Part shown: piece by piece, positions 1 to 64,000 of the stretch
Numbering within the stretch: position 1 is the stretch's first letter
How the letters are laid out: each line of letters opens with the position of its first letter
Source of the DNA: Tenacibaculum piscium
GTDB lineage: Bacteria; Bacteroidota; Bacteroidia; Flavobacteriales; Flavobacteriaceae
Assembly (NCBI RefSeq): GCF_021390715.1
Contig: NZ_JAJGWT010000003.1
Location: forward strand, 186,001-250,000
DNA: 64,000 nucleotides
Direction of reading: 5' to 3'
Translations under genes and position numbers: made by a program
The notes under the pieces: model-generated
Seen by the model: only the letters and a program-made list of their open reading frames with translations
What the model was told of the DNA's origin: nothing
Databases searched by the model: none

Positions 1-360
1 AGAAAGTTCATCAACTTTACCTAACATTCTATTTACTTCTGATTTACGCATTGGTACAGGTTCACCACCTTTTGTTTCACCTAAAAAACCAATAACACCT
101 GTTACTGATTTTATTACGTGAGGTACTTCACCAGCTAAATTAGCTTCTACCATTACATAACCAGGAAAGTAAACTCTCTCTCGATTAACTTTTTTTCCGT
201 TTCTTACTTGAATAACTTTTTCTGTAGGAACGATTACTTTACTTACGAAGTCAGATAATCCAAAACGAGCGATTTCCGTCTCAATATAAGCTTTAACCTT
301 ATTCTCTTGACCACCAACAGCTCTTACCACATACCACTTCATTACTGAGTCAGTCATCAT
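1..360 (-). CDS. nusG: Transcription termination/antitermination factor NusG (C-terminus cut off by window edge)
   Basis: NusG binds RNA polymerase through its NGN domain and modulates elongation, Rho termination and ribosome coupling. The 120 visible N-terminal residues show the NGN signature: KWYVVRAVGGQENKVK near the start, then a PGYVMVEA strand and a VTGVIGFLG motif. The C-terminal KOW domain lies outside the window. Its ATG overlaps the secE stop by one base (TAATG), so the two are translationally coupled in the conserved secE-nusG order. Identity is certain; the start could be Met1 or the adjacent Met2. Confidence 0.97.
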   Translation of the reverse strand, partial: MMTDSVMKWYVVRAVGGQENKVKAYIETEIARFGLSDFVSKVIVPTEKVIQVRNGKKVNRERVYFPGYVMVEANLAGEVPHVIKSVTGVIGFLGETKGGEPVPMRKSEVNRMLGKVDELS

Positions 361-551
361 TAAAACATTTTAAAGAAATTATCTAATCCTGTTTGAAAAA
401 CCTTATCTACTCCCGCTACTACTAAAGCAAAAACAATTGTAAATGCCGCAACAATTACAGTAGACTTTTGAGCTTCTTCACGAGATGCCCAAGTCATGTT
501 TGTATTTAATTCCTCAAAAGAACCTTTGATGTACTCTATAAAGTTATTCAT
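360..551 (-). CDS. secE: Preprotein translocase subunit SecE
   Basis: The protein is 63 aa, the minimal single-span SecE form typical of Bacteroidota. It clamps the SecY channel in the inner membrane. An amphipathic cytosolic N-terminal half (with the SFEELN...TWASREEAQKST segment, a SecE hallmark) precedes one hydrophobic span at about residues 32-50. It lies between tRNA-Trp and nusG and is probably co-transcribed from the tuf side. Family and context agree. Confidence 0.95.
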   Translation of the reverse strand: MNNFIEYIKGSFEELNTNMTWASREEAQKSTVIVAAFTIVFALVVAGVDKVFQTGLDNFFKMF

Positions 552-605
552 TTTATTATCCTTTTAGCGAGTTACAATTTATCATCGTAACTCGCTTTGG
601 TTATG

Positions 606-677
606 CACGGACGGAGAGATTCGAACTCCCGACAGCTGGTTTTGGAGACCAGTGCTCTACCGCTGAACTACGTCCGT
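606..677 (-). tRNA. tRNA-Trp (anticodon CCA)
   Basis: A cloverleaf can be drawn on the minus strand. The acceptor stem is 671-677 with 607-613 (ACGGACG/CGTCCGT), with G as discriminator at 606. The anticodon loop CTCCAAA reads CCA, and the T arm contains GTTCGAATC. CCA is not encoded. It sits between tuf and secE, an arrangement common in Bacteroidota. Confidence 0.96.
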
Positions 678-690
678 ATTTTTATTTTAA

Positions 691-725
691 AAAGAAGTCT
701 CTCATTTAAGAGACTTCTTTTTTTT
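691..725 (-). terminator. Hairpin terminator downstream of tuf
   Basis: AAAGAAGTCTCT and AGAGACTTCTTT form a near-perfect stem at 691-720 with a short AT loop, with A/T tracts on both sides. It follows tuf on the minus strand. tRNA-Trp, secE and nusG continue in the same direction, so it may act as a partial terminator or a processing site. Confidence 0.6.
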
Positions 726-743
726 ATAGTATAAACTAATAAA

Positions 744-1931
744 TTAGTCTAAAATTTCAGTAACCTGACCTGCACCTACTGTTCTACCACCTTCACGGAT
801 AGCAAACTGTAAACCTAAGTTTAATGCAATTGGTTGGATTAATTCAACTGTAATAGTTAAGTTATCACCAGGCATAACCATTTCTACACCTTCAGGTAAG
901 AAAATGTTTCCTGTTACATCAGTAGTACGTACGTAAAACTGAGGGCGATAGTTATTATGGAATGGAGTGTGACGTCCACCTTCTTCTTTTTTCAATACAT
1001 ACACTTCAGCCTTAAACTTAGCGTGTGGAGTTACAGAACCTGGCTTACAGATTACCATTCCTCTTTTAATATCTTCTTTAGCAATACCTCTTAATAAGAT
1101 ACCTGCATTATCTCCAGCCTCACCTCTATCTAAGATTTGACGGAACATTTCAATACCAGTAACTGTAGAAGTTAACTTCTCAGTCCCCATACCAATAATA
1201 TCTACAGATTCACCAGAATTGATGATCCCTGTTTCAATACGACCAGTTGCAACAGTACCACGACCAGTAATAGAGAATACATCTTCAATAGGCATTAAGA
1301 AAGGCTTTTCAGTTTCTCTTAAAGGCTCTTCAATCCAAGCATCAACAGCAGCCATTAATTCTAAAACAGTATTAACCCATTTCTCTTCACCATTTAAAGC
1401 TCCTAAAGCTGAACCTGAAACTACAGGACCATTATCTCCATCGTACTCATAGAAAGATAATAATTCTCTTACTTCCATTTCTACTAACTCAAGTAACTCC
1501 TCATCATCAACCATGTCAACTTTATTCAAGAAAACAACCATACGAGGAATACCTACTTGACGACCTAATAAAATGTGCTCACGTGTTTGTGGCATAGGAC
1601 CATCAGTTGCAGCTACTACTAAAATAGCTCCATCCATTTGAGCAGCACCAGTTACCATGTTCTTTACGTAATCCGCGTGACCTGGACAGTCTACGTGAGC
1701 GTAATGACGGTTTTCTGTTGCATATTCAACGTGAGAAGAGTTAATTGTAATACCTCTTTCTTTTTCTTCTGGTGCGTTATCGATTTGATCAAAATCTCTA
1801 GCTTCAGAGAATCCTGCATCAGCTAATACTTTTGTGATAGCAGCAGTTAATGTAGTTTTACCGTGATCTACGTGACCAATAGTACCAACGTTTAAGTGGG
1901 GCTTCGAACGATCGTAAGTTTCTTTTGCCAT
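744..1931 (-). CDS. tuf: Elongation factor Tu
   Basis: At 395 aa it is a full-length EF-Tu, the GTPase that delivers aminoacyl-tRNA to the ribosome. G1 is GHVDHGKT at residues 19-26, followed by RGITI, DCPGH and NKVD motifs, then the two beta-barrel domains ending in [10 protein letters not shown]. It is flanked by four upstream tRNAs and downstream tRNA-Trp-secE-nusG, matching the classical tRNA-tufB-secE-nusG arrangement. No Shine-Dalgarno sequence is seen before the ATG, normal for this class. Confidence 0.99.
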
Positions 1932-2000
1932 GATTATTAATTTTAATTCTTAGTTAAATATATTTAGTGTTACTTTAATTTTAAAAAAACCCTAAAAAAG

Positions 2001-2073
2001 AGCCAATGATCGGATTTGAACCGATGACCTCATCCCTACCAAGGATGCGCTCTACCAACTGAGCTACACCGGC
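2001..2073 (-). tRNA. tRNA-Thr (anticodon GGU)
   Basis: Acceptor arms at 2067-2073 and 2002-2008 pair (with two G-U pairs), and the anticodon loop TTGGTAG reads GGT. The T arm has GGTTCAAATCC. It is the last of four tRNAs preceding tuf. Confidence 0.95.
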
Positions 2074-2087
2074 GTGGATAATTTTAG

Positions 2088-2160
2088 AGCGAAAGACCAG
2101 GTTCGAACTGGCGACATTCAGCTTGGAAGGCTGACGCTCTACCAACTGAGCTACTTTCGC
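2088..2160 (-). tRNA. tRNA-Gly (anticodon UCC)
   Basis: The acceptor stem GCGAAAG/CTTTCGC joins 2154-2160 and 2089-2095. The anticodon stem TCAGC/GCTGA encloses the loop CTTCCAA, giving TCC. It is the third member of the tRNA cluster. Confidence 0.95.
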
Positions 2161-2231
2161 ATATTTTTAAAACCTTTCATCAACAATCAAAAGTTGAAGC
2201 TTAATGCATTGATTAATCAGTTTTAAAAAAG

Positions 2232-2314
2232 TGGGGAGAGCAGGATTCGAACCTGCGAAGTCGTAAGACAACGGAGTTACAGTCCGTCCCAGTTGGCCGC
2301 TTTGGTATCTCCCC
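2232..2314 (-). tRNA. tRNA-Tyr (anticodon GUA)
   Basis: A class II tRNA with a long variable arm. The acceptor stem GGGGAGA/TCTCCCC joins 2308-2314 and 2233-2239. The anticodon stem ACGGA/TCCGT encloses CTGTAAC, giving GTA. It is the cognate tRNA of the synthetase encoded at about 25.4 kb. Confidence 0.96.
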
Positions 2315-2351
2315 TTGGTATTTGATAAATTAATGAACTTTTATTTTATTG

Positions 2352-2425
2352 AGCCGATGGAGGGACTCGAACCCACGACCTGCTGATTACAAATCAGCTG
2401 CTCTAGCCAGCTGAGCTACATCGGC
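2352..2425 (-). tRNA. tRNA-Thr (anticodon UGU)
   Basis: Acceptor arms GCCGATG/CATCGGC at 2419-2425 and 2353-2359. The anticodon stem GCTGA/TCAGC encloses TTTGTAA, giving TGT. It is the first tRNA of the tuf transcription unit. Confidence 0.95.
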
Positions 2426-2468
2426 TTTTTAATTGCCAATAAAACAATCCGCTATTTCTAACGGATTG

Positions 2469-2476
2469 CAAATGTA
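2469..2476 (-). promoter_or_regulatory. Candidate -7 box for the tRNA-tuf unit
   Basis: The minus strand reads TACATTTG, an exact match to the Bacteroidota TANNTTTG element, about 45 bp upstream of the first tRNA. No clear -33 TTG is visible. A 7-bp inverted repeat (CAATCCG/CGGATTG, 2445-2468) adjoins it and may terminate hpf readthrough. Confidence 0.5.
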
Positions 2477-2536
2477 TAAAGTAATTTTTGTATTTTAAAA
2501 CTTTTTTGAATAAATTTTTAATTTTTTATTCAATTT

Positions 2537-2845
2537 TTATTCAACTAACGAACTTCTTTGCTTCTCTTTTGCTTTTTTCAAACTTCTTTTTAAAGAGTCT
2601 ATCGCAATGTTTACGCCTTCTTCGAAGGTTTTATTTTGTTTTTTAACTACAATTTCGCTTCCAGGTATATTTATTTTTATTTCAGTAATTTTATTTTCTT
2701 TCTCGCTTGTATTTTGCACTTTTAAAAACACTTCTGCATCAACTATTTTATCATGAAACTTCTCTAAACCTGCTATTTTCTTTTCTACGTAATCGATCAA
2801 ACTTTTATCTGCTGTAAAGTTTACTGACTGTGTGAATACTTTCAT
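2537..2845 (-). CDS. hpf: Ribosome hibernation-promoting factor (short HPF/RaiA family)
   Basis: At 102 aa it is only the S30EA/sigma-54 modulation domain, so it is a short HPF without the dimerising C-terminal domain of long HPF. It binds the 30S decoding region in stationary phase. The start MKVFTQSVNFTADKSLIDYVEKK, the FLKVQN...KITEIKINIPG strands and the basic C-terminal helix are typical. It lies 13 bp downstream of the XerC-like gene, and both probably come from one transcript. Confidence 0.9.
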   Translation of the reverse strand: MKVFTQSVNFTADKSLIDYVEKKIAGLEKFHDKIVDAEVFLKVQNTSEKENKITEIKINIPGSEIVVKKQNKTFEEGVNIAIDSLKRSLKKAKEKQRSSLVE

Positions 2846-2858
2846 AATTTTCGAATGT

Positions 2859-3746
2859 TTATTTTAGGGCTCTAGGATGCGCCTTGTTATACACTTTTTT
2901 TATCTGCTCCAAGCTATTATGCGTATATACTTGGGTGGAGGCTAAACTTGAATGTCCTAGTAATTCTTTAACCGAATTTAACGACGCACCGTTATTTAAT
3001 AAATCCGTAGCAAAAGCGTGCCTTAATATATGCGGGCTTTTTTTTGCTTTTGTTGAGACCCTACTAAAGTACATATTTATTATTCGATACACAAGAGTTT
3101 CGTAAACTTTACGTCCTTTTTTTGTTATCAAAAGAGCATCAACACCTTCTAATTGATATTCTTTTTTTACATCTAAATAAAGATATAATGTCTTAATTAC
3201 TGATGGTAAAAGCATTACATAGCGTTCTTTATTTCTTTTCCCGAGTACTTTTATGGCTTTTTTACTAAAATCAATATCTTTTTCGTTGATATTAATTAAT
3301 TCTATTCTTCTCATTCCTGTTGAATAGAGTAATTCCACGATTAATTTATTTCTAACTGCTTCAAAATCATCAGCATTATTTAAAAGAGCAATAACAGCTT
3401 CTATTTCATTAGTATCAAAAGGAGTTTGTATTTTTTTTTGAACTTTTAAAGCTTTGTGTTTTGCTAAAGGATTTGTTTCAATTTCTGCTATCTTTTGTAA
3501 GAAAGTATAAAAAGTTTTCAGGGAACTTATTTTTCTATTGATACTTCTATTTGAAATTTCTTGATTAACAAGTTGCACGATCCAGGTTCTTATTTGATTG
3601 TAATGAACTTCATTTAATTCCTCTTGATTAAATTCGGTAACACAAAAATCTCTAAACGCAATAATATCTACATGATACGCTTTGATGGTATTTTTCGAGT
3701 ATTTTTTTTCGTATTCTAAGTAGTTAAAGAAAGCAGTTATCAGCAT
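2859..3746 (-). CDS. xerC: Tyrosine recombinase, XerC/XerD type
   Basis: At 295 aa it has the usual Xer length. A SAM-like core-binding domain (about residues 1-95) precedes the catalytic domain. All catalytic residues are visible: Arg146 in TGMRRIEL, Lys170 in GKRNK, His239 and Arg242 in HILRH, His265 in LGHSS and the nucleophile Tyr274 in TQVYTH. Xer proteins resolve chromosome dimers at dif. Placement between rpsU and hpf is a common housekeeping context in Flavobacteriia, so it is unlikely to be a phage integrase. Whether it is XerC or XerD cannot be settled by eye. Confidence 0.9.
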   Translation of the reverse strand: MLITAFFNYLEYEKKYSKNTIKAYHVDIIAFRDFCVTEFNQEELNEVHYNQIRTWIVQLVNQEISNRSINRKISSLKTFYTFLQKIAEIETNPLAKHKALKVQKKIQTPFDTNEIEAVIALLNNADDFEAVRNKLIVELLYSTGMRRIELININEKDIDFSKKAIKVLGKRNKERYVMLLPSVIKTLYLYLDVKKEYQLEGVDALLITKKGRKVYETLVYRIINMYFSRVSTKAKKSPHILRHAFATDLLNNGASLNSVKELLGHSSLASTQVYTHNSLEQIKKVYNKAHPRALK

Positions 3747-3778
3747 TAATTATGTTGTTTTTTTAAAAATAAAGATAC

Positions 3779-3815
3779 AAAAAAAACCTGTATTGAAATG
3801 AATCAACACAGGTTT
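3779..3815 (-). terminator. Terminator of rpsU
   Basis: On the minus strand the arms AAACCTGTGTTG (815-804) and CAATACAGGTTT (795-784) pair over 12 bp with one G-U pair, followed by a run of Ts. The same position would be an A-C mismatch on the plus strand, so the structure is directional and fits termination after rpsU. Confidence 0.75.
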
Positions 3816-3840
3816 AGTATTTTTGAATAGTAAGTTATTT

Positions 3841-4038
3841 CTAGCTTACTTCTTCTTTCGTTCTTAATCCTTGAACGTAAGACGCTTTCTTCATTTGAGC
3901 ACGTTTAACAACAGACGGTTTATTGAACTGTTTTTTATCACGTAGTTGTCTTAAGATTTTTACATCTCTAAACTTTCGCTTGTAACGTTTTAACGCTCTA
4001 TCGATATTCTCTCCCTCTTTAATTGGAATAATTAACAT
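3841..4038 (-). CDS. rpsU: 30S ribosomal protein bS21
   Basis: The protein is 65 aa and highly basic, beginning MLIIPIKEGENIDRALKRYKRKF, the canonical bS21 N-terminus. bS21 sits at the 30S platform near the 16S 3' end. In Flavobacteriia, bS21 with bS6 and bS18 is known to sequester the anti-Shine-Dalgarno sequence. The gene is preceded by a very strong Shine-Dalgarno element, unlike other genes in this window, which suggests autoregulation. It has its own terminator downstream. Confidence 0.96.
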   Translation of the reverse strand: MLIIPIKEGENIDRALKRYKRKFRDVKILRQLRDKKQFNKPSVVKRAQMKKASYVQGLRTKEEVS

Positions 4039-4045
4039 ATATTAG

Positions 4046-4053
4046 CACCTCCC
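4046..4053 (-). promoter_or_regulatory. Unusually strong Shine-Dalgarno sequence of rpsU
   Basis: The minus strand reads GGGAGGTG, whose GGAGGT core is complementary to the 16S 3' end, with 8 nt between that core and the rpsU ATG. The other genes in the window generally lack such a sequence. Work in Flavobacterium johnsoniae indicates ribosomes lacking bS21 expose their anti-SD and translate rpsU preferentially; this site fits that autoregulation. Confidence 0.85.
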
Positions 4054-4161
4054 TTCATTGTAGTCTCTAAATTTTTATTTTTAGGACTGCAAATGTACTG
4101 AGTCTTATTTTAATTAACAATTAATTTAAAGTTATTTTTGATTTAATTTAAAATACTATTA

Positions 4162-5328
4162 TTAACTTACGGGTTTATATTCTTTTTTATCGATAATCAT
4201 TTTAGCGATAATTTCTTTTAAAATCTCTGAAGTTCCGCCACCAATAGGTCCTAAACGACTATCACGCAACAAACGTGCTAATGGATATTCCTCCATATAT
4301 CCGTAACCACCTAATAATTGTAAGGCATCATAAATAACTTCATCTGCTATTTTTGTTGATAGCATTTTACTCATACTTGCTTCTTTCACAACATACGCAC
4401 CATCATCGAGTCTTTTAGTGATTGAATAATTATATTCTCTACACATATCAACTTTTGATGCCATTTCAGCTACTTTATGACGCAATGCTTGAAACTGGTC
4501 TAATGTTTTACCAAACGCTTCTCTTTCGCTCATATATTTCAATACATAATCGACTGCATATTCGGCTCTTGCATGCGCATTAATTGCCATAATTAAACGT
4601 TCTAAAGCAAAATGTTGCATGATATACGGGAATCCTTTTCCTTCTTCTCCCATTAAATTTTCAGCAGGAATTACGACATTATCGAATGCAATTTCTGCGG
4701 TATCAGAAGCTCTCCAACCTAATTTATCTAATTTTGTAGATGAAATTCCTGGTGTATTTCTATCAACTATAAAAATACTCATTCCTTTGTGTTTTTCTTC
4801 AAGATTTGTTTTGGCGGCAACTACCAAATAATCAGAATAGACACCGTTTGTAATAAATGTTTTAGAACCATTAATTACATAAGTATCGTCTTTTTTTACA
4901 GCATTGGTTCGCATTCCTGCTACGTCACTTCCTCCAAAAGGTTCAGAAATACAAAGGCAACCTATTTTTTCTCCGTTGATACTTGGCGTTAAATATGCTT
5001 TTTTGATACGGGCATCTCCTTCTTTATTTAAGTGCGTCATTGCTAAATACGCGTGTGCCCACATTGCGGCAGCGAATCCACCTGAATTTATTTTTTGTAA
5101 TTCTTCTAAAAATATTACGGTATAAAAAAGGTCTAATCCTAAACCGCCATCTTCTTCTGGTTGATTTATTCCAAAATAGCCCATTTCGCCAAATTTCGTC
5201 CAAATAAATCGTTCAATTGTGCCTTCTTTTTCCCATTTATTTATGTGCGGAACTACTTCTTTTTGTAAAAATTCTTTAAAGCTTTCACGAAAAGAAATAT
5301 GTTCTTCTGTAAAGTACATACTATTCAT
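4162..5328 (-). CDS. Acyl-CoA dehydrogenase
   Basis: At 388 aa it is a standard-length FAD-dependent acyl-CoA dehydrogenase, catalysing alpha,beta-dehydrogenation of an acyl-CoA. CLCISEPFGGSDVAG and the middle-domain SKTFITNGVYSD are visible. The C-terminal motif is IGGGTSEI, not YEGTSEI: the Glu used as base in short/medium-chain enzymes is absent. Isovaleryl-CoA and long-chain types share this pattern and use a Glu on an earlier helix, here probably in FALERL (about residue 240). A branched-chain (isovaleryl-like) substrate is therefore plausible but unproven. It appears monocistronic. Confidence 0.88.
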   Translation of the reverse strand: MNSMYFTEEHISFRESFKEFLQKEVVPHINKWEKEGTIERFIWTKFGEMGYFGINQPEEDGGLGLDLFYTVIFLEELQKINSGGFAAAMWAHAYLAMTHLNKEGDARIKKAYLTPSINGEKIGCLCISEPFGGSDVAGMRTNAVKKDDTYVINGSKTFITNGVYSDYLVVAAKTNLEEKHKGMSIFIVDRNTPGISSTKLDKLGWRASDTAEIAFDNVVIPAENLMGEEGKGFPYIMQHFALERLIMAINAHARAEYAVDYVLKYMSEREAFGKTLDQFQALRHKVAEMASKVDMCREYNYSITKRLDDGAYVVKEASMSKMLSTKIADEVIYDALQLLGGYGYMEEYPLARLLRDSRLGPIGGGTSEILKEIIAKMIIDKKEYKPVS

Positions 5329-5376
5329 AATTATATATTCTTTTATACTATTTACTTCTTTGTTTTCTTTGCTTTC

Positions 5377-6123
5377 TTATTCTGCCTTCAAATATAAAGC
5401 TATTCTATCATATTTATCGGCAGGAAAACCAGCTATGTTTTTTATTTCTGATATATTTTGAAGTTCAGCAACTTCTTCTCTGTATTCAAGAATTTTTTTA
5501 CAAAGTTCGTAGTTGATATGCGGAATTTTCAATATTTCTTTAAATGAAGCGGTATTTATATTGATTTTTATTATTTTTTTTTGAATGTTTGATGTTTCTT
5601 TTCCTGATATATTTTCTGATGAAGAATTATTTTCAGAAAAATTAGAAGAAGAAGAAAGAGAATTTATATTTTTTTTCGCTTGTGATTTATGTCGTTTTAC
5701 GACCCAATCAGGGAATTTAAAATAGGGGGAAATTTTATGTAATAAGCTATCGGAAATATTGGTTATTTGTTGAAATTCTTTAGATGAGTTTACAAATTTT
5801 CGTTGTTTTCTATACTGATGTAATTTATCAATTTCTTCGGGTGTCATTCCGAGTTGATATCCTTTATAATCGGTAATAAAGTTTGGATTAAACGGATATA
5901 TTTTTGGTTTTTTAGTTGCTAAAGCGATTCTTTTTAAGCTATCGATTTGTTGTTGAAAACTACGTATTTCTGTTGATTTTGTAGCTGTTATATCCGAAGA
6001 GAAAGCCGAGGAAAAATCAACAAAAAAATAGATACTTTGTAGAAGTATCAGAAGAATTATCAAAAAGAAAACCCCATTTCTTTGGCGTTTATCATACCAG
6101 AAATGAGATTTAAATAGTTTCAT
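5377..6123 (-). CDS. Membrane-anchored helix-hairpin-helix (ComEA-like) protein
   Basis: This 248-aa protein starts with a basic stretch and one membrane span (about residues 17-36). A low-complexity Ser/Asn linker follows, and two helix-hairpin-helix regions flank it. The second, near the C-terminus (NINTASFKEILKIPHINYEL...), is the ComEA-type HhH repeat. ComEA proteins bind DNA during uptake, but Bacteroidota have many HhH proteins of unknown role, so only non-specific DNA binding can be suggested. It sits alone between the acyl-CoA dehydrogenase and the symporter. Confidence 0.75.
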   Translation of the reverse strand: MKLFKSHFWYDKRQRNGVFFLIILLILLQSIYFFVDFSSAFSSDITATKSTEIRSFQQQIDSLKRIALATKKPKIYPFNPNFITDYKGYQLGMTPEEIDKLHQYRKQRKFVNSSKEFQQITNISDSLLHKISPYFKFPDWVVKRHKSQAKKNINSLSSSSNFSENNSSSENISGKETSNIQKKIIKININTASFKEILKIPHINYELCKKILEYREEVAELQNISEIKNIAGFPADKYDRIALYLKAE

Positions 6124-6183
6124 TTTTATTATTTTTAATATAAAAATTCTTTATAAATTATTTGTAAGTTATTTGCAAACTTT

Positions 6184-7764
6184 CTATAAATTTTTAGCTT
6201 TAATAGCACTTAAATATTTTGTTAATTCTTCTTTTACCTTCGGATATAAGAAAAATAAACCAATAACATTTGGCACTGCCATTGCAAAAATCATGGCATC
6301 AGAAAAATCGGTAACTGCTCCTAAACTTGCTGCTGAACCAATAATTACGAATAAGCAAAATAATATTTTATAGGCATAATCGGCTGCTTTTGAGCGTCCA
6401 AATAAAAACATCCAACCTTGTAAACCGTAGTAAGACCAAGATAACATCGTTGAAAAAGCGAATAACACGACTGCCATTGTTAAGATATAAGGAAACCAAG
6501 GCAATACCGAAGCAAATGCTTTTGAGGTTGCCAAAACACCATCTGGAGATTTTGTTCCATAGGTCATAATATCGCCATTACTATTGGTTATAATAATAAC
6601 CAAAGCGGTCATAGTACAAACCACTACGGTATCGATAAAAGGCTCTAATAACGCTACCAAACCTTCCGATGCTGGATATTTTGTTCGTACTGCTGAATGT
6701 GCAATTGCTGCCGAACCAACTCCTGCTTCATTTGAAAATGCGGCTCTTTGAAATCCTATAATTAAGACTCCTAAAATACCTCCTGAAATACCTTTTGTAT
6801 TAAAAGCTCCGTCCCAAATTTGAACAAATGCTCCACCGATTTGAGAAAAATTAGCTACTAAAATAACAACAGCAGCTAAAACGTAAATTCCTACCATAAA
6901 AGGCACTATTTTCTCTGTAATATTTCCAATTCTTTTTATTCCTCCGATAATTACGATACCAACTAATATTGACATTACAATACCAAAAGTTAAGGCTGTT
7001 GATAAATCATTCGAACCGATCATGCTACCAAATTGTTGTGCTGCCTGATTTGCCTGAAACATATTTCCACCTCCTAAAGAACCACCAACAACCATAATTG
7101 CAAAAAGAGCTGCTAATACTTTACCTAATGTTGTTTTACCAACATCGGCTAGACCTTTTCTTAAATAGTACATTGGTCCACCGTAAATAGTTCCATCTTC
7201 ACCTACATCTCTATATTTTACTCCTAACGTACATTCTACAAATTTTGAAGACATTCCAATTAATCCTGCAACAATCATCCATAAGGTCGCTCCAGGACCT
7301 CCTAGAGATAACGCAACGGCAACTCCTGCAATATTTCCTAAACCAACCGTTCCTGAAAGTGCGGCTGTTAATGCCTGAAAATGAGAAACTTCTCCATCAG
7401 CACCTTCTACTCTAATGGTTTCAATAGCGTCACCACCTGGCGTTGGATCACCTTCCATAACATCCATGGTTACGTGATCAATTTCATCATATTTTCCACG
7501 AACAATATTAATAGAAGTTGGAAACAATCGAATATTTACGAATTTAAATAAAACTGTAAATATTAATCCAGAAGCCAAAAGCATAATAATAACTAACGGA
7601 ACTTCTACATCTCCACCTATTTTAATCGGATAAAAAACGAAACTACCCCAAGCATCTGCAACTGGCTTAAACCCTTCATTTATCTTTTCAGCTAAACCTT
7701 TTTCTTGTGCAAATGAGAACATTGGTGCTATCAACATTAATAGCGTTAGAAGTTTTTTATCCAT
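6184..7764 (-). CDS. Alanine/glycine:cation symporter (AGCS family)
   Basis: The protein is 526 aa, with a signal-like first hydrophobic segment, about ten further spans and the AGCS signatures GLGNIAGVAVALSLGGPGA and FQRAAFSNEAGVGSAAIAHS. AGCS proteins import small neutral amino acids with Na+. A long periplasmic loop after the second span (about residues 90-125, rich in Asp/Glu) is common in the marine flavobacterial versions. It stands alone, with no clear operon partner. Confidence 0.92.
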   Translation of the reverse strand: MDKKLLTLLMLIAPMFSFAQEKGLAEKINEGFKPVADAWGSFVFYPIKIGGDVEVPLVIIMLLASGLIFTVLFKFVNIRLFPTSINIVRGKYDEIDHVTMDVMEGDPTPGGDAIETIRVEGADGEVSHFQALTAALSGTVGLGNIAGVAVALSLGGPGATLWMIVAGLIGMSSKFVECTLGVKYRDVGEDGTIYGGPMYYLRKGLADVGKTTLGKVLAALFAIMVVGGSLGGGNMFQANQAAQQFGSMIGSNDLSTALTFGIVMSILVGIVIIGGIKRIGNITEKIVPFMVGIYVLAAVVILVANFSQIGGAFVQIWDGAFNTKGISGGILGVLIIGFQRAAFSNEAGVGSAAIAHSAVRTKYPASEGLVALLEPFIDTVVVCTMTALVIIITNSNGDIMTYGTKSPDGVLATSKAFASVLPWFPYILTMAVVLFAFSTMLSWSYYGLQGWMFLFGRSKAADYAYKILFCLFVIIGSAASLGAVTDFSDAMIFAMAVPNVIGLFFLYPKVKEELTKYLSAIKAKNL

Positions 7765-7849
7765 AATTAATTCGTTATTTTAATATTTGTATTGGCTAAT
7801 ATCTTAAAAAAATGAATTTTTGGCAAGTTTTAAGGGATAAATGTGTTTT

Positions 7850-8779
7850 TTATATTAGTTTTTCCTTAAATATTTGTAAATTTTCTTCAAATGATTTTGG
7901 AATAAATTTTAAAACTGATTTCGTATTCGTTAGATCAAACCCTGTTTTCGGCGGTCGCATTGCTTTCTGTCCCAATTCTTTAGTTGAAATTGGTGCAATT
8001 AACTGTTTATCTAAATTAAAAACTGTAGCGATTTGTTGAGCGATTTCATAAATACTCAACAAAGTATTTGATGAAATATTAAAAATTCCTGTAATGTCAT
8101 TATCCATCGCTAATTTGCAGGCTAGTGCTAAGTCTTCAACATAGGTTGGCATGCGATATTGGTCATTTACAATAGTAATTTTCTTATTTTCTTCTAATGA
8201 TTTTTTAACCCAAAGAACGATATTACTTCGTGACATATCGAACACTTTTCCATAGACCAAAATCGTTCTAAGAATGGTATACTTTATGGTTGATTTTGTT
8301 AAGATTTCTTCTGCTTTTAGTTTTGATTTTCCATAATAATTTAACGGATTTGGCACATCAGTTTCTTTGTAAAAACCTTTTTTTCCATCAAAAATAAAAT
8401 CCGTAGATAGATGAATTAAATGTGTTTTATTTTCTTCTGAAAATGCTATTAAATTTTTAACAGCATCAATATTTAAGGCATCGCAGGCGGTTTTATTATT
8501 TTCACAAGCATCGACATTTGTCATTGCGGCGGTGTTAATAATAACGTCTGGTTGGTGTTTTTTTAATTCTTGAAGAAGATTTTTTTTATCAGTAATGTCA
8601 ATAGAAATATATGTAAAATCGGTACGTCCGCTTCTATTTTCACCTCGAGAGAACCCGATTACATTGTATTTATTATTTATTTTATTCTGATGCTTATTCT
8701 GATGATTTTCTGTTACTAATAAATTGACTAAAGTTTGTCCTAGCAACCCGTTACTTCCTGTAATAAGTACATTTTTCAT
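7850..8779 (-). CDS. RmlD-like SDR sugar-nucleotide reductase
   Basis: The protein is 309 aa with an N-terminal Rossmann motif ITGSNGLLG, the VDACENN region after INTAAMTN typical of RmlD-like extended SDRs, and the catalytic YYGKSK (YxxxK) motif. Members reduce dTDP-4-dehydrorhamnose or act as related NAD(P)-dependent reductases. No rml genes are adjacent, so the substrate cannot be assigned. An array of 11-bp repeats lies in its upstream region. Confidence 0.8.
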   Translation of the reverse strand: MKNVLITGSNGLLGQTLVNLLVTENHQNKHQNKINNKYNVIGFSRGENRSGRTDFTYISIDITDKKNLLQELKKHQPDVIINTAAMTNVDACENNKTACDALNIDAVKNLIAFSEENKTHLIHLSTDFIFDGKKGFYKETDVPNPLNYYGKSKLKAEEILTKSTIKYTILRTILVYGKVFDMSRSNIVLWVKKSLEENKKITIVNDQYRMPTYVEDLALACKLAMDNDITGIFNISSNTLLSIYEIAQQIATVFNLDKQLIAPISTKELGQKAMRPPKTGFDLTNTKSVLKFIPKSFEENLQIFKEKLI

Positions 8780-8824
8780 TTATATTTCAACAATTATTTT
8801 GATTTTTTATGTTATTTTTTTTTA

Positions 8825-8863
8825 TCAATTCTTTGTCAATTATTTGTCAATTATTTGTCAATT
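8825..8863. repeat. 11-bp tandem repeat, 3.5 copies
   Basis: The unit TCAATT(A/C)TTTG occurs at 8825, 8836 and 8847, and the first six bases recur at 8858. The period is one helical turn. It lies between the K+ channel gene and the start of the reductase gene, so it is upstream of the latter. Confidence 0.7.
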
Positions 8864-8922
8864 CAAGTGATTTTAATCACTAAAAATAAATTAAAATTAT
8901 ATCGAGAATTTGATGTATTTTC

Positions 8923-9918
8923 TTAAAATAACTCTCGTAATTTAAGCACTTGTTCAGGACGTCCTAAAACGATTAAATTTCCACCTGCTTTTAATTCCAA
9001 AGTTGCATCAGGATTTATTATATATTCCTTATTTTCAGTACGATACCCAACTACACTACAGCCTGTTTTTTTTCGTAAATCCAAGTCTAAAATAGTTCTA
9101 TTTAAATACTCTTTCGGCAAACTATCAATAGCGATTTCTTTCAAATTTGTAGTCGTATCGGCTTCAATGGTTAATCTATCGACAAATTCAATAACATCGG
9201 GCGTAACCACTAAAGAAGCCATGTGCGCACCACCTAATTTATCGGGCATTATTACGTTGTCCGCCCCTGCGATTTTAAGTTTACTATACGACGTTTCTTT
9301 GGAAGCTCTACTAATTATTTTGCAATTTTTATTTAATTGACGCGCTGTTAATACGACAAATAAATTATCGGCATCTGAAGATAAAACGGTTATTAAATTG
9401 GAAGCTTGTAAGATTCCTGCTTTGAGTAAAGTTTCATCGATTGTGGCATCTCCTTCGATGTTTAACAAACCATTTTTATCTAATTTTTTAACAACTTCTT
9501 CTATTTTTTCGATAACGACCACTTCTTGATTGTAGCTTTTTAATTTAGAAATTGCTTGTTTTCCGTTTCTTCCGTATCCACAAACGATGGTATGTCCTTT
9601 TAGCTTTTTAATTTTTTTTTGCACTTTTTTTATTTTTAGTTGATCAAAGAAATGACCGCTCAATAAATGTTCTGAAAATAATGACACCGCATATCCAAAG
9701 GTAAATAAACTGGATAATATTAAGCCAATTGTAAATATTTTCTCTGCAGTTCCAAATGGATGAACCTCCCCAAAACCAATAGTAGTAATGGTAATAATGG
9801 TCATATATAAGGCATCAATAAGAGTGTAATTAAACAGGAATATATATCCTAGAACGCCTATGGATAAAATTAATATTGAAAATAAAATTGCTTTATATAA
9901 TCTTGATTGAAGTAACAT
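8923..9918 (-). CDS. Potassium channel with TrkA-N (RCK) regulatory domain
   Basis: This 331-aa protein has two membrane spans flanking a pore loop with selectivity filter TIGFGE (about residues 46-51). A cytosolic Rossmann RCK-N domain (VCGYGRNGKQAISKL) and a RCK-C domain follow in the last 90 residues. It matches MthK/Kch-type two-span K+ channels gated by ligands at the RCK ring. The small PspC gene lies 53 bp upstream in the same direction. Confidence 0.92.
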   Translation of the reverse strand: MLLQSRLYKAILFSILILSIGVLGYIFLFNYTLIDALYMTIITITTIGFGEVHPFGTAEKIFTIGLILSSLFTFGYAVSLFSEHLLSGHFFDQLKIKKVQKKIKKLKGHTIVCGYGRNGKQAISKLKSYNQEVVVIEKIEEVVKKLDKNGLLNIEGDATIDETLLKAGILQASNLITVLSSDADNLFVVLTARQLNKNCKIISRASKETSYSKLKIAGADNVIMPDKLGGAHMASLVVTPDVIEFVDRLTIEADTTTNLKEIAIDSLPKEYLNRTILDLDLRKKTGCSVVGYRTENKEYIINPDATLELKAGGNLIVLGRPEQVLKLRELF

Positions 9919-9971
9919 TTTTTATAGATTGATGTTTTTTTATTGAAGAATTTTTGAAGAATTTCTAAATT

Positions 9972-10199
9972 TCACAAATCAAAAACAGAGGTTCTTTTAG
10001 TATAAATCATGTCTTTTAATCGTAATAAAAAAGCGAGTGTTAAATATATTCCAAACGATAAACCAACCGTTACAAAGGAAATATAAATAAAAAACAAACG
10101 CACATTAGTTGCCCGCATTCCTAATTTATCGGCTAATCGGGAAGATACTGCAAAACCATGACGTTCAAAAAAATGACGCACCGTATGAATAAATTTCAT
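9972..10199 (-). CDS. Short PspC-domain membrane protein
   Basis: The 75-aa sequence follows the PspC pattern. A cytosolic N-terminal segment (FAVSSRLADKLGMRATNVRLFFIY) leads into one long hydrophobic region (about residues 35-62), then a short basic tail. PspC proteins act in phage-shock membrane-stress responses; small solitary members are common in flavobacteria and have no defined role. It is probably co-expressed with the downstream K+ channel. Confidence 0.7.
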   Translation of the reverse strand: MKFIHTVRHFFERHGFAVSSRLADKLGMRATNVRLFFIYISFVTVGLSFGIYLTLAFLLRLKDMIYTKRTSVFDL

Positions 10200-10303
10200 G
10201 TTAATTATTTTTATTTTTTCTATTTTGATGTAATTCTATTGTTATTTAATGGCAAGATACCAATTTACACGCATTTATGTAATACATCATCTTTAAAATA
10301 AAG

Positions 10304-13186
10304 ATGGTTTCTGTAACTTTGCTTTTGGTAAAAAAACTCAATTTGAAAGCAAAAAATTACATAGAAGTTTACGGTGCAAGAGTTCATAATTTAAAAAACA
10401 TTGATGTTAAAATTCCTCGTGAAAAATTAGTCGTAATTACAGGATTAAGCGGTAGTGGGAAATCTTCGTTAGCTTTTGACACTATTTACGCCGAAGGGCA
10501 ACGCCGATATATTGAAACTTTTTCGGCGTATGCTCGACAGTTTTTAGGCGGATTAGAACGCCCTGATGTCGATAAAATTGATGGTTTATCGCCCGTTATT
10601 GCTATCGAACAGAAGACGACAAATAAAAGTCCACGTTCAACAGTAGGAACGATTACCGAAATTTATGATTTTTTGCGATTATTATTCGCTAGAGCTTCAG
10701 ATGCGTATTCATATAATACGAACCAAAAAATGGTTAGCTATACTGATCAGCAAATAAAAGAATTGATTTTAAAAGATTTCAAGGAAAAACGTATCGCCGT
10801 TCTTGCGCCTTTAGTAAACGCTAGAAAAGGGCATTATCGGGAGCTTTTCGAACAAATTTCGAAGCAAGGTTTTGTAAGAGTTCGAGTTGATGGCGACATC
10901 AAAGAAATTGAAAAAGGTATGAAACTTGATCGCTATAAAACCCACGATATTGAAGTGGTTATCGATCGTTTAATTGTCAATGAAAAATCAGAAAAACGCT
11001 TAGAAGAAACTATTAAAACAGCCTTATATACAGGAAATAATATTTTAATGGTTATTGATGTTGATGCAAATTCTAATGGAATTTCTGATGAAAAACCTCG
11101 TTATTTCAGTCGTGAATTAATGTGTCCGACCACAGGAATTTCATATCCAAACCCTGAACCAAATACATTTTCTTTTAATTCACCACGAGGAGCTTGTGCT
11201 TGTTGTAACGGACTTGGAATTACTGATGAAATCAATATAAAAAAATTAATTCCTGATGATAGTATTTCTATCAAAAATGGTGGAATTATCCCGTTAGGAA
11301 CTCAAAAAAATAGTTGGATTTTTAAACAACTTCAAACAATTGCCGACAGACATCATTTTAAATTAACCGATCCAATAGCTAAAATTCCAGCAACGGCAAT
11401 GGAAATTATCTTGCACGGAGGCAATGAATCTTTTGAAATAAATTCGAAAGAACTTGGCGTAACTAGAAATTATGAAATTGATTTTGAAGGAATTATTGCT
11501 TTTATCGAAAATCAATATAAAAATGCCGAAAGTACGACCATAAAACGCTGGGCAAAAGATTTTATGGATGAAGTTACTTGCTCGGTTTGTCATGGAAAAA
11601 GACTCAAAAAAGAAGCCTTACATTTTAAAATCATCGATAAAAATATCAGTGATTTAACACAAATGGACATCACTGAATTAGCCAATTGGTTTGAAAATAT
11701 TGAAAATGATTTATCAGAAAAACAACTATTAATTGCTTCTGAAATACTCAAAGAAATTCGTACAAGAATACAGTTTCTATTAGATGTTGGCTTGGATTAT
11801 TTAACTTTAGATAGAACCTCAAAATCATTATCAGGCGGAGAAGCACAACGAATTCGATTGGCAACTCAAATTGGTTCGCAACTCGTGGGTGTTTTGTATA
11901 TTTTAGATGAACCTAGCATCGGTTTACATCAACGAGACAACGAAAAATTAATAAAATCATTGATAAAACTTCGAGATATTGGAAATTCTGTTTTAGTCGT
12001 TGAACACGATAAAGATATGATTGAACAAGCCGATTTTGTGCTAGATATCGGTGCAGGAGCAGGAATCCACGGAGGTGAAATTGTAAGCCAAGGAACTTTT
12101 GAAGAATTAAAAAAACAACCCACCTTAACGGCTGATTATCTAACTGGAAAAAAAGAAATTTCCGTACCAAAAGAACGCAGAAAAGGAAATGGAAATTTCA
12201 TCAAACTTTCGGGAGCATCAGGAAATAACCTAAAAAATGTTACCGTAAAATTTCCATTAGGACAAATGATTTGTGTTACAGGCGTTTCTGGAAGTGGAAA
12301 ATCAACCTTAATTAATGAAACTTTATATCCGATTTTAAATGCACATATTTATCGAGGCGTTAAAAAACCAATGCCTTATCAAAAAATTGAAGGATTAGAT
12401 TATATTGATAAAGTAATTGCTATTGACCAATCGCCAATTGGTAGAACACCACGTTCTAATCCAGCAACTTACACAGGAACTTTTGGCGAAATCAGAAGTT
12501 TATTTGCCAAAACTCCAGAAGCATTAATCAGAGGTTACAAAGCTGGACGTTTTAGTTTTAACGTAAAAGGAGGCCGTTGTGAAACCTGTAAAGGAGGCGG
12601 TGTTCGAGTTATTGAAATGAATTTCCTACCCGATGTTCAAGTCGAATGTGAAACCTGTCAAGGAAAACGCTTCAACAGAGAAACTCTAGAGATTCGCTAT
12701 AAAGGAAAATCAATTTCAGATATTTTAAATATGACTATCGACCAAGCAACCGATTTTTTTGAAGCAATTCCTAAAATACATCGAAAATTACAAACCATTA
12801 AAGATGTCGGATTAGGATATATCACTCTAGGACAGCAATCTACCACGCTTTCTGGAGGAGAAGCACAACGCATTAAATTAGCTTCCGAATTATCAAAAAG
12901 AGCTACAGGAAATACTTTTTATATTTTAGATGAACCCACTACTGGCTTACATTTTGAAGATATTCGAGTGTTAATGACCGTACTAAATAAACTTGCCGAT
13001 AAAGGAAATACCGTGTTAATTATCGAACATAATATGGATGTTATCAAACTTGCTGATACGATTATTGATATCGGTATGGAAGGTGGAAAAAATGGTGGCG
13101 AAGTCCTAGTAACAGGAACTCCTGAAAAAGTTGCCAAACATAAAATAAGTTATACAGCGAAGTTTTTGAAGAAAGAACTATCTTAG
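10304..13186 (+). CDS. uvrA: Excinuclease ABC subunit A
   Basis: UvrA recognises bulky DNA damage and loads UvrB in nucleotide excision repair. The 960-aa frame has two ABC modules: Walker [10 protein letters not shown] and GVSGSGKST, signatures [12 protein letters not shown] and [12 protein letters not shown], and two Cys zinc modules (CPTTG...CACC and CETC...CETC). The start is uncertain. A TAACTTTG (-7-like) sequence at 10314-10321 lies inside the first codons, and homologous similarity begins around codon 14, so translation may begin at a TTG near 10343. The gene is divergent from pspC. Confidence 0.97.
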
Positions 13187-13286
13187 TAAGCTTGCTAAAA
13201 AAGTAATTTTAACCACAAAAATTCTACGTAAGCAAGTATCAAATTAATTCTCTAAAAGAAGAAATAATCTATAAAAAAATAAGAAT

Positions 13287-13997
13287 ATGAACCCGAATGA
13301 TGATAGAAAAATAAAAGAAAAATTACAACCAAAAACTTGGAATGAAATAAAAACAAACGACTCTTGGGCAATTTTTAAAATCATGGCTGAATTTGTAGAT
13401 GGTTATGAAAAATTAAGTAAAATAGGTCCTTCCGTATCTATTTTTGGTTCAGCACGAACAAAACCCGACAACAAATATTACCAATTAGCCGAAGAAATTG
13501 GTTATCAATTGACATTAAACGGCTTTGGAGTAATTACTGGCGGAGGTCCTGGAATTATGGAAGCAGGAAATAAAGGAGCACATCGAGGAAAAGGAGTTTC
13601 CGTAGGATTAAACATCGAATTGCCTTTCGAACAACACGATAATCCTTGGATTGACCAAGGGAAAAGCTTGGATTTTGATTACTTTTTTGTCCGTAAAGTA
13701 ATGTTCGTCAAATACTCACAAGGTTTTGTTGTAATGCCTGGAGGTTTTGGAACTATGGACGAATTATTTGAAGCAATTACCTTAATTCAAACTCATAAAA
13801 TTGGACGTTTTCCAATTATTTTAGTTGGTACAAAGTTTTGGGGAGGATTGCTAGATTGGATTAAAAACACCCTCTTAGAAGAAGGAAATATCAACGAAAA
13901 AGACTTGAATTTATTTAGAATCGTAGATACTGCTGAACAAGCCGTAGATCATTTAAATAAATTCTATGCCAAACATCAACTAAAACCAAATTTCTAA
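13287..13997 (+). CDS. LOG-family nucleotide phosphoribohydrolase-like protein
   Basis: The 236-aa protein carries the LOG motifs GGGPGIMEAGNKGA and PGGFGTMDELFE, which bind the nucleotide phosphate and catalyse N-glycosidic hydrolysis. LOG enzymes release free bases from cytokinin-type or other nucleoside 5'-monophosphates. In bacteria without cytokinins the usual substrate may be a purine or pyrimidine nucleotide (PpnN-like), so no specific function is assigned. It lies about 100 bp downstream of uvrA and ends at a strong terminator. Confidence 0.85.
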   Translation: MNPNDDRKIKEKLQPKTWNEIKTNDSWAIFKIMAEFVDGYEKLSKIGPSVSIFGSARTKPDNKYYQLAEEIGYQLTLNGFGVITGGGPGIMEAGNKGAHRGKGVSVGLNIELPFEQHDNPWIDQGKSLDFDYFFVRKVMFVKYSQGFVVMPGGFGTMDELFEAITLIQTHKIGRFPIILVGTKFWGGLLDWIKNTLLEEGNINEKDLNLFRIVDTAEQAVDHLNKFYAKHQLKPNF

Positions 13998-14033
13998 AAA
14001 AAAAATAAATTTAGAACAAACTTAAAAATATAA

Positions 14034-14083
14034 AAACATAAAATGACAAGGAGATAAAAAACCTTGTCATTTTATGTTTACTG
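14034..14083 (+). terminator. Terminator after the LOG-family gene
   Basis: A perfect 18-bp stem (14034-14051 with 14062-14079) encloses a 10-nt A-rich loop. The core is ATGACAAGG/CCTTGTCAT with A and T runs outside, so it could act in both directions. It lies in the 310-bp gap before the E1 gene; the rest of that gap is AT-rich and holds the E1 promoter. Confidence 0.85.
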
Positions 14084-14275
14084 TAATTACTACTCTTATT
14101 TTTTTATTTTTCATCTGATAATTTTTTTATAACCTATCAGAAAAAAAACGATGCTATAAAATAAAATTTATTAAGCAATATTTATTGCGAATACTGCAAT
14201 AAAAAATACTTTTAATGATATTTATTTAATATTACTCAATAAAAGTAGTAATTTTTAAATATCAACTAAAAAAAC

Positions 14276-14283
14276 TATCTTTG
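14276..14283 (+). promoter_or_regulatory. -7 promoter element of the E1 gene
   Basis: TATCTTTG matches TANNTTTG and lies 24 bp upstream of the ATG, giving a predicted 5' leader of about 18 nt. No clear TTG was seen 18-20 bp further upstream. Confidence 0.6.
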
Positions 14284-14307
14284 TAAGCATACCAAAATTA
14301 AATAATT

Positions 14308-16770
14308 ATGACCCCAAATACCAAAGTAGCTGATACGCAACAACTTTCTTTTGAAGATTTTAAAAAAGAAGTTTTACGGGATTATAAAATAGCACGCATC
14401 AGTAGAGAATGTAGCTTGTTAGGACGTAGAGAAGTACTCACAGGAAAAGCAAAATTTGGGATTTTTGGAGATGGTAAAGAAGTACCACAATTGGCAATGG
14501 CAAAGGCGTTTAAAAATGGTGATTTTAGATCGGGATATTACCGAGATCAAACCTTTATGATGGCAATTGATGCATTAACACCACTACAATTTTTTGCAGG
14601 ATTATACGGACATACCGATATTCAACTCGAACCTATGTCGGCAGGTAGGCAAATGGGCGGACACTTTACAACACATTCCTTAGATGAAAACGGAAACTGG
14701 AAAAATTTAACTGCTCAAAAAAATTCGTCTGCTGATATTTCACCAACAGCAGGACAAATGCCCCGATTATTAGGACTCGCACAAGCATCTAAAATTTATC
14801 GAAATGTAAAAGGATTGGAAAATTTTACTGATTTTTCAAACCAAGGAAACGAAGTTGCTTGGGGAACTATCGGAAATGCAAGTACTTCCGAAGGATTATT
14901 TTTTGAAACAATCAATGCTGGAGGCGTTCTACAAGTGCCAATGGTGATGAGTGTTTGGGATGATGAATACGGAATTTCGGTACACGCAAAACATCAAACA
15001 ACTAAAGAAAGTATTTCTGAAATTTTAAAAGGATTTCAAAAAGAAAAAAATACCAACGGATATGAAATTTTTGTAGTAAACGGATGGGATTATACCCAAT
15101 TAATAGAAGTTTATAAAAAGGCATCAAAAATTGCGAGAGAACAACATATTCCTGTATTAATACACGTAAAAGAATTAACACAACCACAAGGACATTCCAC
15201 CTCTGGCTCACATGAACGCTACAAATCAACAGAAAGATTACAGTGGGAACAAGAGTTTGACTGTATTTCACAAATGAGAAAATGGATTTTAAATTTTGAA
15301 TCCAAAGATGAAAATGACCAAAATAACACTGTTTTAAAACTTGTAGCATCCGAAGAAGAATTAATAACGATTGAAAAAGAAGCTAAAAAAGAAGTTAGCC
15401 TCGCCAAAAGAAATGCTTGGAGCGCATACACAAATGAAATAAAATCGGAAGTTGCTACGGCAATTCATTTATTAGAAAAAGTAGCCGAAAAAAGTAATAA
15501 TAGCTCGTTTATCACCAAATATAAAAACGATTTAGCAAAAATTATTGAACCGCTTAGAAAAGACGTGCTAATAGCGACTCGTAAAAGTTTGCGATATCTG
15601 AAAGATGAAAATTTTGAAGAAAAAAAAGCACTTCAAGATTTTATTATCACTTCAATTAAAGCAGGTGCTGATAAATTTTCTTCGCACTTACTAAGCGAAA
15701 CAACAAGTGCTATCGAAAATAACAAAGCCATTGCACCAACCTATGCTCCTGAAAAAAATTTAGTAGATGCACGTATTATTATGCGTGATAATTTTGATGC
15801 AATTCTTAAGAAATATCCTGAAACTTTAATTTTTGGTGAAGATGCTGGTTTTATTGGTGATGTAAATCAAGGTTTAGAAGGTTTACAAGAAAAATATGGC
15901 GAATTAAGAGTTTCAGATACAGGGATTCGAGAAGCGACCATCATCGGACAAGGTATTGGAATGGCAATGCGTGGTTTACGTCCAATTGCAGAAATTCAAT
16001 ATTTAGACTATTTATTATATGCTTTACAAATTATGAGTGACGATTTAGCAACACTTCGTTATCGTACTTTTGGAAAGCAAAAAGCACCGTTAATTATCCG
16101 AACTAGAGGACATCGTTTAGAAGGAATTTGGCATTCTGGTTCACCAATGGGCGGAATTATTAATAATATTCGTGGAATTCACGTGTTAGTTCCTAGAAAT
16201 ATGACCCAAGCTTCAGGATTTTACAATACCTTGTTAGAAGGAGATGATCCTGCTTTAGTTATCGAATGTTTAAACGGATACCGATTAAAAGAAGAACTAC
16301 CCGTCAATTTAGGAGAATTTAAAACACCAATAGGTGTGGTGGAAACCATCAAAAAAGGAACCGATATTACGGTTATTTCTTACGGTTCTACCTTGCGAAT
16401 TGTCGAGGAAGCATCCAAAGAATTAGCGCAAGTTGGTATTGATATCGAAATTATTGATGCACAAAGTTTACTTCCTTTTGATATCAATCACGACACCGTA
16501 AAATCAATCATAAAAACAAATCGTTTATTAGTAGTTGATGAAGACCTTCCTGGTGGAGCATCAGCGTATTTATTACAAGAAATTATTGAAAATCAAGACG
16601 GATATAAATATTTAGATAGTAAACCACAAACTTTAACTGCAAAAGCTCACAGACCTGCTTACGGTACCGATGGCGATTATTTTTCAAAACCATCAGCTGA
16701 AGATATTTTTGAAAAAATATATGCTATTATGAATGAAGCTAATCCTACAAAATTTAAAGATTTATACTAA
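14308..16770 (+). CDS. Fused alpha/beta E1 component of a 2-oxoacid dehydrogenase
   Basis: This 820-aa protein joins an E1-alpha half (about residues 1-440) to an E1-beta half (about 480-820). The alpha half holds GYYRDQTFM, QMGGHFTTHS and the ThDP-binding region WGTIGNASTSEG, a variant of the usual GDG...SEG. The beta half holds FGEDAGFIGDVNQG and RGLRPIAEIQYLDY. Such fused E1s in Bacteroidota are usually annotated as branched-chain 2-oxoacid dehydrogenase E1. E2 and E3 are not nearby. The substrate is inferred, not shown. Confidence 0.9.
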   Translation: MTPNTKVADTQQLSFEDFKKEVLRDYKIARISRECSLLGRREVLTGKAKFGIFGDGKEVPQLAMAKAFKNGDFRSGYYRDQTFMMAIDALTPLQFFAGLYGHTDIQLEPMSAGRQMGGHFTTHSLDENGNWKNLTAQKNSSADISPTAGQMPRLLGLAQASKIYRNVKGLENFTDFSNQGNEVAWGTIGNASTSEGLFFETINAGGVLQVPMVMSVWDDEYGISVHAKHQTTKESISEILKGFQKEKNTNGYEIFVVNGWDYTQLIEVYKKASKIAREQHIPVLIHVKELTQPQGHSTSGSHERYKSTERLQWEQEFDCISQMRKWILNFESKDENDQNNTVLKLVASEEELITIEKEAKKEVSLAKRNAWSAYTNEIKSEVATAIHLLEKVAEKSNNSSFITKYKNDLAKIIEPLRKDVLIATRKSLRYLKDENFEEKKALQDFIITSIKAGADKFSSHLLSETTSAIENNKAIAPTYAPEKNLVDARIIMRDNFDAILKKYPETLIFGEDAGFIGDVNQGLEGLQEKYGELRVSDTGIREATIIGQGIGMAMRGLRPIAEIQYLDYLLYALQIMSDDLATLRYRTFGKQKAPLIIRTRGHRLEGIWHSGSPMGGIINNIRGIHVLVPRNMTQASGFYNTLLEGDDPALVIECLNGYRLKEELPVNLGEFKTPIGVVETIKKGTDITVISYGSTLRIVEEASKELAQVGIDIEIIDAQSLLPFDINHDTVKSIIKTNRLLVVDEDLPGGASAYLLQEIIENQDGYKYLDSKPQTLTAKAHRPAYGTDGDYFSKPSAEDIFEKIYAIMNEANPTKFKDLY

Positions 16771-16819
16771 ATTTTCAATTTTTGTAAACGCTTTTTTAGC
16801 TTTTATTGGATAAAACCTA

Positions 16820-16852
16820 AACCTCATTAATTTAAAATTAATGAGGTTTTTT
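16820..16852 (+). terminator. Terminator of the E1 gene
   Basis: The arms AACCTCATTAATTT (16820-16833) and its complement (16835-16848) form a 14-bp hairpin followed by Ts. It sits between convergent genes, with A-runs outside, and may also serve the minus-strand NAD cassette. Confidence 0.8.
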
Positions 16853-16868
16853 ATAATGTATAAATTAT

Positions 16869-17627
16869 TTAAACCACTTTAAACTGCGTTACAAAATCAT
16901 CAGAAATATCTTTATAACTATTGGTACAATAAATATGATTGATATTTTCTTTTAACTCATCAAAACCATAATTAAACTGTCCGTGTGTTACGTATAAAAA
17001 TACTTTGGTTGCTCCTTGATTTTTCAATTCTTTGGCCAAAAAATTAAAAGTTCTTCCGCCATCGGCTAAATCATCCACAATTAAACATTCTTTATTTTTA
17101 ACATCTCCTTGAATTGTTATTTTTGGTACTCCTGCTATTCGTACTTTATTTGACGGAATTAAATCTGCTTTTAATTTTTTTGCTATTTCGTGAGTAGTTT
17201 TATAGGCTCCTGCATCTGGACTTATCAATATTGGATTTCCAATAGCATCATATACTTTCTTTACAAACTCATAGCTTTTTATTTCTATTGAATTATCAAT
17301 TAATGCTAAACTTATTGAACTGTGCGGATGCAAAATCTCCACTTTATCAAAACCCATTGAATTTATAAAATTAGCAATTACTTTTAAATCAAAAGATTCT
17401 TTTTCATTAAATCGTCTATCAGATCGTTGCCCTATCAAACAATAAATAGTTAAAATAGCAGTAGCAGTTTTATGTAAGATATTCTCAGCATCCCAAGCTT
17501 CTTTTATCGATGCAATACGAAATAAATCCTCATAACTATTTCCCCTTATTTTAACATGTAAATTTCCTTTTTCAATAATTTTAGAAGTTACTTGTCCGTC
17601 ATTAAATTTCTTTATTTCGTATTTCAT
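16869..17627 (-). CDS. Short PRPP-synthetase-like protein of an NAD-salvage cassette
   Basis: At 252 aa it is about 60 residues shorter than housekeeping Prs. It retains the ATP-site region QRSDRRFN, a SPDAGAYK strand-loop and a phosphoribosyl-binding loop VDDLADGGRTF, which departs from the canonical DDxxxTGGT form. It begins 10 bp after the NAMPT gene on the same strand, so the two form an operon. Supplying PRPP for NAMPT is the simple reading. In phage NARP1 systems similar Prs-like proteins instead pyrophosphorylate ADP-ribose, a second possibility. Confidence 0.82.
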   Translation of the reverse strand: MKYEIKKFNDGQVTSKIIEKGNLHVKIRGNSYEDLFRIASIKEAWDAENILHKTATAILTIYCLIGQRSDRRFNEKESFDLKVIANFINSMGFDKVEILHPHSSISLALIDNSIEIKSYEFVKKVYDAIGNPILISPDAGAYKTTHEIAKKLKADLIPSNKVRIAGVPKITIQGDVKNKECLIVDDLADGGRTFNFLAKELKNQGATKVFLYVTHGQFNYGFDELKENINHIYCTNSYKDISDDFVTQFKVV

Positions 17628-17637
17628 AACTTATTTT

Positions 17638-19110
17638 TTAAACTAAAACAGTACTATTTATATTTTGATTGATGCGTTCTCTAACCTCATTTAAGGTTAC
17701 AGTATTGTAAAATTGACCATCTTTATAAATTTCTTTTAACTCACCTTCATTTTCTTGAGCTACTGAAACTTGATCAATTAAACGATATTCTCCATTCTCT
17801 ATAACAACTTTAACCAAACCTTTTGCTGATTTTTTAATTCCATCATCCGTAATTGGGTCTTTAAATATTTCTCTTCTTTCGCCATTAACAACAACCGAAG
17901 TTGCTTTCATAGCAAAACCAAAAGTATCTCTCGTATTATATTGATACGTAAATGAACCGATTCCTAAAACAACATTTGTACTTGCAAAACCTTTATCGTG
18001 TAATTGTTTACAAATCTGTTCGGCTCTTTCAGTGGTGATGCTATCGCCATAAATAGCACCAATATGACTATCTAACACTTTAAAACCTTGTGCATTTACA
18101 GTTCCTCCAAAAATATCCCATAATAATTCTACTACGCCTTTTTCTTGTGGTGTACTTCCGTTTAATGTGGTATTTTCACCACAAATAATAGCAACAGGAT
18201 CTCCACTATCTGGTCGAATTACTAATTTTCCTTTTCTACTTAAAACTTCCGATTTTAAAATTGGTAAATACGTTGTTAATACTTTCCATAAATCCCAAGT
18301 ATCACTTACTACGGATAAAATTCCTGTAGGATATATTTTCATTAATTCTCTAAAAGTTCCTATTTCATCATCCTTTGTTCCTGCACACATTACAGAATGT
18401 TCCGTTGCATTTACCGAGCCGATAACAAAACCAGTTGCTTTATAATATTTTCTCAAACTACTAATTACAGGCAAAGTATCCGAACCTAAAAAAACACTTG
18501 CATGCCCCATTCCCGATAATACTGCACTTTGTAAACCTCCCATTCCTCTCATTGAAAAATCGTGTCCTTGAAAATCGATAAATCCAGTATTTGCTTCATC
18601 AGTTAAAGTTGCCCATTTTTTAAAAATCCTTTTATATCGTAACGCAATTGAGGCAGAAGTCATCGGTTGCCATAACATCGTTGAAAGAATGGTTTCTAAA
18701 AAATTAGTTACCCAATAAAATTCTTTTACCGTATTTACAACCGTTAACATTGGTACTCTTACGGGTATTTCTACACCTTCTTTTATTGATTTTACTTTGA
18801 TAGGTAAATATTGTAAATCATGCAATTTTTCATAATGAGAAACATCATAATCTGTTCCTAAATATAAAGAAAGCTCTTCTTTTATTTCTTGACAAATTGC
18901 ATCTTTTGGTTTGCTAAAAAAGTTTGCTTCAAAATAATCATGTAACCAAGTAATTACATATTGTTGTCCAAACGAAACTATTTTTTCACATCCTTTTGGC
19001 GCATATTTATTACTTCTTGGTGTCCAATTAGAATATACTTCTTCTGTTCCTTTCGGGTATTGTTGGTGATGTCCTGTTTTATAACCGTCTGTTAATAATA
19101 ATCCGTTCAT
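17638..19110 (-). CDS. nadV: Nicotinamide phosphoribosyltransferase (NAMPT/NadV type)
   Basis: The 490-aa length equals that of vertebrate NAMPT. Active-site motifs align with the human enzyme: HDFSMRG (human Phe193/Arg196), FLGSDT (Asp219, which selects nicotinamide over nicotinate), ATEHS (His247, catalytic) and IRPDSGDP (Arg311/Asp313). It would make NMN from nicotinamide and PRPP, bypassing deamidation. Two candidate NrtR operators lie just upstream, in the gap to the regulator gene. A NARP1-type Namat using ADP-ribose pyrophosphate has the same fold and cannot be excluded. Confidence 0.92.
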   Translation of the reverse strand: MNGLLLTDGYKTGHHQQYPKGTEEVYSNWTPRSNKYAPKGCEKIVSFGQQYVITWLHDYFEANFFSKPKDAICQEIKEELSLYLGTDYDVSHYEKLHDLQYLPIKVKSIKEGVEIPVRVPMLTVVNTVKEFYWVTNFLETILSTMLWQPMTSASIALRYKRIFKKWATLTDEANTGFIDFQGHDFSMRGMGGLQSAVLSGMGHASVFLGSDTLPVISSLRKYYKATGFVIGSVNATEHSVMCAGTKDDEIGTFRELMKIYPTGILSVVSDTWDLWKVLTTYLPILKSEVLSRKGKLVIRPDSGDPVAIICGENTTLNGSTPQEKGVVELLWDIFGGTVNAQGFKVLDSHIGAIYGDSITTERAEQICKQLHDKGFASTNVVLGIGSFTYQYNTRDTFGFAMKATSVVVNGERREIFKDPITDDGIKKSAKGLVKVVIENGEYRLIDQVSVAQENEGELKEIYKDGQFYNTVTLNEVRERINQNINSTVLV

Positions 19111-19132
19111 AGTCTTGGTTATTTATTGTTAA

Positions 19133-19153
19133 TTTGCGTAATTATGACACAAA
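19133..19153. promoter_or_regulatory. Candidate NrtR operator, site 1
   Basis: TTTGCGT-N7-ACACAAA, an imperfect inverted repeat (TTTG[C/T]GT half-sites). It lies 23 bp upstream of the NAMPT start. The same TTTGCGT-N7-ACAC pattern occurs at 19185 and, inverted, at 19903. Confidence 0.6.
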
Positions 19154-19184
19154 TATATTTCATATTATTGAATCCTGCAATTAA

Positions 19185-19205
19185 TTTGCGTAAAAAGAAC
19201 ACTAA
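19185..19205. promoter_or_regulatory. Candidate NrtR operator, site 2
   Basis: TTTGCGT-N7-ACACTAA in the same orientation as site 1 and 52 bp away (about five helical turns), between the regulator's 3' end and the NAMPT promoter. Confidence 0.55.
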
Positions 19206-19221
19206 ATGTATTTTTAAGTGT

Positions 19222-19899
19222 TTAAATATCGAAAATAATTCCTTCTTTTTTTAGTTGAAAAAATCGTTTTTCATTAAATTGAAACAGTTTAGCAGGTCGT
19301 CCTGAGCCTTTTGATGTCTTTTCATCTAATTCATCTAAAATATTTAAATGTATTATTTTTTTTCGAAAATTACGTCTATCAACAGCTCTTCCTAAAAGTG
19401 TTGAATAAAGTTTTTCTAAATCTGAAAAAGGAAATTTACTTTCTAATAATTCAAAACCAATCGGTTCATAGGTTATTTTTGCACGCAAACGATTTATTGC
19501 TTTATCTAAAATTTCTTTATGATCAAAAGATAATTCTGGTAATTTATCAATAGAAAACCATTGCGCTTCCTCTGCATCAGTACTGGCTTTCAGTTTAAAA
19601 TAATTTGGTTTTACAAGTCCGAAATAAGCAACCGTTACAACTCTTTTTCTAGGATCTCTTTCTGGTTGACCAAAAGTATATAATTGCTCTAAATAATTTA
19701 TTTTAACACCTGTTTCTTCTGATAGTTCTCTTTCAACAGCGGTTTCTAATGATTCATCTTTTAATACAAAACCACCTGGAATTGCCCATTTCCCTTTAAA
19801 AGGTTCGTATTTTCTTTTTATCAATAATATGGAAATATTTCCTGCTTCATAACCAAAAACTACGGCATCTACCGAAAGCATTATTTCTTGTTGTGTCAT
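19222..19899 (-). CDS. nrtR: NrtR-family Nudix-domain transcriptional regulator
   Basis: The protein is 225 aa: an N-terminal Nudix domain and a C-terminal winged helix (GSGRPAKLFQFNEKRFFQLKKEG). NrtR repressors sense ADP-ribose or related NAD metabolites and control NAD salvage genes. The Nudix box is complete here (GGFVLKD-E-...RELSEETGV), whereas many NrtR repressors have a degenerate box, so ADP-ribose hydrolysis is possible. It precedes the NAMPT and Prs-like genes on the same strand, and candidate operators flank it on both sides, consistent with autoregulation. Confidence 0.85.
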   Translation of the reverse strand: MTQQEIMLSVDAVVFGYEAGNISILLIKRKYEPFKGKWAIPGGFVLKDESLETAVERELSEETGVKINYLEQLYTFGQPERDPRKRVVTVAYFGLVKPNYFKLKASTDAEEAQWFSIDKLPELSFDHKEILDKAINRLRAKITYEPIGFELLESKFPFSDLEKLYSTLLGRAVDRRNFRKKIIHLNILDELDEKTSKGSGRPAKLFQFNEKRFFQLKKEGIIFDI

Positions 19900-19902
19900 T
19901 AT

Positions 19903-19920
19903 GTGTTATTTGTACGCAAA
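19903..19920. promoter_or_regulatory. Candidate NrtR operator, site 3
   Basis: GTGT-N7-ACGCAAA, the reverse complement of the pattern at sites 1 and 2. It starts 4 bp upstream of the regulator's ATG, where binding would block its own transcription or translation. Confidence 0.55.
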
Positions 19921-20022
19921 AATACATTATTTACCCAATACATAGGCTAGCCACTCCTATTCAAATACAAAGAACAATAAAGATTAAATCAACTCAAGCA
20001 GTTATTTTTATAAAAGCAGTTG

Positions 20023-20030
20023 TATTTTTG
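20023..20030 (+). promoter_or_regulatory. -7 promoter element of the nitroreductase-like gene
   Basis: TATTTTTG matches TANNTTTG, 22 bp upstream of the ATG at 20053. It supports that start over upstream in-frame codons, which would overlap the promoter. Confidence 0.6.
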
Positions 20031-20052
20031 CTTGATAAAAAAATCAAAAAAG

Positions 20053-20682
20053 ATGAATACTATAGAAAATTTAAAATGGCGTTATGCTGTTAAAAAATTC
20101 GATGAAAATAAATCACTTTCAGAAACACAAATAACTACTTTAAAAGAAGCCTTTAATTTAACTGCTACTTCTTACGGATTACAGCCTGTTAAAATGGTTG
20201 TTATTCAAAATAAAGAAATTCAGCAACAATTAGTTGCACATTCTTGGAATCAGCAACAAATACTTCAAGCTTCTCACGTGTTGGTTTTGTGTATTCCTAA
20301 AGAATATTCTTTAACAGATATTGATGCGTATTTTTCGTATGTAAAAAAAGTTAGAAACACGCCCGATGCCATTTTAAGCCCTTTTAAGAAAATACTTCGA
20401 GAAACTATCGGTACGAAAACACAAGAAGAATTACGTAATTGGAATAAAAATCAAGCCTATATTGCCTTAGGAAATTTAATGACCGTTGCGGCAAACCAGC
20501 AAATAGATTCTTGCCCAATGGAAGGTTTTATCCCTGAAAAATATGATGAAGTTTTAGGTTTAGACAAACATAATTTAACATCAGTATTAGTATTGCCTGT
20601 TGGTTTTAGAGCCGAAGATGATTATATGAAAGACCTAAAAAAGGTTCGTAAAAACATAGAAGACATCATTATTGAAATGTAA
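20053..20682 (+). CDS. NAD(P)H-dependent nitroreductase-family oxidoreductase
   Basis: The protein is 209 aa from ATG 20053 (an upstream in-frame codon at 20020 is rejected because a -7 box lies there). It opens with LKWRYAVKKFDENKSLSE and contains TATSYGLQP and a C-terminal VLPVGFRAEDD motif, matching the NfsB/nitroreductase fold that binds FMN. Members reduce nitroaromatics, quinones or flavins; the physiological substrate is unknown. It is divergent from nrtR, with about 150 bp between them. Confidence 0.85.
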   Translation: MNTIENLKWRYAVKKFDENKSLSETQITTLKEAFNLTATSYGLQPVKMVVIQNKEIQQQLVAHSWNQQQILQASHVLVLCIPKEYSLTDIDAYFSYVKKVRNTPDAILSPFKKILRETIGTKTQEELRNWNKNQAYIALGNLMTVAANQQIDSCPMEGFIPEKYDEVLGLDKHNLTSVLVLPVGFRAEDDYMKDLKKVRKNIEDIIIEM

Positions 20683-20695
20683 TTTTATAGGTACA

Positions 20696-20743
20696 AGTTA
20701 TGAATTACGATAAACTAAATTAGTACTTTCGTAATTCATAACT
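20696..20743. repeat. 15-bp perfect inverted repeat between two genes
   Basis: AGTTATGAATTACGA (20696-20710) and its exact complement (20729-20743) flank an 18-nt loop. TCGTAATT then recurs just outside the right arm. It lacks a following T-run. It lies between the nitroreductase and the symporter, 14 bp before the latter's ATG. Confidence 0.7.
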
Positions 20744-20757
20744 CGTAATTAAATTAT

Positions 20758-22194
20758 ATGCAACCACTACATATTATACTCCTTATTCTTGCCTACTTTG
20801 GAGTATTAATTTTGATATCTTACCTTACAAGTAAATCGGCAAATAACAACACTTTTTTTAAAGCAGATAATTCTTCGCCATGGTATTTAGTCGCCTTCGG
20901 AATGATTGGCGCTTCACTTTCTGGCGTTACTTTTATTTCCGTTCCTGGCTGGGTTGAAGGTCAGCAAATGAGTTATATGCAAATGGTTTTTGGCTATGTA
21001 GTTGGTTACGCCGTTATCGGTTTAGTTTTACTTCCGCTTTATTATCGCTTAAATTTAACATCAATATATACTTATTTAGAAACTCGTTTTGGGCGCTATT
21101 CTTATAAAACTGGTGCTTCTTTTTTCTTATTATCAAGAACTATTGGTGCGGCTTTCAGGTTGTTTTTGGTTGCCAATGTTTTACAATTAATTTTGTTTGA
21201 TGCTTACGGAATTCCGTTTTGGGTAACCGTAACGATTACCATTTTATTAATTTGGTTATACACTTTTAAAGGTGGTATAAAAACCATCGTTTGGACAGAT
21301 ACTTTACAAACTTTATTCATGTTAATTGCCGTTGGTGTTTGTATTATTATGATAAAAGACAGCCTAGAAATTGATAGTTTATTTACCTATATATCTGAAA
21401 GTAAATCGGCTAAAATGTTCTTTTTTGAGGATATAAAAGCAGGAAATTATTTTTGGAATCGGTTTTTATCTGGCGCATTTATTGCCATTGTTATGACAGG
21501 ATTAGATCAAGATATGATGCAAAAAAACTTAACCTGTCGTAATTTAAAAGATGCTCAAAAAAATATGTTTTGGTTTACGATTGTTTTAGTAATCGTTAAT
21601 TTTTTCTTTTTAGCTTTGGGTGTTTTACTTACAGATTATGCCAATATTAACGGATTAGATGCACATAAAGACCAATTATTTCCGATGATTGCCATGAGTG
21701 GCGATTTAGGTTTGGTAACTTCTTTATTCTTTTTATTAGGATTAATTGCCGCTGCGTATTCAAGTGCCGACAGTGCGTTAACCTCCTTAACCACCTCTTT
21801 TAGTATTGATATTTTAGAAATTGATAAAAAAGAAGATAATCAGGAAAAAGAAAAAATCCGTAAGAGAATACACATTTTATTTTCATTTATATTAATCGCA
21901 ACTATTTTAGTTTTTAAATATTTTATTGCAGATGCCAGTGTAATTGCTAAAATATTTCAATTTGCGGGTTATACTTATGGTCCGTTATTAGGTTTATATG
22001 CCTTCGGATTATTTACAAAACTGAATATAAAAGATAAATTAGTTCCTATCATTTGTATTGTATCTCCTGTTCTTACTTTTTTGATAAGTTATTTTAGTAA
22101 GACATTATTCAATTTCGACTTCGGATTTTTCGTATTAGTTTTAAACGGATTGCTTACTTTCTTCGGATTATTAATGATAAAAACATCAAAATAA
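20758..22194 (+). CDS. Sodium:solute symporter (SSS family)
   Basis: This 478-aa protein has about 12-13 predicted spans and SSS hallmarks: an N-terminal GMIGASLSGVTFISVPGW, RTIGAAFRL, and the Na+-site-like region AAAYSSADSALTSLTTSF. Family members take up sugars, sialic acid, proline or other solutes with Na+. No catabolic gene is adjacent, so the substrate is open. The ATG lies 14 bp after a long inverted repeat. Confidence 0.9.
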   Translation: MQPLHIILLILAYFGVLILISYLTSKSANNNTFFKADNSSPWYLVAFGMIGASLSGVTFISVPGWVEGQQMSYMQMVFGYVVGYAVIGLVLLPLYYRLNLTSIYTYLETRFGRYSYKTGASFFLLSRTIGAAFRLFLVANVLQLILFDAYGIPFWVTVTITILLIWLYTFKGGIKTIVWTDTLQTLFMLIAVGVCIIMIKDSLEIDSLFTYISESKSAKMFFFEDIKAGNYFWNRFLSGAFIAIVMTGLDQDMMQKNLTCRNLKDAQKNMFWFTIVLVIVNFFFLALGVLLTDYANINGLDAHKDQLFPMIAMSGDLGLVTSLFFLLGLIAAAYSSADSALTSLTTSFSIDILEIDKKEDNQEKEKIRKRIHILFSFILIATILVFKYFIADASVIAKIFQFAGYTYGPLLGLYAFGLFTKLNIKDKLVPIICIVSPVLTFLISYFSKTLFNFDFGFFVLVLNGLLTFFGLLMIKTSK

Positions 22195-22233
22195 ATTAAA
22201 ATATTTCTTAAAAAAAACAGATAAAAATCTAAA

Positions 22234-22410
22234 ATGCCGAAAAAAGGAAAAGCCAAAAACACCGTTAATAAAGCGAAACATACTCGCTTGATGAAGCAAA
22301 AAGAGAACAAAGTAAAACTTGCGAAACAACAAAATAAAGAACGTTTAAAAGCATTGGTTAAAAAAATGAACGAACAGAACCAACAAAAAGAGCAAAACAA
22401 ATCAGAATAA
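22234..22410 (+). CDS. Small highly basic protein, 58 aa
   Basis: ATG 22234 to TAA 22408-22410. The product is 58 aa, starts MPKKGKAKNTVNKAKHTRL, is rich in Lys, Gln and Asn, and is strongly helical in composition, without a membrane segment. It lies 39 bp after the symporter. It could be a nucleic-acid- or ribosome-associated peptide; no family was recognised. Clean coding composition and position support it being real. Confidence 0.55.
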   Translation: MPKKGKAKNTVNKAKHTRLMKQKENKVKLAKQQNKERLKALVKKMNEQNQQKEQNKSE

Positions 22411-22477
22411 ATAGCGCTTTTATTTCATTAAGAAAACAATAACAAATTATCCTATTTCTATACTGTATCTTAGCAAG

Positions 22478-22852
22478 GTGAAAAAAAAATTAAACATAAA
22501 AACAATACAAAATATAATTCCTCTTTTAGGACTTGTACTATTATTGTTAATTTCACCTTGCAAGATTCGTAATTTTGTAGAAGCAAAACTTGGTTTTCCG
22601 ACAACACAGGTTATCAACAAAAGCAAAACAACGATTACTATTTCTTGCAATAATGCTGTACTTCCCCAAAGTAAATTAATCAAATTTAACACTTGTTTTA
22701 AATATCTACCACTTGTTTTCGTAGGTTTTAAAAAAGTACCTAAAATTACTGATGCTTCTAACCTATCTACTCAATTTCGAGAAGCTAGAAATTATTCAGC
22801 GACTACGATTCCACTTTATATTTTATATCAAAAATTTACCAATTACCTATAA
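22478..22852 (+). CDS. Hypothetical exported protein, 124 aa
   Basis: The frame starts at GTG 22478. An N-terminal hydrophobic segment (about residues 12-26, LLGLVLLLLISPC) looks like a signal peptide or lipoprotein signal, and the Cys after SP could be lipidated. The mature part has scattered Cys (CNN, CFK). No known family was recognised. It lies upstream of the DsrE/DoxDA pair but is separated by a structured gap. Confidence 0.55.
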   Translation: MKKKLNIKTIQNIIPLLGLVLLLLISPCKIRNFVEAKLGFPTTQVINKSKTTITISCNNAVLPQSKLIKFNTCFKYLPLVFVGFKKVPKITDASNLSTQFREARNYSATTIPLYILYQKFTNYL

Positions 22853-22875
22853 TTAATAAGTCTTTTTTGAAATAA

Positions 22876-22950
22876 GATATCAGTAAAAACTGATATTATC
22901 ATAATTTATAAACTTGAAATTAGCTACAAATCATGTAGTGATATTTCAAG
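22876..22950 (+). other. Two hairpins upstream of the DsrE gene
   Basis: Hairpin 1: GATATCAGT-AAAA-ACTGATATT (22876-22897). Hairpin 2: CTTGAAAT (22913-22920) with ATTTCAAG (22943-22950), and an inner CTAC/GTAG stem. Neither has a clean T-run, so they may be an mRNA leader structure or protein-binding sites rather than terminators. Confidence 0.45.
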
Positions 22951-23003
22951 CATTACCTCGTTTACTTTTTTTAGTAGCAATCAAAATTTAAAATTTTCAA
23001 AAC

Positions 23004-23423
23004 ATGAAAAATTCAATTCTATATATAACAACAATTTTCCTTTTTTTAATTACGATAACACAAATACAAGCACAAAAAACTAGCACAAAAAACAACTATG
23101 TTGTACTTACTAAAAACAGTAAGCAACTCGAACCAATACTACTAACTGCTAATGAATTAGCCAAAGAAGATGGTTTTAAATATGGCGATTTTCATGTCAT
23201 TATTTGCGGAAAAACGGTAAGTGATATTCCTAATAATTATGCTTTTAATAAGTTACTAATAACCGCTAAAAAACAACATGTAAAAGTCTTTGTTTGTGGT
23301 ATTTCTTTAGATAAATTAAAAATAAAGAAAAGTGAATTACCTGAAAATATAACAATCACTAAAAATGGTATTTTATATGGATTTCAGTTGATAAAAAAAG
23401 GATTTATTTCATTAACAATATAA
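23004..23423 (+). CDS. Exported DsrE-family protein
   Basis: The protein is 139 aa with a cleavable signal peptide (residues 1-23, ending QAQ). The mature part has the DsrE alpha/beta fold: FHVIICGKTV, then AKKQHVKVFVCGISLDKL with the Cys typical of sulfur carriers, and a C-terminal ENITITKNGILYGFQLIKKGF. DsrE proteins carry or relay reactive sulfur. Ten bases downstream is a thiosulfate:quinone oxidoreductase-like gene, which supports a periplasmic sulfur role. Confidence 0.78.
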   Translation: MKNSILYITTIFLFLITITQIQAQKTSTKNNYVVLTKNSKQLEPILLTANELAKEDGFKYGDFHVIICGKTVSDIPNNYAFNKLLITAKKQHVKVFVCGISLDKLKIKKSELPENITITKNGILYGFQLIKKGFISLTI

Positions 23424-23433
23424 AAAGGATATA

Positions 23434-24453
23434 ATGAAAAATATCAATATAAAAAATGATGCAGGACTTTTAGTACTCGCAATAAGATTGGTAATTGGTT
23501 GGACATATTTTTCAGCTTTTTGGAGAAGAACCATTTTAGCAAACAAACTAGATCCTGAAGTTGCGGGGTATATTGGTGAAAAATTTAATCACTTTTTACC
23601 TAATGCACTAGGCATAAAACCTATTATTCAGTATCTCGTTGAAAATCCAGATATGCTATGGTTAAACATGGTTATTTTTACTATTATTGAAGGAATTGTT
23701 GGCCTGTTTATTATCTTCGGATTATTTACCCGAATAATGAGTATTGGCGTATTTTTCTTAGCAATGGGAATTCTTCTTGGTTCAGGATGGATTGGCACTA
23801 CTTGTCTGGATGAATGGCAAATTGGAGTACTCGGTATTGCAACTGGTTTTGTCTTATTTTTAACAGGAAGTGGTACGTATTCATTAGATAATTATCTGAT
23901 TAAAAATAATTTTTCTATAACCAAAAAGAACTGGTTTGCTTGGTTAGCATCAGGAATTTTACCAATTAAAGACACTATATTTCCAAAAGTTGTACTCATT
24001 GGTTCACTGTTTATTTTAGGAATGACATTGATGACAAATCAAGTATTTCACGGCGGATTATGGGGTACACTTCACAACAAATCGGTAAAACCAACACTTG
24101 AAATTACACAAGGTAAAATAAAAAATAATATTCTTTCTTTTGATGTTTTTAGAACTGAAGGCGTTGATGTTTACGGCTCTTGGACCATCGCTATTGAATT
24201 ATTTGATGCACAAAAAAATACTATTTTTAAGTATAATCAAAAAGATTTAGCTTCCTTTAAAAAAGAAAATATTTCCAATTATTATATTGCCAAAATAAAA
24301 CCAGCAAAGCATAGTTTGATTATTCCTTTAGGAGCAAAAGCAACACTACGCTTTAAAAAAGATATATTAAACACACTATCAAAAGGAATATACACTGTAA
24401 AAATTACAGATATTAGTGGTGCATACTGGGAACATAAAATTTCTAAAAACTAA
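23434..24453 (+). CDS. DoxD-DoxA fusion, thiosulfate:quinone oxidoreductase-like
   Basis: In this 339-aa protein residues 1-150 form a DoxD-like four-span membrane domain (RLVIGWTYFSAFWRR, GLFTRIMSIGVFF, LGSGWIGTTCLDEWQIG). After another span, residues about 215-339 form a DoxA-like beta domain ending YTVKITDISGAYWEHKI. In Acidianus, DoxD and DoxA are separate subunits of an enzyme oxidising thiosulfate to tetrathionate with quinone reduction; here they are fused. It forms an operon with the DsrE gene and ends at a strong terminator. Confidence 0.82.
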   Translation: MKNINIKNDAGLLVLAIRLVIGWTYFSAFWRRTILANKLDPEVAGYIGEKFNHFLPNALGIKPIIQYLVENPDMLWLNMVIFTIIEGIVGLFIIFGLFTRIMSIGVFFLAMGILLGSGWIGTTCLDEWQIGVLGIATGFVLFLTGSGTYSLDNYLIKNNFSITKKNWFAWLASGILPIKDTIFPKVVLIGSLFILGMTLMTNQVFHGGLWGTLHNKSVKPTLEITQGKIKNNILSFDVFRTEGVDVYGSWTIAIELFDAQKNTIFKYNQKDLASFKKENISNYYIAKIKPAKHSLIIPLGAKATLRFKKDILNTLSKGIYTVKITDISGAYWEHKISKN

Positions 24454-24491
24454 AATAGTTAATACTTTCCTTTATTCTTTAATCAAGTTAG

Positions 24492-24526
24492 CTCAAAATA
24501 CTATTAAAATAGTATTTTGAGTTTTT
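24492..24526 (+). terminator. Terminator of the DsrE-DoxDA operon
   Basis: The arms CTCAAAATACTATT (24492-24505) and AATAGTATTTTGAG (24508-24521) form a perfect 14-bp stem with a minimal loop, followed by five Ts. Confidence 0.85.
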
Positions 24527-24572
24527 CTATAATTTAATTTGCTGATAAAAGCATTAAAAACGATTTCTAGTT

Positions 24573-25106
24573 ATGAATTTCGAAATTAAACGACTTAAAA
24601 ACATTACAGATACTTATTTTTCAGAAGCTTGGAAACTTTATCAAGAAGCTTTTCCTGAAGAAGAACGACGCTTATTAGACACACAAATTATCATCTTAAA
24701 AAATTCAAAATATCATTTTGAAGTGATACTTCATGAAAATAAATTTATTGGTTTTTTACTCTGGTGGAATTTTGAATCATTACATTTTATAGACCATTTT
24801 GCCACGGATTCAATCCATAGAAATAAAGGATATGGTAAAAAAATACTTGAAAATTTTATAAAAAATAGTCGTAAAACTGTTTTATTAGAAGTAGAATTAC
24901 CAAATAGTGAAATCAATAAACGTAGAATACAATTTTATGAACGAATTGGTTTTCAACTAAATTCACATTATTATGAAACCCCCGCTTTATCAGTAGGAAA
25001 AGAAGCTTTTCAATTACTTTTAATGTCATATCCTAGCCTTATTTGCTCAAAAGATTTTGAGAAATTTACCACAATATATCAACCTATTATTTTTAAAAAT
25101 AGGTAA
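24573..25106 (+). CDS. GNAT-family N-acetyltransferase
   Basis: This 177-aa protein has the GNAT acetyl-CoA-binding motif A as HRNKGYGKKILENF (about residues 87-100) and the beta4 IDHFATDSI strand. A C-terminal FYERIGFQLN motif precedes LLMSYP. Substrates of GNAT enzymes range from small amines to protein N-termini, and nothing nearby indicates which. It is upstream of the tyrS leader but has its own start. Confidence 0.82.
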   Translation: MNFEIKRLKNITDTYFSEAWKLYQEAFPEEERRLLDTQIIILKNSKYHFEVILHENKFIGFLLWWNFESLHFIDHFATDSIHRNKGYGKKILENFIKNSRKTVLLEVELPNSEINKRRIQFYERIGFQLNSHYYETPALSVGKEAFQLLLMSYPSLICSKDFEKFTTIYQPIIFKNR

Positions 25107-25141
25107 AAAAAACGGTTTTAAATTTTAATCGATTAGATAAC

Positions 25142-25172
25142 TTGTTTAACAACTTGTTTTTATATAATTTTG
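25142..25172 (+). promoter_or_regulatory. Promoter of the tyrS leader
   Basis: TTG at 25142-25144 and TAATTTTG at 25165-25172 are spaced by 20 bp, matching the Bacteroidota -33/-7 pattern. Transcription would start near 25179, giving a leader of about 260 nt before tyrS. Confidence 0.65.
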
Positions 25173-25180
25173 TAGCTTGA

Positions 25181-25220
25181 TTTTAATCTTATTTTTTAAG
25201 ATAAAATAATAAGATTAAAA
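25181..25220 (+). other. Hairpin at the 5' end of the tyrS leader transcript
   Basis: TTTTAATCTTATT (25181-25193) and its exact complement (25208-25220) form a 13-bp AU stem at the predicted transcript start. It may protect the 5' end or affect initiation; it is separate from the downstream attenuator. Confidence 0.5.
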
Positions 25221-25273
25221 ATTCAGCCTAAAATAAATAGGCAAAAAACAATTAAAGATTGTTAAATATCAAA

Positions 25274-25372
25274 ATGAAATTTTTGAAAAGCATATTACGT
25301 CTTCCTTTTTTCAGTACTTATTATTACCATATAATGAGTACTCGGATAGGCTATGCATATATTTTAAATTAA
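25274..25372 (+). CDS. Tyrosine-rich leader peptide (tyrL) of tyrS
   Basis: ATG 25274 to TAA 25370 encodes 32 residues. Five are Tyr: three consecutive codons (TAT TAT TAC, residues 16-18) and two more at residues 27 and 29. It lies between a good promoter and a terminator, just before a tyrosyl-tRNA synthetase gene. This enrichment matches leader peptides such as trpL, where ribosome stalling at regulatory codons decides between two RNA structures. It has no recognisable protein domain and is probably only translated for regulation. Confidence 0.75.
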   Translation: MKFLKSILRLPFFSTYYYHIMSTRIGYAYILN

Positions 25373-25428
25373 AAATACTATATACTACCAAAACCTAAAG
25401 CCCGAGCATTTTGCTCGGGCTTTTTTTT
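25313..25428 (+). promoter_or_regulatory. Predicted Tyr-responsive transcription attenuator of tyrS
   Basis: Segments 1 and 2 (25313-25324, 25331-25342) form a 12-bp hairpin with one G-U pair and contain the first Tyr codons. Segment 2' (25341-25350, CTCGGATAGG) can pair with 25394-25397 plus 25402-25406 (9 bp with an internal loop), an antiterminator. That uses the 5' arm of the terminator: 25397-25408 with 25412-25423, a 12-bp stem with GCCCGAGC, then eight Ts ending at 25428. Stalling at codons 16-18 would free 2' and prevent termination. The terminator ends 11 bp before the tyrS ATG. Confidence 0.72.
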
Positions 25429-25439
25429 ATGCAAAAAAA

Positions 25440-26645
25440 ATGGATACAATCAACAAATTAAAAGAAAATGTAGCAATTATTCTTCCTGAAAAAGGTCTCG
25501 AAGAAAAACTACAAGAAGTTAGCAAAGAAAATCGAAAATTAATTATTAAACTTGGGTTTGATCCTACTGCGCCAGATCTTCACTTAGGACATGCTGTGGT
25601 CTTAAAAAAATTAAGAGAATTTCAAGATTTAGGACATCATATAATAATATTAGTTGGAAGTTTTACCGCAAAAATTGGTGATCCTACTGGAAAAAATAAA
25701 AGTAGAAAACCGTTATCAACCAAAGAAGTACAGTATAATGCCGAAACTTATTTACAACAATTAGCTAAAATTATTGAGCTATCAAAAGCTGAAATTGTTT
25801 ATAATTCTGAATGGCTAGAAACACTTTCTTTTTCTGATGTTATTCAACTTTTATCGAAAGTTACGGTTGCTCAATTAATGCATCGAAATGATTTTAACAA
25901 ACGGTTTACAGAAAACACCCCAATTGCTATGCATGAATTGGTATATCCTATTTTACAAGGATATGATTCTGTAAAAATAAAAGCAGATATTGAAATGGGC
26001 GGAACCGATCAACTTTTTAACTGTACCATGGGAAGACAAATTCAGCAAAGCTTTAATATGAGTCCGCAAATAATAATGTGTATGCCGTTATTAAGAGGTT
26101 TAGATGGTAAAGAAAAAATGAGTAAATCACTCAACAATACCATTGGATTAACTGATGAACCAACTGATATTTTTGGTAAAACAATGTCTATTTCTGATGA
26201 TTTAATTCCCGAATTTTTAAAGCTTACAACTGATTTTTCAGTATTAGAAAAACAAGCAATTTTAAAACGGTTAAGTACGGGAGAAAATCCTATGGAAATT
26301 AAAAAAATAATCGCTAAAAATATTATTAAACAATATTATAATGAACAAGCAGCAAAAGATGCTGAACTTTTTTTTATCAATCAATTTCAAAGTAAAAAAG
26401 CCGAAAATAAAGCATATCATCCTGTAAATTTAAAATCGATTCAAGCAAAAGAAAATATCATTACGTTAACTAATTTATGTAGTTTCTTAAAGAATGATTT
26501 AACAAAATCTGCCATTAAAAGACTTATTATAAGTGGAGCGATTCAAGTCAATAGTCAAAAAATAACCGATCCGCAAACCAATATTTCACTAACCAAAGAA
26601 ATGAAAATTAAGATAGGAAAAAGAAGTTTTTATGAATTGAAATAA
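25440..26645 (+). CDS. tyrS: Tyrosyl-tRNA synthetase, TyrZ-like (KMSKS type)
   Basis: The protein is 401 aa. The class I signatures are HLGH in GFDPTAPDLHLGH and an exact KMSKS (KEKMSKSLNNT). The C-terminal S4-like RNA-binding domain begins around residue 335. It charges tRNA-Tyr. The usual flavobacterial TyrS is about 430 aa with a different N-terminus (recalled, not compared here), so this may be a TyrZ-clade enzyme, often a second, regulated copy. Expression is probably controlled by the upstream Tyr leader attenuator. Confidence 0.95.
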   Translation: MDTINKLKENVAIILPEKGLEEKLQEVSKENRKLIIKLGFDPTAPDLHLGHAVVLKKLREFQDLGHHIIILVGSFTAKIGDPTGKNKSRKPLSTKEVQYNAETYLQQLAKIIELSKAEIVYNSEWLETLSFSDVIQLLSKVTVAQLMHRNDFNKRFTENTPIAMHELVYPILQGYDSVKIKADIEMGGTDQLFNCTMGRQIQQSFNMSPQIIMCMPLLRGLDGKEKMSKSLNNTIGLTDEPTDIFGKTMSISDDLIPEFLKLTTDFSVLEKQAILKRLSTGENPMEIKKIIAKNIIKQYYNEQAAKDAELFFINQFQSKKAENKAYHPVNLKSIQAKENIITLTNLCSFLKNDLTKSAIKRLIISGAIQVNSQKITDPQTNISLTKEMKIKIGKRSFYELK

Positions 26646-26648
26646 CAA

Positions 26649-26678
26649 AAAATCCCAAGCCATAAAGCTTGGGATTTT
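26649..26678. terminator. Bidirectional terminator between tyrS and the DUF6952 gene
   Basis: AAAATCCCAAGC and GCTTGGGATTTT form a 12-bp stem with a 6-nt loop. A and T runs on both sides fit two convergent genes. Confidence 0.85.
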
Positions 26679-26727
26679 ATCAAATAATTTAAAAATTATT
26701 ATTCGTTATTTTTTTATGATTATATGA

Positions 26728-26985
26728 TTATTTATCAATCGATCCTAAAACACGTTTCATAAAAGTATTCAATGCTTCTTTTTTAGGAGTACCATCTTTT
26801 ATCATTTTATCAACTTCAATAGCTCCGTACATATTGGAAATTAACTCACCAATAACGTCTAATTCTTCATCTTTTAAAGAGGGAACTTCTGTTAAAGCCT
26901 CTAAAGTTTCAATAGTTTCTAAGATATAATCTTGGTCATTTTCTTCAATAAAAGAAGTTAAATGTTTTATTACAGGTAATTTCAT
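26728..26985 (-). CDS. DUF6952-family small acidic protein
   Basis: The 85-aa protein begins MKLPVIKHLTSFIEENDQDY and is acidic and helical, with no membrane segment. It resembles the small flavobacterial family filed as DUF6952, which occurs next to thioredoxin genes. It follows the thioredoxin by 24 bp, and a shared stress-response transcript with peroxiredoxin and thioredoxin is likely. The biochemical function is unknown. Confidence 0.65.
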   Translation of the reverse strand: MKLPVIKHLTSFIEENDQDYILETIETLEALTEVPSLKDEELDVIGELISNMYGAIEVDKMIKDGTPKKEALNTFMKRVLGSIDK

Positions 26986-27009
26986 ACGGCTATTTTTAAG
27001 GTACTTTAA

Positions 27010-27318
27010 TTATACAACTTCGTTGATTAATTCTTTTAAAGAATCAAATTTATTGGTTTGTACTTGATTTACAAATTTACCATCAACAAAAGTTGCAAAG
27101 GTTGGTAAATTACTAACGTCTGCTAATTTTCTACTTTCAGGAAATTTCTCGGCATCAACAATTAGAAATGTAATTTCTTCATTTTCAGAAGCTAATTTTT
27201 TAAATTTCGGCTTCATAATACGACAATTTCCACACCAAGTTGCCGAGAATTGCACTGCTACTTTTTTGTTACTTGCTACTAAATCCGCTAAGTTATCTTG
27301 ACTTAATTCTTGTATCAT
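27010..27318 (-). CDS. Thioredoxin-family protein
   Basis: The 102-aa sequence has the active-site motif ATWCGNCRIMKPKF (about residues 27-40), so the redox pair is CGNC rather than CGPC, followed by the cis-Pro region VSNLPTFATF. It is cytoplasmic (no signal peptide). It lies between the peroxiredoxin and DUF6952 genes on the same strand and is a plausible reductant for the peroxiredoxin. Confidence 0.88.
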   Translation of the reverse strand: MIQELSQDNLADLVASNKKVAVQFSATWCGNCRIMKPKFKKLASENEEITFLIVDAEKFPESRKLADVSNLPTFATFVDGKFVNQVQTNKFDSLKELINEVV

Positions 27319-27410
27319 AATTTGTTGTTGTTAGAAAGGAGTTCGTGTATTTTAATCCCCCAATTTAGTACACGAACTTATTTCCTTTCAATAAAATAAT
27401 AATTATTTTT

Positions 27411-28052
27411 TTAGTGAGAAGCTAAATATTCAGCTGTTCCTTTTGCATTTGGTTTCATGGCATCTTTACCTTCTTCCCAGTTTGCAGGACATACTTCTCC
27501 ATTTCTTTGAACGTGTGCATACGCATCGATTAAACGTAAAAATTCGTTTACGTTACGACCTACTGGCATATGATTAATTCCTTCATGAAAGACAGTTCCT
27601 TCTTCGTCGATTAAATACGTAGCTCTATATGTTACGTTATCACCAACTACTTGTACGGTTTGTGTTGCTTCATCAAAAACCTCATCAGTAATATCTAAAA
27701 TACCTAAAATTGATGATAAGTTACGGTTGCTATCCGCTAATAAAGGATATGTTACGCCTTCGATTCCTCCATTATCTTTTGATTGATTTAACCAAGCAAA
27801 GTGAACTTCAGGAGTATCACAAGAAGCACCGATAACCATCGTGTTTCTTTTTTCAAATTTACCTAAAGCTTCTTGAAAAGCGTGTAATTCGGTTGGGCAA
27901 ACAAATGTAAAATCTTTTGGATACCAGAATAACAATACTTTTTTATTGTTTTTCACAGCTTCTTCGAATACATTTATTTTGAACGTATCTCCCATTTCGT
28001 TCATTGCATCTACACTTAAATTTGGAAATTTTTTACCTACTGCTGTTGCCAT
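27411..28052 (-). CDS. Peroxiredoxin (AhpC/Prx1 2-Cys type)
   Basis: The protein is 213 aa. The peroxidatic Cys lies in DFTFVCPTEL (about residue 51) and the resolving Cys in GEVCPANW near the C-terminus. It is a typical 2-Cys Prx that reduces hydrogen peroxide and organic peroxides using thioredoxin. A thioredoxin gene follows after about 90 bp. A TATATTTG -7-like element on the minus strand at 28093-28100 could be its promoter. Confidence 0.93.
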   Translation of the reverse strand: MATAVGKKFPNLSVDAMNEMGDTFKINVFEEAVKNNKKVLLFWYPKDFTFVCPTELHAFQEALGKFEKRNTMVIGASCDTPEVHFAWLNQSKDNGGIEGVTYPLLADSNRNLSSILGILDITDEVFDEATQTVQVVGDNVTYRATYLIDEEGTVFHEGINHMPVGRNVNEFLRLIDAYAHVQRNGEVCPANWEEGKDAMKPNAKGTAEYLASH

Positions 28053-28483
28053 TTTTTTATATTTTATTGGTTATAATTTATTTTTACTACTACAAATATA
28101 CCAAGCAAAACGGCTAAAAAATAAAAATATTGATGGTAATTTTTTATATTAGTATCAAGTTTACTTATACTTAAACTAATAAACTATCAGTTTTTACTAT
28201 TAACCTGATTTACCTCATTTAACTCAAAAAAAGAGTTTATAGATACTCCTGTAAATATAACGAAACAAGTATCTTTATCAAAATAAATACGCTTCAATAA
28301 AAAATATTTTTAATAAAATAACATTAAATTTACCATAAACTATTGATATTCTTTTTACAATACTATTTTATAAGTCTAAACTATCTTTAGAGCTAACATT
28401 TATTTCTATTGAGTTAATAAATACCTTGATATATGAATATCTTTGTAGTGTAAATAATTAATAACCTTTAAAACAATATAATT
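28053..28483. other. 431-bp AT-rich intergenic region between divergent genes
   Basis: It separates divergent peroxiredoxin and ytxH-type genes. It holds a minus-strand -7-like box (28093-28100) and a plus-strand TATCTTTG box (28438-28445) 38 bp before the ytxH-type ATG. No ORF, clear tRNA or strong hairpin was seen in the middle. Confidence 0.55.
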
Positions 28484-28849
28484 ATGAGTAATGAAAACAA
28501 TAACAATATTCTTGGGGTATTAACAGGTATAGCTATTGGTGCTGGACTTGGGATTTTATTTGCTCCAGATAAAGGAAGTAAAACGAGAACAAAAATTGCA
28601 GAAGGTGCAATTGCGGCAAAAGATACTGTTGAAACCGAAGCTGCACATTTAAAAGATACTGTTGTCGAAAAAGCGGAAACACTTAAAGATTCTGTTGCAG
28701 ACACATTACATTCTAAAGCGAGTACTTTAGAAGAAAAACTAGATGTTATCGTTTCCGATGCTAGTTATAAAGCAGATGATTTGATTTCAAATCTAGAGGA
28801 AAAGTTAAAAATATTAAAAGATAGAAATAAAAAACTACAAACAAAATAA
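28484..28849 (+). CDS. YtxH-domain protein
   Basis: In this 121-aa protein an N-terminal glycine-rich hydrophobic segment (GVLTGIAIGAGLGILFAPDKGSKTR, residues 9-34) is the YtxH signature. An amphipathic coiled-coil tail of repeating Lys-Asp-Thr-Val/Ala segments follows, ending in a second short helix. YtxH proteins are general-stress membrane-associated proteins of unclear function. Its stop overlaps the next gene's ATG by one base (TAATG), so they form an operon. Confidence 0.82.
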   Translation: MSNENNNNILGVLTGIAIGAGLGILFAPDKGSKTRTKIAEGAIAAKDTVETEAAHLKDTVVEKAETLKDSVADTLHSKASTLEEKLDVIVSDASYKADDLISNLEEKLKILKDRNKKLQTK

Positions 28850-29211
28850 TGTCTGTTTTAAAATCACTGCATGCGACTTCTGAAAAAGCGATAGAAAAAG
28901 GAGAAGAGTTTTTAAAAAATTCTGAAGAATATTACAAGCTTAAAATTTTTCAGGTGTTAACTTCTTCTCTTAGCATGATTTTCAATTTTGCGATAATAGG
29001 AATATTCATTCTTATTGCTTTTATATTTTTAGCGGTAGCATTATCAATGGCTATAAATAGTTATTTTGATCATAAAATTTCAGGACATATCGTGGTTGCT
29101 TTATTATTTTTATGCTTCGCTCTTGTTTCCTACTTTTCCAGAAATCGTATGGAAAATTTAGTTATTAAAAGTTTATCTAAGAAATATTTTGACGATGAAG
29201 AAAGTTTATAA
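28849..29211 (+). CDS. Holin-like small membrane protein
   Basis: The 120-aa protein has a soluble N-terminal helix (residues 1-30), two closely spaced membrane spans (about 40-65 and 75-95, sequences SMIFNFAIIGIFILIAFIF and VALLFLCFALVSYF) and a charged C-terminus. It resembles the phage-holin-like/DUF superfamily members that accompany YtxH genes in flavobacteria. No other phage genes are present, so lysis is not implied. It overlaps both neighbouring genes, which indicates coupling. Confidence 0.65.
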   Translation: MSVLKSLHATSEKAIEKGEEFLKNSEEYYKLKIFQVLTSSLSMIFNFAIIGIFILIAFIFLAVALSMAINSYFDHKISGHIVVALLFLCFALVSYFSRNRMENLVIKSLSKKYFDDEESL

Positions 29212-29398
29212 TAATAACAGAGAAGTAGCACGTGATTTAAAGAAATTAAAGCTAAAACGAGATATTTCTTTCGAAGAAATAAAACTTGTAAAGAAACAAT
29301 TTAAAGATGATGTTTCTTTAAGTAAATGGGTACAGAGTTTCGTTCAAATACTAAGTAAATTAAGTGCTTATAATATTGCGAAAAAAATCATAAAGTAA
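29195..29398 (+). CDS. Third gene of the ytxH operon, 67-aa hypothetical
   Basis: I start it at ATG 29195 rather than at the upstream TTG 29189. It overlaps the end of the preceding gene by 17 bp in another frame. The product is 67 aa, basic and helical (REVARDLKKLKLKRDISFEEIKLVKKQF), with a C-terminal amphipathic segment and no spans. No family was recognised. Its stop codon TAA (29396-29398) directly abuts the end of a repeat element. Confidence 0.65.
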   Translation: MKKVYNNNREVARDLKKLKLKRDISFEEIKLVKKQFKDDVSLSKWVQSFVQILSKLSAYNIAKKIIK

Positions 29399-29420
29399 GA
29401 GGCTGTTTAAAATCTCACCT
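29399..29420. repeat. Terminal fragment of the GAGCCTG repeat family
   Basis: GAGGCTGTTTAAAATCTCAC begins directly after a TAA stop codon and resembles the terminal inverted repeat GAGCCTGTTTAAA of the 292-bp element at 30.8 kb. The other end cannot be traced. Confidence 0.5.
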
Positions 29421-29492
29421 AAAACTGTTTTACAGCATAAAATAACTAGTTACGGATTCAGTTGCTTTCCCAAATAAAGCACCCTTCATCCA

Positions 29493-29528
29493 AAAAGCAG
29501 CGTTTATAATCTTATAAACGTTGCTTTT
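29493..29528 (+). terminator. Terminator of the ytxH operon
   Basis: Arms 29493-29509 and 29512-29528 (AAAAGCAGCGTTTATAA and its complement) pair over 17 bp with one G-U on the plus strand; the pair would be A-C on the minus strand. This favours plus-strand use. Confidence 0.65.
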
Positions 29529-29541
29529 AAATTTTACTATT

Positions 29542-30705
29542 TTATTTACTGGCAAATAATTTTACATCATTTTCTGATATTTCTTTTTCACCTAAGATGA
29601 TTAAGCGTTCTACGACGTTTCGTAATTCTCGAATATTTCCAGTCCAGTCATATTCTTGGAGTAATTTAATGGCTTGTTTTGAAAATTCTTTTTTAGGTGT
29701 TCCTTGTTCTTCTGATATTTTTTCAGTGAAGAAATCGATTAATAATGGAATATCAATTCTTCTATCATTTAATGCAGGGACTTTTATTAAAATAACGGCT
29801 AAACGATGGTATAAATCTTCTCGAAAACGTCCTTCGGCGATTTCATTTTTCAAATTTTTATTGGTTGCGGCAACAATTCGCACATTTACTTTGATATCTT
29901 TATCAGAACCGACACGTTGTATTTTATTTTCTTGCAAAGCTCGCAGTACTTTTGCTTGTGCCGATAAGCTCATATCGCCAATTTCGTCTAAAAAAATAGT
30001 TCCTCCATTTGCGGCTTCAAATTTCCCTGCACGATCTTTATTTGCACCTGTAAAAGATCCTTTTACGTGTCCAAAAAGTTCACTTTCTATGAGTTCTGAT
30101 GGAATTGCGGCACAATTTACTTCAATCATGGGTGCTTTTACCCTATCTGATTTTTCATGTAGCCAATGTGCGACTAATTCTTTTCCTGTTCCATTTGGTC
30201 CAGTAATTAAAACGCGTGCATCGGTAGTGGCTACTTTTTCGATAATTTCTTTGATGTGCGTAATTTCAGGACTCTCGCCAATCATTTCATAATTTTTGCT
30301 GACTTTCTTTTTGAGTCGTTTATTTTCAACAACCAATTCTTTTTTATCCAACGCATTGCGAACGGTGTTTAATAAACGATTTAAATCTGGTGGTTTCGAG
30401 ATATAATCAAATGCTCCTAAACGCATAGTATTTACGGCGGTATCTAAATCTCCATGTCCAGAAATCATGACCATTGCGGTTTCAGGTTTTATTTTTTTAG
30501 CTTTTTCTAACACCTCAACGCCGTCCATTTTTGGCATTTTAATATCACATAAAACCAAGTCATAATCATTGTTTTTAATCATTTCGAGTCCGATTAAGCC
30601 ATCTTGGGCTTCTTCTACCTGATACGTTTCATTTTCTTCTGAAATAATTTTTTTTAAAACCCTACGGATTGCCGATTCGTCTTCTATGATTAATATTTTA
30701 CTCAT
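29542..30705 (-). CDS. Sigma-54-type response regulator lacking a DNA-binding domain
   Basis: The protein is 387 aa. A receiver domain (phospho-acceptor Asp54 in LCDIKMPKMDG) is followed by an AAA+ sigma-54 interaction domain with Walker A GPNGTGKE, a GAFTGA variant GSFTGA and an FLDEIGDM Walker B. It ends shortly after the sensor II region (IRELRNVVERLIIL), with no Fis-type HTH. It may act from solution or with a partner, a form seen in Bacteroidota. No histidine kinase is adjacent. The gene is followed by convergent features and preceded by the MITE. Confidence 0.9.
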   Translation of the reverse strand: MSKILIIEDESAIRRVLKKIISEENETYQVEEAQDGLIGLEMIKNNDYDLVLCDIKMPKMDGVEVLEKAKKIKPETAMVMISGHGDLDTAVNTMRLGAFDYISKPPDLNRLLNTVRNALDKKELVVENKRLKKKVSKNYEMIGESPEITHIKEIIEKVATTDARVLITGPNGTGKELVAHWLHEKSDRVKAPMIEVNCAAIPSELIESELFGHVKGSFTGANKDRAGKFEAANGGTIFLDEIGDMSLSAQAKVLRALQENKIQRVGSDKDIKVNVRIVAATNKNLKNEIAEGRFREDLYHRLAVILIKVPALNDRRIDIPLLIDFFTEKISEEQGTPKKEFSKQAIKLLQEYDWTGNIRELRNVVERLIILGEKEISENDVKLFASK

Positions 30706-30848
30706 CTATTTTATGGATGTTATGTTTGCTGATATTATTTTTACTACTATTTATTAAAGTATCAAAATACAATAATTACGCCATAAAGCTATTGGTAATT
30801 TCTGTTAATTTCACAGATAATTTTACCCATAATTTCACCGATAACTTA

Positions 30849-31140
30849 GAGCCTGTTTAAAAATTAAATAAACTGTCAGTTCGAGTGATTTTTTTCCTTC
30901 AAAAAAAATTGTATCGAGAACTTTTTTAGTATAATATTCATTAATATAAAAGAATTGAAATTCTCGATACAATTTTAATTCCTTTTAGTCATTAAAATCA
31001 CTCGAATTGACAAGAATCATCAAAAAAAAGGGAAGAACTACGGCAAATCAGGATGCGAAACTGAACTAAATTCAGTTTGACGGATTCGATTTTCTGTTTT
31101 CCTGCTATAAAACTTTTTTTGATGAAATTTAAACAGGCTC
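30849..31140. mobile_element. 292-bp MITE-like element with terminal inverted repeats
   Basis: The ends are GAGCCTGTTTAAA (30849-30861) and TTTAAACAGGCTC (31128-31140), a perfect 13-bp inverted repeat. TTA flanks both sides (30846-30848 and 31141-31143), as a 3-bp target duplication. It encodes no transposase. The right-hand TTA is the stop codon of the mscS gene read on the minus strand. TNA targets and GAG ends recall the IS1031 group of IS5 (recalled, not searched). Confidence 0.75.
30875..31011. repeat. Nested palindrome inside the MITE
   Basis: Outer arms GTCAGTTCGAGTGATTTT (30875-30892) and its near-complement (30994-31011, one G-U) surround perfect inner 16-bp arms, AAAATTGTATCGAGAA at 30905-30920 with 30961-30976. 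A related but truncated copy lies at 63.6 kb. It looks like a REP-type element inserted into the MITE. Confidence 0.65.
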
Positions 31141-31965
31141 TTATTGTTTAATAATATGAATATCTCGTTGTGGAAATGGAATTGAAATTTGATGTTCTCT
31201 AAATAATTCATCGATTTTAAAACGCAAATCACTTTTAGGTATTTGTGCTTGAAAACTATCATCTAAAGTAAATATCAATTTAAAATCTAAGGAACTATCG
31301 CCAAAATTTTCAAAAATCACTAAAGGTGCTGGATACTGATATACCTTCGGATGTTCGTTTGCGGCTTTCAATAATAATTCTTTAACCAACTGAACATCAC
31401 TTCCATAAGCGACTCCTATACTTACAATTTCACGAGTTGTAGCTCCATTTTGCGTCCAATTATACAAACTATTGGTTAAGTATTTATGATTCGGGATAAT
31501 TAAGACTCTATTATCAATAGTTACGGCGCGAGTTGTTCTTAATTTTATTTCCTCTACCCGACCTACTTTTCCATCTAGTTCAATAATATCGCCCACATGC
31601 ACACTTTGATCTAAAATAATAAAAATTCCTGATATAATATCCTGAAAAAAAGTTTGCAACGCCAAACCAACTCCAATTAATAAAGCTGCAGAAGCGGCAA
31701 ATATGGCAGTTACATTAACGCCCAATGAATTTAATGTGGTTAAAAAAATGATAATATATAATAACCAACTTGCAAAAGAGAAGACGGTATTAAACTTATT
31801 TTCATCTTCATTTTGGAGTCTTTTTTTTACAAATTTCTCAAAATATTTTAATAAAAAAGAGGCTAGAATAAGTACGATTAAAAGCATTAAAAGAGCTTTA
31901 ATGCTGATGCCAATTTCTTTATTAAATTGAAACGTATAGTTCAATATTTTATTAAGTTCTTTCAT
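31141..31965 (-). CDS. Small-conductance mechanosensitive channel (MscS family)
   Basis: The protein is 274 aa. Three membrane spans lie in the first 130 residues, and the third is the pore helix (FAASAALLIGVGLALQTFFQDIISG, rich in Ala/Gly as in MscS TM3). A beta domain and C-terminal domain follow (VGDIIELDGKVGRVEEIKLRTT). It is an osmotic safety valve in the inner membrane. The stop codon coincides with the MITE's flanking TTA. Confidence 0.92.
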   Translation of the reverse strand: MKELNKILNYTFQFNKEIGISIKALLMLLIVLILASFLLKYFEKFVKKRLQNEDENKFNTVFSFASWLLYIIIFLTTLNSLGVNVTAIFAASAALLIGVGLALQTFFQDIISGIFIILDQSVHVGDIIELDGKVGRVEEIKLRTTRAVTIDNRVLIIPNHKYLTNSLYNWTQNGATTREIVSIGVAYGSDVQLVKELLLKAANEHPKVYQYPAPLVIFENFGDSSLDFKLIFTLDDSFQAQIPKSDLRFKIDELFREHQISIPFPQRDIHIIKQ

Positions 31966-32055
31966 GAAAATAAAATTAAAATAAATTGTTGATTTTAAAC
32001 ATAAAAAAAGCAGTTATTTTAAGATAACTGCTTTTTTGTATTTAAGTAGCATATT

Positions 32056-33375
32056 TTAATTACTATATCGAATCCATTTCCATAAATCTTTATAGGTTGG
32101 TTTTTTCCCGTACATTAAAATCCCGACTCTATAAATTTTTGCAGCAAACCACACAACGCCAATAAAAGTAGCGATTAACAATAGCATCGATAGCGCGATT
32201 TCCCACCAAGCAACGCCGAAAGGCACACGCATCAGCATCACTATTGGCGATGTAAACGGAATGTATGAGAAAATAACAGATACAGGACCGTGCGGATCGT
32301 TAATTACGGTAAATGCGCCTACATAAACCGCCAACATTAGTGGCATCATGATTGGCATTACAAATTGTTGGGTATCCGTTTCGTTATCAACAGCAGCACC
32401 GACAGCGGCAAATAATGAACTATATAACATATATCCCGCTAAAAAATAAAAGATAAATAAGAAAAATAAGGTAAACCAAGGTAATTTTCTAATCTCTAAG
32501 AATAACTCGGCTTTATCTCCCATGAATGCTTGCATTTTTGCGACTTGATTGGCATCAATATTTTTTGAAAAAACCTGTGAAGCATCAATTCCGATAAACA
32601 AAGAAACGCCTATCGCTCCTATCAAAAGTAAAATTCCCCAGATAAAAAATTGTAATAATCCAGCCGAAGCATTTCCGATAATTTTACCAAGCATCAATTG
32701 AAACGGTTTTACTGATGATACAATTACTTCGATAATTCTACTGGTTTTTTCTTCAATCACGCTACGCATTACCGATGTTCCGTAAATGATAACAAACATC
32801 ATTAATAAGTATCCCGCTAGCGTTCCTACGCCGATTTTCATACTATTAATCATTTTTGATGATTTTTCACCAGAGAAATTATACATTTTGATATCCGAAG
32901 AAATTTTAGAGGCTTTTATTTTTTCCAGATTGATGCCTAATTGCTTCATTTTCAAATTTCGTAAATGGGTATTTACGTTGTATTCAATATTTTCGATAGT
33001 CGTTAAACCAGGACTTTCTTTAGAATAAAACTCGACTGATTTGGCTAATAATTCTAGGCTATCTTGTTTTGGAATCACTAAAACGCCAAAATGCTCGCCT
33101 GCTTCTACTTTCTTTTTAGTTTGCTCGACACCAAAGGCGGTAAAATCTTGATATTTTATGGTTTCGGTATCTTTAAAATCTTCTTTAGAAAAAACACCTG
33201 AATTATCGATATATACGATTTCTTTAATTTTCTGGTCATTTTGTTTCATCAAAAAAATAACCAATATAATCATGGCAATCATTATTACAGGACTTAAAAA
33301 AGTCATCATAATAAACGATTTATTTTTAACTTTCGCTTTAAATTCACGCGCGATAATTAATTGTAATTTACTCAT
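32056..33375 (-). CDS. ABC-2 type exporter permease (NatB-like)
   Basis: The 439-aa permease has an N-terminal span (KSFIMMTFLSPVIMIAMIIL) and a large extracytoplasmic domain (about residues 45-185). A block of five or six C-terminal spans follows, including YGTSVMRSVIEEKTSRIIEVIVSSVKPFQLMLGKIIG, typical of ABC-2/NatB permeases. It ends 5 bp from the ATPase gene's stop region, and the two form a pair. Transported substrates (Na+ in Bacillus NatAB, or lipids and drugs) cannot be assigned. Confidence 0.88.
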   Translation of the reverse strand: MSKLQLIIAREFKAKVKNKSFIMMTFLSPVIMIAMIILVIFLMKQNDQKIKEIVYIDNSGVFSKEDFKDTETIKYQDFTAFGVEQTKKKVEAGEHFGVLVIPKQDSLELLAKSVEFYSKESPGLTTIENIEYNVNTHLRNLKMKQLGINLEKIKASKISSDIKMYNFSGEKSSKMINSMKIGVGTLAGYLLMMFVIIYGTSVMRSVIEEKTSRIIEVIVSSVKPFQLMLGKIIGNASAGLLQFFIWGILLLIGAIGVSLFIGIDASQVFSKNIDANQVAKMQAFMGDKAELFLEIRKLPWFTLFFLFIFYFLAGYMLYSSLFAAVGAAVDNETDTQQFVMPIMMPLMLAVYVGAFTVINDPHGPVSVIFSYIPFTSPIVMLMRVPFGVAWWEIALSMLLLIATFIGVVWFAAKIYRVGILMYGKKPTYKDLWKWIRYSN

Positions 33376-33379
33376 TTTT

Positions 33380-34309
33380 CTAGCTGTTTTTTTGTACTGC
33401 TTGAATAAAAATATCGTTGGCAGTTGGTATTAATTCTACAAAATGTTGCACTTGTCCTTGGGTGGTTAAAAATGCTAACAAATCGTTTGCAGAATTATTT
33501 TTTGTTAGTTGTACTTTTAATTTTAAGCCGTCATTTAACAGTTTAAAATCGGCAGGAAAAACCTTAAAATTTTGTTTTAGTTTTGCTTCGACTTCCGATG
33601 GATTTTGAGTTTCTAATCCAATTTGAAAAGTATTGGTTCTAAATTGACGTTTGATATCGTGTAATTTTCCATCTAATATTTTATTTGATTGATGAATTAA
33701 GGCAATTTCATCGCACATTTCTTCGACAGATTCCATTCTGTGGGTTGAAAAAATAATCGTTGCCCCTTCGTCTCTCAATTGTAAAATTTCTTTGGCGATT
33801 AATTGGGCATTTATCGGATCGAAACCAGAGAAAGGTTCATCAAAAATTAACAATTTAGGCTGATGCAATACTGTAACAATAAATTGTACTTTTTGCGCCA
33901 TTCCTTTTGATAATTCTTCTAATTTTTTATTCCACCAACTGCTAATTTCAAATTTATCGAACCAATATTTAAGGCGTTTTTTAGCTTCGGATTTACTCAT
34001 TCCTTTGAGTTGTGCCAAGTACAAAGCTTGTTCGCCTACTTTCATTGATTTATATAAACCACGTTCTTCGGGTAAATATCCGATATTTTCTATATGATGC
34101 GGGGCTAATTTTTCGCCATCTAAAATTACTTCACCGCTATCGGGCATCGTTATTTGATTGATGATTCTAATTAAGGATGTTTTTCCTGCTCCATTAGGAC
34201 CGAGTAAACCGAACACACTTCCTTTCTCGATACTAAGTGATACATTATTTAACGCAGTATAATCGCCATAACGTTTGACTACATTTTTAATTTCTAATAA
34301 ATTACTCAT
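33380..34309 (-). CDS. ABC transporter ATPase (NatA-like)
   Basis: The 309-aa ATPase has Walker A GPNGAGKTSL, signature LSKGMAQKVQ and Walker B LLIFDEPFSGFDP, with the D-loop and H-motif STHRMES. A C-terminal DUF4162-like domain (about 220-300) follows, as in NatA-type proteins. It energises the permease gene 4 bp downstream. Family-level confidence is high; substrate unknown. Confidence 0.92.
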   Translation of the reverse strand: MSNLLEIKNVVKRYGDYTALNNVSLSIEKGSVFGLLGPNGAGKTSLIRIINQITMPDSGEVILDGEKLAPHHIENIGYLPEERGLYKSMKVGEQALYLAQLKGMSKSEAKKRLKYWFDKFEISSWWNKKLEELSKGMAQKVQFIVTVLHQPKLLIFDEPFSGFDPINAQLIAKEILQLRDEGATIIFSTHRMESVEEMCDEIALIHQSNKILDGKLHDIKRQFRTNTFQIGLETQNPSEVEAKLKQNFKVFPADFKLLNDGLKLKVQLTKNNSANDLLAFLTTQGQVQHFVELIPTANDIFIQAVQKNS

Positions 34310-34500
34310 TCTTTTTATAGTTGATTTTTTTGATGATTTTTTTAATAGTTTTTGATGATTTTACAATATATAAAAGTTGTATTTTAAAAGCTAGTAACAC
34401 AAACTTACATCTTTTTATACGGATTAGTCATAACTTTATAGTAAACGTTACAGTAAAGTTTCGACTAAAGTTTACAGTTTAAATAAATGTTAAATTTACT

Positions 34501-34540
34501 ATGCGTGCATAACTTTTAGTGTAAAATACTATGCACGCAT
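34501..34540. promoter_or_regulatory. Candidate MarR operator pair
   Basis: ATGCGTGCAT (34501-34510) and its exact complement ATGCACGCAT (34531-34540) lie 30 bp apart centre to centre. Each half is itself nearly palindromic. They lie just upstream of the marR -7 box, and the right half overlaps where the -33 region would be. Confidence 0.65.
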
Positions 34541-34552
34541 AATAAATTTCTG

Positions 34553-34560
34553 TATCTTTG
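34553..34560 (+). promoter_or_regulatory. -7 promoter element of marR (near-leaderless mRNA)
   Basis: TATCTTTG ends 7 bp before the ATG at 34568. With start sites typically 5-7 nt downstream, the mRNA would have almost no leader. Confidence 0.6.
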
Positions 34561-34567
34561 GACGAAC

Positions 34568-35026
34568 ATGGATAAAAATAAATCAATCGATCATCAACTA
34601 AGAGCCACTTGGCAAGCGGTTGCAAAAATGTACAATGAACAAGCTGCAAAGCATGACAGTACTATGGCAACAGCTTTTGTTTTGTTAAATATCGATTTTG
34701 AAACAGGAACTCCTTCTACCGCATTAGGTCCTTTAATGGGTATGGAACCCACTAGCCTTTCTCGTTTACTAAAAACAATGGAAGATAAAGGTATTATCTG
34801 CAGAGAAAAAAACCCAAATGACGGAAGAAGTGTTATTATTAAATTGACAGCTTACGGTAAAGAAATGCGCGAAATATCAAAAGGACACGTATATCAATTT
34901 AATAATCAAGTTAAAAAACATCTTACGGAAGAAGAATTAAACCTTTTTTTTAAAGTAACAACAACCATAAATAAACTTATTACAGAAAAGAAAGTGTATA
35001 TTGATAGCATCAAAAAAACTGTATAA
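34568..35026 (+). CDS. MarR-family transcriptional regulator of the fad operon
   Basis: The 152-aa winged-helix protein has MarR helices (MATAFVLLNIDF, SLSRLLKTMEDKGIICREKNPNDGRS, the wing in NDGRSVIIKLTAYG). It is 14 bp upstream of the beta-oxidation genes in the same direction and probably represses its own operon in response to acyl-CoA or a related ligand. The operator candidate at 34501-34540 overlaps its promoter. Confidence 0.88.
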   Translation: MDKNKSIDHQLRATWQAVAKMYNEQAAKHDSTMATAFVLLNIDFETGTPSTALGPLMGMEPTSLSRLLKTMEDKGIICREKNPNDGRSVIIKLTAYGKEMREISKGHVYQFNNQVKKHLTEEELNLFFKVTTTINKLITEKKVYIDSIKKTV

Positions 35027-35040
35027 AAACCTAAAAACAA

Positions 35041-37446
35041 ATGACAAGAAGAATTAAAAAAGTAGCAATTATCGGTTCGGGGATTATGGGAAGCGGTATT
35101 GCATGTCATTTTGCCAACATTGGCGTTGAAGTCTTATTATTAGACATCGTTCCTAGAGAACTTAACGACAAAGAAAAAGCAAAAGGACTTACGTTAGAAG
35201 ACAAAGCTGTTCGTAATCGTTTGGTTAATGACGCTTTAACGGCTTCTTTAAAATCGAAACCATCGCCAATTTATGCTCAAAAATTTGCTAGTAGAATTAC
35301 CACTGGTAATTTAGAAGACGATATTGCAAAAGTTGCTGATGTTGATTGGATTATGGAAGTTGTTGTAGAACGATTAGATATTAAAAAAATCGTTTTTGAA
35401 AAATTAGAAAAATACCGTACTCCTGGTACCATTATTTCATCTAATACTTCAGGAATTCCTATCAAATTTATGAACGAAGGAAGAAGTGAAGATTTTCAAA
35501 AGCATTTTGCGGTAACTCACTTTTTTAATCCTCCACGTTATTTAAAATTATTTGAAGTTGTTCCTGGTCCTGATTGTAAACAAGAAGTTACTGATTTCTT
35601 AATGGATTATGGTTCTAAATTTTTAGGAAAAACGTCTGTTTTAGCGAAAGATACGCCTGCTTTTATTGGAAATAGAATTGGAATCTTCGGAATTCAATCT
35701 TTATTTCATCAAGTAAAAGAATTAGGTTTAACCGTTGAAGAAGTTGATAAATTAACAGGTCCTGTAATTGGTCGTCCAAAATCGGCAACTTTTAGAACTG
35801 TTGATGTTGTTGGTTTAGATACTTTAGTGCATGTTGCAAACGGTATTTACGAAAACTGCCCGAACGACGAAGCACACGATTTATTCAAATTGCCAAGTTT
35901 CATCAATACCATGATGGAAAATAAATGGTTAGGAAGTAAAACAAAACAAGGTTTTTATAAAAAAGTAGTAAACGCCGAAGGGAAAAAAGAAATTTTAACC
36001 TTAGATTTAGATACGATGGAATATCGTGCTTCAAAACGTGCGAAATTTGCTACTTTAGAATTAACAAAAACAATAGACAAACCAATTGACAGATTTAAAG
36101 TGTTAGTTGGCGGAAAAGATAAAGCGGGAGAATTTTACCGTAAAAACTTCGCAGCAATGTTTGCGTATGTTCAAAATAGAATTCCAGAAATTTCTGATGA
36201 ATTATATAAAATTGACGATGCCATGAAAGCTGGTTTCGGTTGGGAAAATGGTCCTTTCGAAATTTGGGATGCCGTTGGTATCGAAAAAGGTATCGAATTA
36301 ATGAAAGCCGAAGGAAACCAACCTGCTGCTTGGATTAGCGAAATGGTTGCAAATGGGCAAAAATCTTTTTACACGATTAAAGAAGGCGCAACGTATTTTT
36401 ATGATGTTCCTAGTAAAACTCAAACTAAAAAACCAGGACAAGATGCATTTATCATTTTAGATAATATCAGAAAAACTACCGAAGTATTTAAAAACTCAGG
36501 TGTTGTTATTGAAGATTTAGGTGACGGTATTTTAAACTGTGAATTTCAATCTAAAATGAACACTATTGGTGGTGATGTTTTAACAGGATTAAACAAAGCG
36601 ATTGATTTAGCAGAAAAAGATTTTCAAGGATTAGTTGTTGGAAATCAAGGAGCAAATTTCTCCGTTGGAGCAAATATCGGAATGATATTTATGATGGCTG
36701 TTGAGCAAGAATATGACGAATTAAACATGGCTATCAAGTATTTTCAGGATACGATGATGCGTATGCGTTATTCTTCAATTCCTACAATTGCAGCACCTCA
36801 CGGAATGTCTTTAGGTGGTGGATGTGAATTATCATTACATGCTGATAAAGTTGTTGCTGCTGCTGAAACCTATATGGGGCTAGTAGAATTTGGTGTTGGA
36901 GTTATCCCTGGTGGTGGTGGTTCAAAAGAAATGGCATTGCGTGCTTCCGATACTTTCCATGCAGGAGATGTACAATTAAACGTATTACAAGAGTATTTCT
37001 TAACTATTGGTATGGCTAAAGTAAGTACTTCGGCACACGAAGCTTTCGATTTAGGCTTATTACAAAAAGGAAAAGATGTTGTTGTTGTAAATAGAGAGCG
37101 TCAAATTGCACAAGCTAAAAAACACGCCGTATTAATGGCGGAAGCTGGTTATACACAACCGGCACTTCGTAAAGATGTATTAGTTTTAGGAAAACAAGCC
37201 TTAGGTGCATTTATGGTAGCTACGGATTCTATGCATGCTAGTAGATTTATATCTGAACACGATCAAAAAATTGCCAACAAATTAGCATATGTAATGGCTG
37301 GTGGAGATTTATCAGAACCTACAAGAGTTTCTGAACAGTATTTATTAAACCTAGAGCGTGAAGCATTTTTAAGTTTAACAACCGAGCGTAAATCGTTAGA
37401 ACGTATTCAGCAAATGTTGAAAACAGGAAAACCATTACGTAACTAG
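35041..37446 (+). CDS. 3-hydroxyacyl-CoA dehydrogenase / enoyl-CoA hydratase fusion (FadN/FadJ-like)
   Basis: The protein is 801 aa. The N-terminal half is a 3-hydroxyacyl-CoA dehydrogenase with NAD-binding IGSGIMGSGIACHFANIG (about residues 10-27) and HFFNPPRYLKLFEVV. The C-terminal half is a crotonase with PHGMSLGGGCELSLHAD and FGVGVIPGGGGSKEM. The order (HCDH first, hydratase last) is that of Bacillus FadN, not E. coli FadB. It performs steps 2 and 3 of beta-oxidation, with the next genes giving thiolysis and dehydrogenation. Confidence 0.93.
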   Translation: MTRRIKKVAIIGSGIMGSGIACHFANIGVEVLLLDIVPRELNDKEKAKGLTLEDKAVRNRLVNDALTASLKSKPSPIYAQKFASRITTGNLEDDIAKVADVDWIMEVVVERLDIKKIVFEKLEKYRTPGTIISSNTSGIPIKFMNEGRSEDFQKHFAVTHFFNPPRYLKLFEVVPGPDCKQEVTDFLMDYGSKFLGKTSVLAKDTPAFIGNRIGIFGIQSLFHQVKELGLTVEEVDKLTGPVIGRPKSATFRTVDVVGLDTLVHVANGIYENCPNDEAHDLFKLPSFINTMMENKWLGSKTKQGFYKKVVNAEGKKEILTLDLDTMEYRASKRAKFATLELTKTIDKPIDRFKVLVGGKDKAGEFYRKNFAAMFAYVQNRIPEISDELYKIDDAMKAGFGWENGPFEIWDAVGIEKGIELMKAEGNQPAAWISEMVANGQKSFYTIKEGATYFYDVPSKTQTKKPGQDAFIILDNIRKTTEVFKNSGVVIEDLGDGILNCEFQSKMNTIGGDVLTGLNKAIDLAEKDFQGLVVGNQGANFSVGANIGMIFMMAVEQEYDELNMAIKYFQDTMMRMRYSSIPTIAAPHGMSLGGGCELSLHADKVVAAAETYMGLVEFGVGVIPGGGGSKEMALRASDTFHAGDVQLNVLQEYFLTIGMAKVSTSAHEAFDLGLLQKGKDVVVVNRERQIAQAKKHAVLMAEAGYTQPALRKDVLVLGKQALGAFMVATDSMHASRFISEHDQKIANKLAYVMAGGDLSEPTRVSEQYLLNLEREAFLSLTTERKSLERIQQMLKTGKPLRN

Positions 37447-37473
37447 ACTTCACCCTAAAACATCAGAAGAAAA

Positions 37474-38664
37474 ATGAAAACAGCATATATAGTACAAGGA
37501 TATAGAACCGCTATTGGAAAATCAAAAAAAGGGGTATTTCGCTTTAAAAGAGCCGATGAATTAGCGGCAGAAACCATCCAATATTTGATGGAAAATTTAC
37601 CCGATTTCGACAAAACTCGTATTGACGATGTTATTGTTGGTAACGCAATGCCTGAAGGTTCGCAAGGATTAAATATGGCACGTTTAATCTCTTTAATGGG
37701 ATTAAAAATTGATGACGTTCCTGGAGTAACCGTAAATCGTTTTTGTTCATCAGGATTAGAAACTATTGGTATGGCAGTAGCTAAAATACAGTCAGGAATG
37801 GCAGAATGTATTATCGCTGGTGGTGCTGAAAGCATGAGTTCTGTACCAATGACAGGTTTTAAACCAGAATTAAACTACGATTTAGTTGCCGATGGGCATG
37901 CAGATTATTATTGGGGAATGGGAAATACTGCGGAAGCGGTTGCTGAAAAGTATAATATTTCTCGTGAAGACCAAGATGAATTTGCCTTAAACTCACATTT
38001 AAAAGCATTAAGAGCGCAAGCTGAAAATCGTTTTCAAGATCAAATAGTGCCGATTGAAGTTGAAGAAACTTATGTTGATTCGAACGGAAAAAAAGCCACT
38101 AGAAAATATACGGTAACAAAAGATGAAGGACCTCGTAAAGGTTCAAATATTGCTGGTTTAGAGCGTTTACGCCCTGTATTTGCTACCAACGGAAGTGTTA
38201 CTGCAGGTAACTCATCGCAAACAAGTGATGGAGCAGCATTTGTAATGGTAATGAGTGAAGATATGGTGAAAGAATTAAACATCAAACCAATTGCTCGTAT
38301 GGTAAGTTATGCCGCCGCTGGTGTACCGCCTAGAATTATGGGAATTGGTCCTGTTGCAGCTATTCCAAAAGCATTAAAACAAGCAGGATTAAAACAAGAA
38401 GACATCAGTTTAATTGAATTGAACGAAGCTTTTGCTTCTCAATCATTAGCCGTAATTCGTGAATTAGGATTGGATGCAGACATCATCAATGTAAATGGTG
38501 GTGCAATTGCTTTAGGACATCCTTTAGGTTGTACAGGTGCTAAATTATCTGTTCAATTATTTGATGAAATGCGCAAGCGTAACATGCAAGGAAAATACGG
38601 AATGGTAACCATGTGCGTAGGTACAGGGCAAGGTGCTGCTGGTATTTTCGAATTCTTAAACTAA
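37474..38664 (+). CDS. Acetyl-CoA acyltransferase (3-ketoacyl-CoA thiolase, FadA-like)
   Basis: The 396-aa thiolase has catalytic Cys in [14 protein letters not shown] (about residue 90), then [23 protein letters not shown] (His) and [10 protein letters not shown] (Cys). It cleaves 3-ketoacyl-CoA to acetyl-CoA and a shortened acyl-CoA. It lies 27 bp after the fadN-like gene and 23 bp before the acyl-CoA dehydrogenase, in the same order as Bacillus fadNAE. Confidence 0.95.
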
Positions 38665-38687
38665 ACTAACAATTAAAACAAAACAAA

Positions 38688-40484
38688 ATGGCAGATTTAT
38701 TAAGAGGAGGTCAATTCCTTGTTAGAGAAACAAAGTGTGAAGACGTTTTTACTCCTGAAGATTTTACCGAAGAGCAAAAAATGATGAAAGAAGCGGTTAT
38801 GGAATTTAATGACCGTGAAATTATGCCTCATAAAGCTCGTTTTGAAGCAAAAGACTATGCATTAACACAAGAAGTAATGGGAAAAGCTGGAGAATTAGGT
38901 TTCTTAGGCGTTTCTGTTCCTGAAGCTTATGGCGGATTAGGAATGGGATTCGTTTCAACCATGCTAACGTGTGATTATATTTCAAGCGGAACAGGTTCTT
39001 TTAGTACTGCTTTCGGAGCGCACACAGGTATTGGAACAATGCCAATTACTTTATATGGAACAGAAGCTCAAAAACAAAAATATGTTCCAAAATTAGCAAC
39101 AGGTGAATGGTTTGGTTCGTACTGTTTAACAGAACCAGGTGCTGGTTCTGATGCTAATTCAGGAAAAACAACTGCGACATTATCGGAAGATGGAACGCAT
39201 TATAAATTAAACGGGCAAAAAATGTGGATTTCAAACGCAGGTTTTTGTAATTTAATGATTGTATTTGCTCGTATTGAAGATGATAAAAACATTACTGGTT
39301 TTATTGTTGAATATGACAAAGACAATAACAATGGTATTATTTTAGGTGAAGAAGAACACAAATTAGGAATCCGTGCTTCTTCAACTCGTCAGGTATTTTA
39401 CAATGACACGATTGTGCCGATTGAAAATATGCTATCAGCAAGAGGAAATGGTTTTAAAATCGCCATGAATGCCTTAAATATTGGTCGTATTAAATTAGCC
39501 GCTGCTTGTTTAGATTCTCAAAGAAGAATTACAAGTATCGCAATTAATTACGCCAACGAACGTAAGCAATTTAAAACTTCAATTTCAGAATTTGGAGCTA
39601 TCAAAATGAAATTAGCAGAAATGGCTACCAATGCGTATGTGGGAGAATCTGCATCGTATAGAGCCGCTAAAAATATTGAAGATAGAATTGCGTTACGTGA
39701 AGCGGAAGGAAATACGCATCAAGAAGCGGAATTAAAAGGTGTGGAAGAATATGCTATTGAATGTTCTATTTTAAAAGTGGCTGTTTCTGAAGATGTACAA
39801 GCGTGTGCTGACGAAGGAATTCAAATTTTTGGTGGAATGGGATTCTCTGAAGAAACTCCTATGGAATCGGCTTGGAGAGATGCGCGTATTGCTCGTATTT
39901 ACGAAGGGACAAACGAAATTAACAGATTACTTTCTGTTGGAATGTTGGTTAAAAAAGCCATGAAAGGTCATGTAGATTTATTAAATCCTGCAATGGCTGT
40001 TGGCGAAGAATTATTAGGTATTCCTTCTTTTGATACGCCTGATTATTCTGAATTATTTGCGGAAGAAAAAGAAATGGTTGCTAAATTAAAGAAAGTTTTC
40101 TTGATGGTTGCCGGATCTGCAATTCAAAAATTTGGTCCAGAATTAGAGCAGCACCAACAATTATTAACGGCTGCTTCTAATATTTTAATTGAAACTTATA
40201 TGGCAGAATCTGCTATTTTGAGAACTGAAAAGAATGCTAAACGTTTTGGTAAAGATTCTCAAAAAGAACAGATTGCAATGACGCAATTATATTTATATAA
40301 TGCGGTAGATATTATTATCAAAAATGCTAAAGAAGGAATTGTTTCTTTTGCTGAAGGTGATGAACAACGCATGATGTTAATGGGCTTAAAACGTTTTACA
40401 AAATACGCAAATCAGCCAAACGTAATCGGATTACGTAATATGATTGCAGAAAAATTAAAAGCAGAAAATAAATACTGTTTCTAG
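38688..40484 (+). CDS. Acyl-CoA dehydrogenase, VLCAD/FadE-like
   Basis: At 598 aa it is longer than a standard ACAD. An ordinary ACAD core (about residues 30-430, with CLTEPGAGSDANS, KMWISNAGF and the base motif IYEGTNEI) is followed by a C-terminal helical extension (about 430-598) as in very-long-chain enzymes. The Glu of YEGT is present, unlike the enzyme at 4.2 kb. It performs the first step of beta-oxidation; the operon ends in a terminator at about 40.55 kb. Confidence 0.92.
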   Translation: MADLLRGGQFLVRETKCEDVFTPEDFTEEQKMMKEAVMEFNDREIMPHKARFEAKDYALTQEVMGKAGELGFLGVSVPEAYGGLGMGFVSTMLTCDYISSGTGSFSTAFGAHTGIGTMPITLYGTEAQKQKYVPKLATGEWFGSYCLTEPGAGSDANSGKTTATLSEDGTHYKLNGQKMWISNAGFCNLMIVFARIEDDKNITGFIVEYDKDNNNGIILGEEEHKLGIRASSTRQVFYNDTIVPIENMLSARGNGFKIAMNALNIGRIKLAAACLDSQRRITSIAINYANERKQFKTSISEFGAIKMKLAEMATNAYVGESASYRAAKNIEDRIALREAEGNTHQEAELKGVEEYAIECSILKVAVSEDVQACADEGIQIFGGMGFSEETPMESAWRDARIARIYEGTNEINRLLSVGMLVKKAMKGHVDLLNPAMAVGEELLGIPSFDTPDYSELFAEEKEMVAKLKKVFLMVAGSAIQKFGPELEQHQQLLTAASNILIETYMAESAILRTEKNAKRFGKDSQKEQIAMTQLYLYNAVDIIIKNAKEGIVSFAEGDEQRMMLMGLKRFTKYANQPNVIGLRNMIAEKLKAENKYCF

Positions 40485-40549
40485 GAAAATATTAAAAAAA
40501 TCTTCTTTAACTTTTCATAATGGGTTTTAGAATTTAGTTGTTTGTTTAG

Positions 40550-40584
40550 AAGGTTGTCAAATTAATTTTTGACAACCTTTTTTT
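40550..40584 (+). terminator. Terminator of the fad operon
   Basis: AAGGTTGTCAA (40550-40560) and TTGACAACCTT (40569-40579) pair over 11 bp, followed by a T-run. Confidence 0.8.
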
Positions 40585-40638
40585 ATTCATCATTAATTTA
40601 ATAAATTAACAAACAATAATTTTTTACAAAAACAATCC

Positions 40639-41778
40639 ATGCAAATTACAACAAACTTTGATGCTGGTAATATTACCGTAGTATCGCAACAAGAAAACAC
40701 GACACAATTAAAAATACGTAAAGACACCAACTCTCATTTTTTTCAATGGTTTAATTTCAAAATTACCGATGTTATTGTAGGAGAAACCTATAATTTCTGT
40801 ATTGAAAATGCCAGCGAAAGTGCTTTTGCCGATGGTTGGGAAGATTATAAAACAACGGCTTCTTACGATGCTAAAAATTGGTTTCGTTTACAAAACACCG
40901 AATATAAAAACGGCAAACTTTACTTTAGCATTACGCCAACTCAAACCGAGGTTGATTTTGCCTATTTTACGCCTTTTACTTACCAGCAACATCTTAATTT
41001 AGTAGCAATCGCAACTAAAAGCCCTTTATGTACAACCACTATTTTAGGCGAAACCATCAATAAAAAACCTATTGAATTATTACAATTCGGAACTTCTAGT
41101 GCCGATAAAAAGAATATCTGGATTATTGCACGTCAGCATCCTGGGGAAAGTATGGCGGAGTGGTTTATCAAAGGAATTGTGGATCGTTTTGTTGCTGAAA
41201 ATATTTCTGAGGATACAACGATTGAAAAATTAGTAGAAACTTGCTGTTTTTATATCATTCCGAACATGAATATTGATGGAAGTATTGCAGGAAACTTGCG
41301 TGTAAACACCTTAGGAATTAATTATAATAGGGTTTGGGAAAACCCGAATAAAGCTACTGAGCCAGAGGTTTATTATTGCAAACAAAAAATGCAAGAAACA
41401 GGTTTAGATTTTTTATTAGATGTTCATGGCGATGAAGCAATTCCTTATAATTTTGTAACCAGTTTACAAGGAATACCAAGCATTACTGATAAAATTTTAT
41501 CCGAAGAAATTCGTTTTAAAAAGGAATGGATGTCGGTAAATCCTGAATTTCAAGATGTGTATAAATACGAAAACAGCGCACCAAATAAAGCAAATTTAGC
41601 AGTTTGTTCGAATCAAATTGGTGAACTTTTTAAAACACTTTCTTTTACCTTAGAAATGCCTTTTAAAGACAACAACGATCTTCCTGATGCCGAAAAAGAA
41701 TGGTCGGGTGAACGTTCGGAAGTTTTAGGTGCTTCTTTTTTAACAGCTTTAGAAGGATTTTTATCAGAAACAAAATAA
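40639..41778 (+). CDS. M14-family zinc carboxypeptidase (CCP/agbl-like)
   Basis: The 379-aa protein has an N-terminal beta domain (about residues 1-120) followed by a metallocarboxypeptidase domain with the HPGES zinc motif (about 166-170), NMNIDGS and LDVHGDEA. The overall layout resembles the M14 cytosolic carboxypeptidase-like family. No signal peptide was seen, so it is probably cytoplasmic; its substrate (side-chain or C-terminal glutamates in eukaryotes) is unknown in bacteria. It is followed after 30 bp by an unknown gene. Confidence 0.85.
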   Translation: MQITTNFDAGNITVVSQQENTTQLKIRKDTNSHFFQWFNFKITDVIVGETYNFCIENASESAFADGWEDYKTTASYDAKNWFRLQNTEYKNGKLYFSITPTQTEVDFAYFTPFTYQQHLNLVAIATKSPLCTTTILGETINKKPIELLQFGTSSADKKNIWIIARQHPGESMAEWFIKGIVDRFVAENISEDTTIEKLVETCCFYIIPNMNIDGSIAGNLRVNTLGINYNRVWENPNKATEPEVYYCKQKMQETGLDFLLDVHGDEAIPYNFVTSLQGIPSITDKILSEEIRFKKEWMSVNPEFQDVYKYENSAPNKANLAVCSNQIGELFKTLSFTLEMPFKDNNDLPDAEKEWSGERSEVLGASFLTALEGFLSETK

Positions 41779-41808
41779 CAGAGTATCAAAATATAAATTA
41801 AAAATATA

Positions 41809-42651
41809 ATGAAATCGATTTTTAAAATAAATTTTGAAATTAATGATATTGCTAAATTAAAAGATGAATTTTTTTTTGATAAAAAATCAAATACGGCAGC
41901 AATCAGTGAAGATGATATCGCAACTATTTTATCTGAATTAACGGCATTAATTATTGATTTAAAAAAGAAACATAAAATATATCAATTTAATTATACCATT
42001 GGTTTAATCGATGAAAATAATAAAATTGATGCGCCAAAACTATTATTTACTGATGAAAGAACACTTTTTAATGAAGTGTCAAAATACAGCGCTTTAACAT
42101 CGGCAACAATTAAATATCTTGAAGCAACTGACCATGGAGAATATGATTCGAGAATTTGGGAAGATTGCGAAAACCCGTTAGGAACACAAGCTATTTTATC
42201 ATTAGTTACTAAAGATAAAAAATGGATGCCTGAATATATCGATTTTTTAAGAACCTGTGATTTAGACCACGAAGTAAATCAGGGTGGTGATATAGAAGAA
42301 CTAATTGAACAATACGGATGGTGCAAAGAAACAGCTACCCTTGCGATTGCTCGATTAATAACCTGTTGCGGGCAACATGGAAGTGACCAATTTGAAGATT
42401 TATTAGAGGCTGGTCTTTCTGATTATATTCAAGAAAATAAACAATTATTTCTTAAAAAATTGATGGAAGAATTTAAATATGCTTTAGATAGTGATAGTTG
42501 TTATTCACCAAGTTTAAATGCTTCAAAAGAAGATTATTTAAATGAATATTTTGAATATGTTGAGGTTCTTACTAGCGTGCTTGATAAAAATGATTTTGAT
42601 AAAATCAGCAAAGATTTATTAGCTATTTGGACTGATTTTAATGAATTTTGA
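41809..42651 (+). CDS. Hypothetical protein, 280 aa
   Basis: I do not recognise a domain. The protein is acidic (many Asp/Glu), lacks signal peptide or membrane spans, and has conserved-looking motifs such as EATDHGEYDSRIWEDCENPLG and ATLAIARLITCCGQHGSDQFED. The adjacent CC and helical C-terminal half suggest a soluble, all-alpha/beta protein. It may be co-transcribed with the upstream carboxypeptidase and ends at a terminator. Confidence 0.75.
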   Translation: MKSIFKINFEINDIAKLKDEFFFDKKSNTAAISEDDIATILSELTALIIDLKKKHKIYQFNYTIGLIDENNKIDAPKLLFTDERTLFNEVSKYSALTSATIKYLEATDHGEYDSRIWEDCENPLGTQAILSLVTKDKKWMPEYIDFLRTCDLDHEVNQGGDIEELIEQYGWCKETATLAIARLITCCGQHGSDQFEDLLEAGLSDYIQENKQLFLKKLMEEFKYALDSDSCYSPSLNASKEDYLNEYFEYVEVLTSVLDKNDFDKISKDLLAIWTDFNEF

Positions 42652-42666
42652 TAAGTTTTTGATAAA

Positions 42667-42701
42667 AAAAGAGCGTTTACAAAATATGTAAACGCTCTTT
42701 T
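42667..42701. terminator. Bidirectional terminator before trxB
   Basis: AAAAGAGCGTTTAC and its exact complement (42667-42680 with 42688-42701) form a 14-bp stem and a 7-nt loop, with A and T tracts outside. It serves convergent genes. Confidence 0.88.
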
Positions 42702-42737
42702 AAATTTTTATTTTTTTTTTAAAAAAAATATTGCTAT

Positions 42738-43679
42738 TTATTTTAAAGCACCTAAATAACGCTCTGCGTCTAAGGCTGCCATACATCCTGAACCCGCTGC
42801 TGTTACTGCTTGTCGGTATTCTTTATCTTGAATATCGCCCGCTGCAAAAACTCCTGGTAAATTTGTTTTAGTCGATTTTCCTTTGGTAATTAAATACCCA
42901 ACTTCATCCATATCTAAAACACCTTTAAATAAATCTGAATTTGGTTTATGTCCAATAGCGATAAAAACACCTGTTACCGAAATTTCTTTTTTCTCGTTCG
43001 TTTGATTATTAACAGCACGAACGCCTTCAACAACCTTATCTCCTAAAATTTCGTCTATTTCGGTATTGTATAATACTTCGATATTAGTTGTTTTATTCAC
43101 ACGATGTTGCATTGCTTTTGATGCTTTCATGTAATCTTTTCGAACTAATAAGGTAACTTTATTACAGATATTCGCTAAATAAGTTGCTTCTTCGGCAGCG
43201 GTATCTCCTGCTCCAACGACCACGACATCTTGTCCTTTGTAGAAAAAACCATCACAAGTAGCACATGCCGAAACTCCACCACCAATTAGGCGTTGTTCAC
43301 TTTCTAAACCTAAATATTTAGCCGTTGCTCCTGTTGAGATTATAATTGTTTCTGCTTCTATTTCAATAGATTCATCAACAATTACTTTGTGGATTCCTCC
43401 TATTTCGGTACTTAAATCAACTTTTGTAACCATTCCAAAACGAACGTCAGTTCCAAAACGTTCTGCTTGTTTTTGCAAATCATTCATCATTGCAGTTCCA
43501 TCTGTTCCATTTGGATATCCAGGAAAATTATCAACTTCTGTGGTGGTGGTTAACTGCCCTCCCATTTGCATTCCTGTGTACATTACAGGTTTCATATCTG
43601 CTCTTGCAGCGTATATTGCAGCAGTATATCCTGCTGGTCCTGAACCAATAATCAAACATTTTATTTTTTCTGCCATCAT
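42738..43679 (-). CDS. trxB: Thioredoxin reductase
   Basis: The 313-aa flavoprotein has FAD-binding GSGPAGYTAAIYAARA, the redox motif CATCDG (about residues 135-140), NADPH-binding VGAGDTAAEEATYLA and a C-terminal GDIQDKEYRQAVTAAGSG motif. It reduces thioredoxin with NADPH and probably serves the thioredoxin/peroxiredoxin set at 27 kb. Start could be either of two adjacent Met codons. Confidence 0.97.
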   Translation of the reverse strand: MMAEKIKCLIIGSGPAGYTAAIYAARADMKPVMYTGMQMGGQLTTTTEVDNFPGYPNGTDGTAMMNDLQKQAERFGTDVRFGMVTKVDLSTEIGGIHKVIVDESIEIEAETIIISTGATAKYLGLESEQRLIGGGVSACATCDGFFYKGQDVVVVGAGDTAAEEATYLANICNKVTLLVRKDYMKASKAMQHRVNKTTNIEVLYNTEIDEILGDKVVEGVRAVNNQTNEKKEISVTGVFIAIGHKPNSDLFKGVLDMDEVGYLITKGKSTKTNLPGVFAAGDIQDKEYRQAVTAAGSGCMAALDAERYLGALK

Positions 43680-43828
43680 CTATTTTTTTTGTATTACAAA
43701 TGTAATTTTTTTTGACATTTAATGTCTTTTTTTAACATCTATTTTGATAATACATTCATAATTGAAAATGATAATAGTCTCAAAATAAAATATTTTTTTA
43801 TTTTTTATTAATTTTTTTGATATTTTCT

Positions 43829-43857
43829 TTGATATGTAGTTATTTATTGTATATTTG
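43829..43857 (+). promoter_or_regulatory. Promoter of tRNA-Pro
   Basis: TTG (43829-43831) and TATATTTG (43850-43857) are spaced by 18 bp, a full -33/-7 match, 16 bp upstream of the tRNA. Confidence 0.75.
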
Positions 43858-43873
43858 CAATCCGATAACCGTA

Positions 43874-43948
43874 CGGGGTGTAGCGTAGCCCGGTCATCGC
43901 GCCTCGTTTGGGACGAGGAGGTCGCAGGTTCGAATCCTGCCACCCCGA
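43874..43948 (+). tRNA. tRNA-Pro (anticodon UGG)
   Basis: The acceptor stem CGGGGTG/CACCCCG joins 43874-43880 and 43941-43947, with A as discriminator. The anticodon stem CCTCG/CGAGG encloses TTTGGGA, reading TGG. The T arm is GCAGGTTCGAATCCTGC. Confidence 0.97.
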
Positions 43949-44015
43949 CTTAAAACCTTAATAATCTTACTAGATTGTTAAGGTTTTTTTTGTGCGCTTT
44001 ATTTTGATTAAAAGT

Positions 44016-44077
44016 TAACGGATTCGATTTCTTATTTTTCTCTGATATTTTTTTTCAGATGAAATTTATACAGGCTC
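44016..44077. repeat. Right-end fragment of the GAGCCTG element
   Basis: The sequence resembles the right end of the 30.8-kb element, from CGGATTCGATTT to CAGGCTC. It ends at 44077, directly before a TTA that is the stop codon of the next minus-strand gene. The left part is missing. Confidence 0.6.
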
Positions 44078-44557
44078 TTAGCAATCATTTTTATTGTATA
44101 ATAAATCATCAAACAAAATAGCTTCTAATTTTTCTGATGAAGTTTCATCTAATATTGTTTTTTCTAATATGACTTTAAATTGTTTTTTAGTGTTTGGACT
44201 TATCCAAGTTCCATAAAATGAATTATTTTGTTTTTGTAAAAATAATGCTCCCGAAAAATTATCTTCAACCATTGCGTATTTCTTGTTTTGTTTATCGGTG
44301 GTAATATTTAAAAGAATCCATTTTTTTTGATTATCATATTTATACATCGCATTTAAAATTGTTGAATTTCCGCCACACGGATGTTCTTGTTCGTTTATAT
44401 ACAGCGTTATTTTAATACTTCCATTTAAAGTTCCTTTGTATAATTCTTTTTGATTTTTCTCTTGATATCTTTCTTGATATATTTCTTGAAATTTGTCTTC
44501 ATTTTTGTCTTTACAGGGTAAAAATAATACTGCTAGGAATAGAATGATAGTTTTCAT
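44078..44557 (-). CDS. Hypothetical lipoprotein, 159 aa
   Basis: The N-terminal MKTIILFLAVLFLPCKDK is a short lipoprotein signal, with Cys15 as likely lipidation site. A strongly charged Glu/Lys/Gln-rich stretch follows, then a domain with two further Cys-containing motifs (EHPCGGNSTILNAMY, WISPNTKKQF). No family was recognised. Its TAA stop coincides with the end of a repeat fragment. It is followed on the same strand by a membrane protein gene and could be co-transcribed with it. Confidence 0.6.
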   Translation of the reverse strand: MKTIILFLAVLFLPCKDKNEDKFQEIYQERYQEKNQKELYKGTLNGSIKITLYINEQEHPCGGNSTILNAMYKYDNQKKWILLNITTDKQNKKYAMVEDNFSGALFLQKQNNSFYGTWISPNTKKQFKVILEKTILDETSSEKLEAILFDDLLYNKNDC

Positions 44558-44581
44558 TTTATTAGTTTTTTATATTTTATT

Positions 44582-44938
44582 TTAAATAACATCAATAATT
44601 TTTTCTAAAATATGATGTATTACGCCAACTATAATCACGATTATACTGAAAAACAGAAAACGAATACGAGTTAATTTCGCTTTATTTTTTGCTTTATTTT
44701 TAAATTTTTTCTTCAGATAAAAAACATCAAGAATAACATATAGCAAAGCAATAATACTTCCAATACTTAAACCTACATGAAATAATACAACATCATAAAT
44801 CCAATCAAAAACGTTAAGAATTCCTATTGATGATGATTTTGGTTTTGCTCCTAAAACAATTCGCATATATCCAATTCCTGATAAAAGTGATAAAATAACC
44901 CAAAAAAAATAATCCCGAATTTGATATACTAATTTCAT
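44582..44938 (-). CDS. Small membrane protein, 118 aa
   Basis: There are three predicted membrane spans (about residues 8-28, 42-66 and 92-112). A Lys-rich cytosolic loop (KKKFKNKAKNKAKLTRIR) lies between spans 2 and 3. No family was recognised. It lies 24 bp upstream of the lipoprotein gene on the minus strand. Confidence 0.6.
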   Translation of the reverse strand: MKLVYQIRDYFFWVILSLLSGIGYMRIVLGAKPKSSSIGILNVFDWIYDVVLFHVGLSIGSIIALLYVILDVFYLKKKFKNKAKNKAKLTRIRFLFFSIIVIIVGVIHHILEKIIDVI

Positions 44939-45072
44939 AAAAACTACACATTTCTTAAAACGAAAAAGTACTATTTTATTTTTTCTTATTGACTTAAATT
45001 AAGCTTTAAGTTTACGTAAATTTGTTTTTTATGGATTTTTAGCTATAAACAGCACTTTATTTACTATCAATT

Positions 45073-45630
45073 ATGGAAAAAACAACACTTAGAAAAATAT
45101 ATAAACAAAAAAGAGCTGAATTAACTTCACTAGAAATAGCAGTATTTCAAGAAAGTATTTATCAGCAAATTTTCAACTCAGAAATAATTGATTTCAATGC
45201 GATAAACAATGTTCATTTATTTTTATCGATGCGAAAATTTAAGGAAATAGATACGCAACCTATTATTGATTTTTTCAGAAGTAAAGGAAAAAAAATAATT
45301 GTTAGTCAATGTAATTTTGCTGATGATTCGCTCACACATTTTTATTTAGAAGAAAAGACTGAATTAATTTTAAATAAATTCGGCGTTCCCGAGCCTGTAA
45401 ATGCTACAGAAGTTGCTGTTACAGAAATTGATTTGGTTTTTGTGCCGATGTTAATTTCTGATAAAGAAAATTATAGAGTTGGTTACGGAAAAGGATTTTA
45501 CGATCGTTTTTTAGCCAATTGTAGAGAAGATACTAAAACAATCGGGCTTAATTTCTTTCCGCCAATCGCCAAAATTTCCGATTGTAATCAATATGATATT
45601 CCGCTTGACAATATTATATTTCCGATATAA
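45073..45630 (+). CDS. 5-formyltetrahydrofolate cyclo-ligase
   Basis: The 185-aa protein has the N-terminal RKIYKQKRAELTSLE helix and the ATP/substrate motif GYGKGFYDRFL (about residues 140-150), and ends in the YDIPLDNIIFP segment typical of the family. It converts 5-formyl-THF to 5,10-methenyl-THF with ATP. It is followed by a long perfect terminator and faces rho. Confidence 0.9.
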   Translation: MEKTTLRKIYKQKRAELTSLEIAVFQESIYQQIFNSEIIDFNAINNVHLFLSMRKFKEIDTQPIIDFFRSKGKKIIVSQCNFADDSLTHFYLEEKTELILNKFGVPEPVNATEVAVTEIDLVFVPMLISDKENYRVGYGKGFYDRFLANCREDTKTIGLNFFPPIAKISDCNQYDIPLDNIIFPI

Positions 45631-45673
45631 AACATAAAAAATCCCGTAAAATTTTACGGGATTTTTTATGTTT
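45630..45673. terminator. 22-bp perfect terminator palindrome
   Basis: The arms 45630-45651 and 45652-45673 are exact complements, with the core ATCCCGTAAAA/TTTTACGGGAT and runs of A and T outside. The structure can serve the plus-strand ligase gene and the minus-strand rho. Confidence 0.88.
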
Positions 45674-45716
45674 TATCTATTTTTTAAAATGTTTTTCAGA
45701 AAAAATCAGGAATAAA

Positions 45717-47510
45717 TTATCCGTTCATCGAAATTAAAAATTCTTCATTATTTTTAGAAAGTCGAATTCTATCATTAATAAACGTCATTGCTTCTACAGG
45801 GTTCATATCTGCTAAATATTTTCGTAATACCCACATACGTTTTACGGTTTTTGGGTCTAACAATAAATCATCACGACGCGTACTCGATTTAATTAAATCA
45901 ATCGCTGGATAAATTCTACGGTTTGAAATATTACGATCTAATTGTAGTTCCATATTTCCAGTTCCTTTAAATTCTTCAAAGATAACCTCATCCATTTTCG
46001 AACCAGTTTCGGTAAGTGCCGTTGCGATAATAGTTAACGAACCACCATTTTCAATATTACGCGCCGCTCCAAAGAAACGTTTTGGCTTATGCAAGGCATT
46101 GGCATCAATACCTCCTGATAAAATTTTACCTGAAGCAGGTGCAACGGTATTGTAAGCTCTTGCTAAACGTGTAATTGAATCTAATAAAATAACCACATCA
46201 TGTCCACATTCTACCAAACGTTTTGCTTTTTCTAAAACGATATTGGCAACACGAACGTGTTTATCGGCAGGTTCATCAAAGGTTGAAGCAACTACTTCTC
46301 CACGAACATTACGTTTCATATCGGTAACTTCTTCGGGTCTTTCATCAATTAACAAAACAATTTGATACACTTCAGGATGATTTGCTGCAATAGCATTTGC
46401 GACATCCTTTAATAACATTGTTTTACCTGTTTTTGGTTGCGATACAATCATACCACGTTGTCCTTTTCCGATAGGAGAAAATATATCAATAATTCTAGTA
46501 GATAAAGAGCTTCCTTTTTCGGCTAGATTGAATTTTTCATCTGAAAATAAGGGCGTTAAATGTTCAAACGAAACTCTATCACGAACAATATTTGGATTTA
46601 AACCGTTAATTTTTGATACTCTAATTAGTGGGAAGTATTTTTCGCCTTCTTTCGGCGGACGGACATTTCCAAGAACGGTATCTCCTGTTTTTAGTCCGAA
46701 TAATTTTATTTGAGATTGGGAAACGTAAATATCATCGGGTGATGATAGGTAATTATAATCTGATGAGCGTAAAAATCCATAACCGTCAGGCATCATTTCT
46801 AGCACGCCTTCACTTTCGATAATTCCATCAAATTCAAAATCGGGATCTCGATATTTGTTACCGCTTTTATGAGTTGTTTTTTGTTGATTTTTATGTTGCG
46901 GTTTTTTCCCTGCTTCGACTACTGCTCTTGGTCTTGGCGTTGGTTTTGGTATTGGTTTTTTGGAATCTGTTTGTGTTCTCGGATTTGGAGCTTGTTTTTT
47001 TGTAGCTTCCACGACTGCTCTTGGTCTTGGTCTTGAAATTATTTTTTTAACGGCTGCTTTTGAATCTTTTTCTTCAGCAACATTTTTTTCAATTTCAGTT
47101 GATTTGTTAAGCTCTTTTGTTGGGCTATTTTTAGTTTTTAAAACAGGAGTTACTTTATTGGCTACTGTTTTTTGAACATTTTCGATGTTTTCAACTTTTT
47201 CTGCGTTTTCAACATTTTGAACGTTCTCAAGATTATTTTCAACAGCTACATTTTTATTTTCTTGTTGCTTTTCTTGTTCTTGTTGTGTTTGTTCCAAAAT
47301 TTTTTCTTTGGATGATTTTTCTATTCTTTTCCGCTTCGGTTTTTCCGCTATTGCTTCAGGTTGATTGACACTAACTTGGGGTTGTGCTTCTAAAATTTTA
47401 GAAACTAAATCTAATTTTTTTAATTGACTTACTCTAGTTAACCCTATCGTTTTTGCAATTGCTTGTAAATCTATTAATTTTTTAGTTTTTAATTCGGAAA
47501 TATCGAGCAT
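45717..47510 (-). CDS. rho: Transcription termination factor Rho, with extended N-terminus
   Basis: The protein is 597 aa against about 420 for E. coli Rho. A SAP-like N-terminal segment ([18 protein letters not shown]) and a low-complexity, Lys/Glu/Asn/Pro-rich insert (about residues 45-220) precede the cold-shock RNA-binding domain ([15 protein letters not shown]) and the ATPase, Walker [11 protein letters not shown]. Long inserts of this kind are usual in Bacteroidota Rho. Together with the many hairpin terminators it indicates both termination modes. Confidence 0.97.
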
Positions 47511-47688
47511 TCGTGAAATTATTAAGTTGTATAATCCTTAGTTTAAGAAAAAGGATTTAATTGTATTTAAATTTTTATGATTTCAAATTATATAGGAACT
47601 ATATAATTATGTTATTGTGCAGGTACTTATCTGACAAATATATACAAATATTTTAACTTGTAATATTTCTTTTTAAAAAAATAAATAT

Positions 47689-47696
47689 TATATTTG
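47689..47696 (+). promoter_or_regulatory. -7 promoter element of the DUF4293 gene
   Basis: TATATTTG matches TANNTTTG and lies 16 bp before the ATG at 47713. No well-spaced -33 TTG was seen. Confidence 0.5.
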
Positions 47697-47712
47697 CTAT
47701 CCAATCTTAAAT

Positions 47713-48147
47713 ATGATACAGAGAAAACAATCTTTATACTTATTCATTGCAGGAATTTTGTCAGGAATTTTACCTTTTGTGTTTAGTCTTTGGACGACAC
47801 AGTCAGCTATTTCTGTGTATATAATTGATTTATTCTCTAGTGTTTCGCTGTTAGAAAAAGCGACGCCTATCTTATTTTTGATGTCTGCTTTACTATCAAT
47901 TGTAACCTTATTTTTATTTAAGAAAAGGGAATTACAATTTGTTTTAGGGCGTTTAAATATTTTGATTAATCTTTTTTTAGTAGGTATTTTGATTTATCTA
48001 TCACAAACATTATCTGGAGAGGCTTCGGTTTCCGAGAAAGGTATTGGGATGTTCCTTCCTATTCTTGTTATTTTGTTAGTAGTTTTAGCAAATAAAGCCA
48101 TCAAGAAGGATGAAGATCTTGTAAAATCTGTAGATAGAATTCGATAA
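47713..48147 (+). CDS. DUF4293 family membrane protein
   Basis: The 144-aa protein has four membrane spans (about residues 7-25, 45-63, 75-95 and 105-125). It starts MIQRKQSLYLFIAGILSGILP, the conserved opening of the DUF4293 family found next to rho in Bacteroidota. Function unknown. It is divergent from rho, with about 200 bp between them, and ends with a terminator. Confidence 0.88.
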   Translation: MIQRKQSLYLFIAGILSGILPFVFSLWTTQSAISVYIIDLFSSVSLLEKATPILFLMSALLSIVTLFLFKKRELQFVLGRLNILINLFLVGILIYLSQTLSGEASVSEKGIGMFLPILVILLVVLANKAIKKDEDLVKSVDRIR

Positions 48148-48171
48148 TCCTAATATATATTTTAGTGCGAC

Positions 48172-48199
48172 AAAAACCGAGGTGAAGACCTCGGTTTTT
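48172..48199 (+). terminator. Terminator of the DUF4293 gene
   Basis: AAAAACCGAGGT (48172-48183) and its complement (48188-48199) form a GC-rich 12-bp stem with a GAAG loop and flanking A and T runs. Confidence 0.85.
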
Positions 48200-48238
48200 A
48201 CATTTTCACTCTTTATTATTATTATTTATTATTCTTTA

Positions 48239-48385
48239 GAGCCTGTTTAAATTTCATCTGAAAAAAAAATATAACAGAAAAATAAGGAATCGAATCCGTC
48301 AAAGGGATTTTATTTCAGTTCACATCCTGATTTGCCGTAGTTCTCCTGTTGATGCGATGCTGAAATAAATTCAGCATGACGAAAA
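48239..48385. repeat. Second copy of the GAGCCTG element, left end intact
   Basis: It starts GAGCCTGTTTAAATTTCATC right after TTA (48236-48238). The next about 110 bp match the reverse complement of the right half of the 30.8-kb element (shared GAATCCGTCAAA, CATCCTGATTTGCCGTAGTT). It ends with a small hairpin, ATGCTGAA/TTCAGCAT, and no right TIR was found. It lies between convergent genes. Confidence 0.65.
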
Positions 48386-48397
48386 TTTAGTTTTAAT

Positions 48398-48892
48398 TTA
48401 TTTTTTTCCTAATTCGATAACTTCCATATTGATAATTTCGCCTTTATCCAATTCAAAACGAAGCATTGTTCTTATTTTATGAAACCCGTATTTTCCTGAT
48501 GCTCCTGGATTTAAGTGTAGTAAATTAAATTTTTGGTCGTACTGAACTTTTAAAATATGAGAATGTCCACTAATAAATATTTTAGGTGATTTCTGCTGTA
48601 ATTCTTCCCGAACTCTGGGTTTGTAGGCGTTTGGATAGCCGCCAATATGTGTTATCCAAACCGAAACATCTTCCACTATAAATCGATTATCTAACGGAAA
48701 TTCTGCTCTTGCATTATTATCATCAATATTTCCATAAACGGCTCTTAGTGGCTTGAGTTTTTTTATGGTATCGGTTACTTTTAAATCGCCAATATCGCCT
48801 GCATGCCAAACCTCATCGGCTTGTTTTACAAACTTCAAGATTTGATTATCAATAAAACTATGCGTATCGGAAAGTAATAGTATTTTTTTCAT
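48398..48892 (-). CDS. Metallophosphoesterase, YfcE/MJ0936 family
   Basis: I start it at ATG 48890-48892 (MKKILLLSDTH), giving 164 aa; an earlier in-frame Met would add six residues and no homology. Motifs are LLSDTH, WHAGDIGD, VYGNIDDN and SGHSHIL, the metal-binding set of YfcE-type phosphodiesterases. Its promoter region is shared with the divergent truA. Substrate unknown. Confidence 0.88.
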   Translation of the reverse strand: MKKILLLSDTHSFIDNQILKFVKQADEVWHAGDIGDLKVTDTIKKLKPLRAVYGNIDDNNARAEFPLDNRFIVEDVSVWITHIGGYPNAYKPRVREELQQKSPKIFISGHSHILKVQYDQKFNLLHLNPGASGKYGFHKIRTMLRFELDKGEIINMEVIELGKK

Positions 48893-48966
48893 CAATACAA
48901 AATTACTCAAATCAACAAGAAATCAGGTGAATATTTCATAATTTAGCCATTTAAATTTCGTGTTTT

Positions 48967-49701
48967 TTGAGATATTTTATTGAATTAGCGTATAAAGGAA
49001 AAAAGTATCATGGTTGGCAAATACAACCTGATGCCGTATCAGTACAAGAAAAAATAAACAAGGCAATTAGCACTGTTTTAAGAGAAAATATTATGATTAC
49101 AGGCGCAGGAAGAACCGATACTGGCGTACACGCTTCGCAAATGTTTGCTCATTTTGATACCGATGCTATCTTAACTAATCAATTTGCGTTTCGATTAAAT
49201 GCACTTTTACCTGATGATATTGTAATTTTTAACTGTAAATTGGTGCATGATACTGCACACGCTCGTTTCGATGCCACGAGTCGAAGTTATGAATATAAAA
49301 TTTGGCTCGGTAGAAATCCTTTTTCGTTAGATACTTCTTGGCAATTATACAATCAGCAATTAAATATTGATTTGATGAACCAAGCAGGAGCGATTTTATA
49401 CAAGCATCAAGATTTTGAATGTTTTTCAAAAGTAAAAACAGACGTACATACTTTTAATTGTGATATTACCAATGCTGTTTGGAAATTAAACGGCAATGAA
49501 TTAACGTTTCATATTAGTGCCAATCGATTTTTAAGAAATATGGTTCGAGCGATTGTCGGTACTTTAATTGACGTTGGAACAGGCAAAATAAGTCTGGAAG
49601 ATTTTAAGAAAATTATCGAACGTAAAAACAGAAGTAACGCAGGAACATCAGCACCTGCAAAGGGATTATTTTTAACAAAAGTTGCCTACGATTATATCTA
49701 A
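48967..49701 (+). CDS. truA: tRNA pseudouridine(38-40) synthase TruA
   Basis: The start codon is TTG 48967, giving MRYFIELAYKGKKYHGWQ, the typical TruA N-terminus; no in-frame ATG lies upstream near it. The catalytic Asp is in GRTDTGVHA. The 244-aa length matches the family. It modifies the anticodon arm of many tRNAs. It is followed after 45 bp by an ABC exporter gene. Confidence 0.95.
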   Translation: MRYFIELAYKGKKYHGWQIQPDAVSVQEKINKAISTVLRENIMITGAGRTDTGVHASQMFAHFDTDAILTNQFAFRLNALLPDDIVIFNCKLVHDTAHARFDATSRSYEYKIWLGRNPFSLDTSWQLYNQQLNIDLMNQAGAILYKHQDFECFSKVKTDVHTFNCDITNAVWKLNGNELTFHISANRFLRNMVRAIVGTLIDVGTGKISLEDFKKIIERKNRSNAGTSAPAKGLFLTKVAYDYI

Positions 49702-49746
49702 TTAACAGATACTATTTGGCAAAAAAATAAATAACAAATAAATAAC

Positions 49747-51510
49747 GTGAGCAAAACAACAGGAAAAGCATTTGATATTAAAATTTTTGTAAGACTGATG
49801 AGTTTTGCAAAAAAATACCGTGTACGATTTATTCTAGCTTCCATCTCTACGATACTTTTGGCACTATTTGCGGTACTAAGTCCCGTTATTTTAATGCGTG
49901 CTATTGATGATTTTGTCGCTCATAAAGACCCTACACGATTATTATATTACACCATCGCAATGCTTGTTACCTTATTAATACAGGTATTTTTTCAATTTAG
50001 TTTTATTTACAATGCGAATTGGGTTGGTCAGCATATTATTAAAGACATCAGAACGAAAACATTTCGAAAAATAATGTCTTTTAATATGCGTTATTTTGAT
50101 AATTCATCGGTTGGAAAACTGGTAACTCGTGTGGTTTCTGATGTTGAAACAATTGCGAATTTCTTTACGCAAGGTGTTTTTATGATTATTAGCGATTTAT
50201 TAAAAATGATCGTCGTTATCATCGTGATGTTATACACCAACTGGAAACTTGCGCTTATCGCCTTGGCAACCTTACCGATTTTAATTTATGCCACCAAATT
50301 ATTTCAGATAGCCATAAAAGCTACTTTTCAAGATGTTCGTAATCAGGTAGCCAACCTCAACGGATTTGTGCAAGAAAGAGTTACGGGAATGAAAATTGTA
50401 CAGCTTTTTAATCGTGAAAAAATTGAGTATAAAAATTTTATTGAAATTAACGAAAAACATAAAAAAGCACATATTAAAACGGTTTGGTACTACTCTATTT
50501 TTTTTCCAATTGCTGAAATATTATCATCGATTGCGATTGGTTTAATCGTTTGGTACGGCGGATTACAAGTAATTGAAGATAACGCAGTGTCAGTTGGAGC
50601 TATTATTGGTTTTATCAAAATGGCACAAATGTTATTCAGACCGCTTCGTCAAATTGCGGATAAATTTAATCAACTTCAAATGGGAATTGTGGCTGGAGAA
50701 CGTGTATTTTCTATTATTGATACCCAAAGTAGTATTGCTAAAAATGGTGAAATCACCACTGCGAGTTTACAAGGAAACATCCGTTTTAAGGACGTACATT
50801 TTAGTTATATTAAAGGAGAAGAAATTTTAAAAGGTATTTCTTTTGATGTTAAAAAAGGAGAAACCGTTGCAATTGTTGGAGCTACGGGTGCAGGAAAATC
50901 AACAATTATTAATTTGATAAATCGTTTTTATGAAATAGATAGCGGTGCTATTTATTTAGATGATATACTAGTTGAAGAATACGAAATTAATGCATTGCGA
51001 GAAAAAATAGCCGTTGTTTTACAAGATGTATTTTTATTTTCTGATACTATTTTCAATAATATTTCCTTAAAAAATGAAACTATTTCTTTGGAGGAAGTAA
51101 AACAGGCTGCCAAGCAAATTGGAATTCATAAATTTATTATGAGTTTGCCCAATAATTATGACTATAATGTAAAAGAACGTGGCGGTATGTTATCTTCAGG
51201 ACAGCGTCAATTGATTGCTTTTTTGCGTGCGTATGTAAGCAAACCAAGTATTTTAATTTTAGATGAAGCGACATCTTCGGTGGATTCTAATTCGGAAAAA
51301 ATGATTCAATTTGCTACGGATAAAATCACCAAAAACCGTACTTCGATTATCATTGCTCACCGATTAGCGACTATTAAAAAAGCTGATACAATTATTGTTA
51401 TGGATAACGGTCGGATTGTTGAAGTAGGAAATCAAGCATCACTTTTACGTAAAAAAGATGGTTATTATAAGAATTTATATAAAAAGCAATTTAAAACTAA
51501 AATTATCTAA
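49747..51510 (+). CDS. ABC transporter, MsbA/lipid-exporter-like half transporter
   Basis: The start is GTG 49747. At 587 aa it has six spans in residues 1-310, then an ATPase with Walker A GATGAGKSTI, signature LSSGQRQLIAF and Walker B ILILDEATSSVD. The domain order (TMD then NBD) is that of bacterial half exporters such as MsbA or SmdA/B. A homodimer is likely; the substrate is unassigned. It may be transcribed from truA. Confidence 0.9.
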   Translation: MSKTTGKAFDIKIFVRLMSFAKKYRVRFILASISTILLALFAVLSPVILMRAIDDFVAHKDPTRLLYYTIAMLVTLLIQVFFQFSFIYNANWVGQHIIKDIRTKTFRKIMSFNMRYFDNSSVGKLVTRVVSDVETIANFFTQGVFMIISDLLKMIVVIIVMLYTNWKLALIALATLPILIYATKLFQIAIKATFQDVRNQVANLNGFVQERVTGMKIVQLFNREKIEYKNFIEINEKHKKAHIKTVWYYSIFFPIAEILSSIAIGLIVWYGGLQVIEDNAVSVGAIIGFIKMAQMLFRPLRQIADKFNQLQMGIVAGERVFSIIDTQSSIAKNGEITTASLQGNIRFKDVHFSYIKGEEILKGISFDVKKGETVAIVGATGAGKSTIINLINRFYEIDSGAIYLDDILVEEYEINALREKIAVVLQDVFLFSDTIFNNISLKNETISLEEVKQAAKQIGIHKFIMSLPNNYDYNVKERGGMLSSGQRQLIAFLRAYVSKPSILILDEATSSVDSNSEKMIQFATDKITKNRTSIIIAHRLATIKKADTIIVMDNGRIVEVGNQASLLRKKDGYYKNLYKKQFKTKII

Positions 51511-51528
51511 AATTATTTTGTAAATAGT

Positions 51529-51558
51529 TTGTTTACAATGCGCAATACAATACATTTG
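51529..51558 (+). promoter_or_regulatory. Promoter of the alanine-rich lipoprotein
   Basis: TTG (51529-51531) and TACATTTG (51551-51558) are spaced by 19 bp, a full -33/-7 match, 36 bp before the ATG at 51595. Confidence 0.75.
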
Positions 51559-51594
51559 TGCATATCAATCTATAAACTAAAAAATCATAAAACG

Positions 51595-52104
51595 ATGAAA
51601 AAAGTAATTTTAACTATGTGTGTTGCTGGAGCATTATTAGCAACTTCTTGTGATAAGGCTAAAGAAAAAGCAAAAGACGCTACTGATGCTACTGTTGAAG
51701 CTGCAAAAGATGCTGCTGATGCTACTTCTGATGCTGCTACAAAAGCTGTAGATGCTACTGCTGATGCTGCAAACAAAGCTGTTGACGCTACTTCTGATGC
51801 TGCTGCTAAAGTTGCTGAAGGTGCCGAAGACGCTGTTGATGCTGTAAAATCTGCAATTGAAGGAGTTTCTATTCCTGAATTTAAAGATCCTAAAGTTGGT
51901 GAGTATTTAAGCTCATATGCTAACTATGCTAATGATTATATCGCTGCTAAAGGAGATGTAGTAAAAAATGCAAGCTTAGCTAAAAAAGGTGCTGAATTAG
52001 CTGCTGAAGGAAAGAAAATAGTTTCTTCTTTAGATGCTGAAGGAAAAAAGAAATTTAACTCAGTAATGAGCGCTATCCAATCTAAAATGGCTCCTGCTAA
52101 ATAA
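51595..52104 (+). CDS. Alanine-rich lipoprotein with 11-residue repeats
   Basis: The protein is 169 aa. I start it at 51595 because the promoter just upstream overlaps any longer start. The N-terminus MKKVILTMCVAGALLATSC is a Bacteroidota-type lipobox with Cys19. Residues about 27-91 are near-perfect 11-mers of the form (K/T/N)(D/A)A(V/T)DAT(S/A)DAA. They predict an amphipathic alpha-11/3 helix like those of LEA proteins or apolipoproteins. The C-terminal 75 residues are helical and unique. Possible envelope or desiccation/osmotic role (inferred). Confidence 0.85.
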   Translation: MKKVILTMCVAGALLATSCDKAKEKAKDATDATVEAAKDAADATSDAATKAVDATADAANKAVDATSDAAAKVAEGAEDAVDAVKSAIEGVSIPEFKDPKVGEYLSSYANYANDYIAAKGDVVKNASLAKKGAELAAEGKKIVSSLDAEGKKKFNSVMSAIQSKMAPAK

Positions 52105-52125
52105 TTTTAGATTTTTATACAAATT

Positions 52126-52153
52126 AAAAGCTCGCAATTTGCGAGCTTTTTTT
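52126..52153. terminator. Terminator between the lipoprotein and cdaA
   Basis: AAAAGCTCGCAA (52126-52137) and its complement (52139-52150) form a GC-rich stem with a short loop and Ts after it. It also overlaps the region directly after the cdaA stop on the opposite strand. Confidence 0.8.
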
Positions 52154-52940
52154 ATGTTCTTAAATCATTTTGTAATCTTGTTAATAATTCTTCTTGGGTT
52201 TTATACAACACAAATTCACCATTATTTATATACGATATTTCACCTGTTTCTTCGGATACTAACAAACAAATAGCATCTGTTTTTTCGGTAACGCCAATAG
52301 CGGCTCTGTGCCGTAATCCGAAACGAGCAGGTATTTTTGTACTGTTAGAAACAGGTAAAATAACACGAGTCGCTACAATAAAATTATCTCGAATTACCGT
52401 TGCTCCATCATGCAATGGACTATTTTTATAAAAGATACTTTCTAAAATTGCTTCATTTACTTGTGCATTCATTGTATCACCTGTATTGATTAAAAAATCA
52501 AGATTATTTGTTTTTTCAATAACAATTAAAGCGCCTGTTTTTGTTTTTGACATGCTAATACATGCCTGTAAAATTGTTTGAATATCAATATCTACTTCGG
52601 GAGTAAGTTCGCTTTGCATAAATTTTAACTGATGTAAAAAACTTTTTTTTGCTGAAAAATTAGTCGTTCCTATCATCAATAAAAACTTTCTGATTTCTTG
52701 CTGAAAAACAATAATTAACGCAATAACACCACCCGATAATAAATATCCTAAAATCCCGCTCAACATTTCCATATGAAGTGCTTGTGTTATCTTCCAAATT
52801 AAGAAAATAAACGTAATTCCGATAACAATATTAATCGCCACCGTACCTTTTAATAGCTTATAAATGTAGTATAACAAGACGGCAACTAAAATAATATCAA
52901 GCACATCGAGAAACGAAAAATCAATAAAACGTAAATTCAT
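52152..52940 (-). CDS. cdaA: Diadenylate cyclase CdaA (DacA)
   Basis: The 262-aa protein has three membrane spans (about residues 10-85) and a DAC domain with HDGATVI and GLRHRAAIG, the DGA and RHR motifs that bind ATP. It makes cyclic di-AMP, which controls K+ and osmotic homeostasis. It lies next to folP, the same pairing seen in many Bacteroidota, with about 50 bp between them. Confidence 0.95.
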   Translation of the reverse strand: MNLRFIDFSFLDVLDIILVAVLLYYIYKLLKGTVAINIVIGITFIFLIWKITQALHMEMLSGILGYLLSGGVIALIIVFQQEIRKFLLMIGTTNFSAKKSFLHQLKFMQSELTPEVDIDIQTILQACISMSKTKTGALIVIEKTNNLDFLINTGDTMNAQVNEAILESIFYKNSPLHDGATVIRDNFIVATRVILPVSNSTKIPARFGLRHRAAIGVTEKTDAICLLVSEETGEISYINNGEFVLYKTQEELLTRLQNDLRT

Positions 52941-52987
52941 TACTTGTAATTATTTTGATGAAAATTTAAGCTCATTCGTTTTTAAAA

Positions 52988-53818
52988 TCATGAAATTTCT
53001 TGAAGTTTTTCGACAATTTTCACTGCTTCAACAGCTTGTTTTACATCGTGAACTCTTAAAATTTTTGTACCATGTAATAAAGCGATAGTATTTGCCACGG
53101 TTGTAGCGTTTAAAGCTTCTTTTGGTGAAATTTCTAAAACTTTATATAACATTGATTTTCGTGAAATGCCTGTTAAAATTGGTACTTCTAAACTTTTAAA
53201 TAAGGATAACTTTTTTAACAATTCGTAATTATGTTCGTTTGTTTTTCCAAATCCAAAACCGACATCAATAATAACATCGTTTACTTTTAAAGCTCGAAGT
53301 GTCGCTAATTTTTCGGCAAAAAATGAAATTATTTCTTTTACAATATCCTGATAAACAGGATTTAATTGCATATCCTGTGGTGTTCCTTGCATGTGCATCA
53401 TAATATATGGCACTTGTAATTCTGCTATAATTTCAAACATTTTGGCATCTAAAATACCCGCAGAAATATCATTAATTATGGAAGCTCCTGCTTGAATCGC
53501 TTCTTTTGCGACCTTACTTCTAAAAGTATCAACGGAGATTATAATTTGAGGAAAATGCTTTTTTAATAATTTTATGACAGGAATAATTCGGGCTAATTCT
53601 TCCGATTCCGAGACTTTTTTTGCATTGGGTTTTGACGAATATGCACCGACATCAATAAAAGTTGCACCTTCATCTAACATTTTTTTTGTTTGATTCAAAA
53701 TTTCTTTTTCATCGTTATAGTTTCCACCATCAAAAAAAGAATCGGGCGTAATATTTAAAATTCCCATCACCTTAGGCGTTGTTAAATCGATTAGATTTCC
53801 GTTGCAATTAATTGTCAT
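52988..53818 (-). CDS. folP: Dihydropteroate synthase
   Basis: The 276-aa TIM-barrel enzyme has GILNITPDSFFDGG near the N-terminus, a SVDTFRSKVA motif, the pterin-binding IIDVGFGFGKT and a GISRKSML motif. It condenses p-aminobenzoate with the pterin pyrophosphate in folate synthesis and is the sulfonamide target. It is divergent from the DUF1599 gene, and both lie in the conserved folP-cdaA neighbourhood. Confidence 0.96.
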   Translation of the reverse strand: MTINCNGNLIDLTTPKVMGILNITPDSFFDGGNYNDEKEILNQTKKMLDEGATFIDVGAYSSKPNAKKVSESEELARIIPVIKLLKKHFPQIIISVDTFRSKVAKEAIQAGASIINDISAGILDAKMFEIIAELQVPYIMMHMQGTPQDMQLNPVYQDIVKEIISFFAEKLATLRALKVNDVIIDVGFGFGKTNEHNYELLKKLSLFKSLEVPILTGISRKSMLYKVLEISPKEALNATTVANTIALLHGTKILRVHDVKQAVEAVKIVEKLQEIS

Positions 53819-53949
53819 GCTTATTGATTTTTATATCTTTTTAACTATTTTCAACTATTTTCAGAAGTTCAAAAAGGTTTTAAGCAGTTTTAAGAACTCT
53901 TTAAAACGATTTTAAGAGTAAAAATACGCGAAATCGCTGTAATATTTAC

Positions 53950-53957
53950 TACTTTTG
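53950..53957 (+). promoter_or_regulatory. -7 promoter element of the DUF1599 gene
   Basis: TACTTTTG matches TANNTTTG. It overlaps an in-frame TTG start, so the ATG at 53982 is the more likely start. Confidence 0.55.
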
Positions 53958-53981
53958 AAGGATTACTTATTAAAAAATAAA

Positions 53982-54530
53982 ATGCAAAAAACGTCCAAAC
54001 AATACGATGCCGTAACAGAAGAATGTAAGAATTTGTTTATCAAAAAGATGAGCGATTATGGCTGTGCTTGGCGAATTTTAAGACTTCCGTCATTAACTGA
54101 CCAGATTTTTATCAAAGCACAACGTATTCGCCAATTACAGGAAAATACTGAGCGAAAAGTAGATGAAGGCGAAAAATCAGAATTTATTGGGATTATCAAT
54201 TATGCAATTATGGCACTGATTCAACTCGAATTAGGCGTTGTTGAAAAACCCGATTTAACCACAAAAAAAGCCGTTGATTTATATGATAAACATATCAAAA
54301 TAAGTAAAGAATTGATGGAAAATAAAAACCATGATTATGGCGAAGCATGGCGAGAAATGAGAATTTCATCTTTAACCGATTTAATTCTTCAAAAATTACT
54401 TCGCGTAAAACAAATTGAAGATAATCAAGGAAAAACCTTAGTTTCTGAAGGAATTGATGCCAATTATCAAGATATGATTAATTATGCTATTTTTGCATTA
54501 ATTCTTCATTCAGAATTAGCTACAAATTAG
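53982..54530 (+). CDS. DUF1599 family protein
   Basis: The start is ATG 53982 (182 aa); the TTG 27 bp upstream lies in the promoter. The sequence has two similar halves: NLFIKKMSDYGCAWRILRLPSLTDQIFIKAQRIRQLQE and KELMENKNHDYGEAWREMRISSLTDLILQKLLRVKQIED. This is the internal duplication known for DUF1599. Biochemical role unknown. It is upstream of a DoxX-like gene on the same strand and divergent from folP, a conserved order in Bacteroidota. Confidence 0.9.
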   Translation: MQKTSKQYDAVTEECKNLFIKKMSDYGCAWRILRLPSLTDQIFIKAQRIRQLQENTERKVDEGEKSEFIGIINYAIMALIQLELGVVEKPDLTTKKAVDLYDKHIKISKELMENKNHDYGEAWREMRISSLTDLILQKLLRVKQIEDNQGKTLVSEGIDANYQDMINYAIFALILHSELATN

Positions 54531-54569
54531 CTATGAATTAACATTTTAACTTAAAACATACATACTATT

Positions 54570-55544
54570 ATGATTTTAAAAATAATCACCCATATTTCAA
54601 GAATATTAGTCGGATTTTTATTTATTTATTCAGGATTTGTAAAATTAGTCGATCCTATTGGTTCTCAATATAAATTTGAAGAATATTTCAGTGAAGATGT
54701 TTTAAATTTAGAATTTCTAATTCCATTTGCCTTACCATTTTCCATTCTTTTAATTGTTATTGAATTGATTTTAGGCGTAATGCTTTTAGTGGGTTACAAA
54801 CCTAAATTAACGGTTTGGAGTTTATTTGGAATTAATTTGGTTTTCTTATTTCTAACTTGGTATTCCTACACATACAACAAAGTTACCGATTGCGGTTGTT
54901 TTGGTGATGCTTTAAAATTAACACCAAAAGAAACCTTCTATAAAAATATTGTATTTATGGTTTTTATCGGTATTTTAATCCTCGGATTACGATATATTAA
55001 ACCATTATTTTCCAATAAAATAGGATTAATAACGACTTATACAGCGTTGTTAGTATCCTTTGGAATTGTGTATCAGGTTTTAGAACATTTGCCAATTATT
55101 GATTTTAGAGCCTACGCCGTAGGAACTGATATTGCACAAGGCATGAAATATCAAGAAGGTGGTGATAATATTCCGCCAATCCATGATTTTATGATTGAAA
55201 CGGATGAAGGAGATTTATTAGAAACGATGTTATCTAAAGAGAAAGCGATGTTAATTATCATGTCTAATTTTGATAAATCTGAAAAAGAAGGGATTGTAGC
55301 GGTATCGGAAATTGCAAGTACTGCCAAGGCAAAAGGCTATGAAATTTATGTATTAACGGCTTCTTATATTGAAGATTTAGCCCTTACTCAAAAGGAATTT
55401 AACATGCCATATATCTTTGGTTTCTGTGATGAAACGGCGTTAAAAACAGTGATTCGAGCAAACCCAGGAATTGTTACGGTTGAAAAAGGAATTATTGTAG
55501 GCAAATGGAATTGGACAGATGCCGAAGATGTTACTTTAAAATAA
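54570..55544 (+). CDS. BT_3928-type DoxX/MauE-like membrane protein
   Basis: The 324-aa protein has DoxX-like spans in its first 155 residues (FLFIYSGFVKLVDPIGSQYK, then FALPFSILLIVIELILGVMLL, and TDCGCFGDALKLTPKETFYKN with the conserved CGCFG). Further spans and a C-terminal thioredoxin-like region (about residues 200-324) follow. It matches the BT_3928 family paired with DUF1599 in Bacteroidota. Function unknown, possibly redox related. The usual downstream tpiA is absent here. Confidence 0.82.
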   Translation: MILKIITHISRILVGFLFIYSGFVKLVDPIGSQYKFEEYFSEDVLNLEFLIPFALPFSILLIVIELILGVMLLVGYKPKLTVWSLFGINLVFLFLTWYSYTYNKVTDCGCFGDALKLTPKETFYKNIVFMVFIGILILGLRYIKPLFSNKIGLITTYTALLVSFGIVYQVLEHLPIIDFRAYAVGTDIAQGMKYQEGGDNIPPIHDFMIETDEGDLLETMLSKEKAMLIIMSNFDKSEKEGIVAVSEIASTAKAKGYEIYVLTASYIEDLALTQKEFNMPYIFGFCDETALKTVIRANPGIVTVEKGIIVGKWNWTDAEDVTLK

Positions 55545-55563
55545 CAACTTTATATTTTTTTAG

Positions 55564-55600
55564 ATAACAAAACCTCATCCTTTCGGTGAGGTTTTGTTAT
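55564..55600 (+). terminator. Terminator of the DUF1599-DoxX operon
   Basis: ATAACAAAACCTCA (55564-55577) and its complement (55587-55600) form a 14-bp stem with a 9-nt loop that can fold further (CC/GG). Confidence 0.8.
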
Positions 55601-55641
55601 TTTAGCAAAGAGCTGATTTATCAAAAATATTTAACAACAAA

Positions 55642-56013
55642 ATGAAACAATTATTACTCGTTTTTATTGGCGGTGGCTTTGGAAGTGTTTTACGATTTTT
55701 AATCGGAAAACTTTTAAATAATCAACAAACAGGGATTCCGTATGGTACTTTTACCGCAAATATTTTAGGAAGTTTACTGATTGGTTTTATTTTAGGATTT
55801 GCTGCTAAAAATGATACAGTAACCCAAAATCATACGTTGTTATTAGCCACTGGTTTTTGCGGTGGATTTACTACTTTTTCAAGTTTTGCGTATGAAAATC
55901 ATGTATTTCTAAAAGCAGGCGATTTTACAACATTTGCCTTTTATACCATTGCGAGTTTTATCGTAGGATTTTTAGCTGTTTTTGCAGGAATATTCTTGGT
56001 TAAATTCAGTTGA
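55642..56013 (+). CDS. crcB: Fluoride efflux protein CrcB/FEX
   Basis: The 123-aa protein has four spans and the family motifs GGGFGSVLRFLIG, YGTFTANILGSLLIGF and GFCGGFTTFSSFAYE. It exports fluoride as a dual-topology dimer. No fluoride riboswitch is recognised in the short upstream gap (about 40 bp after the terminator). It precedes a crotonase gene by 31 bp. Confidence 0.92.
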   Translation: MKQLLLVFIGGGFGSVLRFLIGKLLNNQQTGIPYGTFTANILGSLLIGFILGFAAKNDTVTQNHTLLLATGFCGGFTTFSSFAYENHVFLKAGDFTTFAFYTIASFIVGFLAVFAGIFLVKFS

Positions 56014-56044
56014 ATTTATTTAAAAATTAAAAAAATAACAGATT

Positions 56045-56749
56045 ATGAACGAATTAATAGACTATTCATCTACTGAAAAGTACGCAATTATTACGCTTAA
56101 AAACGGAAAAGTAAACGCCATTTCTCACGAAGTAATTGATTCTTTAAATAAATTTTTAGACCAAGCAGAATCTCAAAAAAAAGTAGTTATTTTAACAGGA
56201 CAATCGGGTATTTTTTCTGCTGGATATGATTTAAAAAGTATGACAACTTCACCAGAATCTGCCTTAGAATTGGTAACAAAAGGCTCAACTTTATCGCACA
56301 GAATGTTATCATTTCCATTTCCGATACTTGTAGCTTGTACAGGTCATGCCATTGCAAAAGGCGCATTTTTGTTACTTTCTTCGGATTACAGAATTGGTGC
56401 AAAAGGTGCTTTTAAAATAGGATTCAATGAAGTATTAATCGGAATGACCATGCACAATGCAGGAATTGCAATTGCCAAAGGTCGTTTAACGCCTACGTAT
56501 TTGAATCGAAGTGTCAATAATTCGGAAATGTACTCGCCAGAAGATGCGGTAACTGCTGGTTTTTTAGATACAATTGTTCATGAAAATCAGGTATTACCAA
56601 CGGCGATTAAAATTGCAGAAATGTTTGCAACATTAAACCCAAAAGCACATCATCAAACCAAATTAAAAGTTCGAAAAACAGTTTTAAAATCTTTGGAAAA
56701 AGCCATCAAAAAAGATAGTAAAGAAGGCTTAAATCCGCCATCAAAATAA
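56045..56749 (+). CDS. Enoyl-CoA hydratase/isomerase (crotonase) family protein
   Basis: The 234-aa protein has the crotonase oxyanion-hole motifs FSAGYDLKSM and CTGHAIAKGAFLLLSSDYRIGA. The usual catalytic Glu pair is not obvious: in the second motif GHAIAKG replaces the usual GxAxGGG pattern. Specific activity is unclear. It may act in fatty-acid metabolism, given HCDH and oleate hydratases downstream, though on the opposite strand. Confidence 0.85.
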   Translation: MNELIDYSSTEKYAIITLKNGKVNAISHEVIDSLNKFLDQAESQKKVVILTGQSGIFSAGYDLKSMTTSPESALELVTKGSTLSHRMLSFPFPILVACTGHAIAKGAFLLLSSDYRIGAKGAFKIGFNEVLIGMTMHNAGIAIAKGRLTPTYLNRSVNNSEMYSPEDAVTAGFLDTIVHENQVLPTAIKIAEMFATLNPKAHHQTKLKVRKTVLKSLEKAIKKDSKEGLNPPSK

Positions 56750-56813
56750 AAAAAATTATTTCGTATGGGTGAACAATCTATGTGTTCGCCCATTATAATC
56801 TCTTTTTTGCTGA

Positions 56814-57368
56814 TTACATTCTATATTTTTCTACTATTTTTTTTCGAGTTTGAAAATCTTCACCATAAAAAAGAATATATTTCGTTTTAATATTTTTTCC
56901 AAAAGCCGTATCTTCAAATTGAAGAAACAACTTATCAACATACATTTTTCGATTATTTACCATCGTATAAACATGCCCATTTTGAGCCTTATCAATAGTT
57001 AAATAAAAAAATAGCGCATCAGTAGCAACAAGCCTAAATTTATATAAATTAACGGCTAATCTTTCTATAATAACACCGTATGCTAATTTTTTCTGCAAGG
57101 TTGTTAACTCTTTTTTACTTCCATCTTTCGCATACAAAATACGATATTCTTTTATTGGAAACTCTTTATTTACAAAGGCTTCACTTCTATTGATATCATA
57201 TAAATAGGTATTATAATTATTGCTATGTTGAATGTAAAAAAGAAGGTTTTTTGTTTTTTCTGGCACAGGATAATTTTCTTGAGCAAGAATTGTATCACTA
57301 TAAAACACTAGAAAAACAGCCAAAAAATAATTTAGGAATAACAAAAAAGAAGGGTTTATTTTTTTCAT
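56814..57368 (-). CDS. DUF4833-like exported protein
   Basis: The 184-aa protein has an N-terminal signal (residues 1-29, ending LAQ). The mature part begins PVPEKTKNLLFYIQHSNNYNTYLYD and contains the pattern KLAYGVIIERL...YLTIDKAQNGHVYTMVNNRKMYVDKLFLQFE typical of the DUF4833 family. Function unknown. Stands alone between convergent crotonase and the oleate hydratase block. Confidence 0.7.
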   Translation of the reverse strand: MKKINPSFLLFLNYFLAVFLVFYSDTILAQENYPVPEKTKNLLFYIQHSNNYNTYLYDINRSEAFVNKEFPIKEYRILYAKDGSKKELTTLQKKLAYGVIIERLAVNLYKFRLVATDALFFYLTIDKAQNGHVYTMVNNRKMYVDKLFLQFEDTAFGKNIKTKYILFYGEDFQTRKKIVEKYRM

Positions 57369-57441
57369 TATATTTTCATTATATTTTGATTATTTCTTGA
57401 CTGTTTATTGACTGTTTTAGATTATTTATGAAGATAAAAAA

Positions 57442-59028
57442 TTACTCAAAAGCTTTGATAATTGTTTCCATTTTAACTTTTAATGTTTGGTCGTGAGGCG
57501 TTATTGGTGGAATTTCATCATGTATATTTAAAAGCTGATACACTGCCATTTGTGCTGCTCGAATCGAATATTCGACTGTAAAAACGACATCATCAGGAAT
57601 TTCAACAAATTGACTTACAAAAGCTAAATTTTTAGAATTTTTAGGCACAGGCAAAGGTCTATCTCCTTTTTTTCGAGGCATAAACATACTGGTAATATAC
57701 GGCATACGGCACGGAATACAAATCGCATTGGCAAAAACGGTATCGTAATCAAATTTTAAATGTCCGCAAAGTTCTTGAAGAATTTCTTCCCCTGAACATT
57801 CTGTCATTGGTTTTGCCACAAAATTTCCGACACGGTCGGGATGCAATCCATACGCCCAAAAAACCTGTACTTCCGTAGGTTGATTTCTATAATGTGGTTG
57901 ACTATTTAAAGCAAAACTTAAAAACCAATTCGAATCTTTAAGCGTAACTTGGCTTCCTGTTCCTGCTTTATTTCCTGAAAAAGCTTCCATTTTATCAAAA
58001 AAAGCGGTGTCTTTTAAGGTAACCGTAAAGGATTCCCACGAAGTTTCTGGAATACTTGAATTAAAGTTTGCTGGATTTCCAAATTCTGGATGTTTTTGAG
58101 CTAATTTTTCCCAAAGCTCCCAACCTTTACTTATTTTTTTGGTCAATGATTTTGGAGATTTTTTCATAGAACCAAGGCTATACGCATCGGTCATCGAACC
58201 ATTTTGAAAAAATACAACATCATTTTCTTCGACACTAATTTGATGTTTTTTTTCGGCTTCTAGATACTCAAAACCAGTAGCAACAATTTCTTTATTTTTA
58301 TTAATTTCGGTTTGTAAATCGGTTACGGTACAGCCTTTTTTAAAATTCACGCCTTGTAATTCGAGCCAAATTTCCAAAGGACGAATCATCGAATCGTATT
58401 GATTATAAACCGTACGTCTTACGCCCGACATGGTTTCTACTTCGGAAAACTCTTGCATAAATCGATGCAAATAGCGTTTAAATTCTACGGCACTATGCCA
58501 AGGAGAAAAAGCAAAAGTAGTACGCCACATAAACCAGAAATTAGTTTCAAAAAAAGAAGGCGAAAGCCAATCTGAAATGCACGTATTTTCTAATTTTTCT
58601 TCGGATGCTTCACTTAATTTGAGTAATTCTATTCTATCGGATATTGAAAAACCTAATTTTGAAGCATCAATAATTGCTCTATTTTTATCAATAAGCCGTG
58701 CTTTTGCGTCGGATTTTATACGCTCATTAAACGCACGTGTTTCTTCATATACCGATTTATTAGGATCCGTTAATGAAGGAATTGTTTTAAACAACGCCCA
58801 TGTACATTCATAAATATTCATTGTTAACATACGAGCTCCACGCATAATGTAACCATTTTCAGGATTTCCAAAAGCGTCCATACTCCCGCCTAAATTCGGT
58901 AAACTTTCAAAAATTGTAATATTATTTGCTAACAATTTTCCATCTCTGATTAAAAAAACAGCTCCTGCTAATGAACCGATTCCACCACCAATGAAATATG
59001 CTTTTTGATTTTCTGGATTTGTATTCAT
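57442..59028 (-). CDS. Oleate hydratase paralogue lacking the catalytic Glu
   Basis: The 528-aa FAD protein has IGGGIGSLAGAVFLIRDG at its N-terminus and the oleate hydratase layout (WRTTFAFSPWHSAVEFKRY, YNQYDSM, FVSQFVEIPDDVVFTVEYS). The segment corresponding to the catalytic RGGREME of the 646-aa paralogue reads RGARMLT, so the water-activating Glu is replaced by Met. Such Met variants are known from a distinct, shorter, monomeric group (Rhodococcus enzyme, from memory). It forms a cluster with HCDH and the long paralogue. Confidence 0.9.
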   Translation of the reverse strand: MNTNPENQKAYFIGGGIGSLAGAVFLIRDGKLLANNITIFESLPNLGGSMDAFGNPENGYIMRGARMLTMNIYECTWALFKTIPSLTDPNKSVYEETRAFNERIKSDAKARLIDKNRAIIDASKLGFSISDRIELLKLSEASEEKLENTCISDWLSPSFFETNFWFMWRTTFAFSPWHSAVEFKRYLHRFMQEFSEVETMSGVRRTVYNQYDSMIRPLEIWLELQGVNFKKGCTVTDLQTEINKNKEIVATGFEYLEAEKKHQISVEENDVVFFQNGSMTDAYSLGSMKKSPKSLTKKISKGWELWEKLAQKHPEFGNPANFNSSIPETSWESFTVTLKDTAFFDKMEAFSGNKAGTGSQVTLKDSNWFLSFALNSQPHYRNQPTEVQVFWAYGLHPDRVGNFVAKPMTECSGEEILQELCGHLKFDYDTVFANAICIPCRMPYITSMFMPRKKGDRPLPVPKNSKNLAFVSQFVEIPDDVVFTVEYSIRAAQMAVYQLLNIHDEIPPITPHDQTLKVKMETIIKAFE

Positions 59029-59058
59029 TGAAAATTGTGTTTTAATTTTATTTTGATA

Positions 59059-59955
59059 TTAACTTAAAAAATCATCTTCTTTATACGCTGGATTCGGATA
59101 TGTATAAAAACCTTCACCAGTTGAAACGCCTAATTTATTGGTATCGATAAAATTTTCTTTTAAAAATTCGGTTGTTTTAATTTTCAAAGGGTTTTTTGAT
59201 TTTTCAGAAGCCATTTTATTGATATTATACACGGTATTAATTCCGACAATATCTAAAATTGCAAAAGGTCCGATGGGTGCTCCTGTAGCTTTCATCCAAG
59301 TTTTATCGATAGTTTGAGGCTCGGCAACTTCCTTTACTAAAAGATCGGTAGCCGCACCTAAAAAAGGCACTAATAACGAGTTCAAAATATAACCTGGTTG
59401 CTCTTTCTGCAAAGGTAATGCTAACATTCCGATTGCTTTTGCAAAAGCTACCACATCGTTAAATATTTCAGGATTTGTTGCTGAATGTCCCATAATTTCT
59501 GCCGTATTATTTCTCCAAATATCATTAGCAAAATGAAGCGCTAAAAATTGAGAAGGACGCCCTGTAACCTCAGCAAACTGACTCGGCAAAAGTGTAGAGG
59601 AATTAGTTGCAAATACCGTTTTTTCAACGGCAACTTTTGCTAGTTTTGTATAAAAATCTATTTTAATAGCTGGATTTTCTGGAACAGCTTCAATTAATAA
59701 ATCGGCATCTTTTACGGCATCTACTAAATTTGAACTGTATTTTAAATTATCAAAAGCAACAGCCAAATCAGCATCCGAAGCGTTTAAATCTCTTTGAAAA
59801 GCTTCACACATTTTTGGAAATTTAGCTTTTGCCTTTGCTAACATTTCATCGTTAATATCGTAAACGGTTACGTTAAATTTATGAAAAGCTGCTTGAAATG
59901 CTATTTGATAGCCTAAAACGCCACTTCCTGCTACAGTAATATTTTTGTAATTCAT
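59059..59955 (-). CDS. 3-hydroxyacyl-CoA dehydrogenase (HCDH-like)
   Basis: The 298-aa protein has a Rossmann motif VAGSGVLGYQIAFQAAFHKF (the third Gly of the usual GxGxxG is present), the HCDH motif NSSTLLPSQFAEVTGRPSQFLALHFAND and a C-terminal domain ending TGEGFYTYPNP. It oxidises 3-hydroxyacyl-CoA with NAD+. It lies between two oleate hydratase genes in the same direction, suggesting further metabolism of the hydroxy fatty acid, although 10-hydroxystearate is not itself a 3-hydroxyacyl-CoA. Confidence 0.88.
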   Translation of the reverse strand: MNYKNITVAGSGVLGYQIAFQAAFHKFNVTVYDINDEMLAKAKAKFPKMCEAFQRDLNASDADLAVAFDNLKYSSNLVDAVKDADLLIEAVPENPAIKIDFYTKLAKVAVEKTVFATNSSTLLPSQFAEVTGRPSQFLALHFANDIWRNNTAEIMGHSATNPEIFNDVVAFAKAIGMLALPLQKEQPGYILNSLLVPFLGAATDLLVKEVAEPQTIDKTWMKATGAPIGPFAILDIVGINTVYNINKMASEKSKNPLKIKTTEFLKENFIDTNKLGVSTGEGFYTYPNPAYKEDDFLS

Positions 59956-59993
59956 CTTGTGTATTTTTTAAAAATTCTACGCTATATTTTTTT

Positions 59994-60030
59994 AAAAAAG
60001 GGATTTTATAAATAACAAATCCCCTTTTTT
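59994..60030 (-). terminator. Terminator of the long oleate hydratase gene
   Basis: On the minus strand GGGGATTT and AAATCCC arms form a stem with a loop of about 15 nt and a T-run. It separates this gene from the HCDH gene downstream. Confidence 0.7.
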
Positions 60031-60044
60031 AAGTATCAATTATA

Positions 60045-61985
60045 TTAAAGATTTTTTGCCCAATCTTGTAATTTTTCAAATTGTTCTGCAATAAAAGATT
60101 CATGATGTTCTTCTGGTGCTTCTTCAACATCAATTGGTAAAATATGTTCAAAATAAGTGTTTTTTAACACGCGTTTTAAAATACTTTCTCCAGGAAAAGG
60201 TTTGTTATCATTTAAAGCTTTCGTCGCTTTTAATATTTGACGAATATCATATTGAGTTGAAGCAATATCTGGTACTTGTTTGTTTGAATTTATCAATTTA
60301 TAAACCGCTGTTTTTGCCGTTCTTACTGATGATTCTACCGTGAAAACAACATCGTTGTTCGTTTCTACAAATTGTCCGACAAGTCCTAAATTCTTACATC
60401 CGTTAGGCACAATTTGAGGTCTATCGCCAGTAGCTCTAGGCAAAAACATTGATGTAATATACGGCATAAAAGCAGTGCGAACAATCGTGTTTTCTATCAC
60501 ATTTTCAAGTTGATTTTCTAAACCTAAATGAAAACATAATTCTGATAAAATTTCATTTCCTGTACATTGAGGCATCCTTTTTTGTACATGATTTCCTTCT
60601 TTATCAATATATAAAGCATACACCCAAACCACTAAAATATCGTCGGGTTGCGTTGGATAATGCGGTTGGCGATTAATGGTAAAACTCATCAACCAATTAG
60701 AATCGGTAATGGTTACAATTCCTCCTGTGGCTGCCTTTCCTGAATACGGATCGTTTACACAATATTCTTTAAATTTTTCGGTCAAATCGGAAGGGCGACA
60801 CGTTAAGGTTGCCGATTGCCAAGCCGATTTTTCTATATTTCCACAAAACTTTTCAGGTTTTCCAAAATCAGACGATTTCGCAGCTAAATTTTTCCATAAT
60901 TTCCAACCGTCACTTTTTCCGCTTTGGCTGTTATCAATAGTTTCAATCGCTGGTTTTGTGTTCGTTCCATACGACGTATCTTCGGTCATAGAACCTGTGG
61001 TAACAATTACGTAATCGTTTTTTGTTACAGGAATAACCACATCTTTACCGTTTTGTTCGGTGATAATTCCTTGTACAACTTTGCCTTCGGTATTAATTCT
61101 GATGTCTAAATCTTTTACAAGCGTATCAAACTGAATGGTTACACCTTTCGATTTTAAATGCTCGGTTAAAGGTTTTACAAACGTATCATATTGATTGTAT
61201 TTCGGGAAAACTAAGCATGATAAATCTTTCATTCCGTCAAGAGTATGTAAAAAACGGTGCATGTATAATTTACATTCTAATAAACTATGCCAGTTTTCAA
61301 AAGCAAACATGGTACGCCATAAAAACCAAAAATTACTTTGTAAAAATGATTCACTAAAATAATCTTCAATCGATAAATCGTTTAATTCTTCTTTCTTTTT
61401 CAACAATAATTTTACAATAGCAAGTTGGTCTTTTTTATCCAAACCGAATTTGCTAAAATCTTGAATTTCTCCTTTATTATGAATTAATCGCGCTTTTGAA
61501 TAATTCGGGTCGTTGTCATTTAACAAACGATATTCGTCTAAAACACTATAAGGAGCGGGCATTTCAAGGGCTGGAATGTCTTGAAAAATATCCCATAAAT
61601 TTTCATAGGTCATTTCCATTTCTCGTCCACCTCGGATAATATAACCCTCTTCAGCATTTCCTGCACCGTCAAGCGAACCGCCTTCTACTGATAATTTATC
61701 TAAAAAAACAATGTTTTCTCCTGAAAAATGTCCGTCTCTAATAAAATAATAAGCCGCCGATAATCCTGCAATTCCACTTCCTACAATATAAACTTTGCTA
61801 TCTTTAAATGATTTTGAAGGAATCCCTTTATTTCGCTGATAATTTCCTGTTAAATCAGCAAAAGGCATCGGAATATCTTTTGAATTATGAACTACATCTT
61901 TACTCGCATCTGGAGTGTGATTTACCTTTCCTAGAAAAGGAGAAACATTTAATACTTTGTCAAATTTTGAAGTGTCTTTTTTCAT
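60045..61985 (-). CDS. ohyA: Oleate hydratase
   Basis: The 646-aa FAD-dependent enzyme adds water to oleate to give 10-hydroxystearate. Motifs are [42 protein letters not shown] with the water-activating Glu, [27 protein letters not shown] and [10 protein letters not shown]. The length matches the Elizabethkingia-type enzyme. It is probably controlled by the AraC-type regulator just upstream, with repeats in the gap. Confidence 0.95.
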
Positions 61986-62021
61986 TTCAGATAGTATTTA
62001 ATTGAGTGTTTAATTCTTTGT

Positions 62022-62089
62022 TATCCAAAGTTACCACTATCCTTAAATTAACTTGTATCCCAAAATTCAGCAATAGTATCCTTAAATTA
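62022..62089. promoter_or_regulatory. Cluster of TATCC direct repeats upstream of ohyA
   Basis: TATCC occurs at 62022, 62038, 62056 and 62077. Two copies (62038-62050, 62077-62089) share the 13-mer TATCCTTAAATTA exactly, and the others diverge after TATCC. They fill the 111-bp gap between the ohyA start and the AraC gene. AraC proteins bind direct repeats, so this is a candidate operator. Confidence 0.55.
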
Positions 62090-62096
62090 TAGTTTC

Positions 62097-62975
62097 TTAC
62101 TTTTTAGTATTTCTGTATGAAGATGGCGAACTTGTTGTTTGTCGTTTAAAAAATCGCCCAAAAGCCGAAATAGAATTAAATTGAAGTTGATACGCAATTT
62201 CAGAAATTGATAAAGCAGGATTTCCTAATAAAACTAACGCTTCTTTTAACAAAGCTTCTTCAATAATTTGATGTGGTGTTTTTCCAACATTTTTCTTAGT
62301 AATTTCGATTAAATATTTATTAGAAATACACAATTCACTAGCATAAAAACCAACTGATTTCTCTTCTAAAATACATTCTTGTACCAATTTATTAAAACGC
62401 AGATAAATAGTTGTTTTTACATCTTTACAAGCTATTATATTTGGTGTTTTCTGTTGAATAATTTCGGCAATTTCTAAAAGCAGATTAAAAATTAAAACAC
62501 GAATCATTTGTTTGGTAAATATACTTTTACACTGTTCTTTTTCTTTTATCGTATTGATAATTTTCAATAAATTTTGCGTATTTTCTTCCGATGTATGCAA
62601 CACCGAATACGAACTTTGTTGAAACAACGCCATTTTTTCAATAATAAACGGATCGGAAATATTGGTCAGTAAAAAATTCTTTTCAAAAAATACGGTTTGA
62701 ATTTTAAAATTAGGACTTGCATTTAAAAAATGGACAATCGTAGAAGGCGCAGAACAAAAAACACTCCCCTTTCTTATTTTATAATTAATGGCATTAATTT
62801 CTAAATCAATTTCGCCATCTGTGCAAATGCAAAAGGCGTAATAATCCATGCGAAATGGATTTTCTGGAAATTTAAAAATTGATTTTCCCGAAGATATATA
62901 ATAAGAGTTATGACAATCAATATTAAAAAAAGAAAGGGTGTCTTGTAAATTTTCGTAATTTTTCTGATTTTTCAT
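62097..62975 (-). CDS. AraC-family transcriptional regulator
   Basis: The 292-aa protein has an N-terminal cupin-like sensing domain (about residues 1-160, with FCICTDGEIDLEINAINYKIRKGSVFC). The C-terminal AraC double HTH is ELCISNKYLIEITKKNVGKTPHQIIEE and LSISEIAYQLQFNSISAFGRFFKRQTTSSPSSYR. It is 111 bp upstream of ohyA on the same strand and probably controls the oleate hydratase locus; the ligand (a fatty acid?) is inferred only. Confidence 0.88.
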   Translation of the reverse strand: MKNQKNYENLQDTLSFFNIDCHNSYYISSGKSIFKFPENPFRMDYYAFCICTDGEIDLEINAINYKIRKGSVFCSAPSTIVHFLNASPNFKIQTVFFEKNFLLTNISDPFIIEKMALFQQSSYSVLHTSEENTQNLLKIINTIKEKEQCKSIFTKQMIRVLIFNLLLEIAEIIQQKTPNIIACKDVKTTIYLRFNKLVQECILEEKSVGFYASELCISNKYLIEITKKNVGKTPHQIIEEALLKEALVLLGNPALSISEIAYQLQFNSISAFGRFFKRQTTSSPSSYRNTKK

Positions 62976-63166
62976 TAATTCGTTTTATTGATTTTTTTCA
63001 ATTTAAAAAATAGCCTCTAAAAACAATTTTAAAAATAAACTATTTGAGAGCGATATTCTTACTTAAATTTATAAAAAATAAAGCTGATTTCAAAAACATT
63101 AATAAAGAAAATGAATAATCATTCTTTTTTGTATCTTGCGGAATAAAAAAGTATAAAACTCAAATT

Positions 63167-63574
63167 ATGATGACAAAAAAACAACGATTTTGGAATGTAT
63201 TAAAAATACTTCTAGCAGTATTTATGATATTTGGCGGTGTACAACATTTTATAAAACCAACTTTTTACCTGCCTTTTGTGCCTTCATTTTTACCGTTTCC
63301 GATAACGATTATTTATCTATCAGGAATTTTAGAAATTGGTTTAGGAATATTATTATTTTTGAATAAGAAATATGCAAAAATGGGCGCTTTAGGAATATTT
63401 TATTTGATGCTTTTATTTTTACCTATTCATATTTGGGATGTATTTTCAGCAACTCCTGCGATTGGTTCACATACGGCAGCGTTAATTAGAGTTCCTTTTC
63501 AATTTTTATTTATCGCTTGGTCTTGGAAAATATATAAAGAAATTTCTAACACTATTGTTATCAACAATAATTAA
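63167..63574 (+). CDS. DoxX-family small membrane protein
   Basis: The 135-aa protein has four predicted spans; it starts MMTKKQRFWNVLKILLAVFMIFGGVQHFIKPTFY (Met1 or Met2 possible). The GGVQHFIKP and GLGILLFLNKKYAKMGA segments match small DoxX-like proteins. Function unknown; relatives occur in redox or detoxification contexts. It is divergent from the AraC gene. Confidence 0.75.
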   Translation: MMTKKQRFWNVLKILLAVFMIFGGVQHFIKPTFYLPFVPSFLPFPITIIYLSGILEIGLGILLFLNKKYAKMGALGIFYLMLLFLPIHIWDVFSATPAIGSHTAALIRVPFQFLFIAWSWKIYKEISNTIVINNN

Positions 63575-63613
63575 AAAATTACAAGAAGTAAAAAATCATA
63601 AAAACGCTAAATT

Positions 63614-63706
63614 CCAGTGATTTTTTTCTTTCAAAGAAATTGTATCGAGAGCTTTTTTAACTTTAAAATTCATCAACATAAAAAAGTTCAATTTCTCGAT
63701 ACAATT
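63614..63706. repeat. Truncated copy of the TATCGAGA palindrome
   Basis: The inner arms AATTGTATCGAGA (63638-63650) and its complement (63694-63706) are perfect over 13 bp. The left outer CAGTGATTTTTTTC resembles the 30.8-kb copy. The right outer arm is missing, directly before the DUF1684 gene's stop. It lies between convergent genes and may serve as terminator. Confidence 0.6.
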
Positions 63707-63718
63707 CTCGATGTATTT

Positions 63719-64000
63719 TTACTTTTTATATGCCTTTACGCCTGCATTTATTTCGATATCTAAATAATTATCTCTTGGTGTGATTGGGCAAGAATACCGA
63801 TTACTATACGCACAATACGGATTGTAAGCTTCATTAAAATCAATCAAAATAGTGCCGTTTTGAGTTTCATCGGTCGTTAAAACATCGATAAAACGACCGC
63901 CTTCATAACTTGTTTTTCCATTTGTTTTATCAAAAAAAGGCAAAAATAAATGATTTTGATATTTTTCACTCGGTTTTATATCCTTATAAATAGCGAGTTC
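63719..64000 (-). CDS. DUF1684 family protein (N-terminus cut off)
   Basis: The 93 visible C-terminal residues read LPFFDKTNGKTSYEGGRFID...IDFNEAYNPYCAYSNRYSCPITPRDNYLDIEINAGVKAYKK. This is the conserved end of DUF1684, with Cys residues in PYCAYSNRYSCP. It lies open at the window edge, so the start and any signal peptide are unknown. Function unknown. Confidence 0.88.
   Translation of the reverse strand, partial: ELAIYKDIKPSEKYQNHLFLPFFDKTNGKTSYEGGRFIDVLTTDETQNGTILIDFNEAYNPYCAYSNRYSCPITPRDNYLDIEINAGVKAYKK

Follow-up and report, generated by a model that had tools for sequence, protein, structure and literature searches.

This locus raises two questions: whether a short tyrosine-rich open reading frame (ORF) in front of a tyrosyl-tRNA synthetase (TyrRS) gene is a leader peptide that controls transcription of the gene, and which kind of TyrRS is placed under such control. 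The window analyzed here is a stretch of 64,000 nucleotides of Tenacibaculum piscium DNA. Judged from sequence comparisons, the locus very probably represents a ribosome-mediated attenuator that would induce an accessory TyrRS when the charging of Tyr-tRNA fails. The following elements were located:

25143-25172, + strand: promoter-like site, TTG at 25143-25145 plus TAATTTTG at 25165-25172, matching TAnnTTTG
25274-25372, + strand: leader ORF of 32 codons plus stop, with a counterpart before 102 of 102 related loci examined
25277-25324, + strand: leader codons 2-17, conserved at the peptide level (MKxLNxILRLPFFSxYY) according to frame-specific substitution counts in 95 sequences
25299-25324, + strand: segment 1, with a base arm (25299-25305) and an upper arm (25313-25324), from the MFE fold and helix counts in 29 relatives
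25319-25327, + strand: Tyr codons 16-18 (TAT TAT TAC), of which 16-17 are invariant among relatives
25331-25351, + strand: segment 2, pairing with segment 1 or, via CTCGG (25341-25345) and TAGG (25347-25350), with segment 3
25394-25408, + strand: segment 3, pairing with segment 2 via CCTA (25394-25397) and CCGAG (25402-25406), or alternatively with segment 4
25397-25428, + strand: intrinsic terminator 3:4 of 12 bp, hairpin at 25397-25423, T run to 25428
25440-26645, + strand: accessory TyrRS gene, 401 aa, TIGR00234 with 329.7 bits (cut-off 113.8)
26649-26678, no strand assigned (entered on the - strand): terminator-like hairpin directly 3′ of the accessory TyrRS gene

The first-pass annotation had described a −33/−7 promoter, a 32-codon ORF with Tyr at codons 16-18, 27 and 29, and three RNA pairings followed by a T run before the tyrS ATG. 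A TAnnTTTG box, which we take to be the Bacteroidota −33/−7 consensus, was located at 25165-25172, and the leader peptide MKFLKSILRLPFFSTYYYHIMSTRIGYAYILN carries Tyr at all five positions. The 1:2 hairpin (25313-25324/25331-25342, 12 bp), the 2:3 pairing (CTCGG/CCGAG and TAGG/CCTA), the terminator hairpin and the T run ahead of the ATG at 25440 were likewise recovered as described. The 1:2 hairpin is present in the MFE fold together with the terminator 3:4, and this fold adds a 1:2 base helix (25299-25305 with 25344-25346 and 25348-25351) that is absent from the annotation. The region of 159 nt between 25274 and 25432 folds 5.95 standard deviations below dinucleotide-shuffled sequences, none of the 200 shuffles being equally low. 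The gap between the promoter-like box and the leader start is 101 nt in the window (25173-25273), within which an AT-rich inverted repeat is visible by eye.

A T-box or another known Rfam leader was ruled out, as only tRNAs reach the gathering score. The window has no T-box match that reaches this score, and the 49 matches up to an E-value of 10 at 25100-25500 do not include one either. The scores of Leu_leader (31.5/50), Thr_leader (20.9/55), Phe_leader (20.8/55) and Trp_leader (14.6/41) are all below the gathering score.

The gene had been annotated as tyrS. Its identity as a TyrRS holds (the closest solved chains are 1h3e and 6bqy), but it is not the housekeeping gene. A second TyrRS is encoded in the same genome (G000:C2), with 26% identity over the match, and the C-terminal families differ, the housekeeping enzyme having PF22421 and the accessory enzyme a match to S4 below threshold. 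A housekeeping TyrRS of this different subtype co-occurs in 22 of 22 tested genomes carrying the accessory gene. The 401-aa product is a second, accessory TyrRS beside the housekeeping enzyme. By analogy with the duplicated synthetases treated in parts of PMC9437257, we infer a role as a backup enzyme. An inhibitor-resistant or D-Tyr-excluding synthetase is proposed, also by analogy.

The accessory gene is distributed patchily: 4 of 58 genomes of the genus (that of the window included) have it, as do 19 of the 346 in the order sample. The genera named among its carriers include Flavobacterium, Chryseobacterium, Arenibacter, Winogradskyella, Empedobacter, Sphingobacterium, Rufibacter and Taibaiella, the last three of which presumably belong to orders other than that of the window. 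The window copy shares 74% identity with that of Sphingobacterium and 72% with copies of its own genus, which suggests horizontal transfer in the case of Sphingobacterium. In a comparison of the genus with the one other genus tested, the housekeeping enzymes share 71-72% identity within the genus and 64-66% across, and the accessory enzymes 65-72% across, so that elsewhere vertical descent followed by losses is no less possible than transfer. No neighbour recurs in at least three genus labels among 34 loci, except TyrRS itself and an ORF antisense to TyrRS. A tRNA-Tyr adjoining the accessory gene was found in none of 27 loci, and none of the 13 plasmid records matched reaches 60% identity. In the window, a fused DoxD-DoxA protein (PF04173 + PF07680) is encoded two genes upstream, at 23434-24453.

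For the analysis of the linkage between leader and gene, 102 accessory TyrRS loci were examined: 4 from the genus, 80 of 116 named relatives and 18 from the order sample. The leader pattern (at most 3 substitutions) was found upstream of the gene in all of them, yielding 95 distinct leader-to-ATG sequences. The start codon in the first 84 loci is ATG (80), GTG (3) or TTG (1). In the order sample of 346 genomes, 19 have the gene and exactly these 19 have a strong covariance-model hit (E ≤ 4.6e-15), and in the phylum sample of 395 genomes the 3 strong hits fall in the 3 genomes with a TyrRS at least 68% identical to that of the window. A chance short ORF before an ordinary terminator is ruled out by the leader at 102 of 102 loci. 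Short ORFs are common in the AT-rich DNA of the window, as this explanation would have it, but the fold z-score of −5.95 and the frame-specific selection described below also contradict it, and with the comparative data its probability is practically nil.

Besides the strong hits, the covariance model gave weak ones in these overlapping samples, 9 beyond the 3 strong in the phylum and 37 beyond the 19 strong in the order. The nine phylum loci, to which the weak order hits G262 and G163 belong, and five regions from order hits (G520, G613, G668, G478 and G626) were scanned for the peptide motif, which was found in G520 only and in decayed form. This G520 region (first in rank after the strong order hits, E 2.2e-7; L209, - strand, about 1697-1540) holds a decayed Tyr leader with a broken terminator. 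Its genome is without the accessory TyrRS at E 1e-60, with the housekeeping TyrRS present, and the decayed leader looks like a relic left by gene loss. Many other genomes of the phylum sample carry a TyrRS 40-47% identical to that of the window. Among the 27 best-listed loci of such more distant enzymes (44-47% identity) no convincing leader was detected, a single loose regex match (L129) being disbelieved. Short ORFs upstream of the housekeeping tyrS of the window's own genome hold at most 2 Tyr.

The Tyr enrichment upstream of orthologous genes, which the first-pass annotation had put forward as a check, is present throughout: codons 16 and 17 encode Tyr in 95 of 95 distinct leaders. Tyr 18 is found in 31 of 95 leaders, so that two consecutive Tyr codons are present in 64 and three in 31 of them. 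Thus, of the proposed control codons 16-18, the first two hold for the whole family and the third does not. In 83 of 95 sequences, the leader start is preceded at a distance of 4-9 nt by the end of a box that agrees with TAnnTTTG in at least five of its six letters. For this reason most of the relatives' leaders may be nearly leaderless, with the window as an exception at 101 nt. The shuffle control, which exists for TTTG alone, gives 4.6 expected cases of TTTG 4-10 nt before the start compared to 56 of 95 observed.

The conservation of the pairings was analyzed in 29 dereplicated leaders of 84 (alignment A1; 55 similar to a kept leader omitted). In the terminator state, 94.0% of the pairings are standard, compared to 89.4% in shuffled and 30.6-54.5% in slid alignments, and 46 cells show a change on both sides (16.2 in shuffles). 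The terminator helix 3:4 is paired in 97.8% of the cells. For the antiterminator the values are 92.6% compared to 89.5% (shuffled) and 12.3-51.7% (slid), with both-sided changes at two positions (C-G to U-A in 12 and U-A to C-G in 2 of 29 leaders). In 14 of 29 leaders the outermost antiterminator pair does not form, and the 1:2 base helix is paired to just 79.1%. The covariation scores of the terminator state and of the antiterminator were reached by none of 500 shuffles. Two measures less prone to relatedness do not clearly beat the shuffles. The number of pairs with both-sided change is 8 in the terminator state (shuffle mean 5.4, reached by 27 of 500) and 2 in the antiterminator (mean 2.3, reached by 424 of 500), and the number of further pair types is reached by 405 of 500 and 500 of 500 shuffles, respectively. 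The covariation proposed as a check on the three pairings is found as both-sided changes in all of them, with this reserve on the pair-counting measures.

Swapping of segments between species points in the same direction. The 2:3 duplexes of 28 leaders average −9.6 kcal/mol with their own segments and −7.8 kcal/mol with swapped ones, and the 1:2 hairpins −12.8 and −10.2 kcal/mol; in both cases none of 5000 permutations, which ignore relatedness among the 28 leaders, was as low. From pair changes and swap tests, an antiterminator that excludes both the terminator and the 1:2 hairpin appears to be conserved by pairing. An intrinsic terminator between leader ORF and gene is present in the window, and the finder missed it in one of 95 leaders (L040, mismatched stem).

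A folding model, in which the front edge of the ribosome was assumed 15 nt beyond the first P-site base, was applied to 93 of the 95 leaders (L040, with its mismatched terminator, and L099, with a CTTGG segment, were left out). With a ribosome stalled at codon 16 or 17, the probability of 2:3 is about 1 in 93 of 93 leaders. Without a ribosome it is 0.02 in the window, with a family mean of 0.37 and values above 0.5 in 32 of 93 leaders, and with a ribosome at codon 12 the mean is 0.75. Owing to the latter two results, the model supports the attenuation logic without being specific for the Tyr codons.

Under the proposed attenuation, a ribosome supplied with ample Tyr-tRNA would pass the Tyr codons and cover segment 2, so that the terminator 3:4 forms and the gene is off. 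When Tyr-tRNA is scarce, be it through starvation or because the housekeeping TyrRS fails or is inhibited, the ribosome would stall at codons 16-17 and mask segment 1, 2:3 would form, and the accessory TyrRS would be transcribed by read-through.

In addition to codons and pairings, the peptide itself was found to be conserved. Substitutions were counted by parsimony on the TyrRS tree (95 sequences). The in-frame counts for codons 2-17 were 163 (synonymous) and 73 (non-synonymous), with an omega of about 0.15, compared to 33/202 and 17/216 in the other two frames. This frame-specific pattern is the reason why the leader is counted as translated, and as such it is indirect evidence. With the control codons excluded (codons 2-15) the ratio is 149/73, or 150/76 on a second tree, and it is most pronounced in codons 7-13 (80/14). 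Per residue, synonymous and non-synonymous changes amount to 21/1 for Leu4, 15/1 for Leu8, 15/1 for Arg9, 17/0 for Pro11 and 14/0 for Tyr17, whereas positions 3, 6, 14 and 15 vary freely. After column shuffling of 29 leaders, a mean of 51.1 distinct residues (minimum 46 in 500) was obtained, compared to 45 observed.

The peptide constraint ends at Tyr17. In two gap-free groups (54 and 28 of the 95 sequences), omega for codons 2-17 and 18-28 is 0.07 vs. 3.9 and 0.28 vs. 1.3, respectively. Thus, the peptide is under selection up to the predicted stall site, as in arrest leaders, and codons 18-28 are not constrained. All 95 leaders have TAT at codon 16 with no inferred change, perhaps because of wobble decoding speed, while codon 17 changes synonymously between TAT and TAC 14 times. 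The distance from Tyr17 to segment 2 is 16, 13 or 19 nt in 59 leaders and 15 or 18 nt in the other 36, which places segment 2 in two different reading frames.

Two other leaders of the same genus were used as controls. One is a His leader (MxFIQxHHHHFxxCxQAx), located in front of hisG at 25 of 30 loci (L179-L208, e.g., L183; own hisG region L214), the regex yielding none at the other 5. Its codons 2-6 show 6/22 synonymous/non-synonymous changes (omega 1.13) and its codons 11-18 show 6/47; Phe3 and Ile4 are invariant as residues, yet with a single synonymous change. An Ile/Val-rich leader, e.g., MKKQILNIISIIVIVIILQG, precedes ilvD in the own genome (L237) and at ten further loci, so that 11 of 30 ilvD loci were used, with 4/17 changes in codons 2-8 (omega 1.35). 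Neither the 25 His nor the 11 Ile/Val leaders, which cover less divergence and fewer changes, gave a sign of selection on the peptide ahead of the control codons. The difference between codons 2-15 of the Tyr leader and codons 2-6 of the His leader has a Fisher p of 5e-6, with changes that are not fully independent.

The trp/his-type design of the first-pass annotation is correct in its anatomy; its plain version leaves the amino-acid conservation of codons 2-15 unexplained. A plain classical attenuator, for which Tyr codons and RNA pairings suffice and the conserved N-terminus would be incidental or of use in initiation, can refer to the presence of every classical element. Moreover, the early codons might matter for initiation in the nearly leaderless relatives, and codons 9-11 overlap the 1:2 base helix. 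However, an RNA constraint is not expected to enrich synonymous changes in a single frame, as seen in codons 2-15, the strongest signal in codons 7-13 lies far from the start, and no comparable excess is seen in the His and Ile/Val leaders of the genus. We consider the plain version rather unlikely.

If the peptide matters, it could act in several ways. An arrest-peptide switch whose signal is not charging but, for instance, free tyrosine, D-tyrosine or an inhibitor of TyrRS or of the ribosome would fit the conservation that reaches Tyr17 and goes no further, and arrest leaders sensing a free amino acid are known (PMC8429421, in part). The two Tyr codons invariant in all 95 leaders before a TyrRS gene are, in contrast, most simply a charge sensor, which makes such a switch improbable. 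A small protein acting in trans would account for selection at the peptide level, but this selection ends inside the ORF, and the sole leader found without its gene (G520, n=1) has decayed; this explanation is very improbable. The boundary at Tyr17 would be left unexplained by a peptide that is released or acts in trans, and a role of the nascent chain is therefore favoured.

At the stall, the conserved residues would fill the upper exit tunnel, and for this reason the nascent chain probably helps stalling. The chain MKxLNxILRLPFF in the exit tunnel would probably make the ribosome prone to stall at the Tyr codons, so that two of them could suffice. The leader may thus be a hybrid, a Tyr attenuator that doubles as an arrest-type peptide, in which a pre-slowed ribosome and two Tyr codons form a sensitive gauge of charging or of TyrRS inhibition, spread as a compact leader-plus-TyrRS cassette in several Bacteroidota groups. 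We rate the chances of this hybrid as even.

Such an attenuator would be a Tyr-specific leader outside the T-box world, placed on a spare synthetase. It would also be a leader found in nature that seemingly combines stalling at codons with stalling by the nascent chain, making the tuning of a classical attenuator by its peptide directly testable. The spare TyrRS and its control also point to a tyrosine-charging stress, through an inhibitor, D-tyrosine or starvation, to which many Bacteroidota may be exposed.

Firmicute tyrS and tyrZ genes are controlled by T-boxes, whereas the window locus is without a T-box or other Rfam leader. Bacillus TyrZ is likewise a second TyrRS beside the housekeeping enzyme. 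It is described as an accessory TyrRS selective against D-Tyr, and a passage of the same article states that the conditions controlling it are unknown (PMC9437257). For a flavobacterium, leader-peptide attenuation before amino-acid biosynthesis operons has been proposed and structured 5′-UTRs before aminoacyl-tRNA synthetase genes have been reported, so that the general mode of attenuation is already known in these bacteria (PMC9723704, in part). The elements named there, in the same family Flavobacteriaceae, precede pheA, hisG, ftsY, acsA, alaS and rimP, and the accessory tyrS is unnamed in the section covering them. No earlier description of the Tyr leader was found by titles and abstracts; a 2010 survey by Lopatovskaya et al., cited in PMC4833913, deals with the attenuation of aminoacyl-tRNA operons and might list the gene.

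The trp/his/phe/ilv-type leaders, including the hisG and ilvD leaders of the genus, likewise consist of a short ORF rich in cognate codons before a pathway gene. The Tyr leader differs from those of the genus by its peptide-level selection before the control codons, and it contains two or three consecutive Tyr compared to runs of three to six His in the His leader. The closest precedent is an auxiliary TrpRS system, which responds to Trp and reportedly belongs to Streptomyces, in contrast to Tyr and Bacteroidota here. Judged by the title of that study in the reference list of PMC4787780, both share an auxiliary synthetase gene under ribosome-mediated attenuation.

With the arrest leaders TnaC, SecM and Erm, the Tyr leader shares a sequence-specific conservation of residues that, at the point of stalling, would be located in the upper exit tunnel. 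TnaC senses free tryptophan. The conserved stretch of the Tyr leader, where stalling is predicted, differs from those of TnaC, SecM and Erm in that it ends at sense Tyr codons matching the downstream gene.
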